Source of the DNA: Synechococcus sp. WH 7803
GTDB lineage: Bacteria; Cyanobacteriota; Cyanobacteriia; PCC-6307; Cyanobiaceae
Direction of reading: 5' to 3'
DNA length: 64,000 bases
NCBI GenBank assembly: GCA_000063505.1
Contig: CT971583.1
Coordinates: 1,271,918-1,335,917, forward strand
In this document: piece after piece, positions 1 to 64,000 of the stretch
Layout: each line of letters starts with the position of its first letter
How positions within the stretch are numbered: the first letter of the stretch is position 1
Notes under the pieces: model-generated
What the model was told of the DNA's origin: nothing
What the model saw: the letters and a program-made list of their open reading frames with translations, nothing else
Database searches by the model: none
Translations under genes and position numbers: made by a program

Positions 1-1116
1 ACCATTGATTGAAGTCTCCATAGGCGTGGAATTGCTCAGGAGCATCCCTCCCATTCCTGCTACAAGATTGTTAACAACTGAAAATCCGAGATTACTGGCG
101 TTCCAATCCCCTTGAGCCTGCTCTGGTTCATCCGAACTGAACCGACTCCCTTGCCTAGAGAGCTGCTGATTGCCAGCCATCTCAGCTGAATTGAAGCCAA
201 CGACCACATCCACGAACCCAGACGAACGACACTCATCGACACAAAGAACTAGCCCCTCTGATCCATCAATCAAACTGTTTTCAAAAAGGGTATTGAGAAT
301 TCGAGTCAGAGCAACTTGATCAAGATCGACCCAACATGTAGATATTGATTCATTGATTTGTAAAGACACACTGGGACGCTTGTCAGGCTCAAGTGAATGA
401 AGCCATCGATCGAGAAAATCTCTAAGAGGAGCACGCTTTAGGTTCCAATGGAAATGATCAGTATCCAGTTCGGAAAGAATCAAGAGTTTGTCAACCAGCG
501 CTGCCATCCGCTTGGTTTCGTCGATGGCGTCGCCCAAAGCACGATCCAATGGTTGCGCCAAGTCAGACTTGCGCTCAAGGCGACGCAAACTTCCGGTGAG
601 AATGGCCAGTGGCGTGCGCAACTCATGAGCCAGGGTGTTGATGAAAGCACGCTGTTGCTGGAGCGACTTTTCGAGTGGCTCGAGATCTCTGAAAGTCAGG
701 AGTGTGAAAACACCACCTAACTCAGAGATCGGCCGCCAAGACACCATGCGTTGAAGAACATCCGATTCATCTCCCGCAAGCGCCACAATCGCTTGCACGA
801 GCAAGGAGGCCTGTCCCTCACCCAGCCTGGCCTGATTCAAAGGGTGCTGCGGATCAGACAATGTGAGCAAGCGTTGATCGAGATGGCGTAAGCGAAGCAG
901 AGCCTCCAGGGGCTTTCCGACCACGCGTAAGGGAAGACCACCACCCCATAAGTCAGCGGCTGTTTGATTCACCCAGCGCACCTGATGCCCGGAATCAACA
1001 ATCAGCATCGCCTCGCCAGTGGCATCAAAAGCCACCCTCAGCAAACCCAGGGATTGACGCAGCTGCTTCACGAGTGCGGAGGTCTCGGGATGCGGCTCGA
1101 ATCCTTCAGCAGGCAT
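1..1116 (-). CDS. PAS-type sensor histidine kinase, C-terminus beyond the window
   Basis: This gene runs off the left window edge; about 372 residues are visible from the ATG at 1116. An N-terminal PAS-like region (about residues 20-140) is followed by a HisKA segment with the H-box LAHELRTPL, the phosphoacceptor being His164. A recognisable N-box (LNTLFENS, about 275-282) opens the ATPase domain. The later glycine boxes are degenerate: the usual DxGxG is not visible, and the G2 region reads NLGFSVVNN where GLGLAIV is typical. There are no membrane segments, so it should be a soluble kinase. Its start overlaps the end of the upstream PAS gene by 11 nt, so translation is probably coupled. The ligand and the partner regulator are unknown. 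Confidence 0.85.
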   Translation of the reverse strand, partial: MPAEGFEPHPETSALVKQLRQSLGLLRVAFDATGEAMLIVDSGHQVRWVNQTAADLWGGGLPLRVVGKPLEALLRLRHLDQRLLTLSDPQHPLNQARLGEGQASLLVQAIVALAGDESDVLQRMVSWRPISELGGVFTLLTFRDLEPLEKSLQQQRAFINTLAHELRTPLAILTGSLRRLERKSDLAQPLDRALGDAIDETKRMAALVDKLLILSELDTDHFHWNLKRAPLRDFLDRWLHSLEPDKRPSVSLQINESISTCWVDLDQVALTRILNTLFENSLIDGSEGLVLCVDECRSSGFVDVVVGFNSAEMAGNQQLSRQGSRFSSDEPEQAQGDWNASNLGFSVVNNLVAGMGGMLLSNSTPMETSING

Positions 1117-1483
1117 GGGGGCCTTCCAGTGGCCTCAACGTGGCCGCAAAACTCCAGCCTTCCTTTGAATCCTTTTCCGCCACGATGAAATGTTCACTGC
1201 GGATCACCGAGCCGTCAGCACAGATCGTGGCCAGCTCCAGTGGGTGGTTCACCACCTGCGATGACTCCGTGATCTGGAAACGGGCAAATCCGGCGTGGTG
1301 AAGTTCGCGGAACTCTTCGGGAAGGATCATTCCAAGAGTCTCTCCAAGGAGGGATGAATCCCATCCATAAATCGTGCCAAATCGATCGTTGAACTCAACC
1401 ACGAGCCCTTCGCGATCGGCACGTACAAAGGGAAGGTCGAAACGCTCCCGTAGGGCCGCAACCGCTCCAGGGGTCCAGTCCAT
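1106..1483 (-). CDS. Single PAS-domain protein overlapping the kinase gene
   Basis: This 125-residue protein starts at an ATG and is almost entirely one PAS domain; for example VEFNDRFGTIYGWDSSLLG resembles the PAS core. The C-terminal part has a PAC-like strand pattern (IRSEHFIVAEKD). Its stop lies inside the first codons of the downstream kinase, in another frame, so the two are co-transcribed and possibly translationally coupled. It may be a sensory accessory subunit of that kinase. Alternatively, a frameshift may have split one double-PAS kinase into two frames; the kinase keeps its own good ATG and PAS region, which argues against simple breakage. No cofactor-binding residue could be assigned. 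Confidence 0.7.
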   Translation of the reverse strand: MDWTPGAVAALRERFDLPFVRADREGLVVEFNDRFGTIYGWDSSLLGETLGMILPEEFRELHHAGFARFQITESSQVVNHPLELATICADGSVIRSEHFIVAEKDSKEGWSFAATLRPLEGPHAC

Positions 1484-1584
1484 TCAAAGGATCAGCGTCT
1501 CTTTGCAGGTTAGGCCTGAGTAGCGCTGACGAGCGTTGGCCAACAACCAGTGCACGCCCAGGTCAACAATTACAATCTCAGAAA

Positions 1585-1658
1585 CGGGGCGTGGCGCAGT
1601 TTGGTAGCGCGGGTGCTTTGGGAGCACTAGGTCGCAGGTTCGAATCCTGTCGCCCCGA
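1585..1658 (+). tRNA. tRNA-Pro (UGG anticodon)
   Basis: The sequence folds as a 74-nt cloverleaf. The acceptor stem is CGGGGCG/CGCCCCG with discriminator A, and CCA is not encoded. The D arm is GGCGCAG...TAGCGC. The anticodon loop TTTGGGA gives anticodon TGG, and the T loop is TTCGAAT. The pairing is complete, so the gene looks intact. Confidence 0.97.
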
Positions 1659-1743
1659 TTGTCTTGTTGTTCTGGCATCAGTAGCTGTTGAGACGGTTCC
1701 AATCGCCTCCACCGTCCAAGCTCCCGACAGTTACCAAGAACCA

Positions 1744-1836
1744 GTGGAAGTTCTCACCGCTCTGGCCATCCTTCCTTTCTTGGCCGCACTCGTCGTCGGC
1801 GCCCGAGAAGCGGAAGATGCCAGCCGCAACAGCTGA
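1744..1836 (+). CDS. Possible very small membrane peptide after tRNA-Pro
   Basis: A frame open from inside the tRNA to the TGA at 1836 ends in a strongly hydrophobic stretch (VLTALAILPFLAALVVG) followed by a charged tail (AREAEDASRNS). This is the shape of a one-helix membrane peptide. The only ordinary start after the tRNA is the GTG at 1744, giving 30 residues, and no ribosome-binding site is visible. A CTG at about 1674 would give about 54 residues. I cannot match it to a photosystem or cytochrome b6f small subunit. The rest of 1659-1947 shows no convincing gene. Confidence 0.3.
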   Translation: MEVLTALAILPFLAALVVGAREAEDASRNS

Positions 1837-1947
1837 TCGCCATCGGCCTTGACGGTTCGACTGTGAAGGATCGGCTCCAAAGGACCTTGTGTCCGTGGTG
1901 CTTGAACGACGTTCGTTGCTAAGCCGGATGCAGAGCCGGATACTGCG

Positions 1948-2295
1948 ATGCGCTGGACGCTGGTCCTAACAAGTCTTGTTTTAGGTGGTTTTGCAGCGAC
2001 AGCCAAGGCCGACAGCACACGTGTGGTTCTGCAAAGCGGGCAGTCCATCGTCCAAGCCAATGCGTCTCTCACAGCATCGGGATGGCTCCCCGCACCCCAA
2101 CGTCCAGCCCTTGACTTTGAGAAGTCCCTGTCTGGAACAGACTTGCAAGCCTTGGCGTCCTGTTCAGGGACAGGTCCGGGCTTTTGTCGATACGACTATC
2201 AACGTGATGGTCAGCGCCTCTTCGTGGTCACGGTTGCTGACGGCGCTCAACCGCAGAAAGCGGGCATTGTGACCCGCTGGTGGACTGAACCTTAG
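1948..2295 (+). CDS. Small exported protein of unknown function
   Basis: This 115-residue product has a clear N-terminal signal sequence (MRWTLVLTSLVLGGFAATAKA), so it should be exported. The mature part contains two cysteines in LASCSGTGPGFCRYDY that could form a disulfide in the periplasm. I recognise no domain. The gene follows tRNA-Pro after about 290 nt and is convergent with the small membrane protein that ends at 2309. Confidence 0.65.
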   Translation: MRWTLVLTSLVLGGFAATAKADSTRVVLQSGQSIVQANASLTASGWLPAPQRPALDFEKSLSGTDLQALASCSGTGPGFCRYDYQRDGQRLFVVTVADGAQPQKAGIVTRWWTEP

Positions 2296-2308
2296 GGCCG
2301 GCCTGATT

Positions 2309-2521
2309 TCAAGCCAATCCGTTCACAAGACGGAGGGTGCCCCAGAGATCAAAAACGCAGAAGACGATACCGATCACAATCAGGTCCCAGGCTTTATGGC
2401 GCAGGGCCCAAGGAGCGAGAAACACTTCGGCAACGCCGTGCAGAGCTGTTCCCAAAGCGATGTGCTCGAGCACCAGGAGTCCATGGGCCAGAAGGAAGAG
2501 CCCACTGGCGACGAATCGCAT
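2309..2521 (-). CDS. Small membrane protein, last gene of the ATPase-phosphoesterase cluster
   Basis: The product is about 70 hydrophobic residues with two or three likely membrane segments (RFVASGLFLLAHGLLVL; DLIVIGIVFCVFDLWGTL). The ATG at 2521 gives a protein that begins directly at the first helix. The frame is also open to a TTG at 2557, which would add 12 residues. The gene lies 57 nt after the metallophosphoesterase stop on the same strand, so it probably shares that transcript. It may anchor or assist the upstream enzymes, but that rests on position alone. No family was recognised. Confidence 0.6.
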   Translation of the reverse strand: MRFVASGLFLLAHGLLVLEHIALGTALHGVAEVFLAPWALRHKAWDLIVIGIVFCVFDLWGTLRLVNGLA

Positions 2522-2578
2522 CAACACCGTCCAGGAAGCTGACACCCTCGCCCTCAAACAGGCATCACATTATCGGGT

Positions 2579-3376
2579 TCACCCTGCTGCTTGCTCACAG
2601 GCCGACCAGCGCATGAGGCGCTCCTGCACAGAACCATCCTCCATCAGATCGAGCAGGCGACCGCCGGGATCCCAGGCCCTTCCGAGCGGACAGGGCTGAA
2701 CTGGATGAAAGGACACCAATGTCGAAGGGCAACCAAGCAGGCTGAGATCTGAGCGGGGAGCCGCCATTCCCTTCCAGTGCTGATGGATGTGACCAAACAG
2801 CACAACCCGAACCGCAGGCCATCGCTTCAAAGAGTCCATTAATTGCTCACCATCAGAAAGCCCGATGGTGTCCATCGAGGCATCACCAATCGGGACTGGA
2901 GGGTGATGAAGAGCCACCACCACAAACTTTCCAAGCGTTTCGGCCTCCCTGAGTTGGGTGTTGAGCCAAGACAGTTGAACGCCACCGATCACTCCAGCGC
3001 ACCCCCCTGCTCGGTGACTGGACACAACAAGCAAACGCCAGCACCCCGCGTCCATCACGCCGGGAGCAACAACCCAATGGCGACCCAGCACGGCACGCAA
3101 CCTCTGGGGATGATCATGGTTGCCTGCTGTGAAGCCAAGGCAAACTGTGCGTGCAGCCTGTTGCTGGATCGCAGCATCAACCGCATCACGCAGACGCACG
3201 TAACCGCACCAGGTTTCGTCATGGCAGCAATCTCCGGTGACCAGCAGCAGATCCGGCTGTTCCTGCAGGGCTTGGGCGAGTGCCTTTTGAAAGAGAGACA
3301 ACGCTGAACGTCCGCGCACACGCCCCTCAGCACGCGCCACCAGGTGTGGATCACTGAGTTGAATCAGTCTTGGCAT
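2579..3376 (-). CDS. Metallophosphoesterase, CpdA-like
   Basis: This 265-residue calcineurin-like phosphoesterase shows the full metal-ligand series in order: LSDPHL (7-12), GDCCHDE (about 48), GNHDHP (about 86), HHPP (about 157) and GHIHQHW (about 195). The architecture is that of class III cyclic-nucleotide phosphodiesterases (CpdA/Icc). Hydrolysis of cAMP or another phosphodiester is therefore likely but unproven. It is cytosolic, with no signal peptide. The start lies 8 nt after the stop of the upstream ATPase gene, so the two form an operon. The second such ATPase-phosphoesterase pair of the window lies at 11.4-15.2 kb, but the proteins are of different types. Confidence 0.85.
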   Translation of the reverse strand: MPRLIQLSDPHLVARAEGRVRGRSALSLFQKALAQALQEQPDLLLVTGDCCHDETWCGYVRLRDAVDAAIQQQAARTVCLGFTAGNHDHPQRLRAVLGRHWVVAPGVMDAGCWRLLVVSSHRAGGCAGVIGGVQLSWLNTQLREAETLGKFVVVALHHPPVPIGDASMDTIGLSDGEQLMDSLKRWPAVRVVLFGHIHQHWKGMAAPRSDLSLLGCPSTLVSFHPVQPCPLGRAWDPGGRLLDLMEDGSVQERLMRWSACEQAAG

Positions 3377-3384
3377 GAGCAGCG

Positions 3385-4497
3385 TCAGGAAGGCCAGCGC
3401 CAGGCACTGCGTTCCAGCATGGTCTGTTCAGGAATTTCTGTGGATCCCAATTCACGCACCAAGTGCACGCGATGACAGTCATCACCGCCTGACAAGGCCT
3501 CGATGAGACGCGGGGAGTGGGCGATCACCCACACCTGCGTCCGTTGGGAGCAGGAGCGGATCAAACGGGCGAGAGGCAACAGCAAATCGGGATGAAGGCT
3601 GCCTTCCGGCTCGTTGAGAACCATCAGAGGCGGCAGTCTTGGACTGAAGAGCGCAGCTGTGAGCAGCAGGTAACGCAGGGTGCCATCGGACAGCTCCGCA
3701 GACTGGAGGGGACGAAGAAGGCCAGGCTGATGAAACTGCAGCCGGAACAAGCCATCGCCATGGTTCACCGACACGTGGGCACCAGGGAATGCATCGTCCA
3801 CAGCCGCTAAAAAGGCCTCACCATCCCCGCTCTCAAGAATGGTTTGCACCGCAGCGGGTAAATCGCGACCATCAGCGGCCAGAGCGAAGCAGCGAGTACC
3901 CACCACAGGGCAACGGGCGGGAGCCTCAGGATCCGTCCTGAAGCTGTCATAAAAACGCCAGCTCAGAATTTGCTCACGCAGAAGCAGAACCTCGGGTCGC
4001 TCCTGCGGATCCACGCCCACTTGAAACAATCCACGGTCTGGATCACGCTCCCCGGAATCGGAGCACAACAGAGCACGGGGGTGAAAAGGCGATCCGGCCC
4101 AGATCCATTCCCCCTTGCGTTCAGGGTCGAGGGCAAAGGCGGTCCGTCGTTCCTGGGGGTAACCAAGCTCAACGGCATAGGAGAAGGGATCTGCTGCAAA
4201 TCCCAAACGCAAACGAACTGGCTTGGCGCGAGGTCCACCCTGAATGGGGGCGTCACCCGAGCGCATGCCCCGGCTCAGGGTTTCGGGTCCGGCCCACATC
4301 ACCGCAGGCAATCCACCCTCCCGGGCGAGACAGCCCATCAGATCTCCACGAGCAGCCGCAACAATCAGCTTGAGGGAACGGAACAGATTGGATTTGCCGC
4401 TGCCGTTGGCCCCGGTAATCAGCGTCAGGCGATGCAGAGGAATCACCACATCCCGGAGAGAGCGATAACCAGACACCGCCAGGTGCTGCAGGGTCAA
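3385..4497 (-). CDS. Stand-alone AAA/ABC-type ATPase (RecF/OLD-like, COG4637-type)
   Basis: This 370-residue protein has Walker A GANGSGKS at 29-36. A C-terminal Walker B-like segment reads MVLNEPEGSLHP, and the switch histidine lies in VIAHSPRLIEAL. There is no long coiled coil, unlike SMC proteins, which fits the AAA_21 group of single-polypeptide ATPases. The proposed start is the TTG at 4497, supported by a GGAG ribosome-binding site 7 nt upstream. It heads an apparent operon with the phosphoesterase and the small membrane protein. Relatives act in DNA repair or in phage defence, but no nuclease or toxin partner is adjacent, so the role is open. Confidence 0.8.
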   Translation of the reverse strand: MTLQHLAVSGYRSLRDVVIPLHRLTLITGANGSGKSNLFRSLKLIVAAARGDLMGCLAREGGLPAVMWAGPETLSRGMRSGDAPIQGGPRAKPVRLRLGFAADPFSYAVELGYPQERRTAFALDPERKGEWIWAGSPFHPRALLCSDSGERDPDRGLFQVGVDPQERPEVLLLREQILSWRFYDSFRTDPEAPARCPVVGTRCFALAADGRDLPAAVQTILESGDGEAFLAAVDDAFPGAHVSVNHGDGLFRLQFHQPGLLRPLQSAELSDGTLRYLLLTAALFSPRLPPLMVLNEPEGSLHPDLLLPLARLIRSCSQRTQVWVIAHSPRLIEALSGGDDCHRVHLVRELGSTEIPEQTMLERSAWRWPS

Positions 4498-4510
4498 ATC
4501 TGGACTCCAG

Positions 4511-4534
4511 TCTCAATAAACACTACTATTGAGA
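4511..4534. promoter_or_regulatory. Inverted repeat between the ATPase and Fur-family genes (possible operator)
   Basis: Perfect 8-bp arms TCTCAATA (4511-4518) and TATTGAGA (4527-4534) are separated by 8 bp in the short divergent intergenic region. An AT-rich palindrome immediately upstream of a Fur-family gene is a natural candidate for autoregulation and could control both directions. It does not match the classical 7-1-7 Fur box exactly, so the link is inferred. Confidence 0.45.
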
Positions 4535-4567
4535 ATGATCAGCTGGATTGGGATGCCATCAGTGTCC

Positions 4568-5002
4568 ATGCACCCTGAGACTGGCGGATCTCTGCAGCAA
4601 GGGCTGCATCAAGACGGACGTCGACTGACACCCCAACGCAGGCGGATCCTGGAGTTGTTCGAATCGCTTGGAGGTGGACGGCATCTCAGCGCCGAAGACG
4701 TGCATCATCAATTGCTGGATCGTGAGTTGAGAGTTTCACTCGCCACGATTTATCGCACACTGAGGCTGTTGGTGGAGATGGGGTTTCTTCAGGAATTACA
4801 AACCAGCAACGGCAGCCAGTTCGAACTGGCTGACGCCGAGCACATTCGCCACCACCACCTGGTTTGTGTGCGCTGCGGGCGCACGGAGGAGTTCGAAAGT
4901 GAAGAGGTTCTCAATGCTGGCTTGCAAGCCAGCAACAAGTTTGGCTTCGACCTCATCGGCTCCAGCCTCACGGTGCGAGGCATTTGCCCGCAATGCCGTT
5001 GA
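4568..5002 (+). CDS. Fur-family metal- or peroxide-responsive transcription regulator
   Basis: This 144-residue protein has an N-terminal winged helix (RLTPQRRRILELFESLGG, then the recognition helix VSLATIYRTLRLL). The C-terminal dimerisation and metal domain carries HIRHHHLVCVRC and a terminal CPQC, so two CxxC pairs form a structural zinc site. This is the standard Fur/PerR/Zur layout; the visible residues do not decide between iron, zinc and peroxide sensing. The ATG at 4568 is preferred because the frame's earlier starts (TTG 4529, ATG 4535, ATG 4553) crowd the inverted repeat at 4511-4534. It converges on the His-rich repeat protein ending at 5010. Confidence 0.9.
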   Translation: MHPETGGSLQQGLHQDGRRLTPQRRRILELFESLGGGRHLSAEDVHHQLLDRELRVSLATIYRTLRLLVEMGFLQELQTSNGSQFELADAEHIRHHHLVCVRCGRTEEFESEEVLNAGLQASNKFGFDLIGSSLTVRGICPQCR

Positions 5003-5009
5003 AGAGGAG

Positions 5010-5492
5010 TCAGTGATGCTCCTGCGGATGCTCCAAGCAGGGCATCCAGTAGTTCCCCATGCGGTGTGCACCCTTGCAGCCAAGGCTCTTGGCCTGTTCT
5101 TCGGCAAGCTCTCGGGTTGGGTAAGCAAGCGTGCGGGGATCATCCCCATTCAGGGACCCTGATCCTTCAGCGCCGTGATGGGCGTGGTGATCGTGATCAC
5201 CTGGTTTCGCTCCGATTCGCACCAGGCCCATGCTCATGGGTCCTGCGGTCCAAACCCCCATGGTGTTCACTCCAACCGCGAGCAGTCCCATGCCAACGAT
5301 CGAGAGATTGATCACACCCATGGCCACAATGCCAATGGAGACCACACCCATCGGCACGATTCCGATGCAGACGACGCCCATCGGAACGATGCCAATGGAC
5401 ACCGTGCCCAAAGGGGCAACGCCGATGGCAAACCGTTTGGGTTTGCTGCCGCAGTGGGCAGGGCCCTGATCAGTAGGTTGCATTGCATTCAT
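5010..5492 (-). CDS. Pentad-repeat protein with His-rich linker and C-terminal DUF3721
   Basis: This 160-residue protein starts at ATG 5492; an upstream TTG at 5537 is less likely. Residues 22-95 are a strict five-residue repeat with glycine at every fifth position from 24 to 94, Ser64 being the single exception. Typical units are IGIVP and MGVVS. A short histidine-rich linker (GDHDHHAHHG) follows. The last 45 residues match DUF3721, a small domain common in marine cyanobacteria (GCKGAHRMGNYWMPC), ending in more histidines. The repeat could form a beta-solenoid or a membrane-associated glycine zipper. The Cys/His content and the neighbouring Fur-type regulator suggest metal handling, which is inference only. 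Confidence 0.75.
   Translation of the reverse strand: MNAMQPTDQGPAHCGSKPKRFAIGVAPLGTVSIGIVPMGVVCIGIVPMGVVSIGIVAMGVINLSIVGMGLLAVGVNTMGVWTAGPMSMGLVRIGAKPGDHDHHAHHGAEGSGSLNGDDPRTLAYPTRELAEEQAKSLGCKGAHRMGNYWMPCLEHPQEHH
5208..5430 (-). repeat. Coding tandem repeat: fifteen glycine-spaced pentads
   Basis: This is the DNA segment encoding residues 22-95 of the protein at 5010-5492. Fifteen 15-nt units encode (I/M)Gxxx pentads. The DNA repeats are imperfect (for example recurring CCGATGGGC- or CCAATGGGT-like blocks on the minus strand), so the register is conserved at the protein level more than at the DNA level. Confidence 0.8.
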
Positions 5493-5547
5493 CCGTTCAT
5501 GATGACGTTTGCTCCCAGCGCAGCTTGCTTGAGCCAAGCTGAGTGTG

Positions 5548-5808
5548 ATGGATGGTGATCTTCCCGAAGGATTTCACGAGGTGCTCGTGATCACTCCCCT
5601 GCTCTTCGAGCAGGGAGCGGAAGCGGTTCTGGCCATTCGCGAGCAGTGCACGGTGGTGCTGAATCTCACGGCCATGGAGCCATCATTGGCCCAGAGGACA
5701 GCCGATTTCGTTTCCGGTGGAGTCAGGGCACTCGACGGCCAGGAGCATCGCGTCGGAGAGCAGGTTCTGCTCTTTGCGCCTGCCAACGTTGATGTGAATC
5801 TCAGCTGA
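5548..5808 (+). CDS. Core-only SepF-like (DUF552) protein
   Basis: This 86-residue protein starts at ATG 5548, with a GTG directly before it. The stretch from VVLNLTAMEP through QRTADFVSGGVRALDG to LFAPANVDV is the pattern of the SepF/YlmF core that binds FtsZ and polymerises. Full-length cyanobacterial SepF has an N-terminal membrane-targeting amphipathic helix and a linker; here only the core is present, with a short LPEGFHEVLVITP lead-in. It could be a SepF paralogue that modulates division or an unrelated use of the fold. It overlaps the end of arsS convergently by 8 nt. Confidence 0.75.
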   Translation: MDGDLPEGFHEVLVITPLLFEQGAEAVLAIREQCTVVLNLTAMEPSLAQRTADFVSGGVRALDGQEHRVGEQVLLFAPANVDVNLS

Positions 5809-6778
5809 GCGACCCACCACAACTGGATCCCTGTCCGGCAGTGCAGCCGAAGCAATGATCCGCAACAGCAATGGGCTGATCCTCCAAACCACCCTGCACC
5901 GTTAAAAGGTCGGCGAGCACGGCAGGCTCTGCGCCGGCTGCACAACCGAGTTGTTGATTGAAATCGCAGTCATGAAGTGCTCCGGTCCAGCTCACGCTGA
6001 TCAACGTCCGACACATCACCTCATCAAGATTGGCAGGTCGATGCGCCTCACGCAGGAGAGTTTGATATCCCTCGAGTTCTCCGCTGACCTCGAGATCGCG
6101 AGCAAAACGCTTGATTGGCATATTGGCGATTGTGAGCAACTGATGAAACGAAATCCCATGGGACTTCATCAATTGCTCCCTGTATTGCGCCTGTAATGAT
6201 TGCTGCGGTGGTGGCAAAGAGGGCCCGGACGGGTTGTAGACAAGATCCAGCTCCAGTGGCGAACCGGGCATTCCATATCCCAACTGATTGAGCCTTTTCA
6301 ACGCATCAAGACTGCGCTCGAATACACCGCGACCGCGTTGTCGATCAACGCGATCCTGTTCGTAGCAGGGCAGTGAAGCCACGATGCGCACACCTGAATC
6401 AGCGAGAAATTCAGCGAGTGTTTCTTGCCCCGGTTCCATCAAAATCGTGAGGTTGCAGCGATCAATCACCGCGACGCCCTGGGCGCGGGCCTCACGCACA
6501 ATCTCCCTGAACTGCGGATGGAGCTCGGGGGCACCACCTGTTAAATCAAGGGTCTTCAAGTGACAGTGCTGCAGAACCTGCGCAATCAGCTTCACCTGAT
6601 CGGGCTCCATCATTTCTGTGCGCCAAGGCCCTGCATCCACATGGCAATGACTGCAGCTTTGATTGCAGCGGTAGCCGAGGTTCACCTGCAATGTTTCAAG
6701 GCGACGTCGCCGAAGGGATGGGAAGGGCGAGGGCAGAGTCTTCATCGCATCAGGCTGGATTCTGACTGACCCCGCCAT
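5801..6778 (-). CDS. arsS: Arsenosugar biosynthesis radical SAM protein ArsS
   Basis: This 325-residue radical SAM enzyme has the cluster motif CNQSCSHC near the N-terminus. Substrate-pocket features (DLTGGAPELHP, LDLVYNPSGP) and a C-terminal cysteine cluster (CFGCTAGQGSSCGG) are typical of ArsS (DUF3641 family). ArsS adds the 5'-deoxyadenosyl group of SAM to dimethylarsenite on the way to arsenosugars, a detoxification route in marine phototrophs. An ArsM methyltransferase partner is not in the immediate neighbourhood. The ATG overlaps the upstream stop as TGATG, so the gene is co-translated with the exported protein at 6778-7539. Confidence 0.9.
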   Translation of the reverse strand: MAGSVRIQPDAMKTLPSPFPSLRRRRLETLQVNLGYRCNQSCSHCHVDAGPWRTEMMEPDQVKLIAQVLQHCHLKTLDLTGGAPELHPQFREIVREARAQGVAVIDRCNLTILMEPGQETLAEFLADSGVRIVASLPCYEQDRVDRQRGRGVFERSLDALKRLNQLGYGMPGSPLELDLVYNPSGPSLPPPQQSLQAQYREQLMKSHGISFHQLLTIANMPIKRFARDLEVSGELEGYQTLLREAHRPANLDEVMCRTLISVSWTGALHDCDFNQQLGCAAGAEPAVLADLLTVQGGLEDQPIAVADHCFGCTAGQGSSCGGSLS

Positions 6779-7539
6779 CAAGGTTGTGCCGCCATGCGGT
6801 CGAGTAGCGCCACAGTTAAATCATCGCCTTGGGTTTGAAGGTAGGCATACCCCTTTCCATCGGAACGAAGGATCGCTGCATACACGTAATTCACCCCCCG
6901 GGCATCTTGCTGACGAATGCGCCCGACGCAATTGTCGTCTTGTAGGAAACGACCCTGATAAGCCGCGACTTCACCGGCACCGTCATACGACGACACAGCC
7001 AGCCCCGCCATTTGCCATGCCGACCAGATCTCACGTTGAATCACGGCATTTGGCGTCCAAGCTCCATTCGCGAACGTCATCCCCATCTGACGACTGAGCA
7101 CGGTGCCATCCATTGCAGAGGGCTTGCAGGCGCCAGCAGGCTGGGGCAACCACTGCTCGGTCACGACATCACCAACCTTCGTACTGATGCCAAAACGGGG
7201 GGTTCCCTGATCGGAGAGCAGCACACTGCTTGCACTTCCCTGCTGGTCACGGGTCACGGTGAGGCCGCAGGCGGACACTTTTTGCCAACGCCCCTGATAG
7301 CGGGTTTCGCTGTAGCGACGCCCGACGCGCAGAAAGCGTCGACCACGGACCGATCCATCCTCCAACCAGGTTTCAAGCTGCAAACCACCCAGAGGTGCCT
7401 CGCCACGCTGGCCTTGGCGAATCACCAGATAACTGCCGGGACGAGGAGCGGCACACTCCATGGGTTCCGGTTGATTCGCCCGCACCGATGCCGGCACGCA
7501 AACAGCCAAGGCAATGGACCCAAACAACAGCGAACGCAT
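6778..7539 (-). CDS. Exported protein of unknown function upstream of arsS
   Basis: The product is about 253 residues with a signal peptide ending near ASVRANQ. The mature part has five cysteines (MECAAP, SACGLT, GACKPS, DDNCVGR and one in the leader), consistent with periplasmic disulfides, and several beta-type stretches. No catalytic motif was recognised. The start chosen is ATG 7539; a GTG two codons earlier (7545) is also possible. The stop overlaps the ATG of arsS, so they form an operon, though a functional link to arsenic is only positional. Confidence 0.65.
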   Translation of the reverse strand: MRSLLFGSIALAVCVPASVRANQPEPMECAAPRPGSYLVIRQGQRGEAPLGGLQLETWLEDGSVRGRRFLRVGRRYSETRYQGRWQKVSACGLTVTRDQQGSASSVLLSDQGTPRFGISTKVGDVVTEQWLPQPAGACKPSAMDGTVLSRQMGMTFANGAWTPNAVIQREIWSAWQMAGLAVSSYDGAGEVAAYQGRFLQDDNCVGRIRQQDARGVNYVYAAILRSDGKGYAYLQTQGDDLTVALLDRMAAQP

Positions 7540-7617
7540 GCTCACGATTCCACTGAACTCAGTGTGCAGACTTCGGCGAGTTGAGCCATCATCGTTCAGC
7601 GATCTGAGGCTTCAGTT

Positions 7618-8529
7618 GTGCGCATCTGGCCGCTGATAGCCCTCGGTGTGTTCGCCGGGATCGCCGGAGGGATCAGTGCCCGCCTCTTCAGTGGTGGATC
7701 GATGCACTGGCCGGAGCCGCCTGCCCAACTGATCTTGAATCCGCGCGAGGAGCCACCGCCGCAACCTCCATCACGGGATGAAATTGCGCGCTTCGTGCCT
7801 GATCAACGTGCCGAACTCATTCGCGAGAACGGAGATTCCATCGCTGTTGAATACAGCAGCGTGATTTTGGATCCGCGCTGGATCGATCTGGAATTTTTCG
7901 GAGGTTGGAACCGGGAATTCGAAGCCAACGAGGACTCAGAGGCCCTGCTTTTTTTCACCGGCCCAACCTTCGAGAAACAATTCGGTCGCGGGGACTTGGA
8001 TATGGCGCTCCATGGCGATCTGATGCTCAGCAATGGAACCTGGCGAGCTGGAAACCGAGCAGCGGCAGCGGGCCGGGCCTACATCGCTGTTTCTGAAAAC
8101 GGAAACCTGGAGTTCGGCTACGGGGATCTCACACCGAGCCGAGAGGAAAGATTCCGTCTTTTCATTGGTGGGTTGCATGCCTTCAGTCACAAAGACCAGA
8201 TCCCTCCAAGCAGCTATCGCGGTGTCTACGGAGAGATGCGGCTTGCCGACGTACGCATCGTCTATGCACTACGAAGCGATGGCGCGCTTGAGCTGATTGA
8301 AACCGCCGATGGCGTTCATTTCAATGATCTCAAGCTGCTGGTGGAGCAGCGCAACTTCAAGGCAGCCTTTCTTCCAGACCATGCCTCGAAATCCCGGCTG
8401 ATCGTCCCGGGCCTCCGTCCTTGGAGTGAGGAGCAGGCCATCTGGGTGAGTGGGGGCAAACCCTCAATCACCCAGCTGCCCTTCATGCTGAGGGTTCTGG
8501 CCCGTGATGCGCTTCCGCAAGTGCAATGA
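7618..8529 (+). CDS. Membrane-anchored or exported protein, possibly phosphodiester-glycosidase-like
   Basis: This 303-residue protein starts at a GTG. Residues 4-27 form a glycine-rich hydrophobic segment (LIALGVFAGIAGGISARLF), either an uncleaved anchor or a signal peptide. A proline-rich spacer (EEPPPQPPSRD) follows, then a soluble domain. The segment IVYALRSDGALELIETADGV, followed by FNDLKLLVEQ, faintly recalls the DUF2233/NAGPA phosphodiester glycosidase layout, but the usual DGG catalytic signature is not visible. The function is unassigned. Its last 47 nt overlap the 3' end of stpA in the opposite direction. Confidence 0.65.
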   Translation: MRIWPLIALGVFAGIAGGISARLFSGGSMHWPEPPAQLILNPREEPPPQPPSRDEIARFVPDQRAELIRENGDSIAVEYSSVILDPRWIDLEFFGGWNREFEANEDSEALLFFTGPTFEKQFGRGDLDMALHGDLMLSNGTWRAGNRAAAAGRAYIAVSENGNLEFGYGDLTPSREERFRLFIGGLHAFSHKDQIPPSSYRGVYGEMRLADVRIVYALRSDGALELIETADGVHFNDLKLLVEQRNFKAAFLPDHASKSRLIVPGLRPWSEEQAIWVSGGKPSITQLPFMLRVLARDALPQVQ

Positions 8530-9694
8530 ACCAGTTCACGTAGCGTTCCGGTCCTTCAGGAATACAAACATCAAACCGCAGTGAGTCGTTTGGATCACTG
8601 ATCCCTTCGAGAGAGCCATCCAGTAGGGAAGGTCGATCCACTTCCCCAGCGCTGCTGTCCACGAGAACGACACGGTTGCAGTGCCCATAGCTCTCACCGA
8701 GCTCCTGGAGAAGGGTGAGAAATCCGCGGTCACTGCCACCGCGTAACCATCCATCCCCTGAAGGGCAGGGTGTTGACGTCACAGTGTCACCGACACCGAC
8801 GAGGTGTGGCATCTGGTCTTGGGCGATGTGCTCATGACAGAGCGCAAGCAGTGCCCCATGGTCGTGGGGAGCTGTACGCACGTTGAAGTCGTCACCCAAC
8901 GGTGCCGTACCGGTGCGATCGGCAATGTGGCGATTGATCAGCACCAGCAAGCCAACTTCCTTGATCGCTCCACGCAGCATGAACTGAATGTCGGTGCTCC
9001 CCACATCACCGGCCTCCGCTGGTTTAAGGCGTTCGACCCCCTCCTGATCACGTCCAAGGTTCGGAGCCACATGCAGAAAGAAGGAGTTCGCCAGGCCTTC
9101 GGCTGCAGCCATCGCCATCAGCTGATCCATGAGCTCCTGAAGCATCACCTGCAACTGCCGTTGCCGTGCCACATCATTGGGAATCAGGCTGAACAGGCTG
9201 TTGAGATTGATGGTGGGCGAGACCTGGGTGTCGAGGATCGCGCGCTCAATCTCCGCGGCGATGGCCTCGTTTCCAAGCTCAGGCATGACGGAGGGAAGTC
9301 TCTCGGCAAGAAGACCCTGCATGCGCGTTGGCACATTGGCGAGAAACGTCATCTCGGCATCACTGACACCCGGATGGGTGAGATGCCCGTAACAATCTTG
9401 CAGCTGCACACCACCAGCTGCCAGTCCTGGCAGGTAAAGGCCCTCCCGTGCAGCCGTTTCGGTGTCACCAAGGGCAGCCTCCACAAGCCGGTTCACACCA
9501 CGGCGGCCTTCATGCTCACCGTTGGTCAGCACCTGAAAGCGCCCCTTCAACGTCGCTGCTGCTCGCACGTAATCGGCCGGCATCCTGCGGGTGAGCGGGT
9601 CCTTCACCAGCGGCATGCACACTCCGTCGAGGTCCTGAACAATCAACAGATCCGAACTGGCGAGCAGCTCCTCTTGAAGTTGGGCGAGATCCAT
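8483..9694 (-). CDS. stpA: Glucosylglycerol 3-phosphatase StpA
   Basis: The protein is about 403 residues from the ATG at 9694. The N-terminal motif LIVQDLDGVCM provides the HAD-type nucleophile DxD. It is followed by FQVLTNGEHEG, GLYLPGLAAGGVQ, LNSLFSLIPND, FFLHVAPNLGRD and VGVGDTVTS, the conserved block order of cyanobacterial StpA/GGP phosphatase. The enzyme dephosphorylates glucosylglycerol-phosphate to the compatible solute glucosylglycerol, the main osmolyte of many marine Synechococcus. The open frame extends to 9754 without a better start. The ggpS synthase is not in this window. The divergent gene at 9856 probably shares a promoter region. Confidence 0.93.
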   Translation of the reverse strand: MDLAQLQEELLASSDLLIVQDLDGVCMPLVKDPLTRRMPADYVRAAATLKGRFQVLTNGEHEGRRGVNRLVEAALGDTETAAREGLYLPGLAAGGVQLQDCYGHLTHPGVSDAEMTFLANVPTRMQGLLAERLPSVMPELGNEAIAAEIERAILDTQVSPTINLNSLFSLIPNDVARQRQLQVMLQELMDQLMAMAAAEGLANSFFLHVAPNLGRDQEGVERLKPAEAGDVGSTDIQFMLRGAIKEVGLLVLINRHIADRTGTAPLGDDFNVRTAPHDHGALLALCHEHIAQDQMPHLVGVGDTVTSTPCPSGDGWLRGGSDRGFLTLLQELGESYGHCNRVVLVDSSAGEVDRPSLLDGSLEGISDPNDSLRFDVCIPEGPERYVNWFIALAEAHHGPEPSA

Positions 9695-9855
9695 CCGAAA
9701 CACCTCGATCGCTGAACCGGTCGTCACGATCCCACGATCAGCCCATCCAGCCAATCACGCCCAGCAGAGCAAAGACGGCAACTGCCAGGATTTAAACGAG
9801 GCCACTGCCTAGTGTTGAAGATCAAGGCTTGATCACAGGAGACTGCGCCGATCGC

Positions 9856-11385
9856 ATGGACACGGCCCTGAACAGCAATGGATTCTTCCCTCGCAGCTTG
9901 GATGCCGACCTGGTGCGGCAACGCATCCGCGAGCTGGAAGCAGGGAAGGTGGGTTTTTACAGCGTGGGGTTGTACCCCGCCTCACTCGCTTACAACTGCG
10001 CCATGCAGCAAGAGGAACCTGCTTCATTGCTTCTGGCGGCCCGCCCTGGCCGACAACTTCTTGGGGCCTTCTCCCAGGAAGCCCTCGAAGGCATGGACCC
10101 AGATCACGTTGCCACCGTGGAGCGGATGGGAAGCCATCTTCAGAACGGTCAGCGCTGTCCGAACACCCTGAAAGACCTCTTGCTGCGCTGCGAGCTGGTT
10201 GTGCTCAGCGCAAACAGCAATCACGTGGAGGAGGATCTGCAGGAAGCCTGCCGCTTGCGTGCGGAACTCGGCCGTGACCACGTGGTTCTTGCCTGCCTGG
10301 CTGGGTCATTCAGCCATGACCACATCGCCAACGAGTCGTATGTGCTGTGTGAGAAGGTCCCCAACCTGGGATTCTTCTCCGGATTTCATCGCCACGGGGC
10401 ACTGCGCAATCCCCACGACAGCTTCACCGCCAATTTCTGCCATCCCAGTGCCCTCACAGCCCTGCTGGCAGCACGAATGCTGGATCGCCTCTCACCGAAT
10501 ATCCAGGTATCGCCTGGGGTTCACAACGTCGAAGGGCAATACATCAAAGCGGCCAAAAACATGGCGTCGGTGTTTGCCGGGTTTGGCTACACCTACCACT
10601 ACGACAACCCTGGGGTGCTCCCCACCTTGCTCACCCTGCTGCTGGATCAATGCCTCGATCAGGCAGCCACGGTGTCGATGGCACGCCGAAACAGGCAACG
10701 CCTCTACAACCGCCAACCGTTCCCCCTCACCGAACTCGGCTACGGCGTCCAGAGAATCGAAGCCGCTCTTGTGAGAGGAGGGGATATGGAGAAGGTGCGC
10801 GATCACACGTTTGCCCAACTCACAGCGATGGTCGCCGATGTGCGCGGCAGCATGATGCGTCCTGTTTCCGGAAAGCCAACGCGCAATTTCCAGGCAGGCC
10901 AAGTGCTCGCCGAACACATGCGCGTGGAACAACGCTGCCCGAACTCCATGGAGGAACTGGAAAGCTGGTGCGAAGACGCTGGCTTACGCAAAGGGGGGCT
11001 TGAGGGACTCAAGGCCCTGCGCTACTGGCCTCAGATCGCCAGGAAGTATGCGATTCCAGTCCATGACGCGTCCATGGTCAACTTGCTGTACATGGCGATT
11101 TACGGCCAATCCAGCACCAAGGATGTGGCCTTTTCGGTGATGACCGAAAGCCGCGAGCTCTCGAACTACTGCCAGGAATCCGTTCGGCCCACCCACAGCC
11201 GTCGCTACGCCGAAGCACTTCAAAACCTCGATCAGCAAGAGGCGATGGACTTAGTGGTCAATGCCGTGATTGCTGATAATGCTCGCCGTTTGATTAGAGA
11301 CGACTCCGGTGTGGAGGAGACGGAGGCCAACGCCGAACCCCCCGCCTATCTCAAAGCGATGAATGTGATCGAAAATGCGCTTTAA
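9856..11385 (+). CDS. Putative NAD-dependent glycerol-3-phosphate dehydrogenase-like protein
   Basis: This 509-residue protein starts at ATG 9856; a TTG at 9829 is also in frame. The arrangement LLLRCELVVLSANSN, then ACLAGSF, then VEGQYIKAAKNMASVFAGFG resembles the core of GpsA-type dehydrogenases, in which a conserved lysine and asparagine follow the NAD-binding domain. The classical N-terminal GxGxxG is not evident (FYSVGLYPASLAY sits there), and the protein is much longer than GpsA (about 330). Divergent pairing with stpA suggests supply or control of glycerol-3-phosphate for glucosylglycerol synthesis. The similarity was judged by eye, so the enzyme class is tentative. Confidence 0.55.
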   Translation: MDTALNSNGFFPRSLDADLVRQRIRELEAGKVGFYSVGLYPASLAYNCAMQQEEPASLLLAARPGRQLLGAFSQEALEGMDPDHVATVERMGSHLQNGQRCPNTLKDLLLRCELVVLSANSNHVEEDLQEACRLRAELGRDHVVLACLAGSFSHDHIANESYVLCEKVPNLGFFSGFHRHGALRNPHDSFTANFCHPSALTALLAARMLDRLSPNIQVSPGVHNVEGQYIKAAKNMASVFAGFGYTYHYDNPGVLPTLLTLLLDQCLDQAATVSMARRNRQRLYNRQPFPLTELGYGVQRIEAALVRGGDMEKVRDHTFAQLTAMVADVRGSMMRPVSGKPTRNFQAGQVLAEHMRVEQRCPNSMEELESWCEDAGLRKGGLEGLKALRYWPQIARKYAIPVHDASMVNLLYMAIYGQSSTKDVAFSVMTESRELSNYCQESVRPTHSRRYAEALQNLDQQEAMDLVVNAVIADNARRLIRDDSGVEETEANAEPPAYLKAMNVIENAL

Positions 11386-14066
11386 ACCGTTGGCTCAAGA
11401 GAGGGGAGCATGACGCAGGCATCAGCGATGTCGCGATACGGGTCCGGATCACAACTCAGAACCACCACCTGAAGCCCAAGATCAACAGCCTGCCGCAACA
11501 TGGTGAGCACTGAAGCCAACCGCTTCGGATCGGTGTTGGTGAAGGCATCGTCGAACAGCAGGGGTAGGCAACCGTCATGACTGCTGCGGAGCGTGTCGGC
11601 GATCGCCAAACGCAGAGCGGCGTTGAACTGCTCCTTCATGCCTCCGCTGAGCTGGGCGAACTCAAACAACCGCCCGGATCGTTGCAATTGCAGCGCATTC
11701 AAACCCTTTGTGGGATCCAGATTGAGCTCACAACCATCAGAGGCCTCCAGAAGCAGGGGAGCCAGGAAGTGATTGATGCTCTGCTTGAGGGGCATGGAAT
11801 AGCGCCTGGAGAGATCGCGTCGTGCCTCCTGGAAACGCCTCAGCAACAGCTGGCGTGCTTCCGCCACCAACGTTTGCTGCTGTTCAGCCCGGATCGCCAG
11901 ATCCATCGCGGCTGCAGCCTCCTCGACCAGCGCGTGCAAATCGCTGCGCCCGAAACGATCGCAGCGCTCCAGCAGCCCCCCCTGTTCACGATTGAGATCT
12001 TCACGCCGACGGGCGAGGGTCAGCTCTTGCTGTTCAAGAGCGGCCAACTGCTTGTCAACATCAGCCTCCCGCTCCAAACCAGCCTCAGCAGTGAGCGCAA
12101 GAAGCTTGGACTGCTGAAGACAGATGGTCTCCATCAGACCATTCAGCTCCTGCTGAATCTGTGCCTGTTCACCGTGAGAGTCGACAAAGGTTTGCCGCTG
12201 TTGGCGGCGCTGAAGCTGTTGGGCTTCCTGGCGTTCAACCGCGACGCGTCGCTCCTGTTGATTCGACTGAACAGTGCGCAAGGTCCGCTCCAGTGCATCG
12301 AGCCCCGCGCGAAGCGCCCGGGTCTGATCTTGAACGGATTTGTAGGTGGCCCGGCAGTCGAGAAGTGCCTGATCCAAAGCCGCGGAATCCATCGTGAACG
12401 CTGTCTCCAGGCCAAGGTCCTGCTGGAGGGCTGAGCGTTTTTGCTGCAGTGTTTCCAGGGATTCGGTCCCGTCAGCATGGGCTGGATGCTGCTGATCCAA
12501 CTGCTGGAGGCGCGCTGTGACCAGAGCGAGCTCCTGGCTGAGTTGTTGCCGTTGGAAGAACTGCTCCTTGGCCTCCTCCAGGGATTGGGCGCCCCATTGC
12601 CGCAGCCCTTCGTTGACTTGGGTTTGGAGTTGGGAGCGTTGTGTGGTCAGCGCAGCGATGCCAGTGCCCTCTCCGGGATTCACCTGCACCATCACCCCCT
12701 CACCGACCTGCAGCCGAAATGGCCCGGAACGCTGCAGTGTCTGTCCCTCAGGCAACGCGACACCATCCAGCACCACCTCCTGGTCAGCCGCTTCCAGGTG
12801 AATCGACGACGCCATACTGTTCAGTCGGATCTCCAGTTCGCGAAGCCGTTCCTGCCAACCTTGCAGGGCCGACAGAGCCTCGCTGGTTTGGCTCGGAGCA
12901 GCAGCAAGCTTGTTTTGGAGTGATCCCTGTTGCGCGAGCAGGCGAGCCCGCAGATCGGCACGTTGTTGATAGTCGCGAATTCGGGTTTCGAGGGTTCGGA
13001 TCTCCTGCTGCCGACGCAGTGAATGACCGCGCTCCTCAAGCGCTTGTCGCTGCTCTTCCAAAGCGTTGAGAGACGCCTGCCTGGCTTTGAGCTGTTCGGA
13101 CTGCTGGGCGACCTGGTCCCCCGCTTTCTCCAGGTCACGGCGATGGGCCTGGATTGAGCGGTCTGTCGACTCCGTTTCAGCATCGAGAGACATCAGAGTC
13201 TTGAGCTGTTGCTTGCGCTGTTGTTCCTCCTGAATGAGCGGCGCCAGCGAACGCTGCAAATCGCGCAAGGTGGTGAAGCGTCTGCGCTGTTGTTGAAGTG
13301 CTGGAGCCTGGACGGTCTCAAGATCTCGGAGCGCCTGCTCATTGCGATCGAGCTCTTGGCAGGCCGCTTCGTACATCTCAAGCTGTTGACACGCATCCCG
13401 GTGCCGCTGCTCAGCCTGCTGTAACTCCTGGCGTCGCTTCCAGAGTTCGCTTTGCTGCTTGACACCACGCGAAGTGAAGCTGGAGGCGACCAACACCTCG
13501 AGCTGATCGTGAATGTGTTGATCCAGGGGTGATTGCAGGGAGTCCGAAGCCTGGTTCTCCAGGGCAGCAATGAGGCCGTTGAGGTCGTAATGGCTGCCAT
13601 CGAGATCGAGGAGATTGCGGCCTGCAAGTCCTTGCATCACCCAGAGATGGGCCCAACGACTGGGCAGAATTCGATTGACCTGTCGACTGCCGATGATCTC
13701 TTCGACACCGAGCAGTGCAGCCAGGCGATCCTCCGCATCTCCACCCAAGTGCGCGGGCTCCCCCAGCCGGCTGAGACGGCAGGTGCCACTGGAACCACTG
13801 AATGATTTCTGCAGCGACCAGTGATGCCCCTGGGCTTCGAAGTCGAGCTCTGTCTGGGGATGACCGGCATGCACCGTAGAGCGCAGATCACGCATCGCGG
13901 CACCGGTCGCTGTGGCACGCACGAACAGCGTGCGATGCATGGCCTCCACCAGTGAGCTCTTTCCGGTTTCGTTACCACCGCCAATCAACGTCAACCCCGG
14001 CGCAAACGCCACCTCCAGTTCTCGATGGCGGCGCACACTCTCCAGCCGGCAACGAATCAGGCGCAT
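11382..14066 (-). CDS. SbcC/YhaN-like DNA-repair ATPase with long coiled coil
   Basis: This 894-residue protein has Walker A GGGNETGKSS (29-38) at the N-terminus and the ABC signature LSGGMKEQF with Walker B CLPLLFDDA near the C-terminus. Glutamine-rich coiled-coil segments (about 180-430 and 480-730) lie between. This is the SbcC/Rad50 plan, closer in size to YhaN than to E. coli SbcC; no CxxC zinc-hook motif was noticed at the coil apex. It overlaps the downstream end of the SbcD-like gene by 10 nt and surely works with it in DNA end processing. The last 4 nt overlap the convergent dehydrogenase-like gene. Confidence 0.85.
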   Translation of the reverse strand: MRLIRCRLESVRRHRELEVAFAPGLTLIGGGNETGKSSLVEAMHRTLFVRATATGAAMRDLRSTVHAGHPQTELDFEAQGHHWSLQKSFSGSSGTCRLSRLGEPAHLGGDAEDRLAALLGVEEIIGSRQVNRILPSRWAHLWVMQGLAGRNLLDLDGSHYDLNGLIAALENQASDSLQSPLDQHIHDQLEVLVASSFTSRGVKQQSELWKRRQELQQAEQRHRDACQQLEMYEAACQELDRNEQALRDLETVQAPALQQQRRRFTTLRDLQRSLAPLIQEEQQRKQQLKTLMSLDAETESTDRSIQAHRRDLEKAGDQVAQQSEQLKARQASLNALEEQRQALEERGHSLRRQQEIRTLETRIRDYQQRADLRARLLAQQGSLQNKLAAAPSQTSEALSALQGWQERLRELEIRLNSMASSIHLEAADQEVVLDGVALPEGQTLQRSGPFRLQVGEGVMVQVNPGEGTGIAALTTQRSQLQTQVNEGLRQWGAQSLEEAKEQFFQRQQLSQELALVTARLQQLDQQHPAHADGTESLETLQQKRSALQQDLGLETAFTMDSAALDQALLDCRATYKSVQDQTRALRAGLDALERTLRTVQSNQQERRVAVERQEAQQLQRRQQRQTFVDSHGEQAQIQQELNGLMETICLQQSKLLALTAEAGLEREADVDKQLAALEQQELTLARRREDLNREQGGLLERCDRFGRSDLHALVEEAAAAMDLAIRAEQQQTLVAEARQLLLRRFQEARRDLSRRYSMPLKQSINHFLAPLLLEASDGCELNLDPTKGLNALQLQRSGRLFEFAQLSGGMKEQFNAALRLAIADTLRSSHDGCLPLLFDDAFTNTDPKRLASVLTMLRQAVDLGLQVVVLSCDPDPYRDIADACVMLPSLEPTV

Positions 14067-15202
14067 GGCGAGTCGACGCAGAGCTGATGGAGTTCGATCA
14101 AAGCCTGCTCGATCAATGGGTCACCATCCCCCTCGAGCTCTTGTTTCAAACCGGCAGCAATGCTGCTGAGGAGCGGACCGTCGCTCCGGTTTAAGCAGTG
14201 ATCGAGTTCACCATCGATTGGATGGCGGCGCAGTTCACCTCGCAAGCGCAGGTGCAGAAGCTGTTCGGAAAGCTCATCGACCATTGCCTGCAAACGACGA
14301 TGGGCGTCCAAACCAAGACGTCCGTTCAATTCAAGTCGCAGCAGATCGCGGCCCGCACGGCTGCCGATGCAGGCATCAAGTTCTTGGTTCAAGCGTTCCA
14401 GATCGGGAAGCCCCTGGAGCTGCATGGTGATCCGATGCCAAGCCACCCGCCCAGTCGTGATCGTTTGCACCCGCGGATCGTCCCCCCGCATGAGGTCGGC
14501 AAGAATCACTTGCGATCGCTGATCCTCTGGCCCCGACGGGAAACGATCAGGCTCCGGTGTACCGCTGTACCAGGCATTGCTCTGAACCTGCATCAATCCA
14601 TGCCAGTCACCAAGAGCGATGTAATCGACCTCTCCTGGAGGAAGTTGTTCAAGGTTCAAGGCATTGACATCAACCCCAGAGCCGAATCCCTGCACCGATC
14701 CATGGGCCAGCAGAACGCGTGGAGCCTCTGAATCCAGGTTCTGCCAGTTGAGCTGTTCAATCCAGCGCATCGGCCCGACATTGTCGTGCCGCCGAAGCAA
14801 GGGACAAGGCAGCAGGGTCAACCCCGCTCGGCTCGTGGGCTCAGGTTGGGTGAGAAGCTCCAGATTCGGGGCCCGCTCCCGCATCCGGCGCAAAAGATCC
14901 TCTCGACGCCAGATGCCCCCGGCGCCGCCATGGTCGTGATTGCCGGGAATCACCAGGACAGGGCACGGCAGCGCACCGATCAGCTCCATCACTTCCAAAA
15001 CCTCAGAGGCCGGAACGGTGGAGGAATCAAAAAGGTCGCCTGCCACGAGCACGGCATCCACCGATTCGTTGCGGGCCACATCGCCGATGCGGCTCACGAC
15101 CTCAACGCGTTCCCGCTGAAGACGAGCTTGTTTCTGAGGATCAGAAATCCAGCGGTAAGGCTTGCCGATCTGCCAGTCAGCCGTGTGAAGAATGCGGGGC
15201 AC
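14057..15202 (-). CDS. SbcD/YhaO-like DNA-repair metallophosphoesterase
   Basis: The product is about 381 residues. The order TADWQIG, AGDLFDSS, GNHDHGG, LLAHGSVQG and ALGDWHG is that of Mre11/SbcD-type nucleases and gives the two-metal centre. The GTG at 15202 is preferred because GGGAG lies 4 nt upstream; the frame stays open to 15262, but that would run back towards the divergent gene. It is the nuclease partner of the ATPase at 11382-14066, and the two together should trim double-strand ends or hairpins. Confidence 0.87.
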   Translation of the reverse strand: MPRILHTADWQIGKPYRWISDPQKQARLQRERVEVVSRIGDVARNESVDAVLVAGDLFDSSTVPASEVLEVMELIGALPCPVLVIPGNHDHGGAGGIWRREDLLRRMRERAPNLELLTQPEPTSRAGLTLLPCPLLRRHDNVGPMRWIEQLNWQNLDSEAPRVLLAHGSVQGFGSGVDVNALNLEQLPPGEVDYIALGDWHGLMQVQSNAWYSGTPEPDRFPSGPEDQRSQVILADLMRGDDPRVQTITTGRVAWHRITMQLQGLPDLERLNQELDACIGSRAGRDLLRLELNGRLGLDAHRRLQAMVDELSEQLLHLRLRGELRRHPIDGELDHCLNRSDGPLLSSIAAGLKQELEGDGDPLIEQALIELHQLCVDSPCA

Positions 15203-15324
15203 GCGCTCCCTTGATGCCGTCGGAGCCCATGCTGCCGCCTCCCCGGCTGTTTTTCCGCACACTCTTCACTGGCAAATCAGGGAGAAGACGGCATGGTTTC
15301 GCTGTGAGACCCAGGCGATACACC

Positions 15325-16461
15325 GTGACCAAGGCTCCCTCAGGCTCCAGCTCCCCCCTGGAGACCATTGCCGGACTGTTCCATCCACCGGAACAGATCA
15401 AGGCAATCGATCAACTTGGAGCTGGAAACGTGAATGACACCTTTCTGGTCACCCTCGAGGGAAACGCTGCAAGGCAAGCCTTCGTGATGCAGAGACTCAA
15501 CACGGATGTGTTCGAGAGCCCGGAACTGGTGATGCGCAATCTCCTGCGCCTTGGTGATCACGTCGAGCGGCGACTAGCGCAAGACCCCCCTGAACTTTCG
15601 GGGAGACGGTGGGAGATTCCCAGGGTTCTGCCCACCCTTGATTGCGACGGGCACTGGGTTGAGCACGAGGGTGAGTTCTGGCGCTCGATCTCCTACATCG
15701 GAGCGGCCACAACCGCCGATGTGATTAAAGATGAGGCCCATGCCTGGGAGCTGGGTTACGGGCTCGGGATGTTTCACCATTTGATCAGCGATCTGCCCAC
15801 TGAGGAACTGGCAGACACCCTTGAGAATTTCCACATCGCACCGGCGTATCTGGATGAGCTCGATACCGTTCTCGATAGCGCGTTGCCCATCACTGACGCG
15901 CGGGTGACTGACGCGCTCGCCTTCGTGGATGCGCGCCGTGAAGGACTCGATGTGCTTGAACAGGCTTGCGCCAGAGGGGAACTGAAACGCCGCCCCATTC
16001 ACGGAGATCCGAAGATCAACAACGTGATGATTGATGATCTCAGCGGGCATGCCGTGGGATTGATCGATCTCGACACGGTGAAGCCCGGATTGCTTCATTA
16101 CGACATCGGCGACTGTTTGCGCTCTTGCTGCAACCGCCTCGGGGAGGAAACCACAACGCCTGAGAAGGTGGTGTTCGATCTTGAACTCTGCCGCTCGATC
16201 CTGGAGGGGTACCTCAAGGTGGGGCGATCCTTTCTCAGCGATGACGATGTGCGCTACCTGCCAGCGTGCATCCGCCTAATCCCCTTGGAATTGGGTCTGC
16301 GTTTTCTCACTGATCACCTGTCAGGCGACTGTTATTTCAAAACGGAGCGAGCCGGCCACAATCTGGATCGGGCTTGGGTGCAGTTCGCGCTCGCGCGTTC
16401 AGTGGAGCAACAGTGGGATGAGCTGGTGTCCTTGATCAACAGCCTTCACGGAGGGAACTGA
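15325..16461 (+). CDS. Aminoglycoside-phosphotransferase-family kinase (NahK-like)
   Basis: This protein of about 378 residues has the APH-fold catalytic loop HGDPKINNVMID and the metal-binding VGLIDLDT. Near the N-terminus GAGNVNDTFLV plays the nucleotide-loop role. The pattern is closest to N-acetylhexosamine 1-kinase and related small-molecule kinases rather than resistance enzymes; the substrate is unknown. The GTG at 15325 is chosen; the frame extends to 15211, but the added residues are low in complexity and arginine-rich. The next gene starts 1 nt after its stop, indicating an operon with the DOMON-like and transglycosylase genes. Confidence 0.8.
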   Translation: MTKAPSGSSSPLETIAGLFHPPEQIKAIDQLGAGNVNDTFLVTLEGNAARQAFVMQRLNTDVFESPELVMRNLLRLGDHVERRLAQDPPELSGRRWEIPRVLPTLDCDGHWVEHEGEFWRSISYIGAATTADVIKDEAHAWELGYGLGMFHHLISDLPTEELADTLENFHIAPAYLDELDTVLDSALPITDARVTDALAFVDARREGLDVLEQACARGELKRRPIHGDPKINNVMIDDLSGHAVGLIDLDTVKPGLLHYDIGDCLRSCCNRLGEETTTPEKVVFDLELCRSILEGYLKVGRSFLSDDDVRYLPACIRLIPLELGLRFLTDHLSGDCYFKTERAGHNLDRAWVQFALARSVEQQWDELVSLINSLHGGN

Positions 16462-16462
16462 C

Positions 16463-17044
16463 ATGGCACGCCATCCCGTGATGGTGCGTCAGGTTTGCCC
16501 GCTGGTCCCGTTCTCTGCCAACACATCCCCGCTGCTCCTGGCCAGTGCGGAATTCGTTTGGGAAGAACACAACACCCTCGAATTGAGCTTCAGCCTGAGG
16601 CCATCCCAATCGGGTCAGCCGCTTCCCAGGCTGGCTTACAGGGATGCAGCGCTCCGCTCGAACCAGCGCGGCGGGCAGCGCCTCGATGGGCTCTGGAAAC
16701 ACACCTGTTTTGAAGCGTTCTTTGCCCTGCCAAACCGCGACCGTTATTGGGAACTGAATGCGTCACCCAATGGCGACTGGAATCTTTATCGATTCGAGAC
16801 CTATCGAGGTGAGGGGACCCGCGAACAAACGTCTGCACCCCTGATCCACTGGCAAAGCTCCCGGTGGGATTGCCGCTGCACCATCGCGTTGCCTCTTGAT
16901 CCCTGGTGGACTGCGGTTCAACTTCCTGAGCTGGCGATCGCGATGGTGCTTGAGGACATGGACAACAACCTCAGCTACTGGGCTTTGTCTCACCACGGAG
17001 ACGAGCCAGACTTTCACGACAGGCGTGCCTTTCTCACCGCATGA
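16463..17044 (+). CDS. DOMON-like domain protein
   Basis: This 193-residue protein is rich in beta strands and aromatic residues. The elements LWKHTCFEAFFAL, YWELNASPNGDWNLYRF and YWALSHHGDEPDFHDR match the cyanobacterial group annotated as DOMON-like, a sugar- or haem-binding beta-sandwich fold related to glycoside-binding domains. There is no signal peptide, so it is cytosolic. It is tightly spaced between the sugar-kinase-like gene (1 nt) and the transglycosylase (4-nt ATGA overlap), which suggests carbohydrate or cell-wall metabolism. The ligand is unknown. Confidence 0.72.
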   Translation: MARHPVMVRQVCPLVPFSANTSPLLLASAEFVWEEHNTLELSFSLRPSQSGQPLPRLAYRDAALRSNQRGGQRLDGLWKHTCFEAFFALPNRDRYWELNASPNGDWNLYRFETYRGEGTREQTSAPLIHWQSSRWDCRCTIALPLDPWWTAVQLPELAIAMVLEDMDNNLSYWALSHHGDEPDFHDRRAFLTA

Positions 17045-18054
17045 CCAGGTTCCTGATCCGTCGCCACCGCTGGACGACTGTGCTGCTCGGTCTGCCGATT
17101 CTGTTTACACCTCTCACCGTTGCCTGCCGGCCGCTGAACACACCAACGTCGAAGCGTCCAGAAGCCGTCAAGCCAACGGTGGCTGGCACCAGCATTGAAC
17201 TGCCAACCCGCTCAGGCCTTCCAGTGGCACCGAACGGGCGCCATTACCCCCTGGTTCCGGTCGAGGCCAACAGCACAGCAACTCTTCTGGTTGGCATCGA
17301 AACCGCCTTGGTGGATCCGAACCACGATCCAGCGGAAATCGCTCAACTCGCCCATCAACAGCAGGTCATCTACCGAGTGCTGTCCCACCAGCCTGCAGTT
17401 GCTGCAGCGGTGAGGGATCAACTGCCTTCGCAGCTGCAATGGGTGTTCGATCAACACATCGCAGCAAGACGCTCGTTCCTGGCCATGCACCGCGGACCGG
17501 CATCCACGACCCTGCCGGCGTGGCGCATCCAGAAACCTGCCTCGCAGGATGTTCTTCTCAAGGCCTACCGAAGCGCAGCGACCGCCACCGGTATTCCCTG
17601 GGAGGTACTGGCTGCTGTGAATCTCGTAGAGACCGGAATGGGCCGGATCGATGGTGTGTCTGTCGCCAATGCGCAAGGGCCCATGCAGTTCCTCCCGACC
17701 ACCTGGGCCGAGCCCGGAATTGGCCGAGATGGAGACATCCGCGATCCGTGGGACGCCATCCATGCAGCGGCGCGTTATCTGGTGCGACGTGGCGGCCTCA
17801 AGGACATCCGCCGCGGTCTCTGGGGATACAACAACAGTGATCATTACGGCAAGGCCGTGATGCACTACGCCGCATTGCTCCAACGGGAGCCACTCACCTA
17901 TCGAGGCCTCTACAACTGGCAGATCCATTACGCCGCCTCTGCAGGTGACCTCTGGCTGCATGAGGGCTATGCAGCCTCGTCACCTGTACCCGTGAGCGTG
18001 CATCTGAAGCGGTATCCCCACAGTGCCCCCCCTCAGCGTGCAAAACCCAACTGA
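17041..18054 (+). CDS. Lytic transglycosylase-type lipoprotein
   Basis: This 337-residue protein has a leader ending in the lipobox-like LTVAC (cysteine about 29), so it should be lipid-anchored facing the periplasm. The C-terminal half is an SLT domain. The catalytic glutamate lies in NLVETGMGR, followed by GPMQFLPTTW, DPWDAIHAAARYL and GLWGYNNSDHYG. It cleaves peptidoglycan glycan strands, making 1,6-anhydro ends, in wall turnover. The N-terminal 150 residues are helical and have no recognised domain. The start overlaps the DOMON-like gene by 4 nt. Confidence 0.88.
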   Translation: MTRFLIRRHRWTTVLLGLPILFTPLTVACRPLNTPTSKRPEAVKPTVAGTSIELPTRSGLPVAPNGRHYPLVPVEANSTATLLVGIETALVDPNHDPAEIAQLAHQQQVIYRVLSHQPAVAAAVRDQLPSQLQWVFDQHIAARRSFLAMHRGPASTTLPAWRIQKPASQDVLLKAYRSAATATGIPWEVLAAVNLVETGMGRIDGVSVANAQGPMQFLPTTWAEPGIGRDGDIRDPWDAIHAAARYLVRRGGLKDIRRGLWGYNNSDHYGKAVMHYAALLQREPLTYRGLYNWQIHYAASAGDLWLHEGYAASSPVPVSVHLKRYPHSAPPQRAKPN

Positions 18055-18101
18055 ACCCTTCACGATGGCGACCAGACAACGATCGTTCCTCGCTCTTGAA
18101 C

Positions 18102-19361
18102 GTGACCACTGAGTCAACTGGCAAGCCTTCGCCGATCGCTGCCGCGATCGGCAACACGGTGGAGTGGTTCGATTTCGCTGTGTATGGCTACTTCGCGGAG
18201 TCGATTGGATCAGCCTTCTTCCCACAGGATTCACCCACCCTGCAATTTCTGAGCGCCTTCGGGGTGTTTGCCGCCGGCTACCTGATGCGCCCAATCGGGG
18301 GTCTGTTGCTCGGCCCCATCGGCGACCTCTTCGGACGGCGAATTCTGCTACTGCTGAGTGTGGCCATCATGGGCAGCTGCAGCCTCTTGATCGCGCTGCT
18401 GCCCACAACAGACCAGATCGGTCCCATCGCAGCCGTGTTGTTGGTGCTCCTGCGGATGATTCAAGGTCTTTCTGTTGGTGCGGAGTACTCGAGCTCAATC
18501 GCCTGGAGTGTGGAGACATCTCCCCAACAAGCGCGTGGATTTCTCGCCAGCGTGACTGCAGCTGGGGCCACCGTGGGCTTCATCTCCGGCTCGCTGGTGG
18601 CCACCGTGATTGATCACTTCATCCCGATCACCGCCATGAATGCAGGGGGCTGGAGAATCCCATTCGTCATCGGCTCTCTGCTGTCCCTGCTAGCCCTGAT
18701 GCTGCGCAGATCGATTCAGGACAGCCGGCCTGCCGGGGCTTCGCGTTCGATTGCCGGTCAATGGCGTCAAGTGATTGCGGACTGGCCAGCCATGCTGCGC
18801 CTGATGGGAACCGTGGGGGTCGCAACGGCGGTGTTCTACGCCGTTGGGGTGTACTACGTCGACGAGGCATCCAGGCTTGATCCAAGCAATGCATCGCTTT
18901 ACAACGGTATTAATACGGTCGTTCAGATCGCTGGACTTGGCATGGCGCTCCTGGCAGGGCGCTGTGCCGATCGCTTTTCTCCCCTTCCTCTGGTGCGGCG
19001 CTCGCTGCTGATCAGCGTGGTGTTGATGATTCCTGGCCTGCTGATCCTCGCCAAAGGAGGAACGATTCACTTTGCGATCGGCCAGGCCATGGTTCTGCTT
19101 CCAATCTTTTTCTATTCCGGGGTGACTCCACTGCTTCACCCGCTGTTCTTCCCTGGGGGGTCGCGATGTGCAGCTTTCTCCTTTTCTTACAGCCTGGTGG
19201 TGGCCGTCATCGGAGGCACCGCACCGCTGATCTCCACCTGGCTGAAGGATCTCAGGGGCTGGCCCAACGGCCTCATTTTCTATTTGCTGATTCTGGCGAT
19301 TCCTGCGTTCTGGGCCTGGTCGACAGGCCCCCGGCATTTACGCTTCGAGGAACAGGACTGA
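18102..19361 (+). CDS. MFS transporter of the metabolite:H+ symporter (MHS) family
   Basis: This protein of about 419 residues has 12 predicted membrane segments. The early motif GNTVEWFDFAVYGYF is the family signature of MHS transporters (ProP, KgtP, ShiA, citrate). The loop GPIGDLFGRR is the classic MFS motif between helices 2 and 3. Substrates in the family are proline/betaine, 2-oxoglutarate, shikimate or citrate; the sequence does not decide. GTG 18102 is chosen over TTG 18096. Uptake of an osmolyte or organic acid is plausible for a marine cell. Confidence 0.85.
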   Translation: MTTESTGKPSPIAAAIGNTVEWFDFAVYGYFAESIGSAFFPQDSPTLQFLSAFGVFAAGYLMRPIGGLLLGPIGDLFGRRILLLLSVAIMGSCSLLIALLPTTDQIGPIAAVLLVLLRMIQGLSVGAEYSSSIAWSVETSPQQARGFLASVTAAGATVGFISGSLVATVIDHFIPITAMNAGGWRIPFVIGSLLSLLALMLRRSIQDSRPAGASRSIAGQWRQVIADWPAMLRLMGTVGVATAVFYAVGVYYVDEASRLDPSNASLYNGINTVVQIAGLGMALLAGRCADRFSPLPLVRRSLLISVVLMIPGLLILAKGGTIHFAIGQAMVLLPIFFYSGVTPLLHPLFFPGGSRCAAFSFSYSLVVAVIGGTAPLISTWLKDLRGWPNGLIFYLLILAIPAFWAWSTGPRHLRFEEQD

Positions 19362-19370
19362 ACAAGCTGC

Positions 19371-21429
<2,059 letters not shown>

Positions 21430-21446
21430 TGGAGAGGCGTAGCTGA

Positions 21447-22340
21447 ATGGCGCTGATCCTCCCCCCCAACTATCACAAGATCACAGCGGTTGAACGCAAC
21501 CGAATCTCATGGATCGAACCAAAGGAAGCTGAACGACAGGACATTCGTCCTTTGCGCATCGGCATTCTGAACATCATGCCGCTGGGAAAGCAGTATGAAT
21601 TCAATCTGTTGCACCCCCTCGGTCTCTCAGTGCTCCAGATCGAGCCAATCTGGATCCGACTGCAAACCCATGCTTACAAAAGCTGGGACCAGTCCCATCT
21701 CAACGACCTGTATGTGAGCTGGGAGGAAGCCCTCTCCCAGGGACCTCTCGACGGTTTGATCATCACAGGTGCACCTGTGGAACATCTGGCCTTTGAGGAT
21801 GTCACCTACTGGAAAGAATTGGTCGCCGTGGTCGAGGAGGCGCGCCAAACCTGCGCTAGCACTCTTGGGCTCTGCTGGGCCGGATTTGCTCTGGCCTATC
21901 TGGCCGGTGTGAACAAGACGGCTTTCAAGCGCAAGTTGTTCGGGGTCTATCCCCTGCGCAGCCTTGTTCCAGGTCACTCATTGATGGGAACGCAAGATGA
22001 TCAATTCCTCTGTCCCCAGAGCCGCCATGCCGGCTTGCCCGACGCAGCCATGGAATCAGCACAACGGCAGGGACGGCTGCGCCTGCTCGCCCACGGTGAA
22101 TCCGTCGGTTACACCATTTTCGAAACCCCGGATCAGAGGCAGCTGATGCATCTCGGCCATCCCGAATACAACGTCGGCCGGATCATTGCCGAGATGGAGA
22201 GGGACAAAGCCCGTGGCGACGTACCACCGCCTGAAAATTTCAATGCCGACCATCCCAGAACGCTGTGGCGATCCCATCGCAATTTGCTGTTCCAGCAGTG
22301 GCTCTGGTTTTGCTACCAGCGCGTTTCACTGCAGGGATAA
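21447..22340 (+). CDS. metA: Homoserine O-acetyltransferase of the MetA type
   Basis: This 297-residue protein has the catalytic cysteine (Cys143, LGLCWAG) and the His239/Glu241 pair in GHPEYN. The residue that discriminates acetyl from succinyl transfer is a glutamate here (Glu112, GAPVEHLAF), as in Bacillus MetA, whereas E. coli has glycine. This predicts acetyl-CoA use and O-acetylhomoserine as the product, matching the adjacent metY. The enzyme controls entry of homoserine into methionine synthesis. It is often annotated metA or metAA; homology alone does not prove the acyl donor. Confidence 0.9.
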   Translation: MALILPPNYHKITAVERNRISWIEPKEAERQDIRPLRIGILNIMPLGKQYEFNLLHPLGLSVLQIEPIWIRLQTHAYKSWDQSHLNDLYVSWEEALSQGPLDGLIITGAPVEHLAFEDVTYWKELVAVVEEARQTCASTLGLCWAGFALAYLAGVNKTAFKRKLFGVYPLRSLVPGHSLMGTQDDQFLCPQSRHAGLPDAAMESAQRQGRLRLLAHGESVGYTIFETPDQRQLMHLGHPEYNVGRIIAEMERDKARGDVPPPENFNADHPRTLWRSHRNLLFQQWLWFCYQRVSLQG

Positions 22341-22359
22341 GCAGCCTTTGAGCCTTCTG

Positions 22360-22602
22360 ATGCATCCACTTGATCTCTATGACCAATGGCGACGACGCTT
22401 GCTTCGTTGGCTTCCTGTTCGCCAATCCTTTGACCGCTCTCCCGATGCTGTAGCGCCCCATGGCTCTGAGGATTGGTTGTTGGAGCCCATCGATGCCGAG
22501 GAAGCCTGTCGACTCTTTCCGCACCTTGAAAAGCAACGCGCTGTTGTGCAATATCAGAAGCTGCGTTTGCAGATGCGAGAGCAGGACGGGCGCGGGTTTT
22601 AA
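22360..22602 (+). CDS. Small conserved-looking hypothetical protein
   Basis: This 80-residue basic, helical protein starts with MHPLDLYDQWRRRLLRWLP. The middle (EDWLLEPIDAEEACRLFP) and end (VQYQKLRLQMREQDGRGF) are helix-forming. The open frame runs back into metA, but the ATG at 22360, 19 nt after the metA stop, is the natural start; a TTG at 22348 is possible. It is probably on the metY-metA transcript. No domain was recognised. Confidence 0.6.
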   Translation: MHPLDLYDQWRRRLLRWLPVRQSFDRSPDAVAPHGSEDWLLEPIDAEEACRLFPHLEKQRAVVQYQKLRLQMREQDGRGF

Positions 22603-22895
22603 AGCGAAACCGTTTCTTTGGGTGACTGTTGGGCTTCCTTCGGTTTCGCCGCAGCCCGGTTTAACTCACGCTCCAGTGCTTCCACCCGCCGCTCGCGCAG
22701 GCAATGCCGACAGCCCCCTGTGGTTTGCAGATGCTTTTCGGGAGTAATGGTGATGGGCTGAACAGGATGCTTGCGGCAGCGGATTTTTATCGGGCTCTTG
22801 TAGCTGCGCCACTGGATCTCCGAATAATCGAAACGATCGCCGAAGCGCTGCTTCGCCCGCTCCAGAAAGAGTTCGAGGGTAATCCGTGCTGCCAT
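22599..22895 (-). CDS. Small zinc-ribbon-like protein (DUF723-like)
   Basis: This 98-residue protein has two cysteine/histidine pairs (IRCRKHP and GGCRHCLRE) that could bind zinc. The N-terminal pattern FLERAKQRFGDRFDYSEI, then YKSPIKIRC, matches the small DUF723-type domain seen beside HNH or GIY-YIG nucleases in phages and large viruses. Here it stands alone with a charged helical tail. It may bind nucleic acid. The stop overlaps the convergent small gene by 4 nt; the start is close to the divergent AlkB-like gene. Confidence 0.65.
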   Translation of the reverse strand: MAARITLELFLERAKQRFGDRFDYSEIQWRSYKSPIKIRCRKHPVQPITITPEKHLQTTGGCRHCLRERRVEALERELNRAAAKPKEAQQSPKETVSL

Positions 22896-22960
22896 GGCGG
22901 CAATCTATGGACGAATGGATTCAACGTTGCTCTGCTGTTATCCGTCTTCACGTCGACACC

Positions 22961-23521
22961 ATGAATTGGTCCCTTCACTCCCGCTGGCTTCCGCCAGATC
23001 GTTCTCAGGAATGGATGGAGCGCTGCAATCGGGAAATCAACTGGGAGCAGACGGATGTCAGGGTTTACGGCCGATGGCACAAGGTGCCAAGACTCACCGC
23101 ATTCCTGGCGGAACGGTCAGTGACCTACCGCTACAGCGGTGCCCTTCACCACGGAACTGGCTGGCCGCAGTGGTTCCTGCCTCTGCTCGAGACCATCTCA
23201 AGCCAATGCAACGCCCCATTCAACGGGTGCTTGTTCAATTGGTATCGAAACGGCGAAGACCGAATGGGCTGGCACGCCGATGACGAACCTGAGATCGACG
23301 CATCCTTTCCGATCGCCTCACTCTCGCTTGGAGCAACACGCGATCTTCACTTTCGCCATCGAGAAACGGGGCAGCGACACAATCTTCCCCTCTGCGATGG
23401 CGACTTGTTGCTGATGGATCCTGCATGCCAAAGCCTTTGGATGCACGCACTGCCAACGCGACGCAAGATCACAACGCCGCGATTGAATCTCACCTTTCGT
23501 GTTTTCAGAACAAACGATTGA
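22961..23521 (+). CDS. AlkB-like 2-oxoglutarate/Fe(II) dioxygenase
   Basis: This 186-residue protein shows the full AlkB signature: iron ligands His105/Asp107 (GWHADDE) and His162 (WMHALP), and the 2-oxoglutarate arginines in PRLNLTFR. The substrate loops TYRYSGALHH and LFNWYRNGEDRMG resemble the ALKBH2/3-like bacterial group. It should repair N-alkylated bases in DNA or RNA by oxidative demethylation. Starts at 22907 or 22886 would add 18-25 residues; 22961 begins at the conserved domain. The end overlaps the convergent AEC transporter by 17 nt. Confidence 0.88.
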   Translation: MNWSLHSRWLPPDRSQEWMERCNREINWEQTDVRVYGRWHKVPRLTAFLAERSVTYRYSGALHHGTGWPQWFLPLLETISSQCNAPFNGCLFNWYRNGEDRMGWHADDEPEIDASFPIASLSLGATRDLHFRHRETGQRHNLPLCDGDLLLMDPACQSLWMHALPTRRKITTPRLNLTFRVFRTND

Positions 23522-24410
23522 GAACGAAACTCCAGAGAGGGACGCTGACCAAGGCAATGAGCGTGCTGCGCAGGATCAACTGGGCGGATGCGGAGGGATC
23601 GCATTGCTCAGATTCCGCCATCAACAACACGGAGATCGCTGTTGGAGCCGCTGCCTGAAGCACCAAGGCTTTCTTGGCAAGGAGGGACAGGGGCAGGGGC
23701 AGACAGATCAACAACATCAGAAGAGGAAACAGCAACAGCTTGCACACCAGAGGAGCGTGCAAACCGCTTGGCGACGTCGCGCGCGCGCGCGCTGCAATGC
23801 TTCCCAAGCGCATCCCCACCACAGCAAGTGCCAAAACGATCACCACCCGCGAAGGCAACCAAAGGCCTGCACTGATGACGTCATGCCATGGCGTGGCCAT
23901 CACGATCAGAGCACCGATCAACCCCCGCGTCGCAGGGCTCGCCATGAGGTGACTGGCCAGTGCCCTCCAGTGGTCACCATGACCGTGATGGTTGCTCTGG
24001 TGCAACCAGAGAGGGCCCAGTCCCCAAGCCAGGAGCGTGGCTCCGACGTCGTAGCCGATGCTGACTGGAAGCGCCTCGGCTGGAAGCAATGCCAAAGCAG
24101 CGGGAATGCCGAAGTAGGCCGTATTGCCGATGCAACTGGCCAACTGTTGATCAGGCATGGCCAAGGCATCAGTGATGAAGCGGCAGCCCCGCAACAGAAC
24201 CAGCATGAGCCCGATCGCTGTCACGGACAGCAACGCCATCAACAGAAGAGAGCGGTTGAGCCCACCGTGAAGGAGCAGCCCCATCAAGCTCACGGGAACG
24301 CCGTACCGCACCAAAGGTGTGGCCAGGGGAGTGATCCATTGCGGACGCCAACGGCCGATCAGAGCTCCGACCAACAGGCAGGGAACCATCTCCCAGAGCA
24401 GCCTCAGCAC
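23505..24410 (-). CDS. AEC-family transporter (auxin efflux carrier-like)
   Basis: This 301-residue membrane protein has about nine or ten hydrophobic segments. The region GNTAYFGIPAALALLP in the middle and QAAAPTAISVLLMAE near the end fit the two inverted repeats of AEC/BASS-fold carriers. The histidine-rich loop HQSNHHGHGDHW between the two halves is unusual. The substrates of bacterial relatives are organic acids or are unknown. The coding strand includes a 15-bp alternating CG run (23778-23792) encoding ARARA. Confidence 0.8.
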   Translation of the reverse strand: MLRLLWEMVPCLLVGALIGRWRPQWITPLATPLVRYGVPVSLMGLLLHGGLNRSLLLMALLSVTAIGLMLVLLRGCRFITDALAMPDQQLASCIGNTAYFGIPAALALLPAEALPVSIGYDVGATLLAWGLGPLWLHQSNHHGHGDHWRALASHLMASPATRGLIGALIVMATPWHDVISAGLWLPSRVVIVLALAVVGMRLGSIAARARATSPSGLHAPLVCKLLLFPLLMLLICLPLPLSLLAKKALVLQAAAPTAISVLLMAESEQCDPSASAQLILRSTLIALVSVPLWSFVLNRLF

Positions 24411-24487
24411 TGTGCACCTCCAGCAAGAACCAACCCGAACACCTGGCCCTGTGCCAAAATTCTCACCGTCCTTGCTTGACCGGCAGC

Positions 24488-24703
24488 ATGACCGTGGCTG
24501 CGCCGTCCTGTTTGATCCAACAGCATCTCCTGCAACTCAGCACTGCGCTGATGGAACGCTGTGAGCAGCTGCAACTGCATCTGTCCGAACAGATCGACCA
24601 ACTGCCCCTCGGCAATGAAAGCTGGCTGCAGACGGAGCGTGAGCTGGTCGCCGCTGAACGCGCTCTGGATCGCCTGCATCATGCGTCTCAGTGGGCCATC
24701 TGA
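24488..24703 (+). CDS. Small helical hypothetical protein
   Basis: This 71-residue protein starts from ATG 24488; a TTG at 24476 is also possible. It is a leucine- and glutamine-rich amphipathic helix (LIQQHLLQLSTALMERCEQL) that could form a coiled coil. It is divergent from the AEC transporter and converges on the ABC ATPase gene with 16 nt of overlap. No family was recognised. Confidence 0.5.
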   Translation: MTVAAPSCLIQQHLLQLSTALMERCEQLQLHLSEQIDQLPLGNESWLQTERELVAAERALDRLHHASQWAI

Positions 24704-25431
24704 TTGAGAAAACGTTGAGAGCGTTCTTCCTTGGCATGGGTGAAGAACGTTTCGGCATCGGTTAGCTCAACAACCCGTCCTCCATCCATAAACAACACTC
24801 GGTCGGCCACCTCACGGGCGAAGCCGAGTTCATGGGTGACCACCACCATCGTCATTCCATCGTCAGCCAGTTGACGCATGGCATCGAGAACCTCTTTCAC
24901 CCGTTCAGGGTCCAGGGCACTGGTGGGCTCATCGAACAGCATCAACTCTGGATCCAAGGCCAAAGCCCTGGCAATGGCGACGCGTTGCTGCTGTCCACCA
25001 CTGAGCTGAGCTGGATACTTCAAGGCCTGATCGGCGATTCCCATCTGGTCGAGCAACGCGTGCGCTCGGCGTTCTGCCATGGGCTTTGGGACCGACTTCA
25101 CTTGAATCGGCGCCAAGGTGATGTTCTGAAGAATGGTGAGGTGGGGAAACAGATTGAACTGCTGAAACACCATGCCCACACGACGACGGATTCGGCGGAT
25201 CTGACGCTCGTCGTGATCGCAATCAAGGGGGATGCCCACCACATCCAGGGAACCGGAATCAATCGATTCCAAACCGTTAAACGTGCGAATGAGCGTGCTC
25301 TTCCCTGAGCCCGAAGGCCCCATCACCACGAGAACCTCGCCATGGCGAACGCTGAGACTGACATCATCGAGAGCGCGAGTCCCGGCAGCAAAGCTCTTGG
25401 TGACGGACTCTGCGCGAACAGCAACAGTCAT
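24688..25431 (-). CDS. Polar amino acid ABC transporter, ATP-binding subunit
   Basis: This 247-residue ATPase has Walker A GPSGSGKST, signature LSGGQQQRVAIARA, Walker B LMLFDEPTSALD and the switch VVTHELGFA. It is of the GlnQ/HisP/AapP type and drives uptake of polar amino acids. It is the last gene of the operon that runs from the binding protein at 28942 through two permeases; its ATG overlaps the stop of the permease gene (ATGA). It matches the cyanobacterial Nat/Bgt amino-acid transporters. Confidence 0.92.
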   Translation of the reverse strand: MTVAVRAESVTKSFAAGTRALDDVSLSVRHGEVLVVMGPSGSGKSTLIRTFNGLESIDSGSLDVVGIPLDCDHDERQIRRIRRRVGMVFQQFNLFPHLTILQNITLAPIQVKSVPKPMAERRAHALLDQMGIADQALKYPAQLSGGQQQRVAIARALALDPELMLFDEPTSALDPERVKEVLDAMRQLADDGMTMVVVTHELGFAREVADRVLFMDGGRVVELTDAETFFTHAKEERSQRFLNQMAH

Positions 25432-26468
25432 GAACGGCGGGTTGCAATGAGATTGGAAGGGTCTTGGCGCTCAAACTGGCGCGCCATCAGTGCCATCGCT
25501 GTGCAGAGCAACCAATACAGGGCTGCCAACCAGACATAGACCTCAAGGTGCCGACCGATGTAAGCCGGATTGGCGAGCAAACTCTGGCTGATGCCCAGCA
25601 ATTCCACTAAACCGAGAATCGCCATCAAGCTGGTGTTCTGAAGCAGTCCCACCGCCTGGTTGGTGAGTGCAGGGACGGCGATGCGTAGAGCCTGGGGAAG
25701 AATCACTAAGCGTTGAATCTGCCAGGGGCCAAGTCCGAGAGCTGCTGCTGCCTCGCTCTGCGTTGGCGGCACCGCCTGCAACCCCCCTCTCACATCCTCC
25801 GCCACATAGGCAGCTGCAAACAAGCCAAAGGCCACAACGGCACGCAGCAAACGGTTGATCTCAATCTGAACAGGAAGAAACAGCGGCAACAAAAGCTGGC
25901 CAAAAAAGAGAACAGCAATCAACGGAACAGCACGCATCCCGTCGATGTAAATCTTGGAGAGTTGGCGCGCTGTGGTCAGCTCGCTGCAGCGCCCTAGGGC
26001 GAGAAGAACACCGAGTGGAAGCGCGATCACTCCACTGAATACGGTCAGCAAAAGCGTCAGCACAAGGCCTCCCCAGAGACGGGAGGGCACGGGATCCAGC
26101 ACACCACCACCAGCCAGAAGCCAGAGCCCGAGGGGCATCATCAACAACCAGCTCCAGGACAGGATCGTGCTGTTGAGGCCGATCCCTCGTCGCAGGAGTA
26201 GAGGCTGGGCCAACGTGAAGAGCGTGAGCAGCAGCAGCGAACCAAGCCAAAGAATTGGCCTCCATCGCGACGCCTCCGGGTAGCTGCCAATCGCAAAGAG
26301 CGGCAGATTCCCCGAAACCACCGACCAGTCTGCTCGCTGCACAAGCCAGAAGCCTGTTGACCAGAGAGCCCAGGCGATGAGTGCCAGGAGAACGACACTG
26401 AAACAACTTTGCAAGGGATGGCGACGAAAATGACGCAACCCAGCGCGAAGGGACGACGACCTCGTCAA
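25428..26468 (-). CDS. Amino acid ABC transporter permease (NatH/AapM-like)
   Basis: This 346-residue permease is of the His/Glu/Gln/Arg/opine type. The C-terminal EAA-like loop reads SEAAAALGLGPWQIQRLVILPQALR. Extra N-terminal hydrophobic segments make it longer than enteric HisM, as in AapM and NatH. The apparent start is a TTG 3 nt after the stop of the HdeD-like gene; no in-frame ATG or GTG lies close by. It should pair with the permease at 26997-27896 to form the membrane channel. Confidence 0.88.
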   Translation of the reverse strand: MTRSSSLRAGLRHFRRHPLQSCFSVVLLALIAWALWSTGFWLVQRADWSVVSGNLPLFAIGSYPEASRWRPILWLGSLLLLTLFTLAQPLLLRRGIGLNSTILSWSWLLMMPLGLWLLAGGGVLDPVPSRLWGGLVLTLLLTVFSGVIALPLGVLLALGRCSELTTARQLSKIYIDGMRAVPLIAVLFFGQLLLPLFLPVQIEINRLLRAVVAFGLFAAAYVAEDVRGGLQAVPPTQSEAAAALGLGPWQIQRLVILPQALRIAVPALTNQAVGLLQNTSLMAILGLVELLGISQSLLANPAYIGRHLEVYVWLAALYWLLCTAMALMARQFERQDPSNLIATRRS

Positions 26469-26471
26469 ATC

Positions 26472-26972
26472 TCAGACACCAGGCTGATTGGACGGAGACC
26501 GGAACAAATTCAGCGCTGAAAGGAACAGGGCGACACCGAAAAGGGTTCCAAGGGCCCAGAGGCTGTCGGAGGGCCACTCAAGAACCAACAGCAAACCCAA
26601 AATGGAGGTGACAACACCATCCACAACCGTCAAACCAGCCGCAGCTCCAGGGGTCGTCGCACCTGAGGCTAGTTCCATGACCCCTTCAATCAGAAGCAGA
26701 ACACCTGCAAACAGCGTGAGGCTGATTTCACTTTCGATCGGATCGAGCAGGATGAATACGGCGCCTCCGATGTACAGAAGCGCAGACAGCACACGGAAGA
26801 GCTTGGCCTGTGTGGAGGCCTCAGAACCCAGACGAAGAAACTGTCCGATCCCAGCGGCGAAAGCAATGCCTCCGATGCCAATGGTCAGCAGCGTGGCGGA
26901 AACAAAGGGGAGAAGAATGGCAGCAACAGCCGCAACAACGAGAAGTACAGCAGCAATACGGCGTGAGGTCAT
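26472..26972 (-). CDS. HdeD-like (DUF308) membrane protein inside the amino acid transporter operon
   Basis: This 166-residue protein has six short hydrophobic segments in paired repeats (RVLSALLYIGGAVFILLDP; VVDGVVTSILGLLLVLEWP), the HdeD/DUF308 layout. HdeD in E. coli is linked to acid resistance; in cyanobacteria the role is unknown. It sits between the two permease genes with gaps of 24 nt and 3 nt, so it must share their transcript. That placement is unusual for an amino-acid ABC operon. There is no sign of horizontal transfer in codon use. Confidence 0.83.
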   Translation of the reverse strand: MTSRRIAAVLLVVAAVAAILLPFVSATLLTIGIGGIAFAAGIGQFLRLGSEASTQAKLFRVLSALLYIGGAVFILLDPIESEISLTLFAGVLLLIEGVMELASGATTPGAAAGLTVVDGVVTSILGLLLVLEWPSDSLWALGTLFGVALFLSALNLFRSPSNQPGV

Positions 26973-26996
26973 GGCTCCAACCAGGGTCGCCGAATG

Positions 26997-27896
26997 TTAA
27001 GTGCGTTGACCCTTGTTGAGCACAGCGTGATTGAGGATCTGCATGCTTCCGTTGATCAGCAGGTTGAGCAGAAGAAAGCTCAACAACAAGAGCAGAAAGC
27101 CTTCGATGGCACGTCCGGTCTGGGTGATGGCCGTATCACTGACGGCATAAAGATCGGCGTAGCCCACCGCGATCGACAAGGTGCTGTTCTTGGCGAGGTT
27201 GAGGTATTGGCTGCTGAGAGCCGGGAGAATGGCTGGAAGGGCCTGAGGCAGAACCACACTTTTTAGCCCAAGCCCCTCACCGATTCCCAGGCTGCGAAAC
27301 GCTTCCCACTGTCCCCGCGGCACGGCATCCAACCCCCCACGCACCACCTCAGCGATGGAAGCTCCAGTAAACACACTGAGCCCAACCAAAACAGCGGCAA
27401 ATTCAACGCTGAGATTGAGACCCATCACGTTGATGGACTGGTTGGAAATCCGGATCAGTGCCCCAAGCGGAGCGAGCGGTTCGGATGGCAGACCCAGAAA
27501 AGCCACGAAATACCAAAAGAGCAGTTGCAGAAGCAGAGGGATCTGACGAATGAGCCCCACATAAAGACCAGCGAGCGCGCTGAACAGTGGGTTGTTGCTG
27601 CGAGAAGCAGCGCCTGCCACAACGCCCAGCACCGTGGCCAGAGCAATGCTGCAGGCGATCACCCGAAGACTGTTCAACCAGCCCATCAAGAGGGCCCAGG
27701 CCATGCTGTCGCTGGGTTGGAACGGCAGAAGATGCTCACTAATCGCAAATCCCGCTGGCCTGCTGAGCCAACGGAAACTCAACCCCAACCCTGTACGGAT
27801 CAGATTGACGGTGAGGTTGTTGATCAGAATTCCAGCCAGCGTGAGCACGGCCGCCAACAGAAGAACCTGGATCCACCAGCGTTGACGCCGCGTCAT
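26997..27896 (-). CDS. Amino acid ABC transporter permease (NatG/AapQ-like)
   Basis: This 299-residue permease has about seven hydrophobic segments and the EAA loop QWEAFRSLGIGEGLGLKSVVLPQALP near the C-terminus. The motif FTGASIAEVVRGGLDAVPRGQ is typical of the polar-amino-acid group. Its ATG overlaps the stop of the binding-protein gene by 4 nt. With the permease at 25428-26468 and the ATPase at 24688 it completes a NatFGH-type importer. Confidence 0.9.
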   Translation of the reverse strand: MTRRQRWWIQVLLLAAVLTLAGILINNLTVNLIRTGLGLSFRWLSRPAGFAISEHLLPFQPSDSMAWALLMGWLNSLRVIACSIALATVLGVVAGAASRSNNPLFSALAGLYVGLIRQIPLLLQLLFWYFVAFLGLPSEPLAPLGALIRISNQSINVMGLNLSVEFAAVLVGLSVFTGASIAEVVRGGLDAVPRGQWEAFRSLGIGEGLGLKSVVLPQALPAILPALSSQYLNLAKNSTLSIAVGYADLYAVSDTAITQTGRAIEGFLLLLLSFLLLNLLINGSMQILNHAVLNKGQRT

Positions 27897-28942
27897 TGGA
27901 ATGGCGGAGCAATCAAGACACCACCGTCTCGGTGCAGCTGATTGAGTCCTCGCGGGATGGGCACAGCACTCTGCGGACCGAGATGGCGGTTATAAATCTC
28001 GCCGTAATTGCCGGTGGCCTTCAACACACTGACCACAAAATCATTCGGAAGACCCAGTTTGGATCCAAGCTCTCCCTCAACCCCCAAGAAACGCCTTAAC
28101 GCTGTTTTGCTGGGATCGTTGATGGCCTCCTGAAGCTTGGCATCCACATTGTTTTGCGTGATCCCCATCTCCTCAGCGGTCACCAGGGCATACACAACCC
28201 AGCGCATGGCATCAGCCAGGCGCTGATCTCCACCGGAGGAGAGGGGAGCCAAGGGCTCTTTGCTGAGCACCTCAGGCAGGATTTGATGATTGCCCGGCTG
28301 TTCAAAGCCAGAGCGCGCTGAGGCCAGTTGCGAGCGGTCGGAAGTCATCGCTGCGCAACGTTTCTGCAAGTATCCCGCCACAAGCTGATTCAGATCCTGA
28401 TATTTGACTGGCTTGTAAGGAATTCCCTTGGCCTGAAATACATCGTTGAGGTTCTGTTCTGTTGTGGTTCCAGAACCAACACAGATTGTTTGATTTCTGA
28501 GGTCCTCGAGCCTTTTGATGCCGGAATCCCGGCGTACCAGAAGACCCTGACCATCGTGAAAAACAACTGGGGCAAACGCAACGCCATTTCCCCCCGATGC
28601 ATCACGGCTGAGATTGAAGGTGGTGTTCCTTGAAAGAAGATCAATTTCACCCGTTCTCAAAGCCGTGAAACGCTCAGGAGCCGTCAAAGGTCTGTACTCA
28701 ACCTTATTGGCATCTCCCACAAAAGCCGCCGCAAAGGCTTTGCACATGTCCACATCCAAACCTGCATAGCGACCCTCTCGGTCGAGAAAACTGAATCCAG
28801 GAATTTTGCCGCTGACACCACAACGCAACTCCCCCCGTTGGCGAACCAGATCCAGGCGGGAAGCGCCCCCTTCTCCGAGCGTGGCACAAGCCTGCAAGCC
28901 GACCAGCAAGACTCCGAATGAAAGACAAAAACCCTGCTTCAT
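27893..28942 (-). CDS. Amino acid ABC transporter substrate-binding lipoprotein (NatF/AapJ-like)
   Basis: The product is about 349 residues from ATG 28942; the open frame extends further upstream without signal character. The leader MKQGFCLSFGVLLVGLQAC ends in a lipobox cysteine (Cys19), so the mature protein is membrane-tethered in the periplasm. ELRCGVSGKIPGFSF, GRYAGLDVDMCKAFA and GEIDLLSRNTT are the usual solute-binding blocks of the general amino-acid group (AapJ, NatF). It is the first gene of the importer operon. Confidence 0.9.
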   Translation of the reverse strand: MKQGFCLSFGVLLVGLQACATLGEGGASRLDLVRQRGELRCGVSGKIPGFSFLDREGRYAGLDVDMCKAFAAAFVGDANKVEYRPLTAPERFTALRTGEIDLLSRNTTFNLSRDASGGNGVAFAPVVFHDGQGLLVRRDSGIKRLEDLRNQTICVGSGTTTEQNLNDVFQAKGIPYKPVKYQDLNQLVAGYLQKRCAAMTSDRSQLASARSGFEQPGNHQILPEVLSKEPLAPLSSGGDQRLADAMRWVVYALVTAEEMGITQNNVDAKLQEAINDPSKTALRRFLGVEGELGSKLGLPNDFVVSVLKATGNYGEIYNRHLGPQSAVPIPRGLNQLHRDGGVLIAPPFQ

Positions 28943-29053
28943 GAAGACGCCCTGAGCCAGAGCCAGTGTGTCAGAGGTTGCACACAACGATGGCTGTGAT
29001 TGCAAATCCCAACTGAAAGCAGATTGAATGAGCGCATCTTTTCATTCAATGGA

Positions 29054-29383
29054 ATGCTCCGATCCCATCGGGGATCAGTTGCGGCAGTGATCCTTGGGGT
29101 CTGCCTCAGTGTTTCGCCCACTGCCGCCTGGGCCTGGGAGATGGGAGATCGCCAGGCCTACAACAACAAGATGGCCATTCTCAAGGTCATTCTCGAAAGT
29201 GCAAGGGAGCGAGCCATTGCCAGCGATGACCTTGAGACGATGTGTCTCATCATGAGCATCGGCAATGATGTAACCGAAACCTATTTGCGGGTTCGTGCTG
29301 ACGACGCCTTGATCCAGAAGCGGCTCAAGGGCATGCGCAACGACCTCACCGCTTGCCTGGCACTGCTCTACAACCGTCGATGA
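29054..29383 (+). CDS. Small exported protein of unknown function
   Basis: This 109-residue protein has a signal sequence (SVAAVILGVCLSVSPTAAWA) when read from ATG 29054; earlier in-frame TTG codons would place extra residues before it. The mature part is helical with two cysteines (ETMCLIM, TACLALL). It is convergent with the SulP transporter 5 nt away and divergent from the amino-acid importer operon. No domain was recognised. Confidence 0.65.
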   Translation: MLRSHRGSVAAVILGVCLSVSPTAAWAWEMGDRQAYNNKMAILKVILESARERAIASDDLETMCLIMSIGNDVTETYLRVRADDALIQKRLKGMRNDLTACLALLYNRR

Positions 29384-29387
29384 TCCT

Positions 29388-30980
29388 TCAGCCGTGGGAG
29401 GCTTCAGGTTGAGCACCGATACGCTCAAACAGGTCAAGGCTTTCGTTGTTGAGCCCCACCACTTCAACCTCTGAGCCACCTTGCCTGAGTTTCCTGATCA
29501 GCTGATTGAGTGCTCCCACACCGCTCTGGTCCCAGATGTGCGCTGAAGACATATCGATGATGATCTTTGCCGGGTGATCATGCACATCAAAGCCTTGAAG
29601 GAAATAGATCTTGCTCACAAAAAACAGCTGCCCCGTCACCACATAACGACGCAGATCTGGAGCCACATCCACCGGCTCCACGCGAATCACCTTGGCAACC
29701 TTTCTGCTGAAGAGAATGCCCGCCAGCGCCACTCCCGCCAACACACCCAGAGCCAGGTTGTGGGGGGTGGTGAGCATGGTCACAGCAAAGGTCATCAGCA
29801 TCACGGCCGTATCGCTTTTGGGGATGGAGCGGATCCTGCGCAGGCCCGCCACATCAGCGGTACTGACAGCGATGCTGATCATCACGGCCACCAGCGCAGC
29901 CATCGGAATCTGCTGGAGCCAGGGTCTGGCCAGCAGGATCATCGCCAACAGGCTGATTCCTGAAAACAGCGTGGACAGTCGCGTTCGCCCTCCGTTGTCG
30001 ATATTCATCACGGACTGCCCCACTAGAGCGCACCCCGCCATACCGCCAAAAAGCGACGACGCGATGTTGGCAATGCCTTGCCCCCGTGCTTCCACGTTCT
30101 TATTGGAGTTGCTGTCGGTGCGGTCATCCAAGATGTCCTGGGTGAGGAAGGTCTCCATCAGCCCCACCAGTGAAATGGCCAGGGCTGTGGGCAACACAAT
30201 TCCCAGGGTTTCCAGGCTGAAGGGCACTTTCATGGTCTCCGGCGAACCGAAGGGCCAGCTCGGCATCGGCAGTCCTGTTGGCAGATCACCGAGGCTGCTA
30301 ACGGTCGGGATACCGAAATTGTCCGCCAGGTTGAACACCACGGAAATGACCGTCAGCACAACAATCGCCACCAGCTGAGACGGCAAGACCCGCGTCAGCC
30401 GCGGCAGGCCGTAGATGATCACCAGACCCAGCAAAACCAGTCCCCAGATGATCGGCAGCTGCAATCCGCTGAACACCACGTCATGGGCATGATCAGCCGC
30501 CTTGGTTTCGCCGAAATGAAGATTGATGCCTAGTTGAGGCAACTGCGCCTGAAAGATCAGCAGGGCCAGAGCGTTGACGAAACCGCTCAACACAGCCAGC
30601 GGCACAAAGCGCATCTGATAAGCGAGCCGCATCCACCCCCAGAGGATCTGCAGAATGCCGGTCACCACGCCGGCAACCAGGAGATAAGCCAGGCCAAGGC
30701 CGGGTCCTCGTGCTTCGCCGGTCGCCACAAGCCCCGTCATCAAAAGAGCTGTGGAGCCCGTGGCGGACGTGATCATTGCCGAACGTCCACCCACGAAGGC
30801 GATGGTGATCGACAGGCAGAAGGCTCCAAACAAACCAACCTGAGGATCAACGCCTGCAATCCCGGAGAAGGCAATGGCTTCGGGAATCATGGCGAAAGCC
30901 ACCACCAAACCGGAAAGAAGCTCCTTGCTGGGGTTACCGATGAAGGACTCCAACCGCAGCGCTGCGGGTCCGCTAGCCAT
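29388..30980 (-). CDS. SulP-family anion transporter with STAS domain
   Basis: This 530-residue membrane protein has the SulP motif region SGLVVAFAMIPEAIAFSGIA near the N-terminus and about 10-12 helices. A C-terminal STAS domain follows (IIIDMSSAHIWDQSGVGAL, about 455-475). Cyanobacterial SulP proteins include the bicarbonate transporter BicA and sulfate permeases. The N-terminal sequence here differs from the BicA proteins I know, so the substrate could be bicarbonate, sulfate or another anion. There are no neighbouring sulfate-assimilation genes to decide it. Confidence 0.88.
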   Translation of the reverse strand: MASGPAALRLESFIGNPSKELLSGLVVAFAMIPEAIAFSGIAGVDPQVGLFGAFCLSITIAFVGGRSAMITSATGSTALLMTGLVATGEARGPGLGLAYLLVAGVVTGILQILWGWMRLAYQMRFVPLAVLSGFVNALALLIFQAQLPQLGINLHFGETKAADHAHDVVFSGLQLPIIWGLVLLGLVIIYGLPRLTRVLPSQLVAIVVLTVISVVFNLADNFGIPTVSSLGDLPTGLPMPSWPFGSPETMKVPFSLETLGIVLPTALAISLVGLMETFLTQDILDDRTDSNSNKNVEARGQGIANIASSLFGGMAGCALVGQSVMNIDNGGRTRLSTLFSGISLLAMILLARPWLQQIPMAALVAVMISIAVSTADVAGLRRIRSIPKSDTAVMLMTFAVTMLTTPHNLALGVLAGVALAGILFSRKVAKVIRVEPVDVAPDLRRYVVTGQLFFVSKIYFLQGFDVHDHPAKIIIDMSSAHIWDQSGVGALNQLIRKLRQGGSEVEVVGLNNESLDLFERIGAQPEASHG

Positions 30981-31010
30981 AAATCAATCAGTACGTTCGG
31001 CGACCGTATC

Positions 31011-32240
31011 TCAAAGCGGGCACAGCCGCTGATCAGGATCAATCTCGGCCTTCAGGCGCTGTAGCGATGGCAACCAGGATCCGAATGCATCGCTCAACTC
31101 CTGGGCATGACCGGGAAGATGGTCATGGATCTGAGCGAGATGAACCCCGGGATTGAGGGCCCGCAACGCCGTGCTCACGCAATCCATCCAATCCAGAGCC
31201 CGCGCACGACCCTGCAGATCACCCGGTGCCCAGGCTGCGGTGATCCAGGGTTTCCACTCAGCGTTGCGATGGATGAATGATGTCGACGCTGGGGACACAG
31301 TCCTGGTTGCCCCACCCAGTTGCTGAGCGCTGATTCGGCAGGACGGATGGGGTCGTCGCAGCATCCACTCGCGCAGACAATCCACAACGGCCTCGGCGTG
31401 TTCACCCCAACGCCCTCCAAGCCGGCCAAGCACCTCACAGTGGGATGGCAAAGGGGCGTGATCACTGGTCAGCCTCCCGAAACCGGGCTGTGACAGCTGA
31501 TCCGCGCAGCGTTCAGCGGCTTGCTCCGCCAAGGCCCCAAACCAATGGTCTGAGCCTCCATCGGCACCACTCTGCACGGCGTAAATCTCGAGTTGGTCAC
31601 CCCAAGACCATTGGAGGCTGGCAGAGGAGGGCCATTCCTCAGCTGCTCGAATCCAATTCGGCAAGGCCTCAATAGCAATGCGCTGCTGCAGAACAGCAAG
31701 CGGCTCGATGGGGTGTGTCCTGAGCTCCACAGCTGTCACAACAGCCAGGAAAGGAGCGGCACCAAGCAGGCCCCTCCAGCAACACGCGGTGTGTTGATCA
31801 CCGATGGTGTCATCACGGTGAATGTTGAACGGTTCACCATTGCCCCAAACCCCTTCAATCCGCTGGATGTGATCCATCGCCAGCCCTTGGGATCGGCTCA
31901 GGGGGCCCATGCCTCCTGTCAGGAGAAATCCAGAACCGGGTAAACCCGACAGCCCGATCGGCAGAGCGCGTTGCTCGCTGCGCAGGCCTTCGAGGACTTC
32001 AGCCATGGTCAATCCTGTTCCGATCCTCACCTCAGAAGCCCCCTCCTGGTAGCAGAACTCCCGGTAACGCTGTTTCAGATCAAGCGTCCAAAGTCCATCA
32101 CCGGCACAACGACTGCTGGTGCCCCCTGAACTCACAAGCAGCGGAGTGGCATGCAGAGAATGCCCCAACACAGCTGACAGAAGCTCAGGGCCAAGATTGA
32201 GTCGTCCTTCCGACCGTGCATCCTTCGCCAAAGCATTCAT
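31011..32240 (-). CDS. FAD-linked oxidase/dehydrogenase
   Basis: This 409-residue protein belongs to the FAD_binding_4 (GlcD/VAO) family. The N-terminal PP-loop-like region LLVSSGGTSSRCAGDG and the LSGLPGSGFLLTGGMGPLSR segment bind FAD. The extreme C-terminus (LQRLKAEIDPDQRLCP) is the typical ending of flavoprotein oxidases that act on alcohols or hydroxy acids. The usual histidine for covalent FAD attachment is not clear. The substrate is unknown. It is divergent from the chelatase gene across about 50 nt. Confidence 0.8.
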   Translation of the reverse strand: MNALAKDARSEGRLNLGPELLSAVLGHSLHATPLLVSSGGTSSRCAGDGLWTLDLKQRYREFCYQEGASEVRIGTGLTMAEVLEGLRSEQRALPIGLSGLPGSGFLLTGGMGPLSRSQGLAMDHIQRIEGVWGNGEPFNIHRDDTIGDQHTACCWRGLLGAAPFLAVVTAVELRTHPIEPLAVLQQRIAIEALPNWIRAAEEWPSSASLQWSWGDQLEIYAVQSGADGGSDHWFGALAEQAAERCADQLSQPGFGRLTSDHAPLPSHCEVLGRLGGRWGEHAEAVVDCLREWMLRRPHPSCRISAQQLGGATRTVSPASTSFIHRNAEWKPWITAAWAPGDLQGRARALDWMDCVSTALRALNPGVHLAQIHDHLPGHAQELSDAFGSWLPSLQRLKAEIDPDQRLCPL

Positions 32241-32290
32241 GACCTCACTCCTCCAGGGACGAATAGGTTCGGTAGAGATGCCGACTCAGT

Positions 32291-33412
32291 GTGACCCTGG
32301 CGATAGATGCTTGTTCGGATCGGAAACATGGTGTTCTGATCTGCGGTCATGGGAGCCGGAACCGTCTCGCGGTTGAGGAATTTGAAGGCCTTGCCCGTGG
32401 ATTGAAGGCCAGAATTCCCGACCTTCCCGTGGAGTACGGCTTTCTTGAATTTGCCCAGCCCATTCTCCGTGAAGCACTCGATCGCCTTCGGGCCCAGGGA
32501 GTTGAAAAGGTTCTGGCCATCCCAGCCATGCTCTTCGCTGCTGGGCACGCCAAAAACGACATCCCATCAGTTCTCAACACCTACAGCGCTGAAACGGGTC
32601 TGGAGATCGATTACGGACGGGAGCTGGGCGTTGATCGTTTGATGATTGCGGCAGCAGGCGCTCGCATTCGCGAGGCGCTCATGGCGGCGGAACCCTGCCC
32701 AGCAGCCGACACCCTGCTGGTGGTGGTGGGACGGGGATCATCGGATCCCGACGCCAATTCAAATGTGTCCAAAGTGACGCGGATGCTGGTGGAGGGCTTC
32801 GGCTTCGGTTGGGGTGAAACCGTGTATTCCGGCGTCACGTTTCCTTTGGTGGATCCTGGGCTGCGACACGTTGTGAAACTCGGGTTCAAACGCATCGTTG
32901 TCTTCCCCTATTTCTTGTTTTCGGGCGTGCTGGTGAGCCGTATTCGTCAACACACCCATGGTGTTGCCAATGACCATCCCAACGTCGAATTCATTGACGC
33001 TCCCTACCTCGGTGACCACAGCTACGTGCTGGACACGTTCCTTGAACGGGTGAACGAAGTGCTTGGAGGAGAAGCGGCCATGAACTGCTCGCTCTGCAAG
33101 TACAGAGCCCAAGTGCTGGGTTTCGAGCAGGAAGTGGGCTTGGAGCAGGCCAGTCACCACCACCATGTTGAGGGCCTTACTGAAGCCTGCAATCTGTGTG
33201 AGAGGGAGTGCACTGGCGCTTGCCAGCCTGATGGCGTCCCGATTCCGCTCGGCGGCGCTCATCACCACGACCACGACCACGGCCATGACCACGGCCACAG
33301 CCATGGGCATGAGCATGGACACCACCATCCCTATCCCCACGCAGAGCACCCCCTCGGCCCCAGCACACTGCGAGCCAGCTCACAAAAAGACACAACTGAG
33401 CCCAAAAGCTGA
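32291..33412 (+). CDS. CbiX-type sirohydrochlorin chelatase with Cys motifs and His-rich tail
   Basis: This 373-residue protein starts at GTG 32291. Two chelatase modules are visible: residues 14-140 (VLICGHGSRNRLAVEEF; MLFAAGHAKNDIP) and 143-265 (LLVVVGRGSSDPD; YFLFSGVLVSRI). The C-terminus has MNCSLCKYR and CNLCERECTGAC, suggesting an iron-sulfur or metal site, and then a tail very rich in HDHDHGH-type repeats. This matches the long CbiX group, which inserts cobalt (or nickel or iron) into sirohydrochlorin-type tetrapyrroles. Cobalt for vitamin B12 is the likely role. The histidine tail may store or deliver the metal. Confidence 0.87.
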   Translation: MTLAIDACSDRKHGVLICGHGSRNRLAVEEFEGLARGLKARIPDLPVEYGFLEFAQPILREALDRLRAQGVEKVLAIPAMLFAAGHAKNDIPSVLNTYSAETGLEIDYGRELGVDRLMIAAAGARIREALMAAEPCPAADTLLVVVGRGSSDPDANSNVSKVTRMLVEGFGFGWGETVYSGVTFPLVDPGLRHVVKLGFKRIVVFPYFLFSGVLVSRIRQHTHGVANDHPNVEFIDAPYLGDHSYVLDTFLERVNEVLGGEAAMNCSLCKYRAQVLGFEQEVGLEQASHHHHVEGLTEACNLCERECTGACQPDGVPIPLGGAHHHDHDHGHDHGHSHGHEHGHHHPYPHAEHPLGPSTLRASSQKDTTEPKS

Positions 33413-33416
33413 AGCA

Positions 33417-33456
33417 ATTGAGACAAATTCCCATGCTCAGTCGTCTCTGTCTCAAT
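33417..33456. repeat. Inverted repeat downstream of the chelatase gene
   Basis: Perfect 9-bp arms ATTGAGACA (33417-33425) and TGTCTCAAT (33448-33456) enclose a 22-nt spacer, just after the stop of the chelatase gene. No T-run follows, so it is not a standard intrinsic terminator. It could protect the mRNA 3' end or be a protein-binding site. Confidence 0.4.
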
Positions 33457-33504
33457 GCGTCGCAAAAGACACGCAATCATTAGAGGGACTGATCAATGCC
33501 AGCG

Positions 33505-33554
33505 CCTGTGGAAAGAGCGGTCCCTTTTCCACAGGTTTGAGGCTGTTTTCCACG
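33505..33554. other. Cluster of DnaA-box-like 9-mers in a gene-poor interval
   Basis: The interval 33413-33800 has no convincing gene. It holds TGTGGAAAG (33507-33515, near-reverse of the box), TTTTCCACA (33525-33533) and TTTTCCACG (33546-33554). TTTTCCACA is a DnaA-box form reported for cyanobacteria. The first two lie in a 10-bp perfect inverted repeat (CCTGTGGAAA/TTTCCACAGG). No dnaN or dnaA gene is nearby, so an origin is not claimed. Confidence 0.4.
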
Positions 33555-33800
33555 GCAAAGCCGCAAACGTTTAAGCGTTCACGGTGTGCCTGTGAATCAT
33601 TCGGGTTCAAGCGCCAGGCGGTTGACAACTGAATCGTCGGCAGCCAAGAGGGGCACAACCTTCACAGAGCGCTGCCGGGAAGCAGGCAGGACCATGAGTC
33701 TCAATCAAGATCAGGATTCGATGGCATTCAGAAAGGCGCTTTGACGACAGGGGGTGAACTGTGGCTTCCTATCGGTGACTGAACACGCCTGAAAGGCTTG

Positions 33801-34067
33801 ATGGACAGGAATCATCTCGAACGTTGCATCGACGCACAACCACCCAGCAGCGAGTCCGAATCGCCCTACGTGAGCCTTGAAGCAGAGATCCCTGAGGTTC
33901 TCTACGAAGGCATGAAGACGTTCATTGGCTCCAATCCCTCCTGGGACCAATACCAGGTGATGAGTTCAGCCTTGGCCCAGTTCCTCTTCCAGAACGGATG
34001 CTCGGAGAAAGCTGTGACGCAGCGGTACCTCGATGATCTCTTCAGCCGCAGTCGTTCGCAGGCCTGA
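33801..34067 (+). CDS. DUF2811 family protein
   Basis: This 88-residue protein matches the cyanobacterial DUF2811 pattern: SLEAEIPEVLYEGMKTFI, WDQYQVMSSALAQFLFQNGC, then YLDDLFSR. The function of the family is unknown. ATG 33801 is preceded by an in-frame TTG. The last 26 nt overlap the convergent GMC oxidoreductase gene. Confidence 0.8.
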   Translation: MDRNHLERCIDAQPPSSESESPYVSLEAEIPEVLYEGMKTFIGSNPSWDQYQVMSSALAQFLFQNGCSEKAVTQRYLDDLFSRSRSQA

Positions 34068-35703
34068 GAGCCTCCAGGCAGGCACGACGGGTCACCGCCA
34101 TCATCGTGAGTGTGGGGCTTTGCCACGCGGATGAAGGCCAGCAGGCTCCATCCACCACGAGCACATTCCTGCAGCGCCAGAGACGGTTGTAAGGGTCAAC
34201 AACACTCGTGTCTTCACAAAGACCCATGGGTGCTCCGCCCACTTCATGGATGTAGTAACCCGGAGGCGGGGCGTCGTCTTGAACAGCGAGAGCGCCGCGA
34301 ACGAAGGGTTCAACAAACGGAAAATGCAGCAAATCAGGGAGTGATGCGGGGGTTCCACCTGCCACACCGATGCAGTCCAAGATCGTGTCTTGCATGTGTG
34401 TCACCATCGCCTTTTCGTTAGCCCCCCAGCGGCAGCTGATCATGGGCATCGGCACCCCGAGCGGATCACAGCGATCAGACAATGTGACGCGATTGGTCTT
34501 GGAGGCCAACACCTCGCCATGGCCGATCAAAAACCCCAGGCGTTGATCCGGTTGCCGCTTGAGCCACCAGGGTGGATCAAAGCGATTGATCGCACCCCAG
34601 AGTCCATAGCCCCGTAGGAATGAGCGCCCCTTGCAATGGGCAGGATCATTGCCGAAAGGAAGAAAAAAGCTTCCCGCCCCGGACAGCACACTCGATGGAT
34701 CGCGCTCCTGCATCGCCGTCCGCCCGGAGAGCGATGGCACTGAAAAGAAGCGGCAGCAAGACACATGATCCATCAGGCCTTGACCCAGCAAGCCAGAGGA
34801 ATCATGGAAACCGCGGGAATTGTGGCTGTGCTCCGATTGCAGAAGCAACCGGAGGCTTGCGATGGTGGACGCGCACACCACGATCAGCTCAGCTTCGAGC
34901 AGGCGCTGTTCGCCACTGGAGCGGTCCACCACAACGACGGCTCTGGCTTTGTCCTGCCCGGGATGCAGCAGCAAATTCACAGCCATACAACCGCTGAGCA
35001 CTTCCACCCGGCCTGTGGCCAGGGCTCGCCGCAGCGTTGAACCATTACTGCTGGACATGGGCCAGCGCGATGCGGAACCTGGAGGGCTGGCGGCAAAACC
35101 ACGGGAGTGAATCAATGCAACATCCCGATCTCGAAGCAGGAGATTGCGGAAATGCTCTTCCTCCGGAAGAAAAGGCAAAGGCGACTCCAGTTGGCCATCG
35201 GGAAGATGCTGAAGACCGTCTCGGTTCCCTTTCACCTGAAACAAGCGCTCAAGAGCGCTGTAGTGAGGGTCGAGATCGCCGTGACCAATCGGCCAGCTTT
35301 GTCCGTACCCATCGAATTCAGCAGCCTTGAAGTCAAAGTCAGACAGGCGAAGGGTGATGCCTCCCCAGGTCAGGCTGCGGCCTCCCACCTGACGGCCCTG
35401 GGTCCAAAGAAAGGGTTGGTCCGCTGGCGTGCAGTAGGGATCTTGATATTCATCGGCGTACAGGGCCGGATTTTGCTTCCAGTACCCGGGATGTTGGGCT
35501 TGCCTTTGATGCCGGCCACTGAGCAGACCCTCCGCTCGACGCAGACTGTTCGCCGGTTCTGATCCGCGTGCCTGTTCAGGAGACCGGTCAGGGCCTGCTT
35601 CCACAACAAGCACGCGCACTCCTGCTTCGGCAAGGGTCATCGCAGCCACTCCCCCGGTGGCTCCGGAACCGATCACGATGGCCTCGAACGGATGGTGCGG
35701 CAT
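34042..35703 (-). CDS. GMC-family FAD-dependent oxidoreductase
   Basis: This 553-residue protein has the N-terminal dinucleotide fold VIGSGATGGVAAMTLAEAG with an acidic end (VVEAG). Substrate-domain segments include GRSLTWGGITLRLSDFD. The C-terminal block VVDGACWPSSAWQSPTLTMMA is typical of the glucose-methanol-choline family. The family oxidises alcohols, sugars or choline, but the substrate cannot be read here. There is no signal peptide. Expression is separate from the initiator tRNA upstream, which has its own terminator. Confidence 0.87.
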   Translation of the reverse strand: MPHHPFEAIVIGSGATGGVAAMTLAEAGVRVLVVEAGPDRSPEQARGSEPANSLRRAEGLLSGRHQRQAQHPGYWKQNPALYADEYQDPYCTPADQPFLWTQGRQVGGRSLTWGGITLRLSDFDFKAAEFDGYGQSWPIGHGDLDPHYSALERLFQVKGNRDGLQHLPDGQLESPLPFLPEEEHFRNLLLRDRDVALIHSRGFAASPPGSASRWPMSSSNGSTLRRALATGRVEVLSGCMAVNLLLHPGQDKARAVVVVDRSSGEQRLLEAELIVVCASTIASLRLLLQSEHSHNSRGFHDSSGLLGQGLMDHVSCCRFFSVPSLSGRTAMQERDPSSVLSGAGSFFLPFGNDPAHCKGRSFLRGYGLWGAINRFDPPWWLKRQPDQRLGFLIGHGEVLASKTNRVTLSDRCDPLGVPMPMISCRWGANEKAMVTHMQDTILDCIGVAGGTPASLPDLLHFPFVEPFVRGALAVQDDAPPPGYYIHEVGGAPMGLCEDTSVVDPYNRLWRCRNVLVVDGACWPSSAWQSPTLTMMAVTRRACLEALRPANDCG

Positions 35704-35840
35704 TCGGTGAGAAGCAAACCATTTCTGGTCGCTTGATCGTTAGAAAAAAAACAGGGTTTGCGATTTTGGCTTCAACAACAAGCTGTACAAACGCTCTCCC
35801 TCGTGCAGAGACAATCGCACCACAATCGCAAGAAAGCAAT

Positions 35841-35869
35841 AAAAAAACCCCACGACTGCGGGGCTTTTT
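35841..35869 (-). terminator. Rho-independent terminator of tRNA-fMet
   Basis: Read on the minus strand, a GC stem (CCCC/GGGG around GCAGTCGT) is followed directly by seven T residues, with an A/T-rich stretch on the other side. It lies 6 nt after the tRNA 3' end and stops transcription before the GMC gene; on the plus strand the T-run is shorter. Confidence 0.85.
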
Positions 35870-35874
35870 GAAAT

Positions 35875-35951
<77 letters not shown>

Positions 35952-36004
35952 GTGACTCAATCACTATACAACTTGGTGTCGAACGACACCACGAATGTGA
36001 TCGA

Positions 36005-36973
36005 TCAACGCAGTTCCCCCTCCACCGCAAGGTGCACGCCAGGGTTGAGAACCAGCAATTGCTCTTCGAGCTCCTGAAGACCTGCTGGCGTGAGCCAATC
36101 CAATTGGCGCAACACGTGCAAAGCAACAGCTTGCTTGGCACGACGGGCTCCATCCACAACTTTGATGGCAACGCCGAGGCCGTCTCCTGTTCGGCTGAGG
36201 CACTGAACACCCTCGGCACCTCCCTTGCTGATGACCTGATTGTGGGAACGGCGCATCAGCTCGGTGTCGAAACGGCCCTCACCAGCCACAAGTTCGGGAT
36301 GCGCCAGCATGGCGCGGCTGATTTGCTCCATTTCTGCATGGGTTGAGGCGCCCAGATGGGCATAGAGCAGGCCGATTTGAGCGAGTTGAAGCCTGAGGGT
36401 TGGCGCTCCACAGTCGTCCCGTTCTGCCACAAGCTCTTCCGCAGGCAAACCGAGCAGCTCAGCGACACGACGGTTGACTTCCTGCTGGACGGGATGATCG
36501 CCACGCAGGTAGGTGTCGAGAGGCCAACCCATCTTCTTGGCCGTGATTAAAAATCCGGCATGTTTCCCGGAACAGTTGTGTTCGAGAGGACTGCGAGCCC
36601 CAACGGGGATTGGGCATTGCAGATGGTCGCTCTCCAACTCGGCATTCCACAACAGCCGGAACGCCTCCCGAGCATGGGACGGGGTACCGGCATGAGAGGC
36701 ACAGCTGATCGCGATTCCCCGCTCTCCACAGCTGTAAGCCTCCGATGCTCCACTGCTGAGCAGGGGCAACGCCTGAAAGGGCTTGAGCGCTGAACGCACG
36801 AATGTTTCATGGTCTGGCTCTCCGGCTCTCATCAGCACACGGCCGCGGCTGTCACAGACCACCACATGAACCCGATGACTGGATTCAATCGATGCACCTC
36901 GCCTGAGCTGCACGTTCAAAGGAGGGATGACGGGTGCGCGTGCTGAACCTCTGTATCCGGATGGAAGCGGCAT
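36005..36973 (-). CDS. L-asparaginase of the thermolabile/ReAV type
   Basis: This 322-residue protein belongs to the COG4448 family rather than the ansA/ansB fold. The Ser-x-x-Lys catalytic pair is visible in RSALKPFQALPLL. CASHAGTPSH, HNCSGKHAGFL and DDCGAPT follow as expected, the last two with cysteines that bind zinc in Rhizobium homologues. It hydrolyses asparagine to aspartate and ammonia, giving nitrogen recycling. There is no signal peptide, so it is cytosolic. The start is ATG 36973. Confidence 0.88.
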   Translation of the reverse strand: MPLPSGYRGSARAPVIPPLNVQLRRGASIESSHRVHVVVCDSRGRVLMRAGEPDHETFVRSALKPFQALPLLSSGASEAYSCGERGIAISCASHAGTPSHAREAFRLLWNAELESDHLQCPIPVGARSPLEHNCSGKHAGFLITAKKMGWPLDTYLRGDHPVQQEVNRRVAELLGLPAEELVAERDDCGAPTLRLQLAQIGLLYAHLGASTHAEMEQISRAMLAHPELVAGEGRFDTELMRRSHNQVISKGGAEGVQCLSRTGDGLGVAIKVVDGARRAKQAVALHVLRQLDWLTPAGLQELEEQLLVLNPGVHLAVEGELR

Positions 36974-36995
36974 AAAGAGACGAGTTCCCTCGAAT

Positions 36996-37490
36996 TCAGA
37001 GAGCTTGACAGATGCTGGCGCCCCCGAGCATCAAGCCGGTGACCAGGGCCATGGCCCGAGCGAGGCGACCGAGAATTGGACGCACTTCGTGTTGAGCAAG
37101 CAGGAGATCACGCTCCCGCCAGGACAGAGGCTTCTCCCACACCTGACCGTCGTACCAGCCTGACTCTTCATATTCAACTTGCTCTGACAGCAAGCGTTTG
37201 TGCACATAACTCCATCCCAGCCATTGGCGCACCAACAGCAACATCGGCAAGACGAGTGCAGCAACACCCCCTGCCAAACAAAGCCGGATTGGATCGTGAC
37301 GCAGAGTCCAGCTGCCACTCGCGACTAGAACGCTCACCGGTGAGATCAACAACCAGCTGATCAGAAGGGCCCGATCGAGATCATTCTGAGACTGGCATGG
37401 CCAAGTAAAAAACCAAGACCGGGTGAGCTCTGTGAATTCCTCCTGAGGACGCTGCTCAGGAGGCACAGGGCAGGACACGCTAGAGACCAT
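36996..37490 (-). CDS. CGLD27/Ycf36 (DUF1230) membrane protein
   Basis: This 164-residue protein starts at ATG 37490, where the conserved CPVPPEQRPQEEFTEL lies; the frame is open further upstream but overlaps rsfS there. Two membrane segments follow (ALLISWLLISPVSVLVASG and LAGGVAALVLPMLLLV), then a charged soluble part. The family is shared by cyanobacteria, algal plastids (ycf36) and plants (CGLD27) and is tied to photosynthetic function or iron stress. It follows rsfS by 8 nt. Confidence 0.85.
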   Translation of the reverse strand: MVSSVSCPVPPEQRPQEEFTELTRSWFFTWPCQSQNDLDRALLISWLLISPVSVLVASGSWTLRHDPIRLCLAGGVAALVLPMLLLVRQWLGWSYVHKRLLSEQVEYEESGWYDGQVWEKPLSWRERDLLLAQHEVRPILGRLARAMALVTGLMLGGASICQAL

Positions 37491-37498
37491 TCCAGGAC

Positions 37499-37864
37499 TC
37501 AGTCCTTTGAGGGATTTGAGGCTAAGTGGGGGCGACGCTGGCCGTGGCTCCAGAACGCCTCCAGGTCGTAATAACGGCGCTCGGTTGGCTGAAGAACATG
37601 AACAATCACCTCTCCGTAATCCAACAGGGCCCAACGTCCTTCGTTGATGCCCTCCTTGCGGAGCGGGAGGCGCTGCGCTTCGTCTTCGAGCCGATCTTCA
37701 ACAGATCGGGCGATGGCGCGCACCTGAACATCGCTTTGCCCACCTGCAATCACCATCCAGTCGGCAAGGCTGGACACTTCATCAACGCGGATGAGCTGGA
37801 TATCCACAGCCTTGCGGTCATCACAGGCCTCGGCTGCCAGTTCAGCCAGTTGCTCACTATCCAT
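37499..37864 (-). CDS. rsfS: Ribosomal silencing factor RsfS
   Basis: This 121-residue protein has the RsfS/Iojap/YbeB core: DIQLIRVDEVSSLADWMVI, then GQSDVQVRAIARSVED and LLDYGEVIVHVL. It binds ribosomal protein L14 and blocks subunit joining when nutrients are short. The ATG at 37864 overlaps the end of the DUF3318 gene by 8 nt; a longer open frame exists upstream but is the shadow of that gene. It belongs to the DUF3318-rsfS-CGLD27 operon. Confidence 0.92.
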   Translation of the reverse strand: MDSEQLAELAAEACDDRKAVDIQLIRVDEVSSLADWMVIAGGQSDVQVRAIARSVEDRLEDEAQRLPLRKEGINEGRWALLDYGEVIVHVLQPTERRYYDLEAFWSHGQRRPHLASNPSKD

Positions 37865-38492
37865 AGACGTTTTCACTCGTGACGGATTGACGGGACCCCT
37901 GCTGCTGAGCCATTTCAGCTCGAGCCTTGCTCGCACTCTTGCGCAGTGCCTCCAGGCGATCCTCGTAAAACCCCCTCTTCTTCTTTTTTCTGGTCTTCTC
38001 GACGAGATCCTTGAGGGCACCGCCGAGGCTTTTGTAGGCATTCGGAACGCTGTAACCGAAGCGGCAGGCGAGATCGATCGCACGCTCATCAGCAGCGATT
38101 GCATCACGCAAGCGCTTTTCAGCGTTGTTTTTGAGGTAGAGCCGGTATCCGGCAAATCCGGACAAGCCCAGGGCCATCACCAGCAACAACCCGTCTTGAA
38201 CCCAGAGTTCACCGATGGCACCCCCGAGACCGATGGCAAGAGCAGCCATCTCCCAACCATCACGGGGAATGGTGTCGTTCTGAATCCGGCCCACCTCATG
38301 CCAGAAGAGCAAGTTGCGGTAGTCCAGCGCCAGGCTGTCCCAGGCATCGAGGTCAACCTGGATTTCCACTTCGTCGCGACCGATTTCCTCCAGCGTGATC
38401 AGAGCGGGATCCACCGCAGCAGCAGCCTCAACGAACACCCAGCTCTGCATCTCGGGGGGCAGCAGCCCCTTCAGGCGCTGGAGTTCGCTCAT
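37857..38492 (-). CDS. DUF3318 membrane protein
   Basis: This 211-residue cyanobacterial protein begins ELQRLKGLLPPEMQSWVFVE and has the conserved NLLFWHEVGRIQND. Two membrane segments (about 80-115) are followed by a basic helical tail with KTRKKKKRGFYEDRLEALRK. The function is unknown. It is the first gene of the operon with rsfS and CGLD27 and is divergent from carB. Confidence 0.82.
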   Translation of the reverse strand: MSELQRLKGLLPPEMQSWVFVEAAAAVDPALITLEEIGRDEVEIQVDLDAWDSLALDYRNLLFWHEVGRIQNDTIPRDGWEMAALAIGLGGAIGELWVQDGLLLVMALGLSGFAGYRLYLKNNAEKRLRDAIAADERAIDLACRFGYSVPNAYKSLGGALKDLVEKTRKKKKRGFYEDRLEALRKSASKARAEMAQQQGSRQSVTSENVYG

Positions 38493-38610
38493 GATTGTCG
38501 TTGTTTCTCCTGACCCTCAAAGTTAGCGACTCGAGCGCACTAGGTGCCGGAATCTCAGCCTTGCCCATGGGCTGCGTGGGAGACTCATAAGGTTTGGCCA
38601 GTCACCATCT

Positions 38611-41600
38611 ATGCCCAGGCGGAACGATCTGCAGCGCATTCTTCTGCTGGGTTCCGGGCCGATCGTGATTGGCCAGGCCTGTGAATTCGACTACTCAGGA
38701 ACCCAGGCCTGCAAGGCCCTGAGAGCGGAAGGTTACGAAGTTGTTTTAGTCAATTCGAATCCCGCTTCGATCATGACCGATCCGGAAATGGCGGATCGGA
38801 CCTACGTGGAACCTCTCACCCCTGAGGTCGTCACACGGGTGATCGAACGGGAGAGGCCGGATGCACTGCTTCCAACCATGGGGGGGCAGACAGCACTGAA
38901 CTTGGCTGTTGCACTGGCAGAGAACGGCACGCTTGAGCGTTTCGGCATCGAGTTAATCGGTGCTGACCTCAAGGCCATCCGCAAAGCGGAGGATCGCCAG
39001 CTGTTCAAACAGGCGATGGAACGCATCGGCGTGAAGGTCTGCCCTTCAGGGATCGCATCCTCGATGGATGAAGCCAAGGCTGTGGGCGACTCCATCGGCT
39101 CATTCCCTCGCATCATTCGTCCGGCCTTCACGCTGGGAGGCAGCGGAGGAGGGATTGCCTACAACCCAGAGGAGTTTGATGCCATCTGCAAGAGCGGCCT
39201 TGATGCAAGCCCGGTTTCGCAAATTCTGATTGAGAAGTCACTGATCGGCTGGAAGGAGTTCGAACTCGAGGTGATGCGCGATCTCGCCGACAACGTCGTG
39301 ATTGTGTGCAGCATCGAGAACCTCGATCCGATGGGAGTGCACACGGGGGACTCGATCACCGTGGCCCCCGCCCAGACGCTGACGGATCGGGAATACCAAC
39401 GTCTCCGAGACCAGTCGATCGCAATCATCCGCGAAATCGGCGTAGCAACGGGCGGCAGCAACATTCAGTTTGCGATCAATCCAGCCGACGGCGAGGTGGT
39501 GGTCATTGAGATGAACCCCCGCGTCAGCCGATCATCAGCACTGGCCAGCAAGGCCACGGGGTTCCCGATCGCGAAGATCGCCGCAAAGTTAGCCGTCGGA
39601 TACACCCTCGACGAAATTCTCAACGACATCACAGGCAAGACACCGGCCTGCTTTGAGCCAACGATCGACTACGTCGTTACCAAAGTCCCCCGCTTCGCCT
39701 TTGAGAAGTTCCGCGGATCGCCAGCTGTTCTGACCACAGCGATGAAATCCGTTGGCGAGGCCATGGCGATCGGACGATCGTTTGAGGAATCCTTCCAGAA
39801 AGCGCTGCGCTCCCTCGAGACAGGCCTTTCTGGTTGGGGAGGTGATCGACCGGAACCAACCGTTCAACCCGCTGAACTTGAGCGGTCCCTGCGCACTCCC
39901 TCCCCCGAGCGAATTCTCAGTGTGCGTGCCGCGATGATTGCCGGGCGGAGCGATACCGAGATCCATGCTCTCAGCAACATCGACCCCTGGTTCCTCGCCA
40001 AACTTCGCCAACTCATCGATGCTGAGAAACGACTCCTGCACGGCAAGCGTCTGGATCAGCTCTCAGGCGATGCCCTGCTCGAGTTGAAACAACTCGGTTT
40101 CTCTGATCGACAAATTGCCTGGCAGACCAGCAGCGATGAACTGGCAGTTCGCCAGCGGCGCAGCTCGCTCGCCGTTCTCCCCGTTTTCAAAACTGTCGAC
40201 ACCTGCGCTGCTGAATTCGCGTCCTCAACGCCTTATCACTACTCCACCTACGAAAGGCCCGTGGCTCAGATCACCGCCAGCGGAGATCTCACCATTCAGG
40301 CACCAGCTTCTGAAGTCACATCAGACCCGCGGCGCAAACTGATGATCCTTGGTGGTGGTCCGAACAGGATCGGCCAGGGCATCGAATTTGATTACTGCTG
40401 CTGTCATGCCTCCTTCTCCGCGCAGGCCCAGGGGTACTGCACCGTGATGGTGAACAGCAACCCGGAAACGGTTTCAACCGACTACGACAGCAGCGATCGT
40501 CTGTACTTCGAACCCCTCACTTTTGAGGATGTACTCAATGTGATTGAAGTCGAGCGGCCTGCAGGGGTGATCGTTCAATTCGGCGGTCAGACACCTCTCA
40601 AGCTTGCTCTTCCTCTTCTGAGATGGCTCAACACACCGGAGGGACAGTCCACCGGCACGCAAATTTGGGGAACAACGCCTGAATCGATCGATCTGGCCGA
40701 AGACCGTGAACAATTCGAAGCCATCTTGCGGCAGCTGGACATTCGTCAACCGCGCAATGGCCTGGCACGCAGTGAAGAGGAGGCCAGAACTGTTGCGGAA
40801 ACGGTCGGCTACCCCGTGGTGGTTCGCCCTTCCTACGTTCTGGGCGGTCGCGCCATGGAGGTCGTCTACGACGAGCACGAACTCAATCGCTACATGAACG
40901 AAGCGGTTCAAGTTGAACCCGATCATCCAGTGCTCATCGACCAATACCTCCAAAACGCCATTGAGGTCGATGTGGATGCCCTGTGCGATCACGAGGGCAC
41001 GGTCGTGATCGGGGGGCTGATGGAACATATCGAACCAGCAGGCATCCATTCCGGTGATTCAGCCTGCTGCCTCCCCTCCGTCTCCCTGGGGACTGAAGCG
41101 CTCAACACCATCAAAACCTGGACCAAAGCCCTGGCACTGCGTCTGAACGTGCGTGGACTGATCAATCTTCAGTTCGCCGTGCAACGAGCCGAAACCGGTA
41201 CAGAAAAGGTGTTCATCATCGAAGCCAATCCGAGGGCGTCACGAACCGTTCCGTTCGTCGCCAAAGCGACGGGAGTGCCCCTTGCTCGCATTGCAACACG
41301 GCTGATGGCTGGAGAAAGTCTCAGCCGTGTTGGCGTGTTGGACGAACCATGTCCCCCCCTCCAAGCGGTCAAGGAAGCCGTTCTCCCCTTCAGACGTTTC
41401 CCAGGCGCAGACTCGCTTCTTGGCCCTGAGATGCGCTCCACAGGCGAAGTGATGGGCTGGGCTCCGAATTTCGGAATGGCTTACGCCAAGGCTGAGATCG
41501 CAGCGGGTGATGCTCTGCCCACGGAGGGGACGGTGTTTCTTTCAACGCACGATCGCGATAAACCGGCCTTGATACCGGTGGCAGAGCGTTTGATCGCACT

Positions 41601-41934
41601 TGGTTTTGAACTGATCGCCACCTCAGGGACCGCCCAGACCCTTGCCAAAGCAGGGCTGAAGGTCACCCCCGTCCTCAAAGTGCATGAAGGCAGGCCAAAC
41701 ATTGAAGACCAGATCCGCTCCGGAGGAGTTCAGTTGGTCATCAACACTCCCATTGGCCGCCAGGCAGCGCACGATGATCGCTATCTCAGGCGAGCCGCCC
41801 TCGACTATTCCGTGCCCACACTCACCACTCTTGCTGGTGCACGCTCTGCCGTTGAGGGGATCGAGGCACTGCAGTCCCATCAACTCGACATTCACGCCCT
41901 ACAGGATGTTCATGCAGGGGGTGAGTCCCGATAA
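38611..41934 (+). CDS. carB: Carbamoyl-phosphate synthase large subunit
   Basis: This 1107-residue protein contains two homologous ATP-grasp halves. The first opens with [20 protein letters not shown] and the second (about residue 576) with [20 protein letters not shown]; both carry glycine-rich nucleotide loops such as [11 protein letters not shown] and [10 protein letters not shown]. The C-terminal allosteric domain has FLSTHDRDK and [15 protein letters not shown]. With CarA it makes carbamoyl phosphate for pyrimidine and arginine synthesis. carA is not in the window. It is slightly longer than the E. coli enzyme (1073). Confidence 0.97.
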
Positions 41935-41959
41935 GGTCACTGCAGCTTGACCAAATGCA

Positions 41960-42631
41960 GTGATCATCAGCACTCCCTCGCAAACATCACCAGGCAGCGA
42001 CTGCCGCGAGGCTTTCAGGGCTGCCTATGAGAACCGCTACACCTGGGACCCTGGCTTTTCCGGTTACAGCGGGCGTTGCATCTGGCAACAGGGAGACCGC
42101 AGCGTCGAGGGACGCTTCGAGGTTGGTGCCGATCTGAAGGCCAAGGTGACTGGTATTGATGATGCGGAAGTGGAAAAGGCGATGGCGTCCCAGCTCTGGG
42201 AAGTGGCCATTCACAGGGTTCGACGATCCTTCGATCAGGTGCACGGCGACAACACATTCACCGCGGGCTCAACGACCGATGAAGGTCTCGAAGTTCTGAT
42301 CGGTGGCAAGGGGGAAGGAGACCGCTACCGCATCAAAGACCGGGTCGTGACCATGGTTCATCGCCATATCCACGGCACCGTGGTCACCATCCACACCGGC
42401 AGCACAACCGACACAGGATCCGGATATCTCAGCCGCACTTACACCAGTCAGTACGCAGACCCATCCACTGGCGAAGCCCGTGGTGGACTGAGCCGTTTTG
42501 AAGACACCTTTGTGCCACTGGAGAACAAAGGTCCCTGGATTCTTGAGCAACGGGTGATCAGCACCGATGCCCAGGGCGACTCGCCAGCCAGCACGCAGAC
42601 GTTCCGCTTTCTCGACTGCTCCAGCCTTTGA
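41960..42631 (+). CDS. DUF3386 protein
   Basis: This 223-residue protein starts at GTG 41960 and matches the cyanobacterial DUF3386 pattern: AFRAAYENRYTWDPGFSGYSG near the N-terminus, then VHGDNTFTAG and GLSRFEDTFVPL. It is predicted cytosolic and beta-rich; the function is unknown. The stop overlaps the ATG of the alanine-type symporter as TGATG, so the two are translationally coupled. Confidence 0.83.
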   Translation: MIISTPSQTSPGSDCREAFRAAYENRYTWDPGFSGYSGRCIWQQGDRSVEGRFEVGADLKAKVTGIDDAEVEKAMASQLWEVAIHRVRRSFDQVHGDNTFTAGSTTDEGLEVLIGGKGEGDRYRIKDRVVTMVHRHIHGTVVTIHTGSTTDTGSGYLSRTYTSQYADPSTGEARGGLSRFEDTFVPLENKGPWILEQRVISTDAQGDSPASTQTFRFLDCSSL

Positions 42632-43998
42632 TGTCTGCTCTGATCGCCGCCCTGGCGAGTCTCAGCCTCGCGGACATCAGTTCGTTTGTCTGGGGACCCG
42701 CAACCCTCGTGCTCATCGCTGGAACGGGGCTCTATCTCATGGTGGGCCTGCAAGGCATGCCGCTGCGTCGTTTGGGATTCGCCCTGAAGGCGATGGTGGC
42801 GTCCATTGGATCGGGGAAGACGTCGGATCAATCTGAGGACGGGGAGGTGAATGCCTTCCAGGGACTGATGACAGCACTCGCTGCAACGATCGGCACGGGA
42901 AACGTGGCAGGAGTCGCAGCGGCGATTGGGGCCGGTGGGCCGGGTGCCGTGTTCTGGATGTGGATCGCTGCACTCCTCGGTGTCGCCACCAAATACGCCG
43001 AGTGCATGGTGGCGGTGCAGTATCGCGAGATCGATGCCCTGAACACCGTTGTCGGAGGCCCGATGTACGCCATCCGCAATGGTCTCGGTCGCCGGTGGGG
43101 CTGGCTGGGAGTCGTTTTCGCCTTGTTTGGCACCCTGGCTGGATTTGGAATCGGCAATGGGGTTCAAGCCCATGAACTTGCAAGCGTTCTCAGCAGCTAC
43201 GGCGTTCCGCCCCTGGCGACAGGAATCGGCATGGCACTGATCACCTTTGTGGTGATCGTGGGTGGAATCCGCCGCATCGGTCGCGTGGCCGGTGTGGTGG
43301 TGCCGGTGATGGCTGGGTTTTATGTGATCAGCGCCCTGGTGATTCTTCTTTTGCACATCAGCGAGATCCCAGCGGCACTTCAGCTGATTGTGCAAGATGC
43401 CTTCACAGGCAGGGCAGCAGCGGGAGGGGCCGTGGGCCTGGTGATCCAGAAAGGTATCGCACGAGGTGTGTTCTCCAATGAAGCTGGCCTCGGCACAGCT
43501 CCGATCGCACAGGCATCAGCACGTCCTGGAGACCCGGTGCTTCAGGGTGCCGTGGCCATGCTGGGAACTGTGATCGACACGCTGATTATTTGCACAATGA
43601 CGGCGCTCGTGATTGTGATCAGTGGTCGCTATCTAGACAGTGAACAAGGTGTGATGTTGACCAAAAGCGCATTTGATTGGGCCCTGCCTGGAAGCGGCCA
43701 TCTCGTGAGCTTTGCCACCGTCACGTTTACGGCTACCACCATTCTCGGCTGGAGCTTCTACAGCGAACGCTGTCTCGAATTCCTTGCGGGTGTGCGACCG
43801 ATTCGCTGGTTCCGCCTGATCTGGGTGGCGGTGGTCGTGATTGGAGCCACCGCCAGCTTCGATGTTGTTTGGTTGATTGCCGACATCCTCAATGGATTGA
43901 TGGCTATTCCCAATCTTCTGTCTTTGCTGCTTCTCTCCCCAGTGATCTTCAAGCTCACCAGGGATTACAACTTCAACCGTTCTCAGGCAGAGGAGTGA
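42631..43998 (+). CDS. Sodium:alanine symporter family (AGCS) protein
   Basis: This protein of about 455 residues has some 11 membrane segments. The family signature ATIGTGNVAGVAAAIGAGGPGAVFWMW and the later FSNEAGLGTAPIA are characteristic of AGCS carriers (AgcS, DagA), which import alanine or glycine with sodium. The amino acid specificity is not readable. It is coupled to the DUF3386 gene. The last 26 nt overlap the convergent DUF6447 gene. Confidence 0.92.
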   Translation: MSALIAALASLSLADISSFVWGPATLVLIAGTGLYLMVGLQGMPLRRLGFALKAMVASIGSGKTSDQSEDGEVNAFQGLMTALAATIGTGNVAGVAAAIGAGGPGAVFWMWIAALLGVATKYAECMVAVQYREIDALNTVVGGPMYAIRNGLGRRWGWLGVVFALFGTLAGFGIGNGVQAHELASVLSSYGVPPLATGIGMALITFVVIVGGIRRIGRVAGVVVPVMAGFYVISALVILLLHISEIPAALQLIVQDAFTGRAAAGGAVGLVIQKGIARGVFSNEAGLGTAPIAQASARPGDPVLQGAVAMLGTVIDTLIICTMTALVIVISGRYLDSEQGVMLTKSAFDWALPGSGHLVSFATVTFTATTILGWSFYSERCLEFLAGVRPIRWFRLIWVAVVVIGATASFDVVWLIADILNGLMAIPNLLSLLLLSPVIFKLTRDYNFNRSQAEE

Positions 43999-44203
43999 CG
44001 TTTTTCAGACGATCATTCAGCTGCATCGCCATGGTCTGACGTCCGACGGCCAGAACCTTGAGGGTGTCTTCATGCATCCTCAACTGTGCGTCGGCCACTT
44101 GCATCCCCCTGACAAGCTCCTTGAGTTCGTCGGGCAAGGCATTGAGGTCATAACGCTTGCCTTCAAAGGTCAGAACGGGGTTGTCGTTCGGAGTAGTAGT
44201 CAT
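43973..44203 (-). CDS. DUF6447 family protein
   Basis: This 76-residue protein starts at an ATG. The arrangement PVLTFEGKRYDLNALPDE followed by a helical VADAQLRMHEDTLKVL is that of the small DUF6447 family found in cyanobacteria and other bacteria, of unknown function. It lies between the symporter and the ABC exporter, convergent with the former and on the same strand as the latter (36 nt downstream of its stop). Confidence 0.72.
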   Translation of the reverse strand: MTTTPNDNPVLTFEGKRYDLNALPDELKELVRGMQVADAQLRMHEDTLKVLAVGRQTMAMQLNDRLKNVTPLPENG

Positions 44204-44239
44204 CGCTGCTCTGGAAAATTCAGTCGAAACTTACGTAAC

Positions 44240-45982
44240 TTAGCGCTGCCGATCACGAATCATCTGTCGTTCACACAGTTCGCGATAACGGCCGTTTTGC
44301 TGCATTAAGGCGTCATGGGTTCCCTGCTCGATGATCGAGCCATTCTCGAGAACAACGATCCGGTCGGCCTCCTGCACCGTTGCCAGTCGATGGGCGATCA
44401 CTAGAACTGTGCGGCCGCGCATGGCCTGACGAAGCCCAACCTGTACAGCCGCTTCCGCTTCAGCATCCAGCGCACTGGTGGCTTCATCGAGGAGCATCAC
44501 CGCGGGATCTCCAAGAACGGCGCGGGCGATGGCAATGCGCTGGAGCTGTCCCCCGGACACATTGGTTCCCCTCTCCTCCAGATGGGTCGCGTATCCCTGC
44601 GGGAGCTTGATGATGAAATCATGCGCATTGGCCAAACGGGCCGCTTCCATGACCTGCTCCTGGCTCGCTGCTCGACCGAAGCGAATCGCTTCAGCAATGG
44701 TTCCTGAAAACACGCTGCTCCGTTGCGGAACGAGAGCCACCTGCTGACGCAGGTCCCGAGCCTTGACCAGGGCGAGATTCTTGCCATCGAGCAAAACCTC
44801 ACCCCGCTGTGCCGTGTTGAAGCGCAGCACCAATGAAAACAGTGTGCTCTTGCCAGCCCCCGATGGCCCCACCAAAGCGACAACAGTTCCCGCGTCAATC
44901 GTGAGGTTCAGGTCATGCAGAACGGGTTGATCGGGGCGATAACCGAACTGAACATGTTTGAAGACGAGATCACCACGCAAGCGGTCAAGAGCAAGAGCAG
45001 GGTTGGGATCGGCCGGTTCAGACGGCTCCTTCTCAATCGCCCGCAAACGGCGCAACGAAGCCTGGCCCTGCTGAAACTCGTTGTAGTTCGTGGTGAGGTG
45101 GGCAATGGGATCGATCAGCACCACTAAACCGGTCACGTAACTGGTCAGCCCTTTGCTGTCGAGATCTCCATTGCTCAGCCTGTAAGCCGCAAGCACGAGA
45201 ACCACCGCAATACCCAGAACCTCGATGATGCCGACGACCGGATGTTGGAGAGCGACCAGCCGGTATGTGTTGTAGCGGGCCCGCCTGTGCTGATCGATCT
45301 CTTGTTCGAAGCGGCCCTGCAACCAAGGTTCGGCCGCGAAAGCGCGAACAAGAGGCAAGCCCTCAATCGCCTCACCCAGAAGTCCGGCCAACTCACTCAC
45401 CTTTTTCTGACTGCGTTCAGTGGCGGCCATGACCCTTCCACCGAACAGACTGATCAACCACACGATCAACGGCGCCAGCAGAAGGATCGCGAGGGTGAGT
45501 TTCCAGTCGAGCCAAAGCATGTAGCCGAGCACAGCCACAAGCTGAAGGGCACTGGGGATCGTGTCGTGGAGAGTTTTGTAGATGACTTCGCTGACGCGGT
45601 CGGCGTCTTCAGTCAGGCGATAGGTGAGGTCCCCAGCGGAAAGCTTCTCGAGGGCACCGAGTTCCACCTGCTGCAGCTGCCGAAAGAGATCCCTGCGCAG
45701 GCTCTGGCTCACCTGCAGTGCCGGACCAGCCAGCAGAGAGTCTTGGGCGAATTGAGCAAGCTTCTGCAGCAGAAACACCACCAGAACCAGGCCGATCACC
45801 GGAAGCACAACCGCGAGATCGCCAGAGCCGAGAGCAGGAATCAGGCGTCCAACCAGATCCATCAGCAGCGGCCAGCTGCCGACGAAGAGGATCATGCTGA
45901 TGGCCCCCCAAAGCAGCTGGATGGAGTGCGGGCGCAGAAGAGGAAGAAGTCTGCGGAATCCGGCTTCGGAAGGGTTCAGCAT
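44240..45982 (-). CDS. ABC exporter, fused membrane and ATPase domains (MsbA-like)
   Basis: This 580-residue half-transporter has six membrane helices in residues 15-320. The ATPase domain shows Walker A VGPSGAGKST, Q-loop LVPQRSSVF, signature NVSGGQLQRIAIARA and Walker B VMLLDEATSALD. It should work as a homodimer exporting lipids or drugs. The particular substrate cannot be told. It is divergent from the S4-domain gene across about 40 nt. Confidence 0.92.
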   Translation of the reverse strand: MLNPSEAGFRRLLPLLRPHSIQLLWGAISMILFVGSWPLLMDLVGRLIPALGSGDLAVVLPVIGLVLVVFLLQKLAQFAQDSLLAGPALQVSQSLRRDLFRQLQQVELGALEKLSAGDLTYRLTEDADRVSEVIYKTLHDTIPSALQLVAVLGYMLWLDWKLTLAILLLAPLIVWLISLFGGRVMAATERSQKKVSELAGLLGEAIEGLPLVRAFAAEPWLQGRFEQEIDQHRRARYNTYRLVALQHPVVGIIEVLGIAVVLVLAAYRLSNGDLDSKGLTSYVTGLVVLIDPIAHLTTNYNEFQQGQASLRRLRAIEKEPSEPADPNPALALDRLRGDLVFKHVQFGYRPDQPVLHDLNLTIDAGTVVALVGPSGAGKSTLFSLVLRFNTAQRGEVLLDGKNLALVKARDLRQQVALVPQRSSVFSGTIAEAIRFGRAASQEQVMEAARLANAHDFIIKLPQGYATHLEERGTNVSGGQLQRIAIARAVLGDPAVMLLDEATSALDAEAEAAVQVGLRQAMRGRTVLVIAHRLATVQEADRIVVLENGSIIEQGTHDALMQQNGRYRELCERQMIRDRQR

Positions 45983-46021
45983 CAGTGCACACTATCAATG
46001 GCATCTGGACGAACTGCCGCA

Positions 46022-46219
46022 ATGAAGCTCGATCAATTCCTCAAATGGCAGGGATGGGTTGCCACTGGCGGGGAAGCCAAGCTGCGCATCCGTGATGGGC
46101 AGGTGCAGGTCAACGGCAGTGTGGAATCCAGGCGAGGACGGCAACTGATGGCTGGAGATCGTGTTGAACTCGGTGGAGAAAGCGCCACTGTTCCCGAAAA
46201 TCCTCAGGCTGGGCCGTAA
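46022..46219 (+). CDS. S4-domain RNA-binding protein (YbcJ-like)
   Basis: This 65-residue protein is a bare S4 domain: MKLDQFLKWQGWVATGGEAK, then IRDGQVQVNGSVESRRGRQL and GDRVEL. Such stand-alone S4 proteins bind structured RNA and are linked to ribosome assembly. The start is ATG 46022; an ATG at 45998 in frame would add eight residues. tpiA follows after 33 nt. Confidence 0.88.
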   Translation: MKLDQFLKWQGWVATGGEAKLRIRDGQVQVNGSVESRRGRQLMAGDRVELGGESATVPENPQAGP

Positions 46220-46252
46220 GTTGGCTGCTGCTGAGCAGCAGAGGAAGCAAGC

Positions 46253-46984
46253 GTGCGCAAACCGGTGATCGCAGGAAACTGGAAGATGCACATGACCTGT
46301 GCCCAGACCCGGGATTGGATGGGCACCTTCCTACCCCTTATCTCCGAGACCCCGGATGACCGCCACTTGGTAATCGCTCCACCGTTTACGGCGATCAGCA
46401 CGCTTGCGGATGTTGGAGCTGGCAGTCGGGTTGAAATCTCCAGCCAGAATGTTCACTGGGAAGGGCATGGGGCTTACACGGGTGAAATCTCGCCGGCCAT
46501 GCTTCAAGAGCACGGCGTGCGCTACGCCATCGTTGGCCACAGCGAGCCACGCAAATACTTCAGCGAAAGCGACGAACAGATCAATCATCGGGCCCGTTCA
46601 GCACAGGCGCACGACTTGATTCCCATCGTCTGCGTCGGCGAAAGCGATGAGCAGCGCAGCCGCGGTGAAGCGGAACGGGTGATCCGTCGACAGGTGGAGC
46701 AGGGCCTGGAAGGTCTCGACCCGCAACGCCTGGTTGTGGCCTACGAACCGATCTGGGCCATCGGTACAGGAAAAACCTGTGAATCGGCGGAGGCGAATCG
46801 GATCTGTGGATTGATCCGCAGCTGGGTTGGTTCACCTGATCTGATCATTCAATACGGAGGATCGGTGAAGCCAGCCAACATCGATGAGCTCATGGGCATG
46901 AGCGACATTGATGGTGTGCTGGTTGGAGGCGCTTCGCTCGATCCAGAAGGTTTCGCCAGGATCGCGAATTACAAAAAAGGCTGA
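46253..46984 (+). CDS. tpiA: Triosephosphate isomerase
   Basis: This 243-residue protein starts at GTG 46253. The N-terminal VIAGNWKMH holds Asn and Lys of the active site, the catalytic histidine lies in IVGHSEPR, the glutamate in [12 protein letters not shown], and the phosphate loop in [10 protein letters not shown]. It interconverts dihydroxyacetone phosphate and glyceraldehyde 3-phosphate in the Calvin cycle and glycolysis. folP begins 8 nt later, so the two are co-transcribed. Confidence 0.97.
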
Positions 46985-46991
46985 TCCAACG

Positions 46992-47825
46992 ATGCGCCAT
47001 CCCACCTGCTGGGGCCGCAGACCAGCTGTCATGGGGGTGATCAACCTCACACCCGATTCCTTCAGCGATGGAGGACAGTTCAACAGTGCCAAGCAGGCCA
47101 GAAAAGAGGCTGATCGGCAGATCAACGATGGTGCCGACGTGCTCGATCTCGGTGCCCAGAGCACTCGACCTGGGGCCGAAGAAGTGGGAGAGGAGGAGGA
47201 GCTCAAACGTCTGATCCCGTGCCTCCAAGCCATCAGACGCGACCATCCCGATGTGATCATTTCTGTGGACACCTTTCTCGCTGCTGTGGCCACAGCAGCG
47301 CTTGAAGCAGGTGCTGACTGGATCAACGACGTGAGTGGAGGCCGGCGCGATGCAGGCATGCTTCCTTTGATCGCGGACGCGGGCTGTCCTTACGTGCTGA
47401 TGCACAGCAGGGGAGACAGCGCTTCGATGGACACCTGCACCAATTACGGCAGCGAGGGTGTGGTGAACGCAGTCCGACGAGAACTGCGGGAGAGCACCGA
47501 GCGGGCCTTGAGGCAAGGAGTGAAAGCAACGCAACTCATCTGGGATCCAGGCTTGGGATTTGCCAAAGACAATGAACAAAACCTTGAACTGATTCGCCAG
47601 CTCGAAGAATTCCAACGGGATGGCATTCCCCTGCTGCTGGGGCCCTCTCGAAAACGTTTCATCGGCGCGGTTCTAAACCAGCCACGACCCAAAGCACGCA
47701 TCTGGGGTACCGCAGCGGTCTGTGCCCGTGCCCAGGCTGCAGGCGTTCATGTGTTGCGGGTTCATGATGTCGGTCCAATCCATCAGGTGGTGAGCATGGG
47801 CGAAGCCGTGGCTCGGAACACCTGA
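46992..47825 (+). CDS. folP: Dihydropteroate synthase
   Basis: This protein of about 277 residues starts at ATG 46992; the frame is open further back inside tpiA. The signatures MGVINLTPDSFSDGG and DLGAQSTRPGA are diagnostic, followed by SVDTF, WINDVSGG and LLGPSRKRF. It joins p-aminobenzoate to dihydropterin pyrophosphate in folate synthesis. It follows tpiA by 8 nt. Confidence 0.96.
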   Translation: MRHPTCWGRRPAVMGVINLTPDSFSDGGQFNSAKQARKEADRQINDGADVLDLGAQSTRPGAEEVGEEEELKRLIPCLQAIRRDHPDVIISVDTFLAAVATAALEAGADWINDVSGGRRDAGMLPLIADAGCPYVLMHSRGDSASMDTCTNYGSEGVVNAVRRELRESTERALRQGVKATQLIWDPGLGFAKDNEQNLELIRQLEEFQRDGIPLLLGPSRKRFIGAVLNQPRPKARIWGTAAVCARAQAAGVHVLRVHDVGPIHQVVSMGEAVARNT

Positions 47826-47868
47826 TTGGCTCCGCTAGAACAGAGCTCCTTTCGAGTTTCAGACACCC

Positions 47869-48276
47869 ATGACAGCGGAGCATGCGCTCACCCTTCTTTA
47901 CGACGGCGGATGCCCACTTTGTGTGCGGGAGGTTGAGTTCCTACGCCGAAAAGATCAAGGCCAAACAATGCAGTTCGTAGACATTAATGCTGCTGATTAT
48001 TGTCCTGAAACTTGGAGCGGGATCACTTACCGCCAGGCCATGGCCCGAATTCATGCCATCGATGCCGAGGGAACGGTTCTCAAAGATGTCGCTGTGTTTC
48101 GCGCTGCTTATCGCTTGATTGGTCTGGGCTGGATCTACGCACCAACCAAGTGGCCGCTCATTGGTCCGGTCATCGATGCCGTCTACACGGTTTGGGCCCG
48201 CTACCGACTGCTGATCACCAGACGACCTTCATTGGATCAGCTATGCAACGAACGTTGTGAACGAACCGGGGCATGA
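47869..48276 (+). CDS. DCC-family (DUF393) thiol-disulfide oxidoreductase-like protein
   Basis: This 135-residue protein has the DCC motif LLYDGGCPLCVREVEFLRR near the N-terminus, giving a redox-type CxxC. It continues with FVDINAADY and FRAAYRLIGLGWIY, a thioredoxin-like fold. Redox activity has been shown for few members, so the name is descriptive. The stop codon lies inside the terminator hairpin at 48263-48286. Confidence 0.85.
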   Translation: MTAEHALTLLYDGGCPLCVREVEFLRRKDQGQTMQFVDINAADYCPETWSGITYRQAMARIHAIDAEGTVLKDVAVFRAAYRLIGLGWIYAPTKWPLIGPVIDAVYTVWARYRLLITRRPSLDQLCNERCERTGA

Positions 48277-48286
48277 ACCCCGGTTC
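48263..48286. terminator. Bidirectional hairpin between the DCC gene and chlH
   Basis: A perfect 9-bp stem GAACCGGGG/CCCCGGTTC with loop CATGAA spans the stop of the plus-strand gene. The following GATTTG is only weakly T-rich, and no T-run is seen on the other side. It sits between two converging genes and so probably ends both transcripts. Confidence 0.6.
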
Positions 48287-48299
48287 GATTTGACGGCCC

Positions 48300-51200
48300 T
48301 CACGCTGCAGGAGTAACTCCTTCGATCCGATCCTCAACCTCCTGATAAAGCTCTTGGAGTTGTTGGATGTTTTCGTCAGACGTTTCCCAGTATCCGCGGC
48401 CATTAACCTCGAGGAGTGTACCGACGATACGCCGGAAACTGTGAGGATTCAACTCCAACAAACGCTTACGCATCTCCGGATCGTTGATGAACGTTTCGTT
48501 CGCTTCCTCATAGACGAAGTTATCAACAGCTCCACTGGTGGCACTCCATCCGAGGGTGAAGTTAAGACGCTTGGCCACTTCACGAACGCCCTCATAACCA
48601 GAATCGAGCATGCCTTCATACCACTTGGGGTTGAGGAGCTTGGTCCTTGAATCCAGGCGAATGGTCTCACTCAAAGAGCGCACCTGAGCATTGGCAGTTG
48701 TCGTGTCAGCGATGTAGCTGGTCGGAGCTTTGCCGTCGTCACGCAGACCCTTGATCAGTTTTGTTGGGTCACTATCGAAATAGTGGCTCACGTCCGTCAG
48801 TGAAATCTCTGCTGAGTCGAGGTTCTGGAACGTGACATCAGCTGTTTTCATCACATTTTCAAAGACGTCACGCTTCTGATTCATCTCGCCAGGATTGTCT
48901 GCGTTGAATGCAAACGTTTTCCTGGAAAGATACATCTCCTGCAACTCACCTTCTTCTTCCCAGGTGCTGTTTTCAACAGCAAGGTTGACATTCGAGCTGT
49001 AACTTCCGCTGGCATTCGAGAAGACCCTGCAAGCAGCATCTCGGAGTGACGTGCCTTCCTTCTCAGCTTGCTCCAAAGCATGGCGACGGACAAAATTCTG
49101 CTCAAGAGGCTCATCAGCCTCAGCAGCCATCTTCACAGCCTGGTCGATCAACGCCATCTGATTGATGAACAGATCACGGAAAACACCGGAACAGTTCACC
49201 ACCACATCAATCCGAGGGCGACCCAACTCTTCAAGGGGAATCAACTCAAGCTTGTTGACCCTGCCCACGGAATCAGGCATTGGCTTGACACCAACGAACC
49301 AGAGAATCTGCGCAAGAGATTCACCATAGGTTTTGATGTTATCCGTACCCCAAAGAACACAGGCAATCGTTTCTGGCCACGTGCCCTGTTCTTCGCGCTG
49401 ACGCTCAATCAGCTTATCGACCACACCTTTTGCTGCTGCAACAGCTGCACGGGTTGGGATGGCCTGAGGATCAAGGGCATGGATGTTCTTACCGCTGGGA
49501 AGAACACCTGGGTTACGGATTGGATCACCACCAGGCCCCGGAAGCACATATTCACCGTCGAGAGCCTTCAGCAGACTTTCCATCTCCATATCGGCACAGA
49601 TCTGTCCCAGACAGAAGCGCAAATAGGCGAAAAGCTTGTCGAGTTCTGTGGAATCAATGCTGGTGAAGCCGGCTGCACAACAGGCTCTCAACCAGGGGGT
49701 CGGCAGCTTGAAGCCGAACTTGGTCAGCAGATCAAGAAGCCATCCGAAATTACCGCGCATATTCACTCGACCATCGAGCCCTGTGAGGGAGCGAACCATC
49801 GAGCCAATCGCAGCACGCGATGTTTCGGTGATCGTTCGGTTCAGCTCGACATCGGAGAGAACACCTTCATCATTTCCCCGATAGATGTCCTCGATGCTGC
49901 GCCCCATCGCTTCGGCCAACAGTCCTGGCAGTGAGCGAAGGCCATCTTCCTCACGCTCCAGCGCAGCGATATTCACAAGGGTGGCCACCGCTTCTTCGGC
50001 GGTGGGGGGCTTGCCGATGGTGTGAAGACCGCAGGGAAGCAGGCGGCTCTCAATCTCCATCAACTGGCGATAAACAGCACCAACAAGAGCATCCCGACCT
50101 TCAAGCTCAAGGGATGCCGCATCCTCCTCAGGAAGATCAACATCTTTATCGAGGTTGCACTGACGGGCCGTTTCAACAATCGTGTTCACGATCTGCACGC
50201 CGCGACCGCCTTCACGCAGTTGCTGATAAGAGCCAACCAGCTCGCCAAGTTCCTTGAGGCCTTTATATAAACCAGCGTTTTCAGCTGGCGGCGTGAGGTA
50301 GCTGATCGTGGAGGCATAGCCCCGACGCTTGGCGATCGTGGCCTCAGAAGGGTTGTTTGCCGCGTAGTAATAGAGATTCGGCAGAGACCCGATCAATGAA
50401 TCCGGATAACAGGTTTCACTCATGCCCATCTGCTTACCGGGCATGAACTCGAGCGAACCATGGGTCCCGAAATGGAGCACAGCATCAGCGCCCCAAACCT
50501 TCTCGAGATAGGTGTAGTAGGCAGCGAAGCCATGGTGAGGACTCGCACTGCGGGAGTAAAGCAGGCGCATCGGATCGCCTTCGTAACCGAATGTGGGCTG
50601 CACCCCCACAAACACGTTGCCGAAGTGACGGCCGTAAATCAGCAGGTTCTGCCCGTCGCTGTTCAGATTTCCGGGAGGCTTGCCCCAGTTCTCTTCCAAA
50701 CGCTCGGAGTAAGGAGTGAGCCGCTCATACTCCTCAACACTCATGCGGTGGGCGATTGAAAGCTCCGGTGCCCCCTGCATGGCTTCAGGGTCATTGATCA
50801 CCGCTTCCATCAGGGTTTTGGAATCACGCGGTAGATCCTGAATGTCATATCCCTTCGCCTTCATCTCTTCGAGAACGCGATGAATGGATCCGAACACGTT
50901 GAGATACGCGGCGGTTCCAACATTTCCCTTGTCTGGAGGAAAGCTGAACACAGTGATCGCCAGTTTCTTCTGCTGACGCGGCTTGATGCGCAGAGATGAC
51001 CAGCGGATCGCCCGTTCAGCGATGGCGTCAACCCGATCTTGGAGGGTGTGGGCCTTGCCGGTTGCATCATCACGGCCGGAAAGAACAATGGGCTCGATGG
51101 CACCATCCAGCTCAGGAATCGCGATCTGCAAGGCCACCTGCACGGGGTGGAGGCCAAGATCACTCTCCTCCCACTCTTGCGTGGTCTGGAAGACCAACGG

Positions 51201-52313
51201 CAACGCCACCATGTAGGGACGGTTGAGCTTTTTGAGCGACTCAATCGCCTTCGGGTGATCTTGGCGGGCCGGACCACCAACCAGGGCGAAGCCAGTCAGC
51301 GACACAATGCCGTCGACCAAAGGCTGCTCTTGGTTGAGGGGGTCATAGAAAAAGGCGTTGACCGGCTTGGAGAAATCGAGACCACCGCAGAAGATCGGAA
51401 TCACTCTTGCGCCCCGAAACTCAAGTTCCTGGATGACGGCGACGTAGTGCGCGTCATCGCCGGTCACGATGTGACTGCGCTGCAACACCAAACCGATCAC
51501 CGGTCCCTTGCGGGCCTCATCAGACAGATCAGGCCGGCTCGAGGTCCAGTTGAGGTATTCCTTGAGGTCCTCAAACATCGTGGGGGCCAGGGGATGCCAG
51601 ATGCCCAGATCGGGGAACACCTCGGGCTCCGCCACCTCCATGACCGGACGCTCCTCGCCCTCAGCTGCTGGGAAGACGTACTTGTCGGCCAGCATCAGCA
51701 GGAAATTCCTGAGGTTTTCGGGCGTACCTCCCAACCAGTACTGAAAACTGAGCATGAAGCTGCGTGCATCCTGCGCCTTCTCCACGGGGAGGTATTTGAG
51801 GACCGTCGGAAGCGTGTTGAGGAGCTTGAGCATGGCGTCCTGAAAACCAGCACCACCGGCTTCCTTCCGCTTTTTCATGAAGCCGGCAATGGCGCTCTTG
51901 CTCTGCCCAAGCTGCGCCATTGAAAAGGAGCCAAGCTTGTTGAGGCGCATCACCTCTGGCATCGAGGGGAAGACCACAGCAGCCTTGAGTCGATCGCGAT
52001 GGGGAGCGACAGCCTCAACCACTTTCTGCGCTAGGTCCTCAATGAAAATGAGGGAGGCGATGAACACATCGGCCTCGCTGACATCACGCTTGAAATTCTC
52101 GTAGTTGTCGGGATCGCGGAGTTCCTCGATCAGATATCCACAAAGGTCGATGCCCAGATCTCCCTCCGCAGCATTCAATGCGGTGGCGGCCTGGGTCAGT
52201 GCGTTCTGGTACTGGGGCTCAAGAACCACGTACACCGCCTTCATGACGGACTTGTGGTTTTGACCCTCCACAGGAGCAACGCGACGATCAGCGGAGCGGA
52301 CCTGTGTGAACAT
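48300..52313 (-). CDS. chlH: Magnesium chelatase subunit H
   Basis: This protein of about 1337 residues is the large porphyrin-binding subunit that, with ChlD and ChlI, inserts magnesium into protoporphyrin IX, the first committed step to chlorophyll. Conserved blocks include [39 protein letters not shown] and [20 protein letters not shown]. The length equals that of other cyanobacterial ChlH. ATG 52313 is preferred over a GTG two codons earlier. It is divergent from dapB. chlD and chlI are not in the window. Confidence 0.97.
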
Positions 52314-52434
52314 CTGCACTCTTTGAGCAATGTGAAGAACATTACGGTGAGGTGAGCTCGCGGTGCGAGTGTTTAAGCGCTGGTGTTACAAGTCGCCCTC
52401 GAGCCCATAGGCTCAAGCCAGTGATTGCAGTGCC

Positions 52435-53286
52435 ATGAGTTCAGCGGCGGGTGGATCGATCCCGGTGGTGGTCACCGGAGCCCTCGGAAGGATGGGTGCT
52501 GAAGTGATCCGTGCCGTCCAAGCCGCGGAAGACTGTCGTCTCGTGGGTGCTGTGGACACCACGCCCGGCACCGAGGGGCAGGATGTGGGCGAGCAGCTTG
52601 GGCTCGGCCCCCTCGATGTGGCCGTGACCGCTGATTTGGAAGGGTGCCTGTGTGCCTGCAGCCAAGCCGTTCGCGATGACGGTCGAGGCCAGGGAGCCGT
52701 GATGGTGGACTTCACGCATCCCTCGGTTGTCTACGCCAATACCCGCGCAGCGATTGCCTATGGCGTGCACCCCGTGATTGGCACGACTGGGCTCTCACCG
52801 CAGCAAATGAATGACTTGAGCGACTTCGCGCGCAAAGCATCCATCGGCGGCGCTGTGATCCCCAATTTTTCGGTGGGTATGGTTTTGCTGCAGCAGGCTG
52901 CTGCTGCTGCGGCACGTTTTTATGACCATGCCGAGCTCACGGAGCTTCATCACAACCGCAAGGCCGATGCACCCAGCGGTACGTGCATCAAAACGGCTGA
53001 ACTCATGGAGGAGCTCGGCAAAACCTTCAACCCTGAAGAGGTCGAAGAGCATGAATCCCTGGAAGGGAGCCGCGGTGGTCGCCGCCCCAGCGGACTCCGC
53101 CTCCATTCCCTCCGCCTGCCGGGTTTGGTCGCGCACCAGGAGGTGATGTTTGGAGCACCAGGCGAAACGTATACCCTGCGCCACGACACGATCGATCGCT
53201 CGGCTTACATGCCAGGGGTTCTGTTGTGTGTGCGTCGGGTGCGTCAACTCGAAGGGCTGGTGTACGGCCTGGAACGCTTGATCTGA
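52435..53286 (+). CDS. dapB: 4-hydroxy-tetrahydrodipicolinate reductase
   Basis: This 283-residue protein has the N-terminal NAD(P)-binding [10 protein letters not shown] and the signature [14 protein letters not shown] with the active-site histidine and lysine. [11 protein letters not shown] and [15 protein letters not shown] complete the family pattern. It performs the reductase step of lysine and diaminopimelate synthesis. The hypothetical gene at 53293 begins 6 nt after its stop. Confidence 0.96.
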
Positions 53287-53292
53287 TCGACG

Positions 53293-53940
53293 ATGCTTCT
53301 GCCTCTGCGACCGGGAGAACTGCAGCGTCTGATTCCGGCAGTCGCCACGGGAACGCAGTTCAAAGCAACTCTTGGCAACCCCCGCAAAATCCTTCAGCGC
53401 TTGCTGATCTCAGGGATTGGCGGAGTTATCACCCTTCTTATCAGCCAAAGCCTGTCGTTCAACCGCTGGGGGTCGGTCTGGCTGATCGCAGGGGTGGTCC
53501 TTCTCCTCTACATCCTCTGGGGGCCCATTATTGAAGCGGGGCGCCGCAATGCTGAGCTGCGTCGCTACCCGGCAGCGGCTCTCTTCGAAGGCGAAGTTGC
53601 GGAGGCGTTCACCGAGGAACGCGTGGAGAACCAGCGTGAACAGGCCGATGCCAATGGACGCCTTGAACTGGTTGAAAGCAGACGAACCTGGATGGTCCTC
53701 GAGCTTGCCGATGAGGATGGTTATCTCGGAAGGATCAGCTTCCCGATGACCAAGTCCCACGGCCTGATCCGGGCAGGACTGGTGATCAGATGCATCGTGC
53801 TCAGTGATCGCAAGGATTTCAGTCGCTTGGGTGCGCTCTCGGATGCCTGGTTGCCCGAGGTCCGTCTCTGGATTGGCGACTACCCGTTCTTGCTGAGGCC
53901 TGCATTCGAAGACCTTTGCCGACTGCGCCTACGCCGATGA
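53293..53940 (+). CDS. Conserved hypothetical membrane protein downstream of dapB
   Basis: This 215-residue protein has two adjacent membrane segments (LLISGIGGVITLLISQSL and VWLIAGVVLLLYILWGPII) followed by a soluble alpha/beta domain of about 130 residues. It begins LPLRPGELQRLIPAVATG and is co-transcribed with dapB. The family looks cyanobacterial; no function or catalytic motif was recognised. Confidence 0.72.
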   Translation: MLLPLRPGELQRLIPAVATGTQFKATLGNPRKILQRLLISGIGGVITLLISQSLSFNRWGSVWLIAGVVLLLYILWGPIIEAGRRNAELRRYPAAALFEGEVAEAFTEERVENQREQADANGRLELVESRRTWMVLELADEDGYLGRISFPMTKSHGLIRAGLVIRCIVLSDRKDFSRLGALSDAWLPEVRLWIGDYPFLLRPAFEDLCRLRLRR

Positions 53941-53972
53941 GCTGGCAGCTGAAATCAGAAGTTCTGAAAAGA

Positions 53973-53990
53973 TGCGTTACGCTATGTAAA
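53973..53990 (-). promoter_or_regulatory. HLR1-like element upstream of the hli gene
   Basis: On the minus strand TTTACATA (53990-53983) matches the HLR1 half-site (G/T)TTACA(T/A)(T/A) fully. After a 2-nt gap GTAACGCA matches five of eight positions of a second half. HLR1 is bound by RpaB at high-light genes. The site is only 14 nt before the ATG, so its use is uncertain. Confidence 0.3.
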
Positions 53991-54004
53991 GACGCCTGAG
54001 ACAC

Positions 54005-54256
54005 ATGTCTGAAGTACCTGCCAACGCTCCTGTCATTCGCGGCGCCACTGTGACCACCGAAGACGGCGGTCGTTTGAATGCGTTTGCCACTGAGCCCAGA
54101 ATGGAAGTGGTGGACACCGAAAGTGGTTGGGGCTTTCACGAGCGCGCCGAAAAGCTGAACGGACGCATGGCCATGCTCGGCTTCATTGCTCTGCTTGCAA
54201 CTGAGCTCGCCCTCGGCGGCGAAGCCTTCACCCGCGGCCTTCTGGGCATCGGCTGA
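54005..54256 (+). CDS. hli: High-light-inducible protein (Hlip/SCP)
   Basis: This 83-residue protein contains the chlorophyll-binding helix motif ERAEKLNGRMAMLGFIALLA, a single membrane span related to LHC helices I and III. The N-terminal 50 residues are hydrophilic and longer than in the shortest Hlips. It protects photosystems or chlorophyll-biosynthesis complexes under high light. A partial HLR1-like site lies upstream. The next gene starts 16 nt later. Confidence 0.93.
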   Translation: MSEVPANAPVIRGATVTTEDGGRLNAFATEPRMEVVDTESGWGFHERAEKLNGRMAMLGFIALLATELALGGEAFTRGLLGIG

Positions 54257-54272
54257 TTCCTTGCCAGTTCCG

Positions 54273-55535
54273 ATGGCAACGGACCGGATTCTGATCGTGG
54301 GAGCCGGTCCTACCGGTTCCCTTCTCGCTTTGGGTCTTGCCCAACAGGGCTTTCAAGTCTTGTTGATCGATCAACAAGCGCGTCCTGATCTTGTTGAACG
54401 GAGCCGGGCCTATGCCCTGACCCATTCCTCGAGACGTTTGTTGCAACGTCTCAATCTCTGGGAACAACTCCACCAATTTTCCTCTCCCTTCGACTCTCTT
54501 CGCCTCGACGACAGAGTTCTGGGATTAACGGCCTGGTTCCGCCGCGGTGATCTCAGAAGCGGTAATCGAAGGTTTGAATCAATCGGCTGGATCCTGGATC
54601 ACAAGCCGCTGATGGCGGAACTCCTGGATCAGTTGGACTCCAACGCGTTGGTTGAGCTTCATTTCAACGCTGATGAAGTCAGCTGCCGCCACTTTCAGCA
54701 ACAGGCTGATTGGATTGTCGCCGCTGATGGTGCTTATTCAACACTGCGGAAATCCAGAGCCATGACTTTCTGGACGCATGCCTATCAACAGGGGTGCATG
54801 ACCGCCAAGGTCTCCCTCGAAGGTGCGCAGGAACGCTGCGCCTACGAATTGTTCCGGGCTGAAGGACCCATGGCTGTCTTGCCCCTCGGAGGCAGCGATT
54901 ATCAGGTGGTTTGGAGTGCACCTCTTCAGCACTGCCGCCAACGGACGCAGCTTCAACCGCAACAACTGCTGCAGCAACTGGCAGCGATCCTTCCTTCGGG
55001 GCTCCGTCCAACAGCTCTTTTGGATCGACCTGGGGCATTCCCCCTGGAACTCAGCCTCGCACCCCGACTCAACAGTTCGAATCTGCTGTTGGTGGGTGAG
55101 TCAGGCCATCGCTGCCACCCCGTTGGTGGACAGGGTTTGAACCTCTGCTGGCGCGATGTGAGCGATCTGCTCGATCTCACGGCATCGAAAAGGATCAATG
55201 GTTCCCTGCCAGCGCATCTGGGGCGCCTCTACAGCTGGCGACGGCTCACGGATCTAATCGGTGTGTTGATCTCCACAGACCTTCTGATCCGCCTGTTCTC
55301 CAATCGTCAGCCGCTGATGCTGCCGATGCGGTTTCTGATCATCAAGCTCCTAGCGCACGCACGGTGGATTCGTCGCATCAGCCTGTCGGCCATGACGGAT
55401 GGTCCTGGCACATTGTGGTCCCGCTTGCCAGAGTATGAGCAAAGGATTGCCCGCCATGGTGATCAGCAGCGATCCCCAACCCCAGCCGAGCCCCGCTCTA
55501 CTCAGTTTTCTTCAGCAAAAAATGGGGCTGAGTGA
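54273..55535 (+). CDS. FAD-dependent monooxygenase/hydroxylase (UbiH-like)
   Basis: This protein of about 420 residues has the FAD fold ILIVGAGPTGSLLALGLAQ at the N-terminus, the middle motif WIVAADGAYSTLRKS (family DG motif) and the FAD-ribityl site LLVGESGHRCHPVGGQGLN. It belongs to the PHBH/UbiH class that hydroxylates aromatic substrates. The substrate is unknown; carotenoid or quinone-related chemistry is possible. The open frame extends back into hli, but ATG 54273 begins at the FAD fold. Confidence 0.85.
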   Translation: MATDRILIVGAGPTGSLLALGLAQQGFQVLLIDQQARPDLVERSRAYALTHSSRRLLQRLNLWEQLHQFSSPFDSLRLDDRVLGLTAWFRRGDLRSGNRRFESIGWILDHKPLMAELLDQLDSNALVELHFNADEVSCRHFQQQADWIVAADGAYSTLRKSRAMTFWTHAYQQGCMTAKVSLEGAQERCAYELFRAEGPMAVLPLGGSDYQVVWSAPLQHCRQRTQLQPQQLLQQLAAILPSGLRPTALLDRPGAFPLELSLAPRLNSSNLLLVGESGHRCHPVGGQGLNLCWRDVSDLLDLTASKRINGSLPAHLGRLYSWRRLTDLIGVLISTDLLIRLFSNRQPLMLPMRFLIIKLLAHARWIRRISLSAMTDGPGTLWSRLPEYEQRIARHGDQQRSPTPAEPRSTQFSSAKNGAE

Positions 55536-55668
55536 CAACGCAATCAATCTGGGACTGCGCCAAGCAGCCCTGGAGCAGGCTCCTCTCCCTGTGGTGCTTT
55601 GGAGCTTCGGCCTGCTCAACCTCAACCAATATCAGGATGTTCTGAACTGGCAATACCAGCACGAGTGA
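55456..55668 (+). CDS. DUF2949 family protein
   Basis: The product is about 70 residues from ATG 55456, or 77 from ATG 55435. The stretch LLSFLQQKMGLSDNAINLGLR followed by PLPVVLWSFGLLNLNQYQDVL is the DUF2949 pattern of cyanobacteria. AAAGGA lies 11 nt before 55456. It overlaps the 3' end of the monooxygenase gene in another frame. The function is unknown. Confidence 0.78.
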   Translation: MVISSDPQPQPSPALLSFLQQKMGLSDNAINLGLRQAALEQAPLPVVLWSFGLLNLNQYQDVLNWQYQHE

Positions 55669-55672
55669 GCGA

Positions 55673-56224
55673 TCACCCGTAAATAATGAGGGATTCCACT
55701 GGAACCCCCTCAGGCAGTTTCGCCCGGCCAGCAAGATCCGCGAGTTCGATCACGAATCCACACCCCACAAGCTCTCCGCCGGCCTTGGTCACCAATTCAG
55801 CCGATGCCGAGGCCGTGCCACCGGTCGCCAGCAGGTCGTCCACAAGCAACACCTTCGGGTGATCAGACAGAGCATCAGCGTGGATCTCCAATCGATCACT
55901 GCCGTACTCCAAGGTGTAGTCGATACCGATCACCTCTCCAGGCAATTTGCCTGGCTTTCGAACCGGCACGAACCCCTTGCCTAATTGCGTTGCCAGCGCA
56001 GTTCCAACGATGAACCCCCTGGATTCGATGCCCACGATCAGATCCGGTTGCCATCGATCACACACAGCAACCAGGCGTTGGATCACCTCATGCCAACCAG
56101 CGGGGTCCCGAAGCAGGGGGGTGATGTCACGGAACAGGATTCCAGGCTTCGGAAAGTCGGGAATATCGCGAACGTACTGACGAAGATCCAAGAGGTGGTG
56201 ACGGAAAGGCCTCAACCCTGGCAT
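55673..56224 (-). CDS. apt: Adenine phosphoribosyltransferase
   Basis: This protein of about 183 residues has [20 protein letters not shown] at the N-terminus and the PRPP-binding motif [13 protein letters not shown]. It salvages adenine to AMP. An ATG at 56236 would overlap the start codon of the divergent gene, so the ATG at 56224 (or 56227) is preferred. The stop is 5 nt from the convergent DUF2949 gene. Confidence 0.95.
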
Positions 56225-56234
56225 CATCGCAGCC

Positions 56235-56792
56235 ATGACCGATGTTTCAGTTCCGGCGGTGTCCGATCCGTCTCAACCCGAAGCCGTTCTGGGCCGACGG
56301 GCTCTCGAGCGCCTGGATCTTCTGTTGCTGACCTTGGAGTCCCTGGATCTCAATGGTGGGGAATCCACGCTGTGGGCAACCCGTCAACTGGGGTTTGAGA
56401 CGGTCTTTCCCAATCGCGTCGAACTCTGGAAGCGACGTTGCCACAACCCCCTGAGGCGATCACCACGCCGTGGATCCCTCGCAGCTGTTGAAACGGAAGC
56501 CCTGATCCGTATTCTCTGCACCATGGCGGATCGGCTCTACCCGTTCCTCCATCAACTGCTGTCGAGCAGGGAACCTGCAGAGCTCACAGACCAACGCTGG
56601 GCCCTGCTGAATCAGCGCCTTAAAGACCTGATTGAAGAGCGTATGAACCTTCGCAGGGGAGCGATTCAGCGCCTTCTTGATGGTCAACAGGCCATGCCCC
56701 TGCAGCGCCAACTCGTGCTCACCCTGGCCCTCGCGGCCGGTCCTGGTGGAGTCGATCGGCTCCGCGCCAGCCTTCTCGATCCGACCCCCTGA
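56235..56792 (+). CDS. DUF3038 protein
   Basis: This 185-residue cyanobacterial protein has [19 protein letters not shown] and the later [20 protein letters not shown], matching DUF3038. It is helical, cytosolic and of unknown function. Its stop codon shares one base with the ATG of the DUF4335 gene (TGATG), so the two are translationally coupled; this pairing is itself typical of the families. Confidence 0.82.
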
Positions 56793-57433
56793 TGGTGATG
56801 CTGAAACAGTCCTTTCGCTACGACCAATCCGCCGCACGCTTGGAGGTTGAAGGTCTTCCAGACTTTTCCGCCGACCATGGCAGCAACGCGATCGGCATTC
56901 TCTCCAGTTGGCGACTCACCATGATTGGCCACTCGGAAATGCAAGGCAAGCGGGAGCACCTCGAAGCTCTCATGGCTGCAGTCATCCCGTATGCCCGTCT
57001 TCGACTCTCGGGGGTGTCCAGAGCGCAAGGGCAGGATGGGGATCCGGTGCGAATTCTCCCTCTCGAGCAAGGGCATCAACTGGAATTGGTCAGCAGCCGC
57101 AGTGACGTTCCTCCCCTAACGCTGCAACTCGATGATGCGGATCTTGCCGACCTGGTGCGCTGTCTCGATGCCCTGCGTCACGACGCAAGAGTGCGTATCG
57201 AGTGGCCTGCGATCAGCCATGTCCCCCTGCCGAAACGGGATTTGGCAGAACGAACACCGCTGGTTCAACGCTTGGCAGCACCGGTGCTGGGCACCGGCAC
57301 CTTTTTGATTCTCGGACTGGTCGGCCTGCTTGTGCCGCTCCCCAATCCTGAACCCACCCAGACCACCTCTCCGGTCGAACAGCAGGACGAGCGACGGGAA
57401 CCACCGATTAGCAATCCTTCACAAGCTGATTGA
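56792..57433 (+). CDS. DUF4335 protein with C-terminal membrane segment
   Basis: This 213-residue protein has an N-terminal domain with RYDQSAARLEVEGLPDFS and LTMIGHSEMQGKREHLEALM. One hydrophobic segment near the C-terminus (GTFLILGLVGLLVPLP) is followed by a short proline-rich tail, so it is probably tail-anchored. It matches DUF4335, the partner of DUF3038. The function is unknown. No gene is clearly readable in the following 298 nt. Confidence 0.8.
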   Translation: MVMLKQSFRYDQSAARLEVEGLPDFSADHGSNAIGILSSWRLTMIGHSEMQGKREHLEALMAAVIPYARLRLSGVSRAQGQDGDPVRILPLEQGHQLELVSSRSDVPPLTLQLDDADLADLVRCLDALRHDARVRIEWPAISHVPLPKRDLAERTPLVQRLAAPVLGTGTFLILGLVGLLVPLPNPEPTQTTSPVEQQDERREPPISNPSQAD

Positions 57434-57505
57434 GAGCATTGACCTCAGCGCAGAGGTCCTCAGAATGATCCAATCAGATCAACGTGGGAATGGCTTCAAG
57501 CTGGT

Positions 57506-57735
57506 AAGATCTCCGGCGCCGGGTTGCACGCATCGGAGCTTCGCTTGATGTCGTCGTCCGGAGCGATCCGGAAGTCTGCGGCCTCAGTGGTTCTGGATAT
57601 CACATCACCCTTCATCACAGTGGTTACGGGGATTGCACTGTTGGCGATCTCAGCTTGATCGACTGTCCCAACGAACTTGTTGTCACGGAATTTGAGCGAT
57701 GGATGCGCGGGGCAGGCCACCCAGACATGTCATGA
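57506..57735 (+). other. Ambiguous coding interval (three competing frames, no clear start)
   Basis: On the plus strand one frame is open from 57506 to a TGA at 57733-57735 that overlaps the next ATG as ATGA. It reads, for example, CPNELVVTEFERWMRGAGH, but has no ATG, GTG or TTG near its beginning. A second plus frame, ATG 57548 to TGA 57658, gives a 36-residue peptide with a hydrophobic end (FITVVTGIALLAISA). The minus strand has a 74-residue frame (57720-57496) from a GTG. This may be a broken gene, a gene with an unusual start, or a small minus-strand gene. Confidence 0.35.
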
Positions 57736-58142
57736 ACGCTGACAAAATCCGTCCTCTTCGCGGGAGACAGGCCAAGAGAAAAGTGTTCAGCAAGGGACGT
57801 GCATCCCAACCGATGTCCATTGGTAGGCAATGTCTCGACGGCTTTCTACTGCTGAGCTTTGGTGCTGGTGCCTTCATCTTCCTGAGTTGGCTCCCTCAGA
57901 AACTCGACGCCATGGTGGTCGTGAGCGAAGCCATCGCCGACCTGATCCGCGGTCTCAGTCAGCTTCTTGAAGCAGCTTTGGGGCTGACGGCCGTGATCCT
58001 GATCGCCCTGCTGCTCGTGCTAGCGATCGTGGCGATCGTGGCAGGAACCAATCGCCTGTTCAGAGGATGCAACCGGCTGATGCGCAAAGCCGCCAATCAG
58101 CAGATAAGAACCAATCGCTCCAGGTCGAGGATCAGGCGTTGA
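57732..58142 (+). CDS. Small membrane protein of unknown function
   Basis: This 136-residue protein has a basic N-terminus (KIRPLRGRQAKRKVFSKGR). Two long hydrophobic segments follow (FLLLSFGAGAFIFLSWLP and ALGLTAVILIALLLVLAIVAIVAG), then a very basic tail (RTNRSRSRIRR). The topology with both ends basic suggests both face the cytoplasm. There is no recognised family. Its ATG overlaps an upstream in-frame stop as ATGA. Confidence 0.65.
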   Translation: MNADKIRPLRGRQAKRKVFSKGRASQPMSIGRQCLDGFLLLSFGAGAFIFLSWLPQKLDAMVVVSEAIADLIRGLSQLLEAALGLTAVILIALLLVLAIVAIVAGTNRLFRGCNRLMRKAANQQIRTNRSRSRIRR

Positions 58143-58155
58143 AAGCCTGCTTTCC

Positions 58156-58623
58156 TCAGGGAGTGGGCACGCGCGGGGCCAGTGAACGCTGAACAATCCA
58201 AAGCTCCTCAAGGGTCAAGCCACCATCCGCATCCAGATCGAAGCTGGTGAAGTTGCGGTTGAGCCAGGGCAAAGCACGACATTCACTGCGATCCAACTGG
58301 CCATCGCCATTCCGATCCGCCTGACGGAAGCGTTGCTGAAGACGCCTTCCACTGGGATGGGGCGTTGAGGGTCTGAGATCCTCCAGGAGCAGGAAGCCCC
58401 GGGAATCACGCCGTTGCAGTCTGCGTTCGAGGTAAGGGTCACCCTTCACTTCACCAGTTTCCAGGCGACCATCGCCATTCACATCCATGCGAATAAACAG
58501 CGCTTCCATGCGCTGCCCATAGGTGTGAACGGGTCTGGACTCAGCCCACCCAGGAAGAACCGTGAGTGGAGTCATCAGGAGCCCAAACGCCCCGACCCTC
58601 AACGATGGCAGCGGAATGACCAT
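58156..58623 (-). CDS. Exported EF-hand protein
   Basis: This 155-residue protein has a signal-like N-terminus (GAFGLLMTPLTVLPGWAES). Three EF-hand calcium loops follow: DVNGDGRLETGE, DRNGDGQLDRSE and DLDADGGLTLEE. It should bind calcium in the periplasm or outside the cell. It is divergent from the OmpR-like regulator, with three phased direct repeats between them, so a shared control is possible. Confidence 0.82.
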   Translation of the reverse strand: MVIPLPSLRVGAFGLLMTPLTVLPGWAESRPVHTYGQRMEALFIRMDVNGDGRLETGEVKGDPYLERRLQRRDSRGFLLLEDLRPSTPHPSGRRLQQRFRQADRNGDGQLDRSECRALPWLNRNFTSFDLDADGGLTLEELWIVQRSLAPRVPTP

Positions 58624-58667
58624 CCGCTCAGGTTATGGGCAACCAGAGACCAAAGGGTGTCTAAGTG

Positions 58668-58717
58668 GTGACAGGACCCTGATCAGCTGTGACAGGGTCA
58701 GTCCCTGGGCGACAGGA
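58668..58717. promoter_or_regulatory. Three phased direct repeats upstream of the OmpR-like gene
   Basis: GTGACAGGA (58668), GTGACAGGG (58689) and GCGACAGGA (58709) are spaced 21 and 20 bp apart, about two helical turns. OmpR-type regulators bind direct repeats on one DNA face. The middle repeat is also part of a 7-bp inverted repeat (GACCCTG/CAGGGTC). The array lies between the EF-hand gene and the regulator gene. Confidence 0.55.
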
Positions 58718-58764
58718 CGCGGTTGCATCCATACGATCAGGTCATCCTTACAGGACTGGACACA

Positions 58765-59490
58765 GTGGGACGCTCCTCGATGATCTGGGTGGTGGACGAC
58801 GATCCTGAGCTGCGCCAGATGGTGGGCACCTATCTGATCGATCAGGGCTACGACGTCCGCAGCCTCAGTGACGTCAAACAGCTCGAGGCGAGGCTCGAGT
58901 TCCAGAGGCCCGACCTGATCGTTCTCGATCTGATGATGCCTGGAGACGACGGTCTCACAGCCCTTCGCCGTCTACGCGACGCGGGAGACGACCTGCCAGT
59001 GGTGATGCTGACAGCCCGGGGCGAGGGCGTTGACCGCATCATCGGACTCGAACAAGGAGCTGATGACTACCTCGCCAAACCCTTTCTGCCGAGGGAACTC
59101 TCCGCGCGGATCGAAGCCGTTCTACGGCGCCGCAGTTCCCTGCCGGCCGGAACCCCCCTGGCGGAGGGTGGCGATGTGGTGTTTGGCGAGAACGTGCTCG
59201 ACCTTGCAGCCCGGACGCTCACCCGCGAGGGGAAACCGGTGGTGATCACCAGCGGGGAATTCAGTCTGCTGGCATCGTTTGTTCAGCACCCACACCGTCC
59301 GTTATCAAGAGAACGGCTGATCGAGCTGGCGCGAGGGCCCGGTTGTGACACGGATAGCCGAAGCATGGACGTTCAGGTCTCGCGCGTGCGCAAACTGGTG
59401 GAACCTGACCCCACACGTCCCCGCTATCTGCAGACCGTCTGGGGCTACGGATACGTGTTTGTGCCCGATGGTCAACCCCGCTCTCGCTGA
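58765..59490 (+). CDS. OmpR-family response regulator
   Basis: This 241-residue protein has a receiver with Asp acid pocket DDDPE (11-15), phosphoacceptor Asp55 (VLDLMMP), Thr83 and Lys105. The C-terminal winged helix (SGEFSLLASFVQH; MDVQVSRVRKLVEPDP; RYLQTVWGYGYVF) is of OmpR type. GTG 58765 is preceded by AGGA at 9 nt; ATG 58780 is an alternative. The EnvZ-like kinase follows 9 nt downstream. The pair may sense osmotic or membrane conditions, by analogy only. Confidence 0.93.
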   Translation: MGRSSMIWVVDDDPELRQMVGTYLIDQGYDVRSLSDVKQLEARLEFQRPDLIVLDLMMPGDDGLTALRRLRDAGDDLPVVMLTARGEGVDRIIGLEQGADDYLAKPFLPRELSARIEAVLRRRSSLPAGTPLAEGGDVVFGENVLDLAARTLTREGKPVVITSGEFSLLASFVQHPHRPLSRERLIELARGPGCDTDSRSMDVQVSRVRKLVEPDPTRPRYLQTVWGYGYVFVPDGQPRSR

Positions 59491-59499
59491 CTTTCTCCC

Positions 59500-60849
59500 A
59501 TGCCGTCTCCGTCCTGGCAGAAGCGCATCAGCTCACTGCTGGGATGGGGAAGCCTGGCGCTCGGCAGCTCGGCCTTCTGTCTGCTTGTATTCCAGGCACT
59601 GTTTGGACGCCAGTTAGAGCAACTTCAGACCATTCAGCTTGGGCGCGACCTCGCCCTCAACGTCCGGCTCACAGAACTGGCCCTTGAGCGCTACCCACCC
59701 CATCTGGTGGGGGAACTGACTGGCTTGGATCTGGTCGTTACCGTGCGACCCAAAGCATCGACCTTGAATCCTTCCCCAGGCTTCAAGCGTCAGGCTGATG
59801 CACTGCAGAAGGAACTGTGTCAGCGGTTGTCCCACTGCCCGATGGTGTATCCCCAACGCGCTGCTGGGGATGAACGCAGCATCTGGATTGAGCTGATATC
59901 CCCCTTGGAGCCCATCTGGTTGAAGGTGGATGTGCCCTCGATGATGCGTTGGCCCCCAGAGCCCACCCTGCTGGGTCTGTCACTGGTTGGAGCGGGCATC
60001 ATCTGCGGTGGGCTGTTCCTGCTCGTGGAGGTTGAGGCGCCTCTGAGAAGCCTGGAGAAGGCTCTCGCCAGGGTCGGAGACGGGGGTGGACCGGATGCTG
60101 TACCGGCTCGCGGTGCACCGGAAGTGCAACGTCTCACCAAACGCTTCAACGCCATGGTGCAGCGCCTGGCCACGAGTCGCCAAGAGCGAGCCACCATGCT
60201 GGCCGGTATTGCCCATGATCTGAGGGCACCGATCACGCGCCTTCAGTTCCGCCTCTCCATGCCCCAGCTCACGGCGGAAGACAGGGAGCGCTGCGCTGGA
60301 GATCTTCAATCCCTCGAGCGGATCACGGGGCAATTTTTATTATTTGCAGGAGGTGGTGACGGTGAAGCCTCCGTTGAGGTTCCGCTTGAGCAGCTGCTGG
60401 CGGAAGTGGCCAGCAGTCATCCAGCCGATCAACTGCACCTCGACCTCACGCCCTGTTCTCTGGCGGTGAAACCGGTGGCCCTCAGCAGGGCGGTCGCCAA
60501 TCTCATCGACAATGCCTTCTCCTATGGGAAAGCCCCGGTGGTTCTGCGCCTGCGGGAGTTGAACGCACGCTGCAGCATCGAGATCTGGGACCAGGGTGAA
60601 GGCATGCCTGCCCACGAATGGGAGCAGGCGCTTCAGCCGTTTCACCGCCTTGATTCCTCACGCGGTCAACAAGGCCACTGCGGGCTCGGACTCGCCATCG
60701 TCTCCCATGTGGCGACTCTTCACGGAGGGCGCCTGGAGTGTCTGCAGGGACATCTCCATCCGGAAGAGCATCCACCAGGGCACTTCGCCATTCGTCTCAG
60801 CCTTCCTTGGCCTGGGGCTCGCAACGCCCCAGCCGCACCACAAAGCTGA
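59500..60849 (+). CDS. EnvZ-like membrane sensor histidine kinase
   Basis: This 449-residue protein has membrane segments at about 12-32 and 157-176 enclosing a periplasmic domain of about 120 residues with two cysteines. A HAMP-like linker follows, with the H-box AGIAHDLRAPITR (His239) and the ATPase boxes ANLIDNAFSYG, WDQGEGM and GLGLAIVSHVATLHGG. The H-box resembles EnvZ. It phosphorylates the adjacent OmpR-like regulator. ppk2 begins 45 nt after its stop. Confidence 0.93.
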   Translation: MPSPSWQKRISSLLGWGSLALGSSAFCLLVFQALFGRQLEQLQTIQLGRDLALNVRLTELALERYPPHLVGELTGLDLVVTVRPKASTLNPSPGFKRQADALQKELCQRLSHCPMVYPQRAAGDERSIWIELISPLEPIWLKVDVPSMMRWPPEPTLLGLSLVGAGIICGGLFLLVEVEAPLRSLEKALARVGDGGGPDAVPARGAPEVQRLTKRFNAMVQRLATSRQERATMLAGIAHDLRAPITRLQFRLSMPQLTAEDRERCAGDLQSLERITGQFLLFAGGGDGEASVEVPLEQLLAEVASSHPADQLHLDLTPCSLAVKPVALSRAVANLIDNAFSYGKAPVVLRLRELNARCSIEIWDQGEGMPAHEWEQALQPFHRLDSSRGQQGHCGLGLAIVSHVATLHGGRLECLQGHLHPEEHPPGHFAIRLSLPWPGARNAPAAPQS

Positions 60850-60894
60850 GAAAAACATTGGCCCTGAAGAGGTGGCCCTCGATCTCAGTCACCA

Positions 60895-61875
60895 ATGGAT
60901 GAGAGGCTTTGCCAGACCATGGCGCACAAGGACAAAGACAAGGGAAAGCACAAGGGCCACGACAAGAAAAAAGACGGTGGAGACAAGCTTCCCGATCGTG
61001 TGTTGAACAGCCTTGCCGGTAGCGAGCACGACCTTGACAGTCCGGCGGAACTCCTCGACGACTTGCTGGAAGGTCGCAATCACAAGATCGAGCGGCTGAA
61101 CAAAAAGCTGTACGAAGCGGATCTGGTGAAACTCCAGACCCAGCTTGTGAAAATGCAGTATTGGATCAAAGACACCGGTTACCGGATGATCGTTCTCTTC
61201 GAAGGTCGCGATGCGGCTGGAAAAGGCGGCACGATCAAACGGCTCACAGAACCCCTGAATCCCCGAGGCTGCCGTGTCGTCGCTCTGGGAACGCCAACCG
61301 AGCGCCAGAAAACGCAATGGTATTTCCAGCGCTACGTGGAACATTTCCCGGCAGCCGGAGAAATTGTGGTGTTCGATCGGAGCTGGTACAACCGTGCCGG
61401 CGTGGAACGGGTGATGGGCTTTGCCACTCCTGAACAGGTGGAGCAATTTCTTGATGATGTGCCTGAATTCGAACGCATGTTGGTGCGGAGCGGAATCCTG
61501 CTGCTGAAGTATTGGTTTTCGGTGAGCGACACGGAACAGGAGGCCCGTTTCCAATCGCGGATCGACGACCCGACCCGACGCTGGAAACTGAGCCCCATGG
61601 ACCTGGAGGCCCGCAATCGTTGGGTGGAATTCTCCCAGGCGAAAGACGCCATGTTTAACCGCACCAACATTCCGGAGGCTCCCTGGTTCACCGTTGAAGC
61701 CGACGACAAGCGCAGAGCACGCCTCAACTGCCTGCGACATGTGCTGAGCAAGGTGCCCTGGGAAGACATGACCCCACCGGCGATCGAACTTCCACCGCGG
61801 CCGGAGCAGGGCAACTACAGCCGCCCACCGATCAACGAACAGTTCTTCGTGCCCAATGCCTACCCCTACACCTAA
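60895..61875 (+). CDS. ppk2: Polyphosphate kinase 2 (PPK2, class I type)
   Basis: This 326-residue protein has a very lysine-rich N-terminal tail (DKDKGKHKGHDKKKDGGDK). The PPK2 core has Walker A EGRDAAGKGG (103-112), IKRLTEPLNPRG, Walker B-like VVFDRSWYNRAGVE and RWKLSPMDLEARNRW. The single-domain layout fits class I PPK2, which makes nucleoside triphosphates from diphosphates with polyphosphate. ATG 60895 is used; ATG 60919 is possible. It lies behind the two-component pair, perhaps co-regulated. Confidence 0.93.
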   Translation: MDERLCQTMAHKDKDKGKHKGHDKKKDGGDKLPDRVLNSLAGSEHDLDSPAELLDDLLEGRNHKIERLNKKLYEADLVKLQTQLVKMQYWIKDTGYRMIVLFEGRDAAGKGGTIKRLTEPLNPRGCRVVALGTPTERQKTQWYFQRYVEHFPAAGEIVVFDRSWYNRAGVERVMGFATPEQVEQFLDDVPEFERMLVRSGILLLKYWFSVSDTEQEARFQSRIDDPTRRWKLSPMDLEARNRWVEFSQAKDAMFNRTNIPEAPWFTVEADDKRRARLNCLRHVLSKVPWEDMTPPAIELPPRPEQGNYSRPPINEQFFVPNAYPYT

Positions 61876-61894
61876 GGAATGGAGAGGCCGTTGC

Positions 61895-62140
61895 ATGCCC
61901 CAAGACATCCCCGCGCAGGAACAGACACGCAAATGGTTCCGCAGCCATTTGCTCGGACGGGAGGTGGAGTTGCAGGATCTCTACGAACTCCCGCAGGGAG
62001 ATCTCGATCTGTTGATGGCCGAAACGGCTGAAATCCGTTCAGACCCTGAAAACAGAGCCCGAAGCCATGGACGCTGGTGCACAGCCGGCTATGTACTGGA
62101 ACTCTCCCGGATCATCGATGCACGACGTCTCAATCAGTAA
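61895..62140 (+). CDS. Small hypothetical protein downstream of ppk2
   Basis: This 81-residue soluble protein starts at ATG 61895 (MPQDIPAQEQTRKWF), 19 nt after the ppk2 stop. It is charged and helical (REVELQDLYELPQGDLDLLM; SHGRWCTAGYVLELSRII). No family was recognised. It is probably on the ppk2 transcript. Confidence 0.62.
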   Translation: MPQDIPAQEQTRKWFRSHLLGREVELQDLYELPQGDLDLLMAETAEIRSDPENRARSHGRWCTAGYVLELSRIIDARRLNQ

Positions 62141-62150
62141 GGGTCCCCCC

Positions 62151-62378
62151 ATGAACGCTGCACAACGACTGCTGCCCCTCACGACGCTCTTGGTTCTCTT
62201 CAGTGGCACGGCCGCTCAGGCAGGGTCGGTGACCGTTGGCGGCGTCAGCGAGGCCATTGCCACCAACCGTGCCCTTGCCAAGGTTCCATCAGGCAAAACC
62301 GTGACGGACACAACCTGCGAAGAGATTGGAACCGCAGGGAATTCGAGCACTTATCGCTGCACGGTCACCTGGGAGTGA
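62151..62378 (+). CDS. Small exported protein
   Basis: This 75-residue protein has a clear signal sequence (LLPLTTLLVLFSGTAAQAG). A short mature part has two cysteines (DTTCEEIG, TYRCTVTWE), likely a disulfide. It begins 10 nt after the preceding gene. The function is unknown. Confidence 0.62.
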   Translation: MNAAQRLLPLTTLLVLFSGTAAQAGSVTVGGVSEAIATNRALAKVPSGKTVTDTTCEEIGTAGNSSTYRCTVTWE

Positions 62379-62383
62379 GCCCG

Positions 62384-62404
62384 CAACGCTGAGGTCCGGC
62401 GTTG
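62384..62404 (+). terminator. Weak hairpin after the small exported gene
   Basis: A 6-bp stem CAACGC/GCGTTG with a 9-nt loop is followed by TGTTC. It lies between converging small genes. The stem is short and the T-run is poor, so it is only a candidate terminator. Confidence 0.3.
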
Positions 62405-62413
62405 TGTTCACGG

Positions 62414-62530
62414 TCAGCCCCCACCGCGGAGCTGGGCAAACCAGAATCCCGCGAGCTGCCAACTGGACCACAGGAAGATTCCAAGGAAGAGCCAATTCAC
62501 CCACGCGGGGCGGTTCTTGTTCTCAAACAT
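62414..62530 (-). CDS. Trp-rich membrane micropeptide (38 residues)
   Basis: On the minus strand from ATG 62530 to TGA 62414 the reading frame gives a 38-residue peptide. A charged start (MFENKNRPAWVN) leads into one hydrophobic helix rich in tryptophan (WLFLGIFLWSSWQLAGFWFA), with five Trp in all. An ATG at 62554 would add eight residues. The shape matches small thylakoid or plasma-membrane peptides, but none was recognised. It is convergent with the exported gene at 62151. Confidence 0.5.
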   Translation of the reverse strand: MFENKNRPAWVNWLFLGIFLWSSWQLAGFWFAQLRGGG

Positions 62531-62574
62531 CGACAAGCTGATCAGCTCCCCCATTCTGTGCAAACACCGCCGGT

Positions 62575-62766
62575 TCAGACGGGGGAGTGAAGGGGTTGTT
62601 TGCGCTTGAGATCGTGCATCCCCTCGAGCTGCTGATGCACGGCTTTGAGCTGACGCTGAATGTGATCGCTTTGTGGCAGCGAACTCAGGGATGCCAAGGC
62701 ATGCTCCACGTGGTGCTTGGCATCAATCAGCAAACGGCAGTCGAGGCTTCCAGGCTCGTAACTCAT
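62575..62766 (-). CDS. Small hypothetical protein
   Basis: This 63-residue protein starts at ATG 62766 (MSYEPGSLDCRLLIDAKHHV) and is helical (LSSLPQSDHIQRQLKAVHQQ). The frame extends to 62826 without a better start. The long plus-strand frame over the same DNA (62587-63018) has poor protein character, so the minus-strand reading is preferred. There is no recognised family. Confidence 0.55.
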   Translation of the reverse strand: MSYEPGSLDCRLLIDAKHHVEHALASLSSLPQSDHIQRQLKAVHQQLEGMHDLKRKQPLHSPV

Positions 62767-62842
62767 GGCACTCGCGAAACTCCTTTTATTCAGGCGCAGC
62801 CTGTTGAGATCGACTGTGTCAACCACAACGCTTTCGACCTGA

Positions 62843-63388
62843 TCAAGGCTCCAGTCGCCCTCCAGATGCCTCGATCAGATTCCATGGGCGTTCAAGGCCT
62901 CCCTCAACACTCCAAACCCCAAGCTGGGCTGCTTTGGCTTCACGCTCAAAACGGGGGTAATCGAGGTCATTGCACTGCCCCAGATAACCGTCGTAGGCAA
63001 AGACAGCACCTTGCGTGAGAAGAGGTGTGGCGACATCGGCGCCAGCCTTGATCAATCGAGCCACAACCCTGCCGTACACATCCCTGGCACGCAGTTCCAG
63101 AACAACGCGGTTTCCAGGCTGAAGGGAGCGACGAAGCTGATCCGTGGCGTTTTGCGCCCAAGGTCTCTGCTCGGCGAGCGGTGCCTGAATGCAGGCCAGC
63201 CTGACAGCACGACCCTCACCGTCAAGCTCAACAAGCACTTCCTGGCCGTTGTTCACCGTTAGAACCGTGACCTCCTGACGGGGATGCGGGTCTGCGGCAA
63301 CCGTCGTGGTGGGGAGCAGCGAACAGAGCGTCGCTGCAGCACCAAGAAGAATGGAATCCCGGATGCGCCCTCGTCGCGAACGTGCCAT
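62843..63388 (-). CDS. Exported staphylococcal-nuclease-fold protein, active site altered
   Basis: This 181-residue protein has a signal peptide (ILLGAAATLCSLLPTTTVAA) and an SNase-like barrel (EVTVLTVNNGQEVLVELDGEG, VRLACIQAP, then DVYGRVVARL). The arginine of VRL and of YGR is kept, but the usual DTPE calcium/acid segment reads IQAPLAE, so the metal-binding aspartate and catalytic glutamate appear to be lost. It may bind rather than cut nucleic acid. Its ATG overlaps the upstream gene's stop (TGATG). Confidence 0.8.
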   Translation of the reverse strand: MARSRRGRIRDSILLGAAATLCSLLPTTTVAADPHPRQEVTVLTVNNGQEVLVELDGEGRAVRLACIQAPLAEQRPWAQNATDQLRRSLQPGNRVVLELRARDVYGRVVARLIKAGADVATPLLTQGAVFAYDGYLGQCNDLDYPRFEREAKAAQLGVWSVEGGLERPWNLIEASGGRLEP

Positions 63389-64000
63389 CAGCTCGGTACC
63401 GCCTCAACGTCAATGAACTCTCCCGACTCCATGGCCTGTGCTGTGAGGTATCGGAGTGTTCGGTTACGGATCAACTGAACCTCAATCGCATTCCAGGTGC
63501 CACCGATCACGCACCCCACCAGCGGAACCGTTTTGGTGACCAAAGCACGTTGACTCACCCTGCGCCCGAAGACTCGCGTCATCACCCCATTGATCAAGGC
63601 GAGACTGCGCTTGTTGATCAGCTTCAACACCATCTCACGGGTGGCCGTGTGAGCGGCCTTCAACCCAAGCTCCACACCCACTTGGCTGATCACACTGGAG
63701 CCGAAAATCGGGAACAGCAACTCATGGCGGGCGTTCTCACTCTCGAGGAAACCAGGAATTAAAAGCTCGGCAGCGCAGGCTGCAGCAAACAACTGGGTCC
63801 GCGTTGTGACCGACAGGTCTGCGAGGGCCCCAGCCACACTGAGCACTGGATTCGCGGCCAATCCCATCGCCGCTCCTGCTGAAATCACACGCAAGCGTGC
63901 GTCGCTGAACGCGCGTTCAGCGAGTTCGTAGGTCGTGGCATTCGGATAACGGCGACGCAGGTGATCCACTTCGCAACGAACTTTCTGGGCATCAAAACTG
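63388..64000 (-). CDS. Hypothetical protein, N-terminus beyond the window
   Basis: At least 203 residues are visible, and the frame continues past the right edge (SFDAQKVRCEVDHLRRRYP). Glycine/alanine-rich hydrophobic stretches (ISAGAAMGLAANPVLSVAGALADL and LVGCVIGG) suggest membrane association or a buried helical bundle. It faintly recalls EcsC-type proteins, but I would not assign it. It is co-transcribed with the SNase-like gene. Confidence 0.6.
   Translation of the reverse strand, partial: SFDAQKVRCEVDHLRRRYPNATTYELAERAFSDARLRVISAGAAMGLAANPVLSVAGALADLSVTTRTQLFAAACAAELLIPGFLESENARHELLFPIFGSSVISQVGVELGLKAAHTATREMVLKLINKRSLALINGVMTRVFGRRVSQRALVTKTVPLVGCVIGGTWNAIEVQLIRNRTLRYLTAQAMESGEFIDVEAVPS

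Follow-up and report, generated by a model that had tools for sequence, protein, structure and literature searches.

A charge-free glycine repeat with a methionine/histidine ladder, fused to DUF3721: a candidate metal-handling protein of cyanobacteria

The window analysed here, a stretch of 64,000 nucleotides from Synechococcus sp. WH 7803, encodes a small protein that is composed of four parts (Table 1): a basic N-terminal flank (HCGSKPKR), a glycine-phased repeat domain, a His-rich linker and a C-terminal DUF3721 module. The start (MNA) is kept in the relatives L007-L009. The linker with the string GDHDHHAHHG (residues 98-107) and the DUF3721 module had already been recognized in a first-pass annotation of this DNA, and both were confirmed: The C-terminal 33 residues score above the curated cut-off of PF12518, and the Cys/His module is kept, with Cys139, His143, Cys152 and His155 being nearly invariant across the relatives. 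For this module, AlphaFold predicts a helix and a beta-hairpin (block pLDDT 87-89, blocks 121-150). The neighbours of the gene are a Fur-family regulator, a SepF-family protein and ArsS, not copper genes. The Fur gene and the repeat gene are convergent and meet stop to stop with 7 nt between them (5003-5009); thus, the two do not form an operon. A long open reading frame on the plus strand (5175-5558) runs antisense to the repeat and reads as a His/Asn-rich repeat. It is probably not a gene, and antisense frames of this kind mislead automatic clustering. An association with MerR that had come from a cluster of open reading frames was rejected: The cluster mixes antisense frames of the repeat, and a MerR-like string is present only in L097 and L100.

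Table 1. Features of the locus and of related loci. Coordinates are positions in the window or, where an L number is given, in that locus.
Feature	Locus	Coordinates	Strand	Remarks
Fur-family regulator	window	4529..5002	plus	Pfam FUR 1.1e-31; the genome has three Fur paralogues
Whole coding sequence of the repeat protein	window	5010..5492	minus	160 aa, stop included; translation begins MNAMQPT
DUF3721 module, residues 124-156	window	5025..5123	minus	Pfam PF12518, 64.5 bits (cut-off 27), 7e-18
His-rich linker, residues 95-123	window	5124..5210	minus	mostly predicted disordered; pLDDT <50 over residues 84-117
Glycine pentad / Met-Gly decad domain, residues 21-94	window	5211..5432	minus	phase shuffles and alternate-unit Met/His
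Basic N-terminal flank, residues 13-20	window	5433..5456	minus	Cys14 and Lys19 nearly invariant (61 sequences)
SepF-family protein, 87 aa	window	5545-5808	plus	oriented away from the repeat gene; in 15 of the 100 scanned loci
ArsS arsenosugar radical SAM protein	window	5801-6781	minus	444.7 bits (cut-off 300); in 27 of 100 loci scanned
Stand-alone repeat gene	L121	6481-6717
Stand-alone repeat gene	L125	6437-6700
Stand-alone repeat gene	L139	6463-6720
Stand-alone repeat gene	L145	4209-4442
Zinc-import cluster beside the fusion gene	L091	338-5727		arrangement opposite to L143
Zinc-import cluster beside the fusion gene	L143	7489-12619		arrangement opposite to L091
Metal island of the same genome	L201	5857-17831 (C1:902856-914830)		two ZnuA-type importer sets

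The repeat consists of 15 contiguous five-residue units, 14 of which carry glycine in phase (residues 24, 29, 34, 39, 44, 49, 54, 59, 69, 74, 79, 84, 89 and 94); Ser64 is the sole exception. This is the array of phased pentads with one serine that the first-pass annotation had described, and it was borne out statistically: In 200,000 shuffles of the 74-residue domain, 14 glycines in one phase were never reached, and the maximum was 11. Loss of the register among homologues, named beforehand as the observation that would tell against such an array, was looked for and not seen. A string of eight glycines, one Ser, Ala or Cys and three further glycines is readable in 52 of the 54 repeat-bearing loci of the first searches, a set from which the minus-strand matches L026, L033 and L047 are excluded as chance reading frames. 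In the two exceptions, one unit is missing before the break (L050) or the array is cut by a stop (L038). The latter locus (G144:C1:1375180) holds a copy of the fusion gene that is broken by one in-frame stop codon, and a second repeat gene is present nearby in that genome. The question whether the number of repeats varies among homologues can be answered in the affirmative: The units beyond the first twelve differ among clades, and the 71 distinct domains compared have 11 to 15 units. At the level of the DNA (11 pairwise comparisons), the repeats of close relatives differ mostly by silent codon changes, as in L066 (6 amino acid changes and 30 silent ones in 82 codons) and L067 (9 and 37 in 82 codons); the distant L139 is less silent (28 and 31 in 76 codons). 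The conservation of the register in the relatives taken together with the mostly silent codon changes argues that the register is a feature under selection.

The distribution of methionine reveals a second, longer period. In the window protein, Met precedes Gly in alternate units (residues 38, 48, 58, 68, 78 and 88), resulting in a period of ten residues. Of 80 and 29 loci, the script recognised 67 and 27, respectively, as having the domain, and for each domain it picked the parity richer in Met/His, so that some imbalance is built into the counts that follow: In the 71 picocyanobacterial domains (L066-L145), Met stands before every second Gly in 404 of 473 cases as compared to 1 of 509 for the other parity, and in 27 domains from other cyanobacteria, 104 Met and 37 His residues occupy the 165 positions of the richer parity, with 3 Met and no His among the 175 positions of the other; in every single domain, the poorer parity holds at most one Met or His. 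The consensus of the decad is roughly hydrophobic-hydrophobic-Ser/Ala-Ile-Gly-Ile/Val-Val-Pro/Ser-Met/His-Gly. By this pattern, the true repeat unit is ten residues, not five. The exchange of Met and His at one fixed place is what would be expected of a ligand position for copper or another soft metal. Met is also a plain hydrophobic residue, and its role may be limited to packing.

The domain is devoid of charge over most of its length: Residues 21-91 contain no charged residue at any of 71 positions, and the 41 windows of 19 residues with a hydropathy above 1.6 all lie within residues 21-81. In 95 distinct domains, Asp, Glu, Lys and Arg account for 71 of 6010 residues, and 59 domains lack them completely. 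In 86 of the 95 domains, the preceding 12 residues carry a net positive charge, and in 64, at least three His residues are found within 40 amino acids C-terminal of the domain. With its charge-free hydrophobic domain and basic N-terminal flank, the repeat looks like a membrane-associated segment with the N-terminus in the cytosol. Structure prediction gave neither a clear fold nor plain disorder. Two AlphaFold runs based on 61 and 51 sequences (mean pLDDT 57.6 and 52.2; pTM 0.29 and 0.33) placed strands about every ten residues with pLDDT values of 46-67 in the repeat block. Disorder, which had been named in advance as evidence against an ordered repeat, is predicted for the His linker, with pLDDT values mostly below 50, whereas the repeat itself has strands of low confidence. 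Of the two folds that had been proposed, beta-solenoid and glycine-packed membrane bundle, the bundle fits the absence of charge, and the solenoid may fit these low-confidence strands. A Foldseek search of the PDB with the low-confidence domain model gave nothing at E <1 (best E 1.1). By sequence, three weak PDB matches were obtained (best E 0.69), and the repeat profile found none up to E 10.

The PF01744 (GLTT repeat) profile scores 70.2 bits on the repeat as compared to a cut-off of 21, and it also matched all ten relatives scanned. PF01744 describes the nematode XGLTT repeat, with which the window protein shares the period of five residues and the glycine in register; the strict alternation of Met/His is different, and the string GLTT of that consensus is absent from the window protein. 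We take this match as that of a five-residue glycine profile rather than as a family assignment. The consensus A(N/D)LXX of the pentapeptide repeat proteins and their charged surface are missing as well. Pentapeptide_2 reaches 12 bits (cut-off 26.4), and no other pentapeptide model matches up to E 1; by profile and by consensus, the window protein is not a pentapeptide repeat protein. What it has in common with these proteins is a run of more than eight contiguous five-residue units (15 in this case), which they fold into a right-handed quadrilateral beta-helix (PMC8145042).

These comparisons bear on the idea that the protein is a small soluble beta-solenoid similar to the pentapeptide repeat proteins, i.e. 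a rigid scaffold or a stacking oligomer in which Met and Gly pack and metal binding is confined to the His linker and DUF3721. The AlphaFold strands with a period of about ten residues, the 15 contiguous pentads, the weak Pentapeptide_2 scores in relatives (best 0.0026, below the cut-off) and the relative that differs by a whole unit would agree with such a fold. However, 71 positions without charge, the low Pentapeptide_2 score of the window protein and the lack of a PDB match by profile or by Foldseek at the thresholds given above speak against it, as does the one inspected phage pentapeptide match (record H9), which lies antisense to the annotated pentapeptide gene. We therefore regard a soluble solenoid as rather unlikely. 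From this one record, the whole set of phage and plasmid relatives (17 phage and 3 plasmid records in tblastn searches, all below 60% identity) was judged to be compositional. Among viral contigs, 21 stretches matched the pattern, none of them encoding a relative.

The repeat is widespread in the relatives of the organism. A match was found in 30 of the 31 genomes of the genus, which are related genomes rather than independent events; the sole miss is a genome that is 63% complete. A scan of species genomes yielded 411 related stretches, and the best 80 of these 411 were studied. Nearly all of them are labelled as Synechococcus, Prochlorococcus, Cyanobium or other cyanobacteria, and two contigs (L070 and L077) carry the label of a gammaproteobacterial MAG. 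Among 386 cyanobacterial genomes, the repeat profile matches 98, some of them weakly, and DUF3721 is present in 57, all within the family of the window organism. The relatives from outside this family that were read have no DUF3721, and many of them have a His-rich C-terminal tail. Moreover, immediately downstream of the fusion gene, some Prochlorococcus genomes contain a stand-alone glycine pentad gene that lacks DUF3721. The simplest history would be that DUF3721 was added in picocyanobacteria to an older combination of repeat and His tail. We found no paper on DUF3721 or the "GLTT repeat", nor on slr1425 as a possible member in Synechocystis, and among the matches listed in a search of the literature around petRP none was recognised as describing such a repeat protein. 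The family thus appears to be uncharacterised. We rate the repeat protein as a putative small metal-binding protein of the Met/His type, with a chance of a new fold.

In some genomes outside the picocyanobacteria, the genes that surround the repeat may point to copper. In 28 non-picocyanobacterial genomes (L176-L191 and L232-L244, with L192 and L193 left out of the neighbour scan), about 1.4-4 kb were read on each side. First, in four of them (L184, L186, L191 and L232), genes for a BlaI-family repressor and a protease come after the repeat gene in the same orientation. In all four, Pfam identifies BlaI as well as the protease, the latter as M48 over the cut-off and as M56 below it. Second, two genomes (L188 and L233) have the row cytochrome c - repeat - DUF1775 - CopC/CopD, with CopC/CopD and the cytochrome detected by Pfam in both and DUF1775 by Pfam in L188 and by tblastn in L233. 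Finally, a cytochrome c6-like gene adjoins the repeat in L239, which belongs to a second copy of the L232 genome, and, as two tblastn pieces, in L184; c6-like denotes a small Pfam cytochrome c that we take to be of the c6 type. Altogether, 6 of the 28 genomes have BlaI/protease, cytochrome c6-like or CopC/CopD neighbours, and in the other 22, among them each of the 12 from family f6, single-query tblastn searches detected none of these in the stretch read. Two further genomes of family f12 with short flanks are not part of this count: A cytochrome c6-like gene lies beside the repeat in G407, and none was found in G408. In a picocyanobacterium (G009), a stand-alone repeat gene is located beside a cytochrome c6-like gene (L194). 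Since most of the genomes listed carry a single BlaI-family gene, the adjacency in four genomes is unlikely to be due to chance. In Synechocystis, such a repressor and protease, PetR and PetP, form the copper switch between plastocyanin and cytochrome c6, and the PetRP regulon is reported to contain two proteins of unknown function (PMC7896320, and for the switch also PMC12292863). From family and place we infer that the pairs beside the repeat are of the PetR/PetP type. With copper binders of the CopM and CopC type, the window protein shares Met and His residues, a His-rich tail and, in its relatives, the copper-type neighbours; CopM, however, is a helical bundle (PMC12292863), in contrast to the Gly-phased repeat of the window protein. 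In L185 and L234, a DUF411 gene lies at a distance of about 1 kb from the repeat gene. This was not counted as evidence for copper: DUF411 has a presumed copper link, for which a paper search matched DUF4114 only.

In the picocyanobacteria, the fusion gene is found in a different company. The first-pass annotation had derived a metal-related role from the Fur gene at a distance of 7 nt. The distance is correct and the role is supported, but the adjacency is not its main support: No more than 27 of 80 loci, a set that includes some loci cut by contig ends, have the pairing, with a Fur identity of 62-87%. Most loci from Prochlorococcus and Cyanobium, a number of them truncated at contig ends, did not show it. 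It is rather the presence of copper-switch or zinc-import genes beside the relatives that supports a role with metals. Of the other two Fur paralogues of the genome, L198 is similar to the Fur-family proteins found in L091 and L143, and by eye we take all three to be Zur-like; L197 lacks CxxC pairs. The Fur protein of the window is the third paralogue and, by elimination, may be the iron Fur. In the two Prochlorococcus loci L091 and L143, the fusion gene adjoins genes that Pfam assigns to CobW, ZnuA, an ABC ATPase, the Fur family and an ABC-3 permease; judged by these families, this is a zinc-import context. A porin-like gene is located near the repeat in 15 of 100 loci scanned, with 28-60% identity to the L143 query, and the porin-like protein of L143 (4437-5633) has a His- and Met-rich N-terminus.

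A link to zinc is also apparent for the DUF3721 proteins that lack the repeat. These have a hydrophobic N-terminal stretch, in some cases with a lipobox-like site, where the window protein instead has the glycine decad domain (the 22 proteins classified in this way include two doubtful ones, the fusion gene fragment of L038 and L091). In the genus, 34 of 60 such copies lie within 15 kb of ZnuA, where uniform placement would, by a rough calculation, give about 2. A repeat-free copy is present in 30 genomes, and in 26 of these, one is found within 10 kb of ZnuA. In contrast, none of the 32 fusion copies of the genus is located within 15 kb of ZnuA, which is on the same contig for 20 of them and absent from it for 12. 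The genome of the window organism contains a metal island with the order ZnuA, ABC-3 permease, DUF3721 with hydrophobic N-terminus, cytochrome c, ArsP_1 permease, DUF1980_C, ABC-3 permease, a Zur-box-like site, and ZnuA. Much of this order recurs among the loci of the genus that were compared. In 27 loci, one per genome, which had been selected for such a DUF3721 copy (in most cases one already known to be close to ZnuA; G013 and G026 left out), ArsP_1 is present in 25, an ABC-3 permease in 26 and a cytochrome c6-like gene in 20, a count that is conditional on this choice of loci and includes a weak partial match in L219. For strain WH8102, PMC9337993 reports uncharacterised Zur-repressed genes around znuABC.

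It is conceivable that the protein handles zinc, or iron, instead of copper, and that the fusion serves zinc import or belongs to a Zur or Fur regulon. The zinc-import clusters of L091 and L143, with their Zur-like regulator, the adjoining Fur gene in 27 loci, the DUF3721 paralogues near ZnuA and the Zur-box-like site in front of a ZnuA-family gene would all be in line with this. However, the metal-related neighbours of the repeat outside the picocyanobacteria are copper-type genes, the Fur gene of the window is convergent, and the Zur-box consensus has no match anywhere in the window even if up to 3 mismatches are allowed. Moreover, Met is an atypical ligand for zinc. We regard zinc or iron in place of copper as rather unlikely.

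Our preferred reading, to which we assign a probability of about 0.4 as a whole, is that of a small membrane-associated metal-handling protein with copper as the most likely metal (or zinc); metal handling of some kind, taken for itself, is probable. It is favoured by the Met/His ladder, the charge-free domain and its flanks, the silent codon changes, the copper-type neighbours, and the ZnuA-linked DUF3721 paralogues. Each charge-free, very hydrophobic decad, made of two glycine pentads, carries one Met, or His in the relatives, just before Gly. In the proposed mechanism, the repeat would insert into the plasma membrane or the thylakoid membrane, or lie on it, and its N-terminus would face the cytosol. 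On the opposite side of the membrane, the Met/His ladder together with the His/Cys tail would bind copper, as Cu(I)/Cu(II), or Zn. The metal might then be buffered or passed on when the cell decides between plastocyanin with copper and cytochrome c6 with iron. The assignment to copper is weakened by several observations: The predicted structure has strands of low confidence, not helices; in the genus, the fusion lies beside Fur and in none of 32 cases near ZnuA; the context in L091 and L143 is of the zinc type; and only 6 of 28 genomes have copper-type neighbours. A role of the repeat as a mere membrane anchor of the elastin or glycine-zipper type, which offers no metal ligand itself and tethers DUF3721 or the His tail, would agree with its V-P-x-G-V steps, its high hydropathy and lack of charge, and the hydrophobic N-terminal stretch that the DUF3721 paralogues have in its place, but this is very improbable given the stand-alone repeat genes without DUF3721 (L121, L125, L139 and L145) and the fact that a generic tether would not hold Met/His specifically at every tenth position.

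Synechococcus and Prochlorococcus are dominant phototrophs of the ocean. The gene is near-universal in the genus and occurs across these two groups, whose growth depends on the sharing of scarce copper, iron and zinc. Should the Met/His ladder indeed bind copper, the PetR/PetP copper switch would gain a further component, and a repeat with one ligand every ten residues would be a simple way of building a series of metal sites, open to experimental test. It is tempting to speculate even further that the repeat represents a new architecture, a linear Met/His array in or on the membrane that acts as a copper relay tied to the switch between plastocyanin and cytochrome c6 across the cyanobacteria, with DUF3721 as a second metal module in the ocean picocyanobacteria; as a whole, this wider proposal is an unlikely one.
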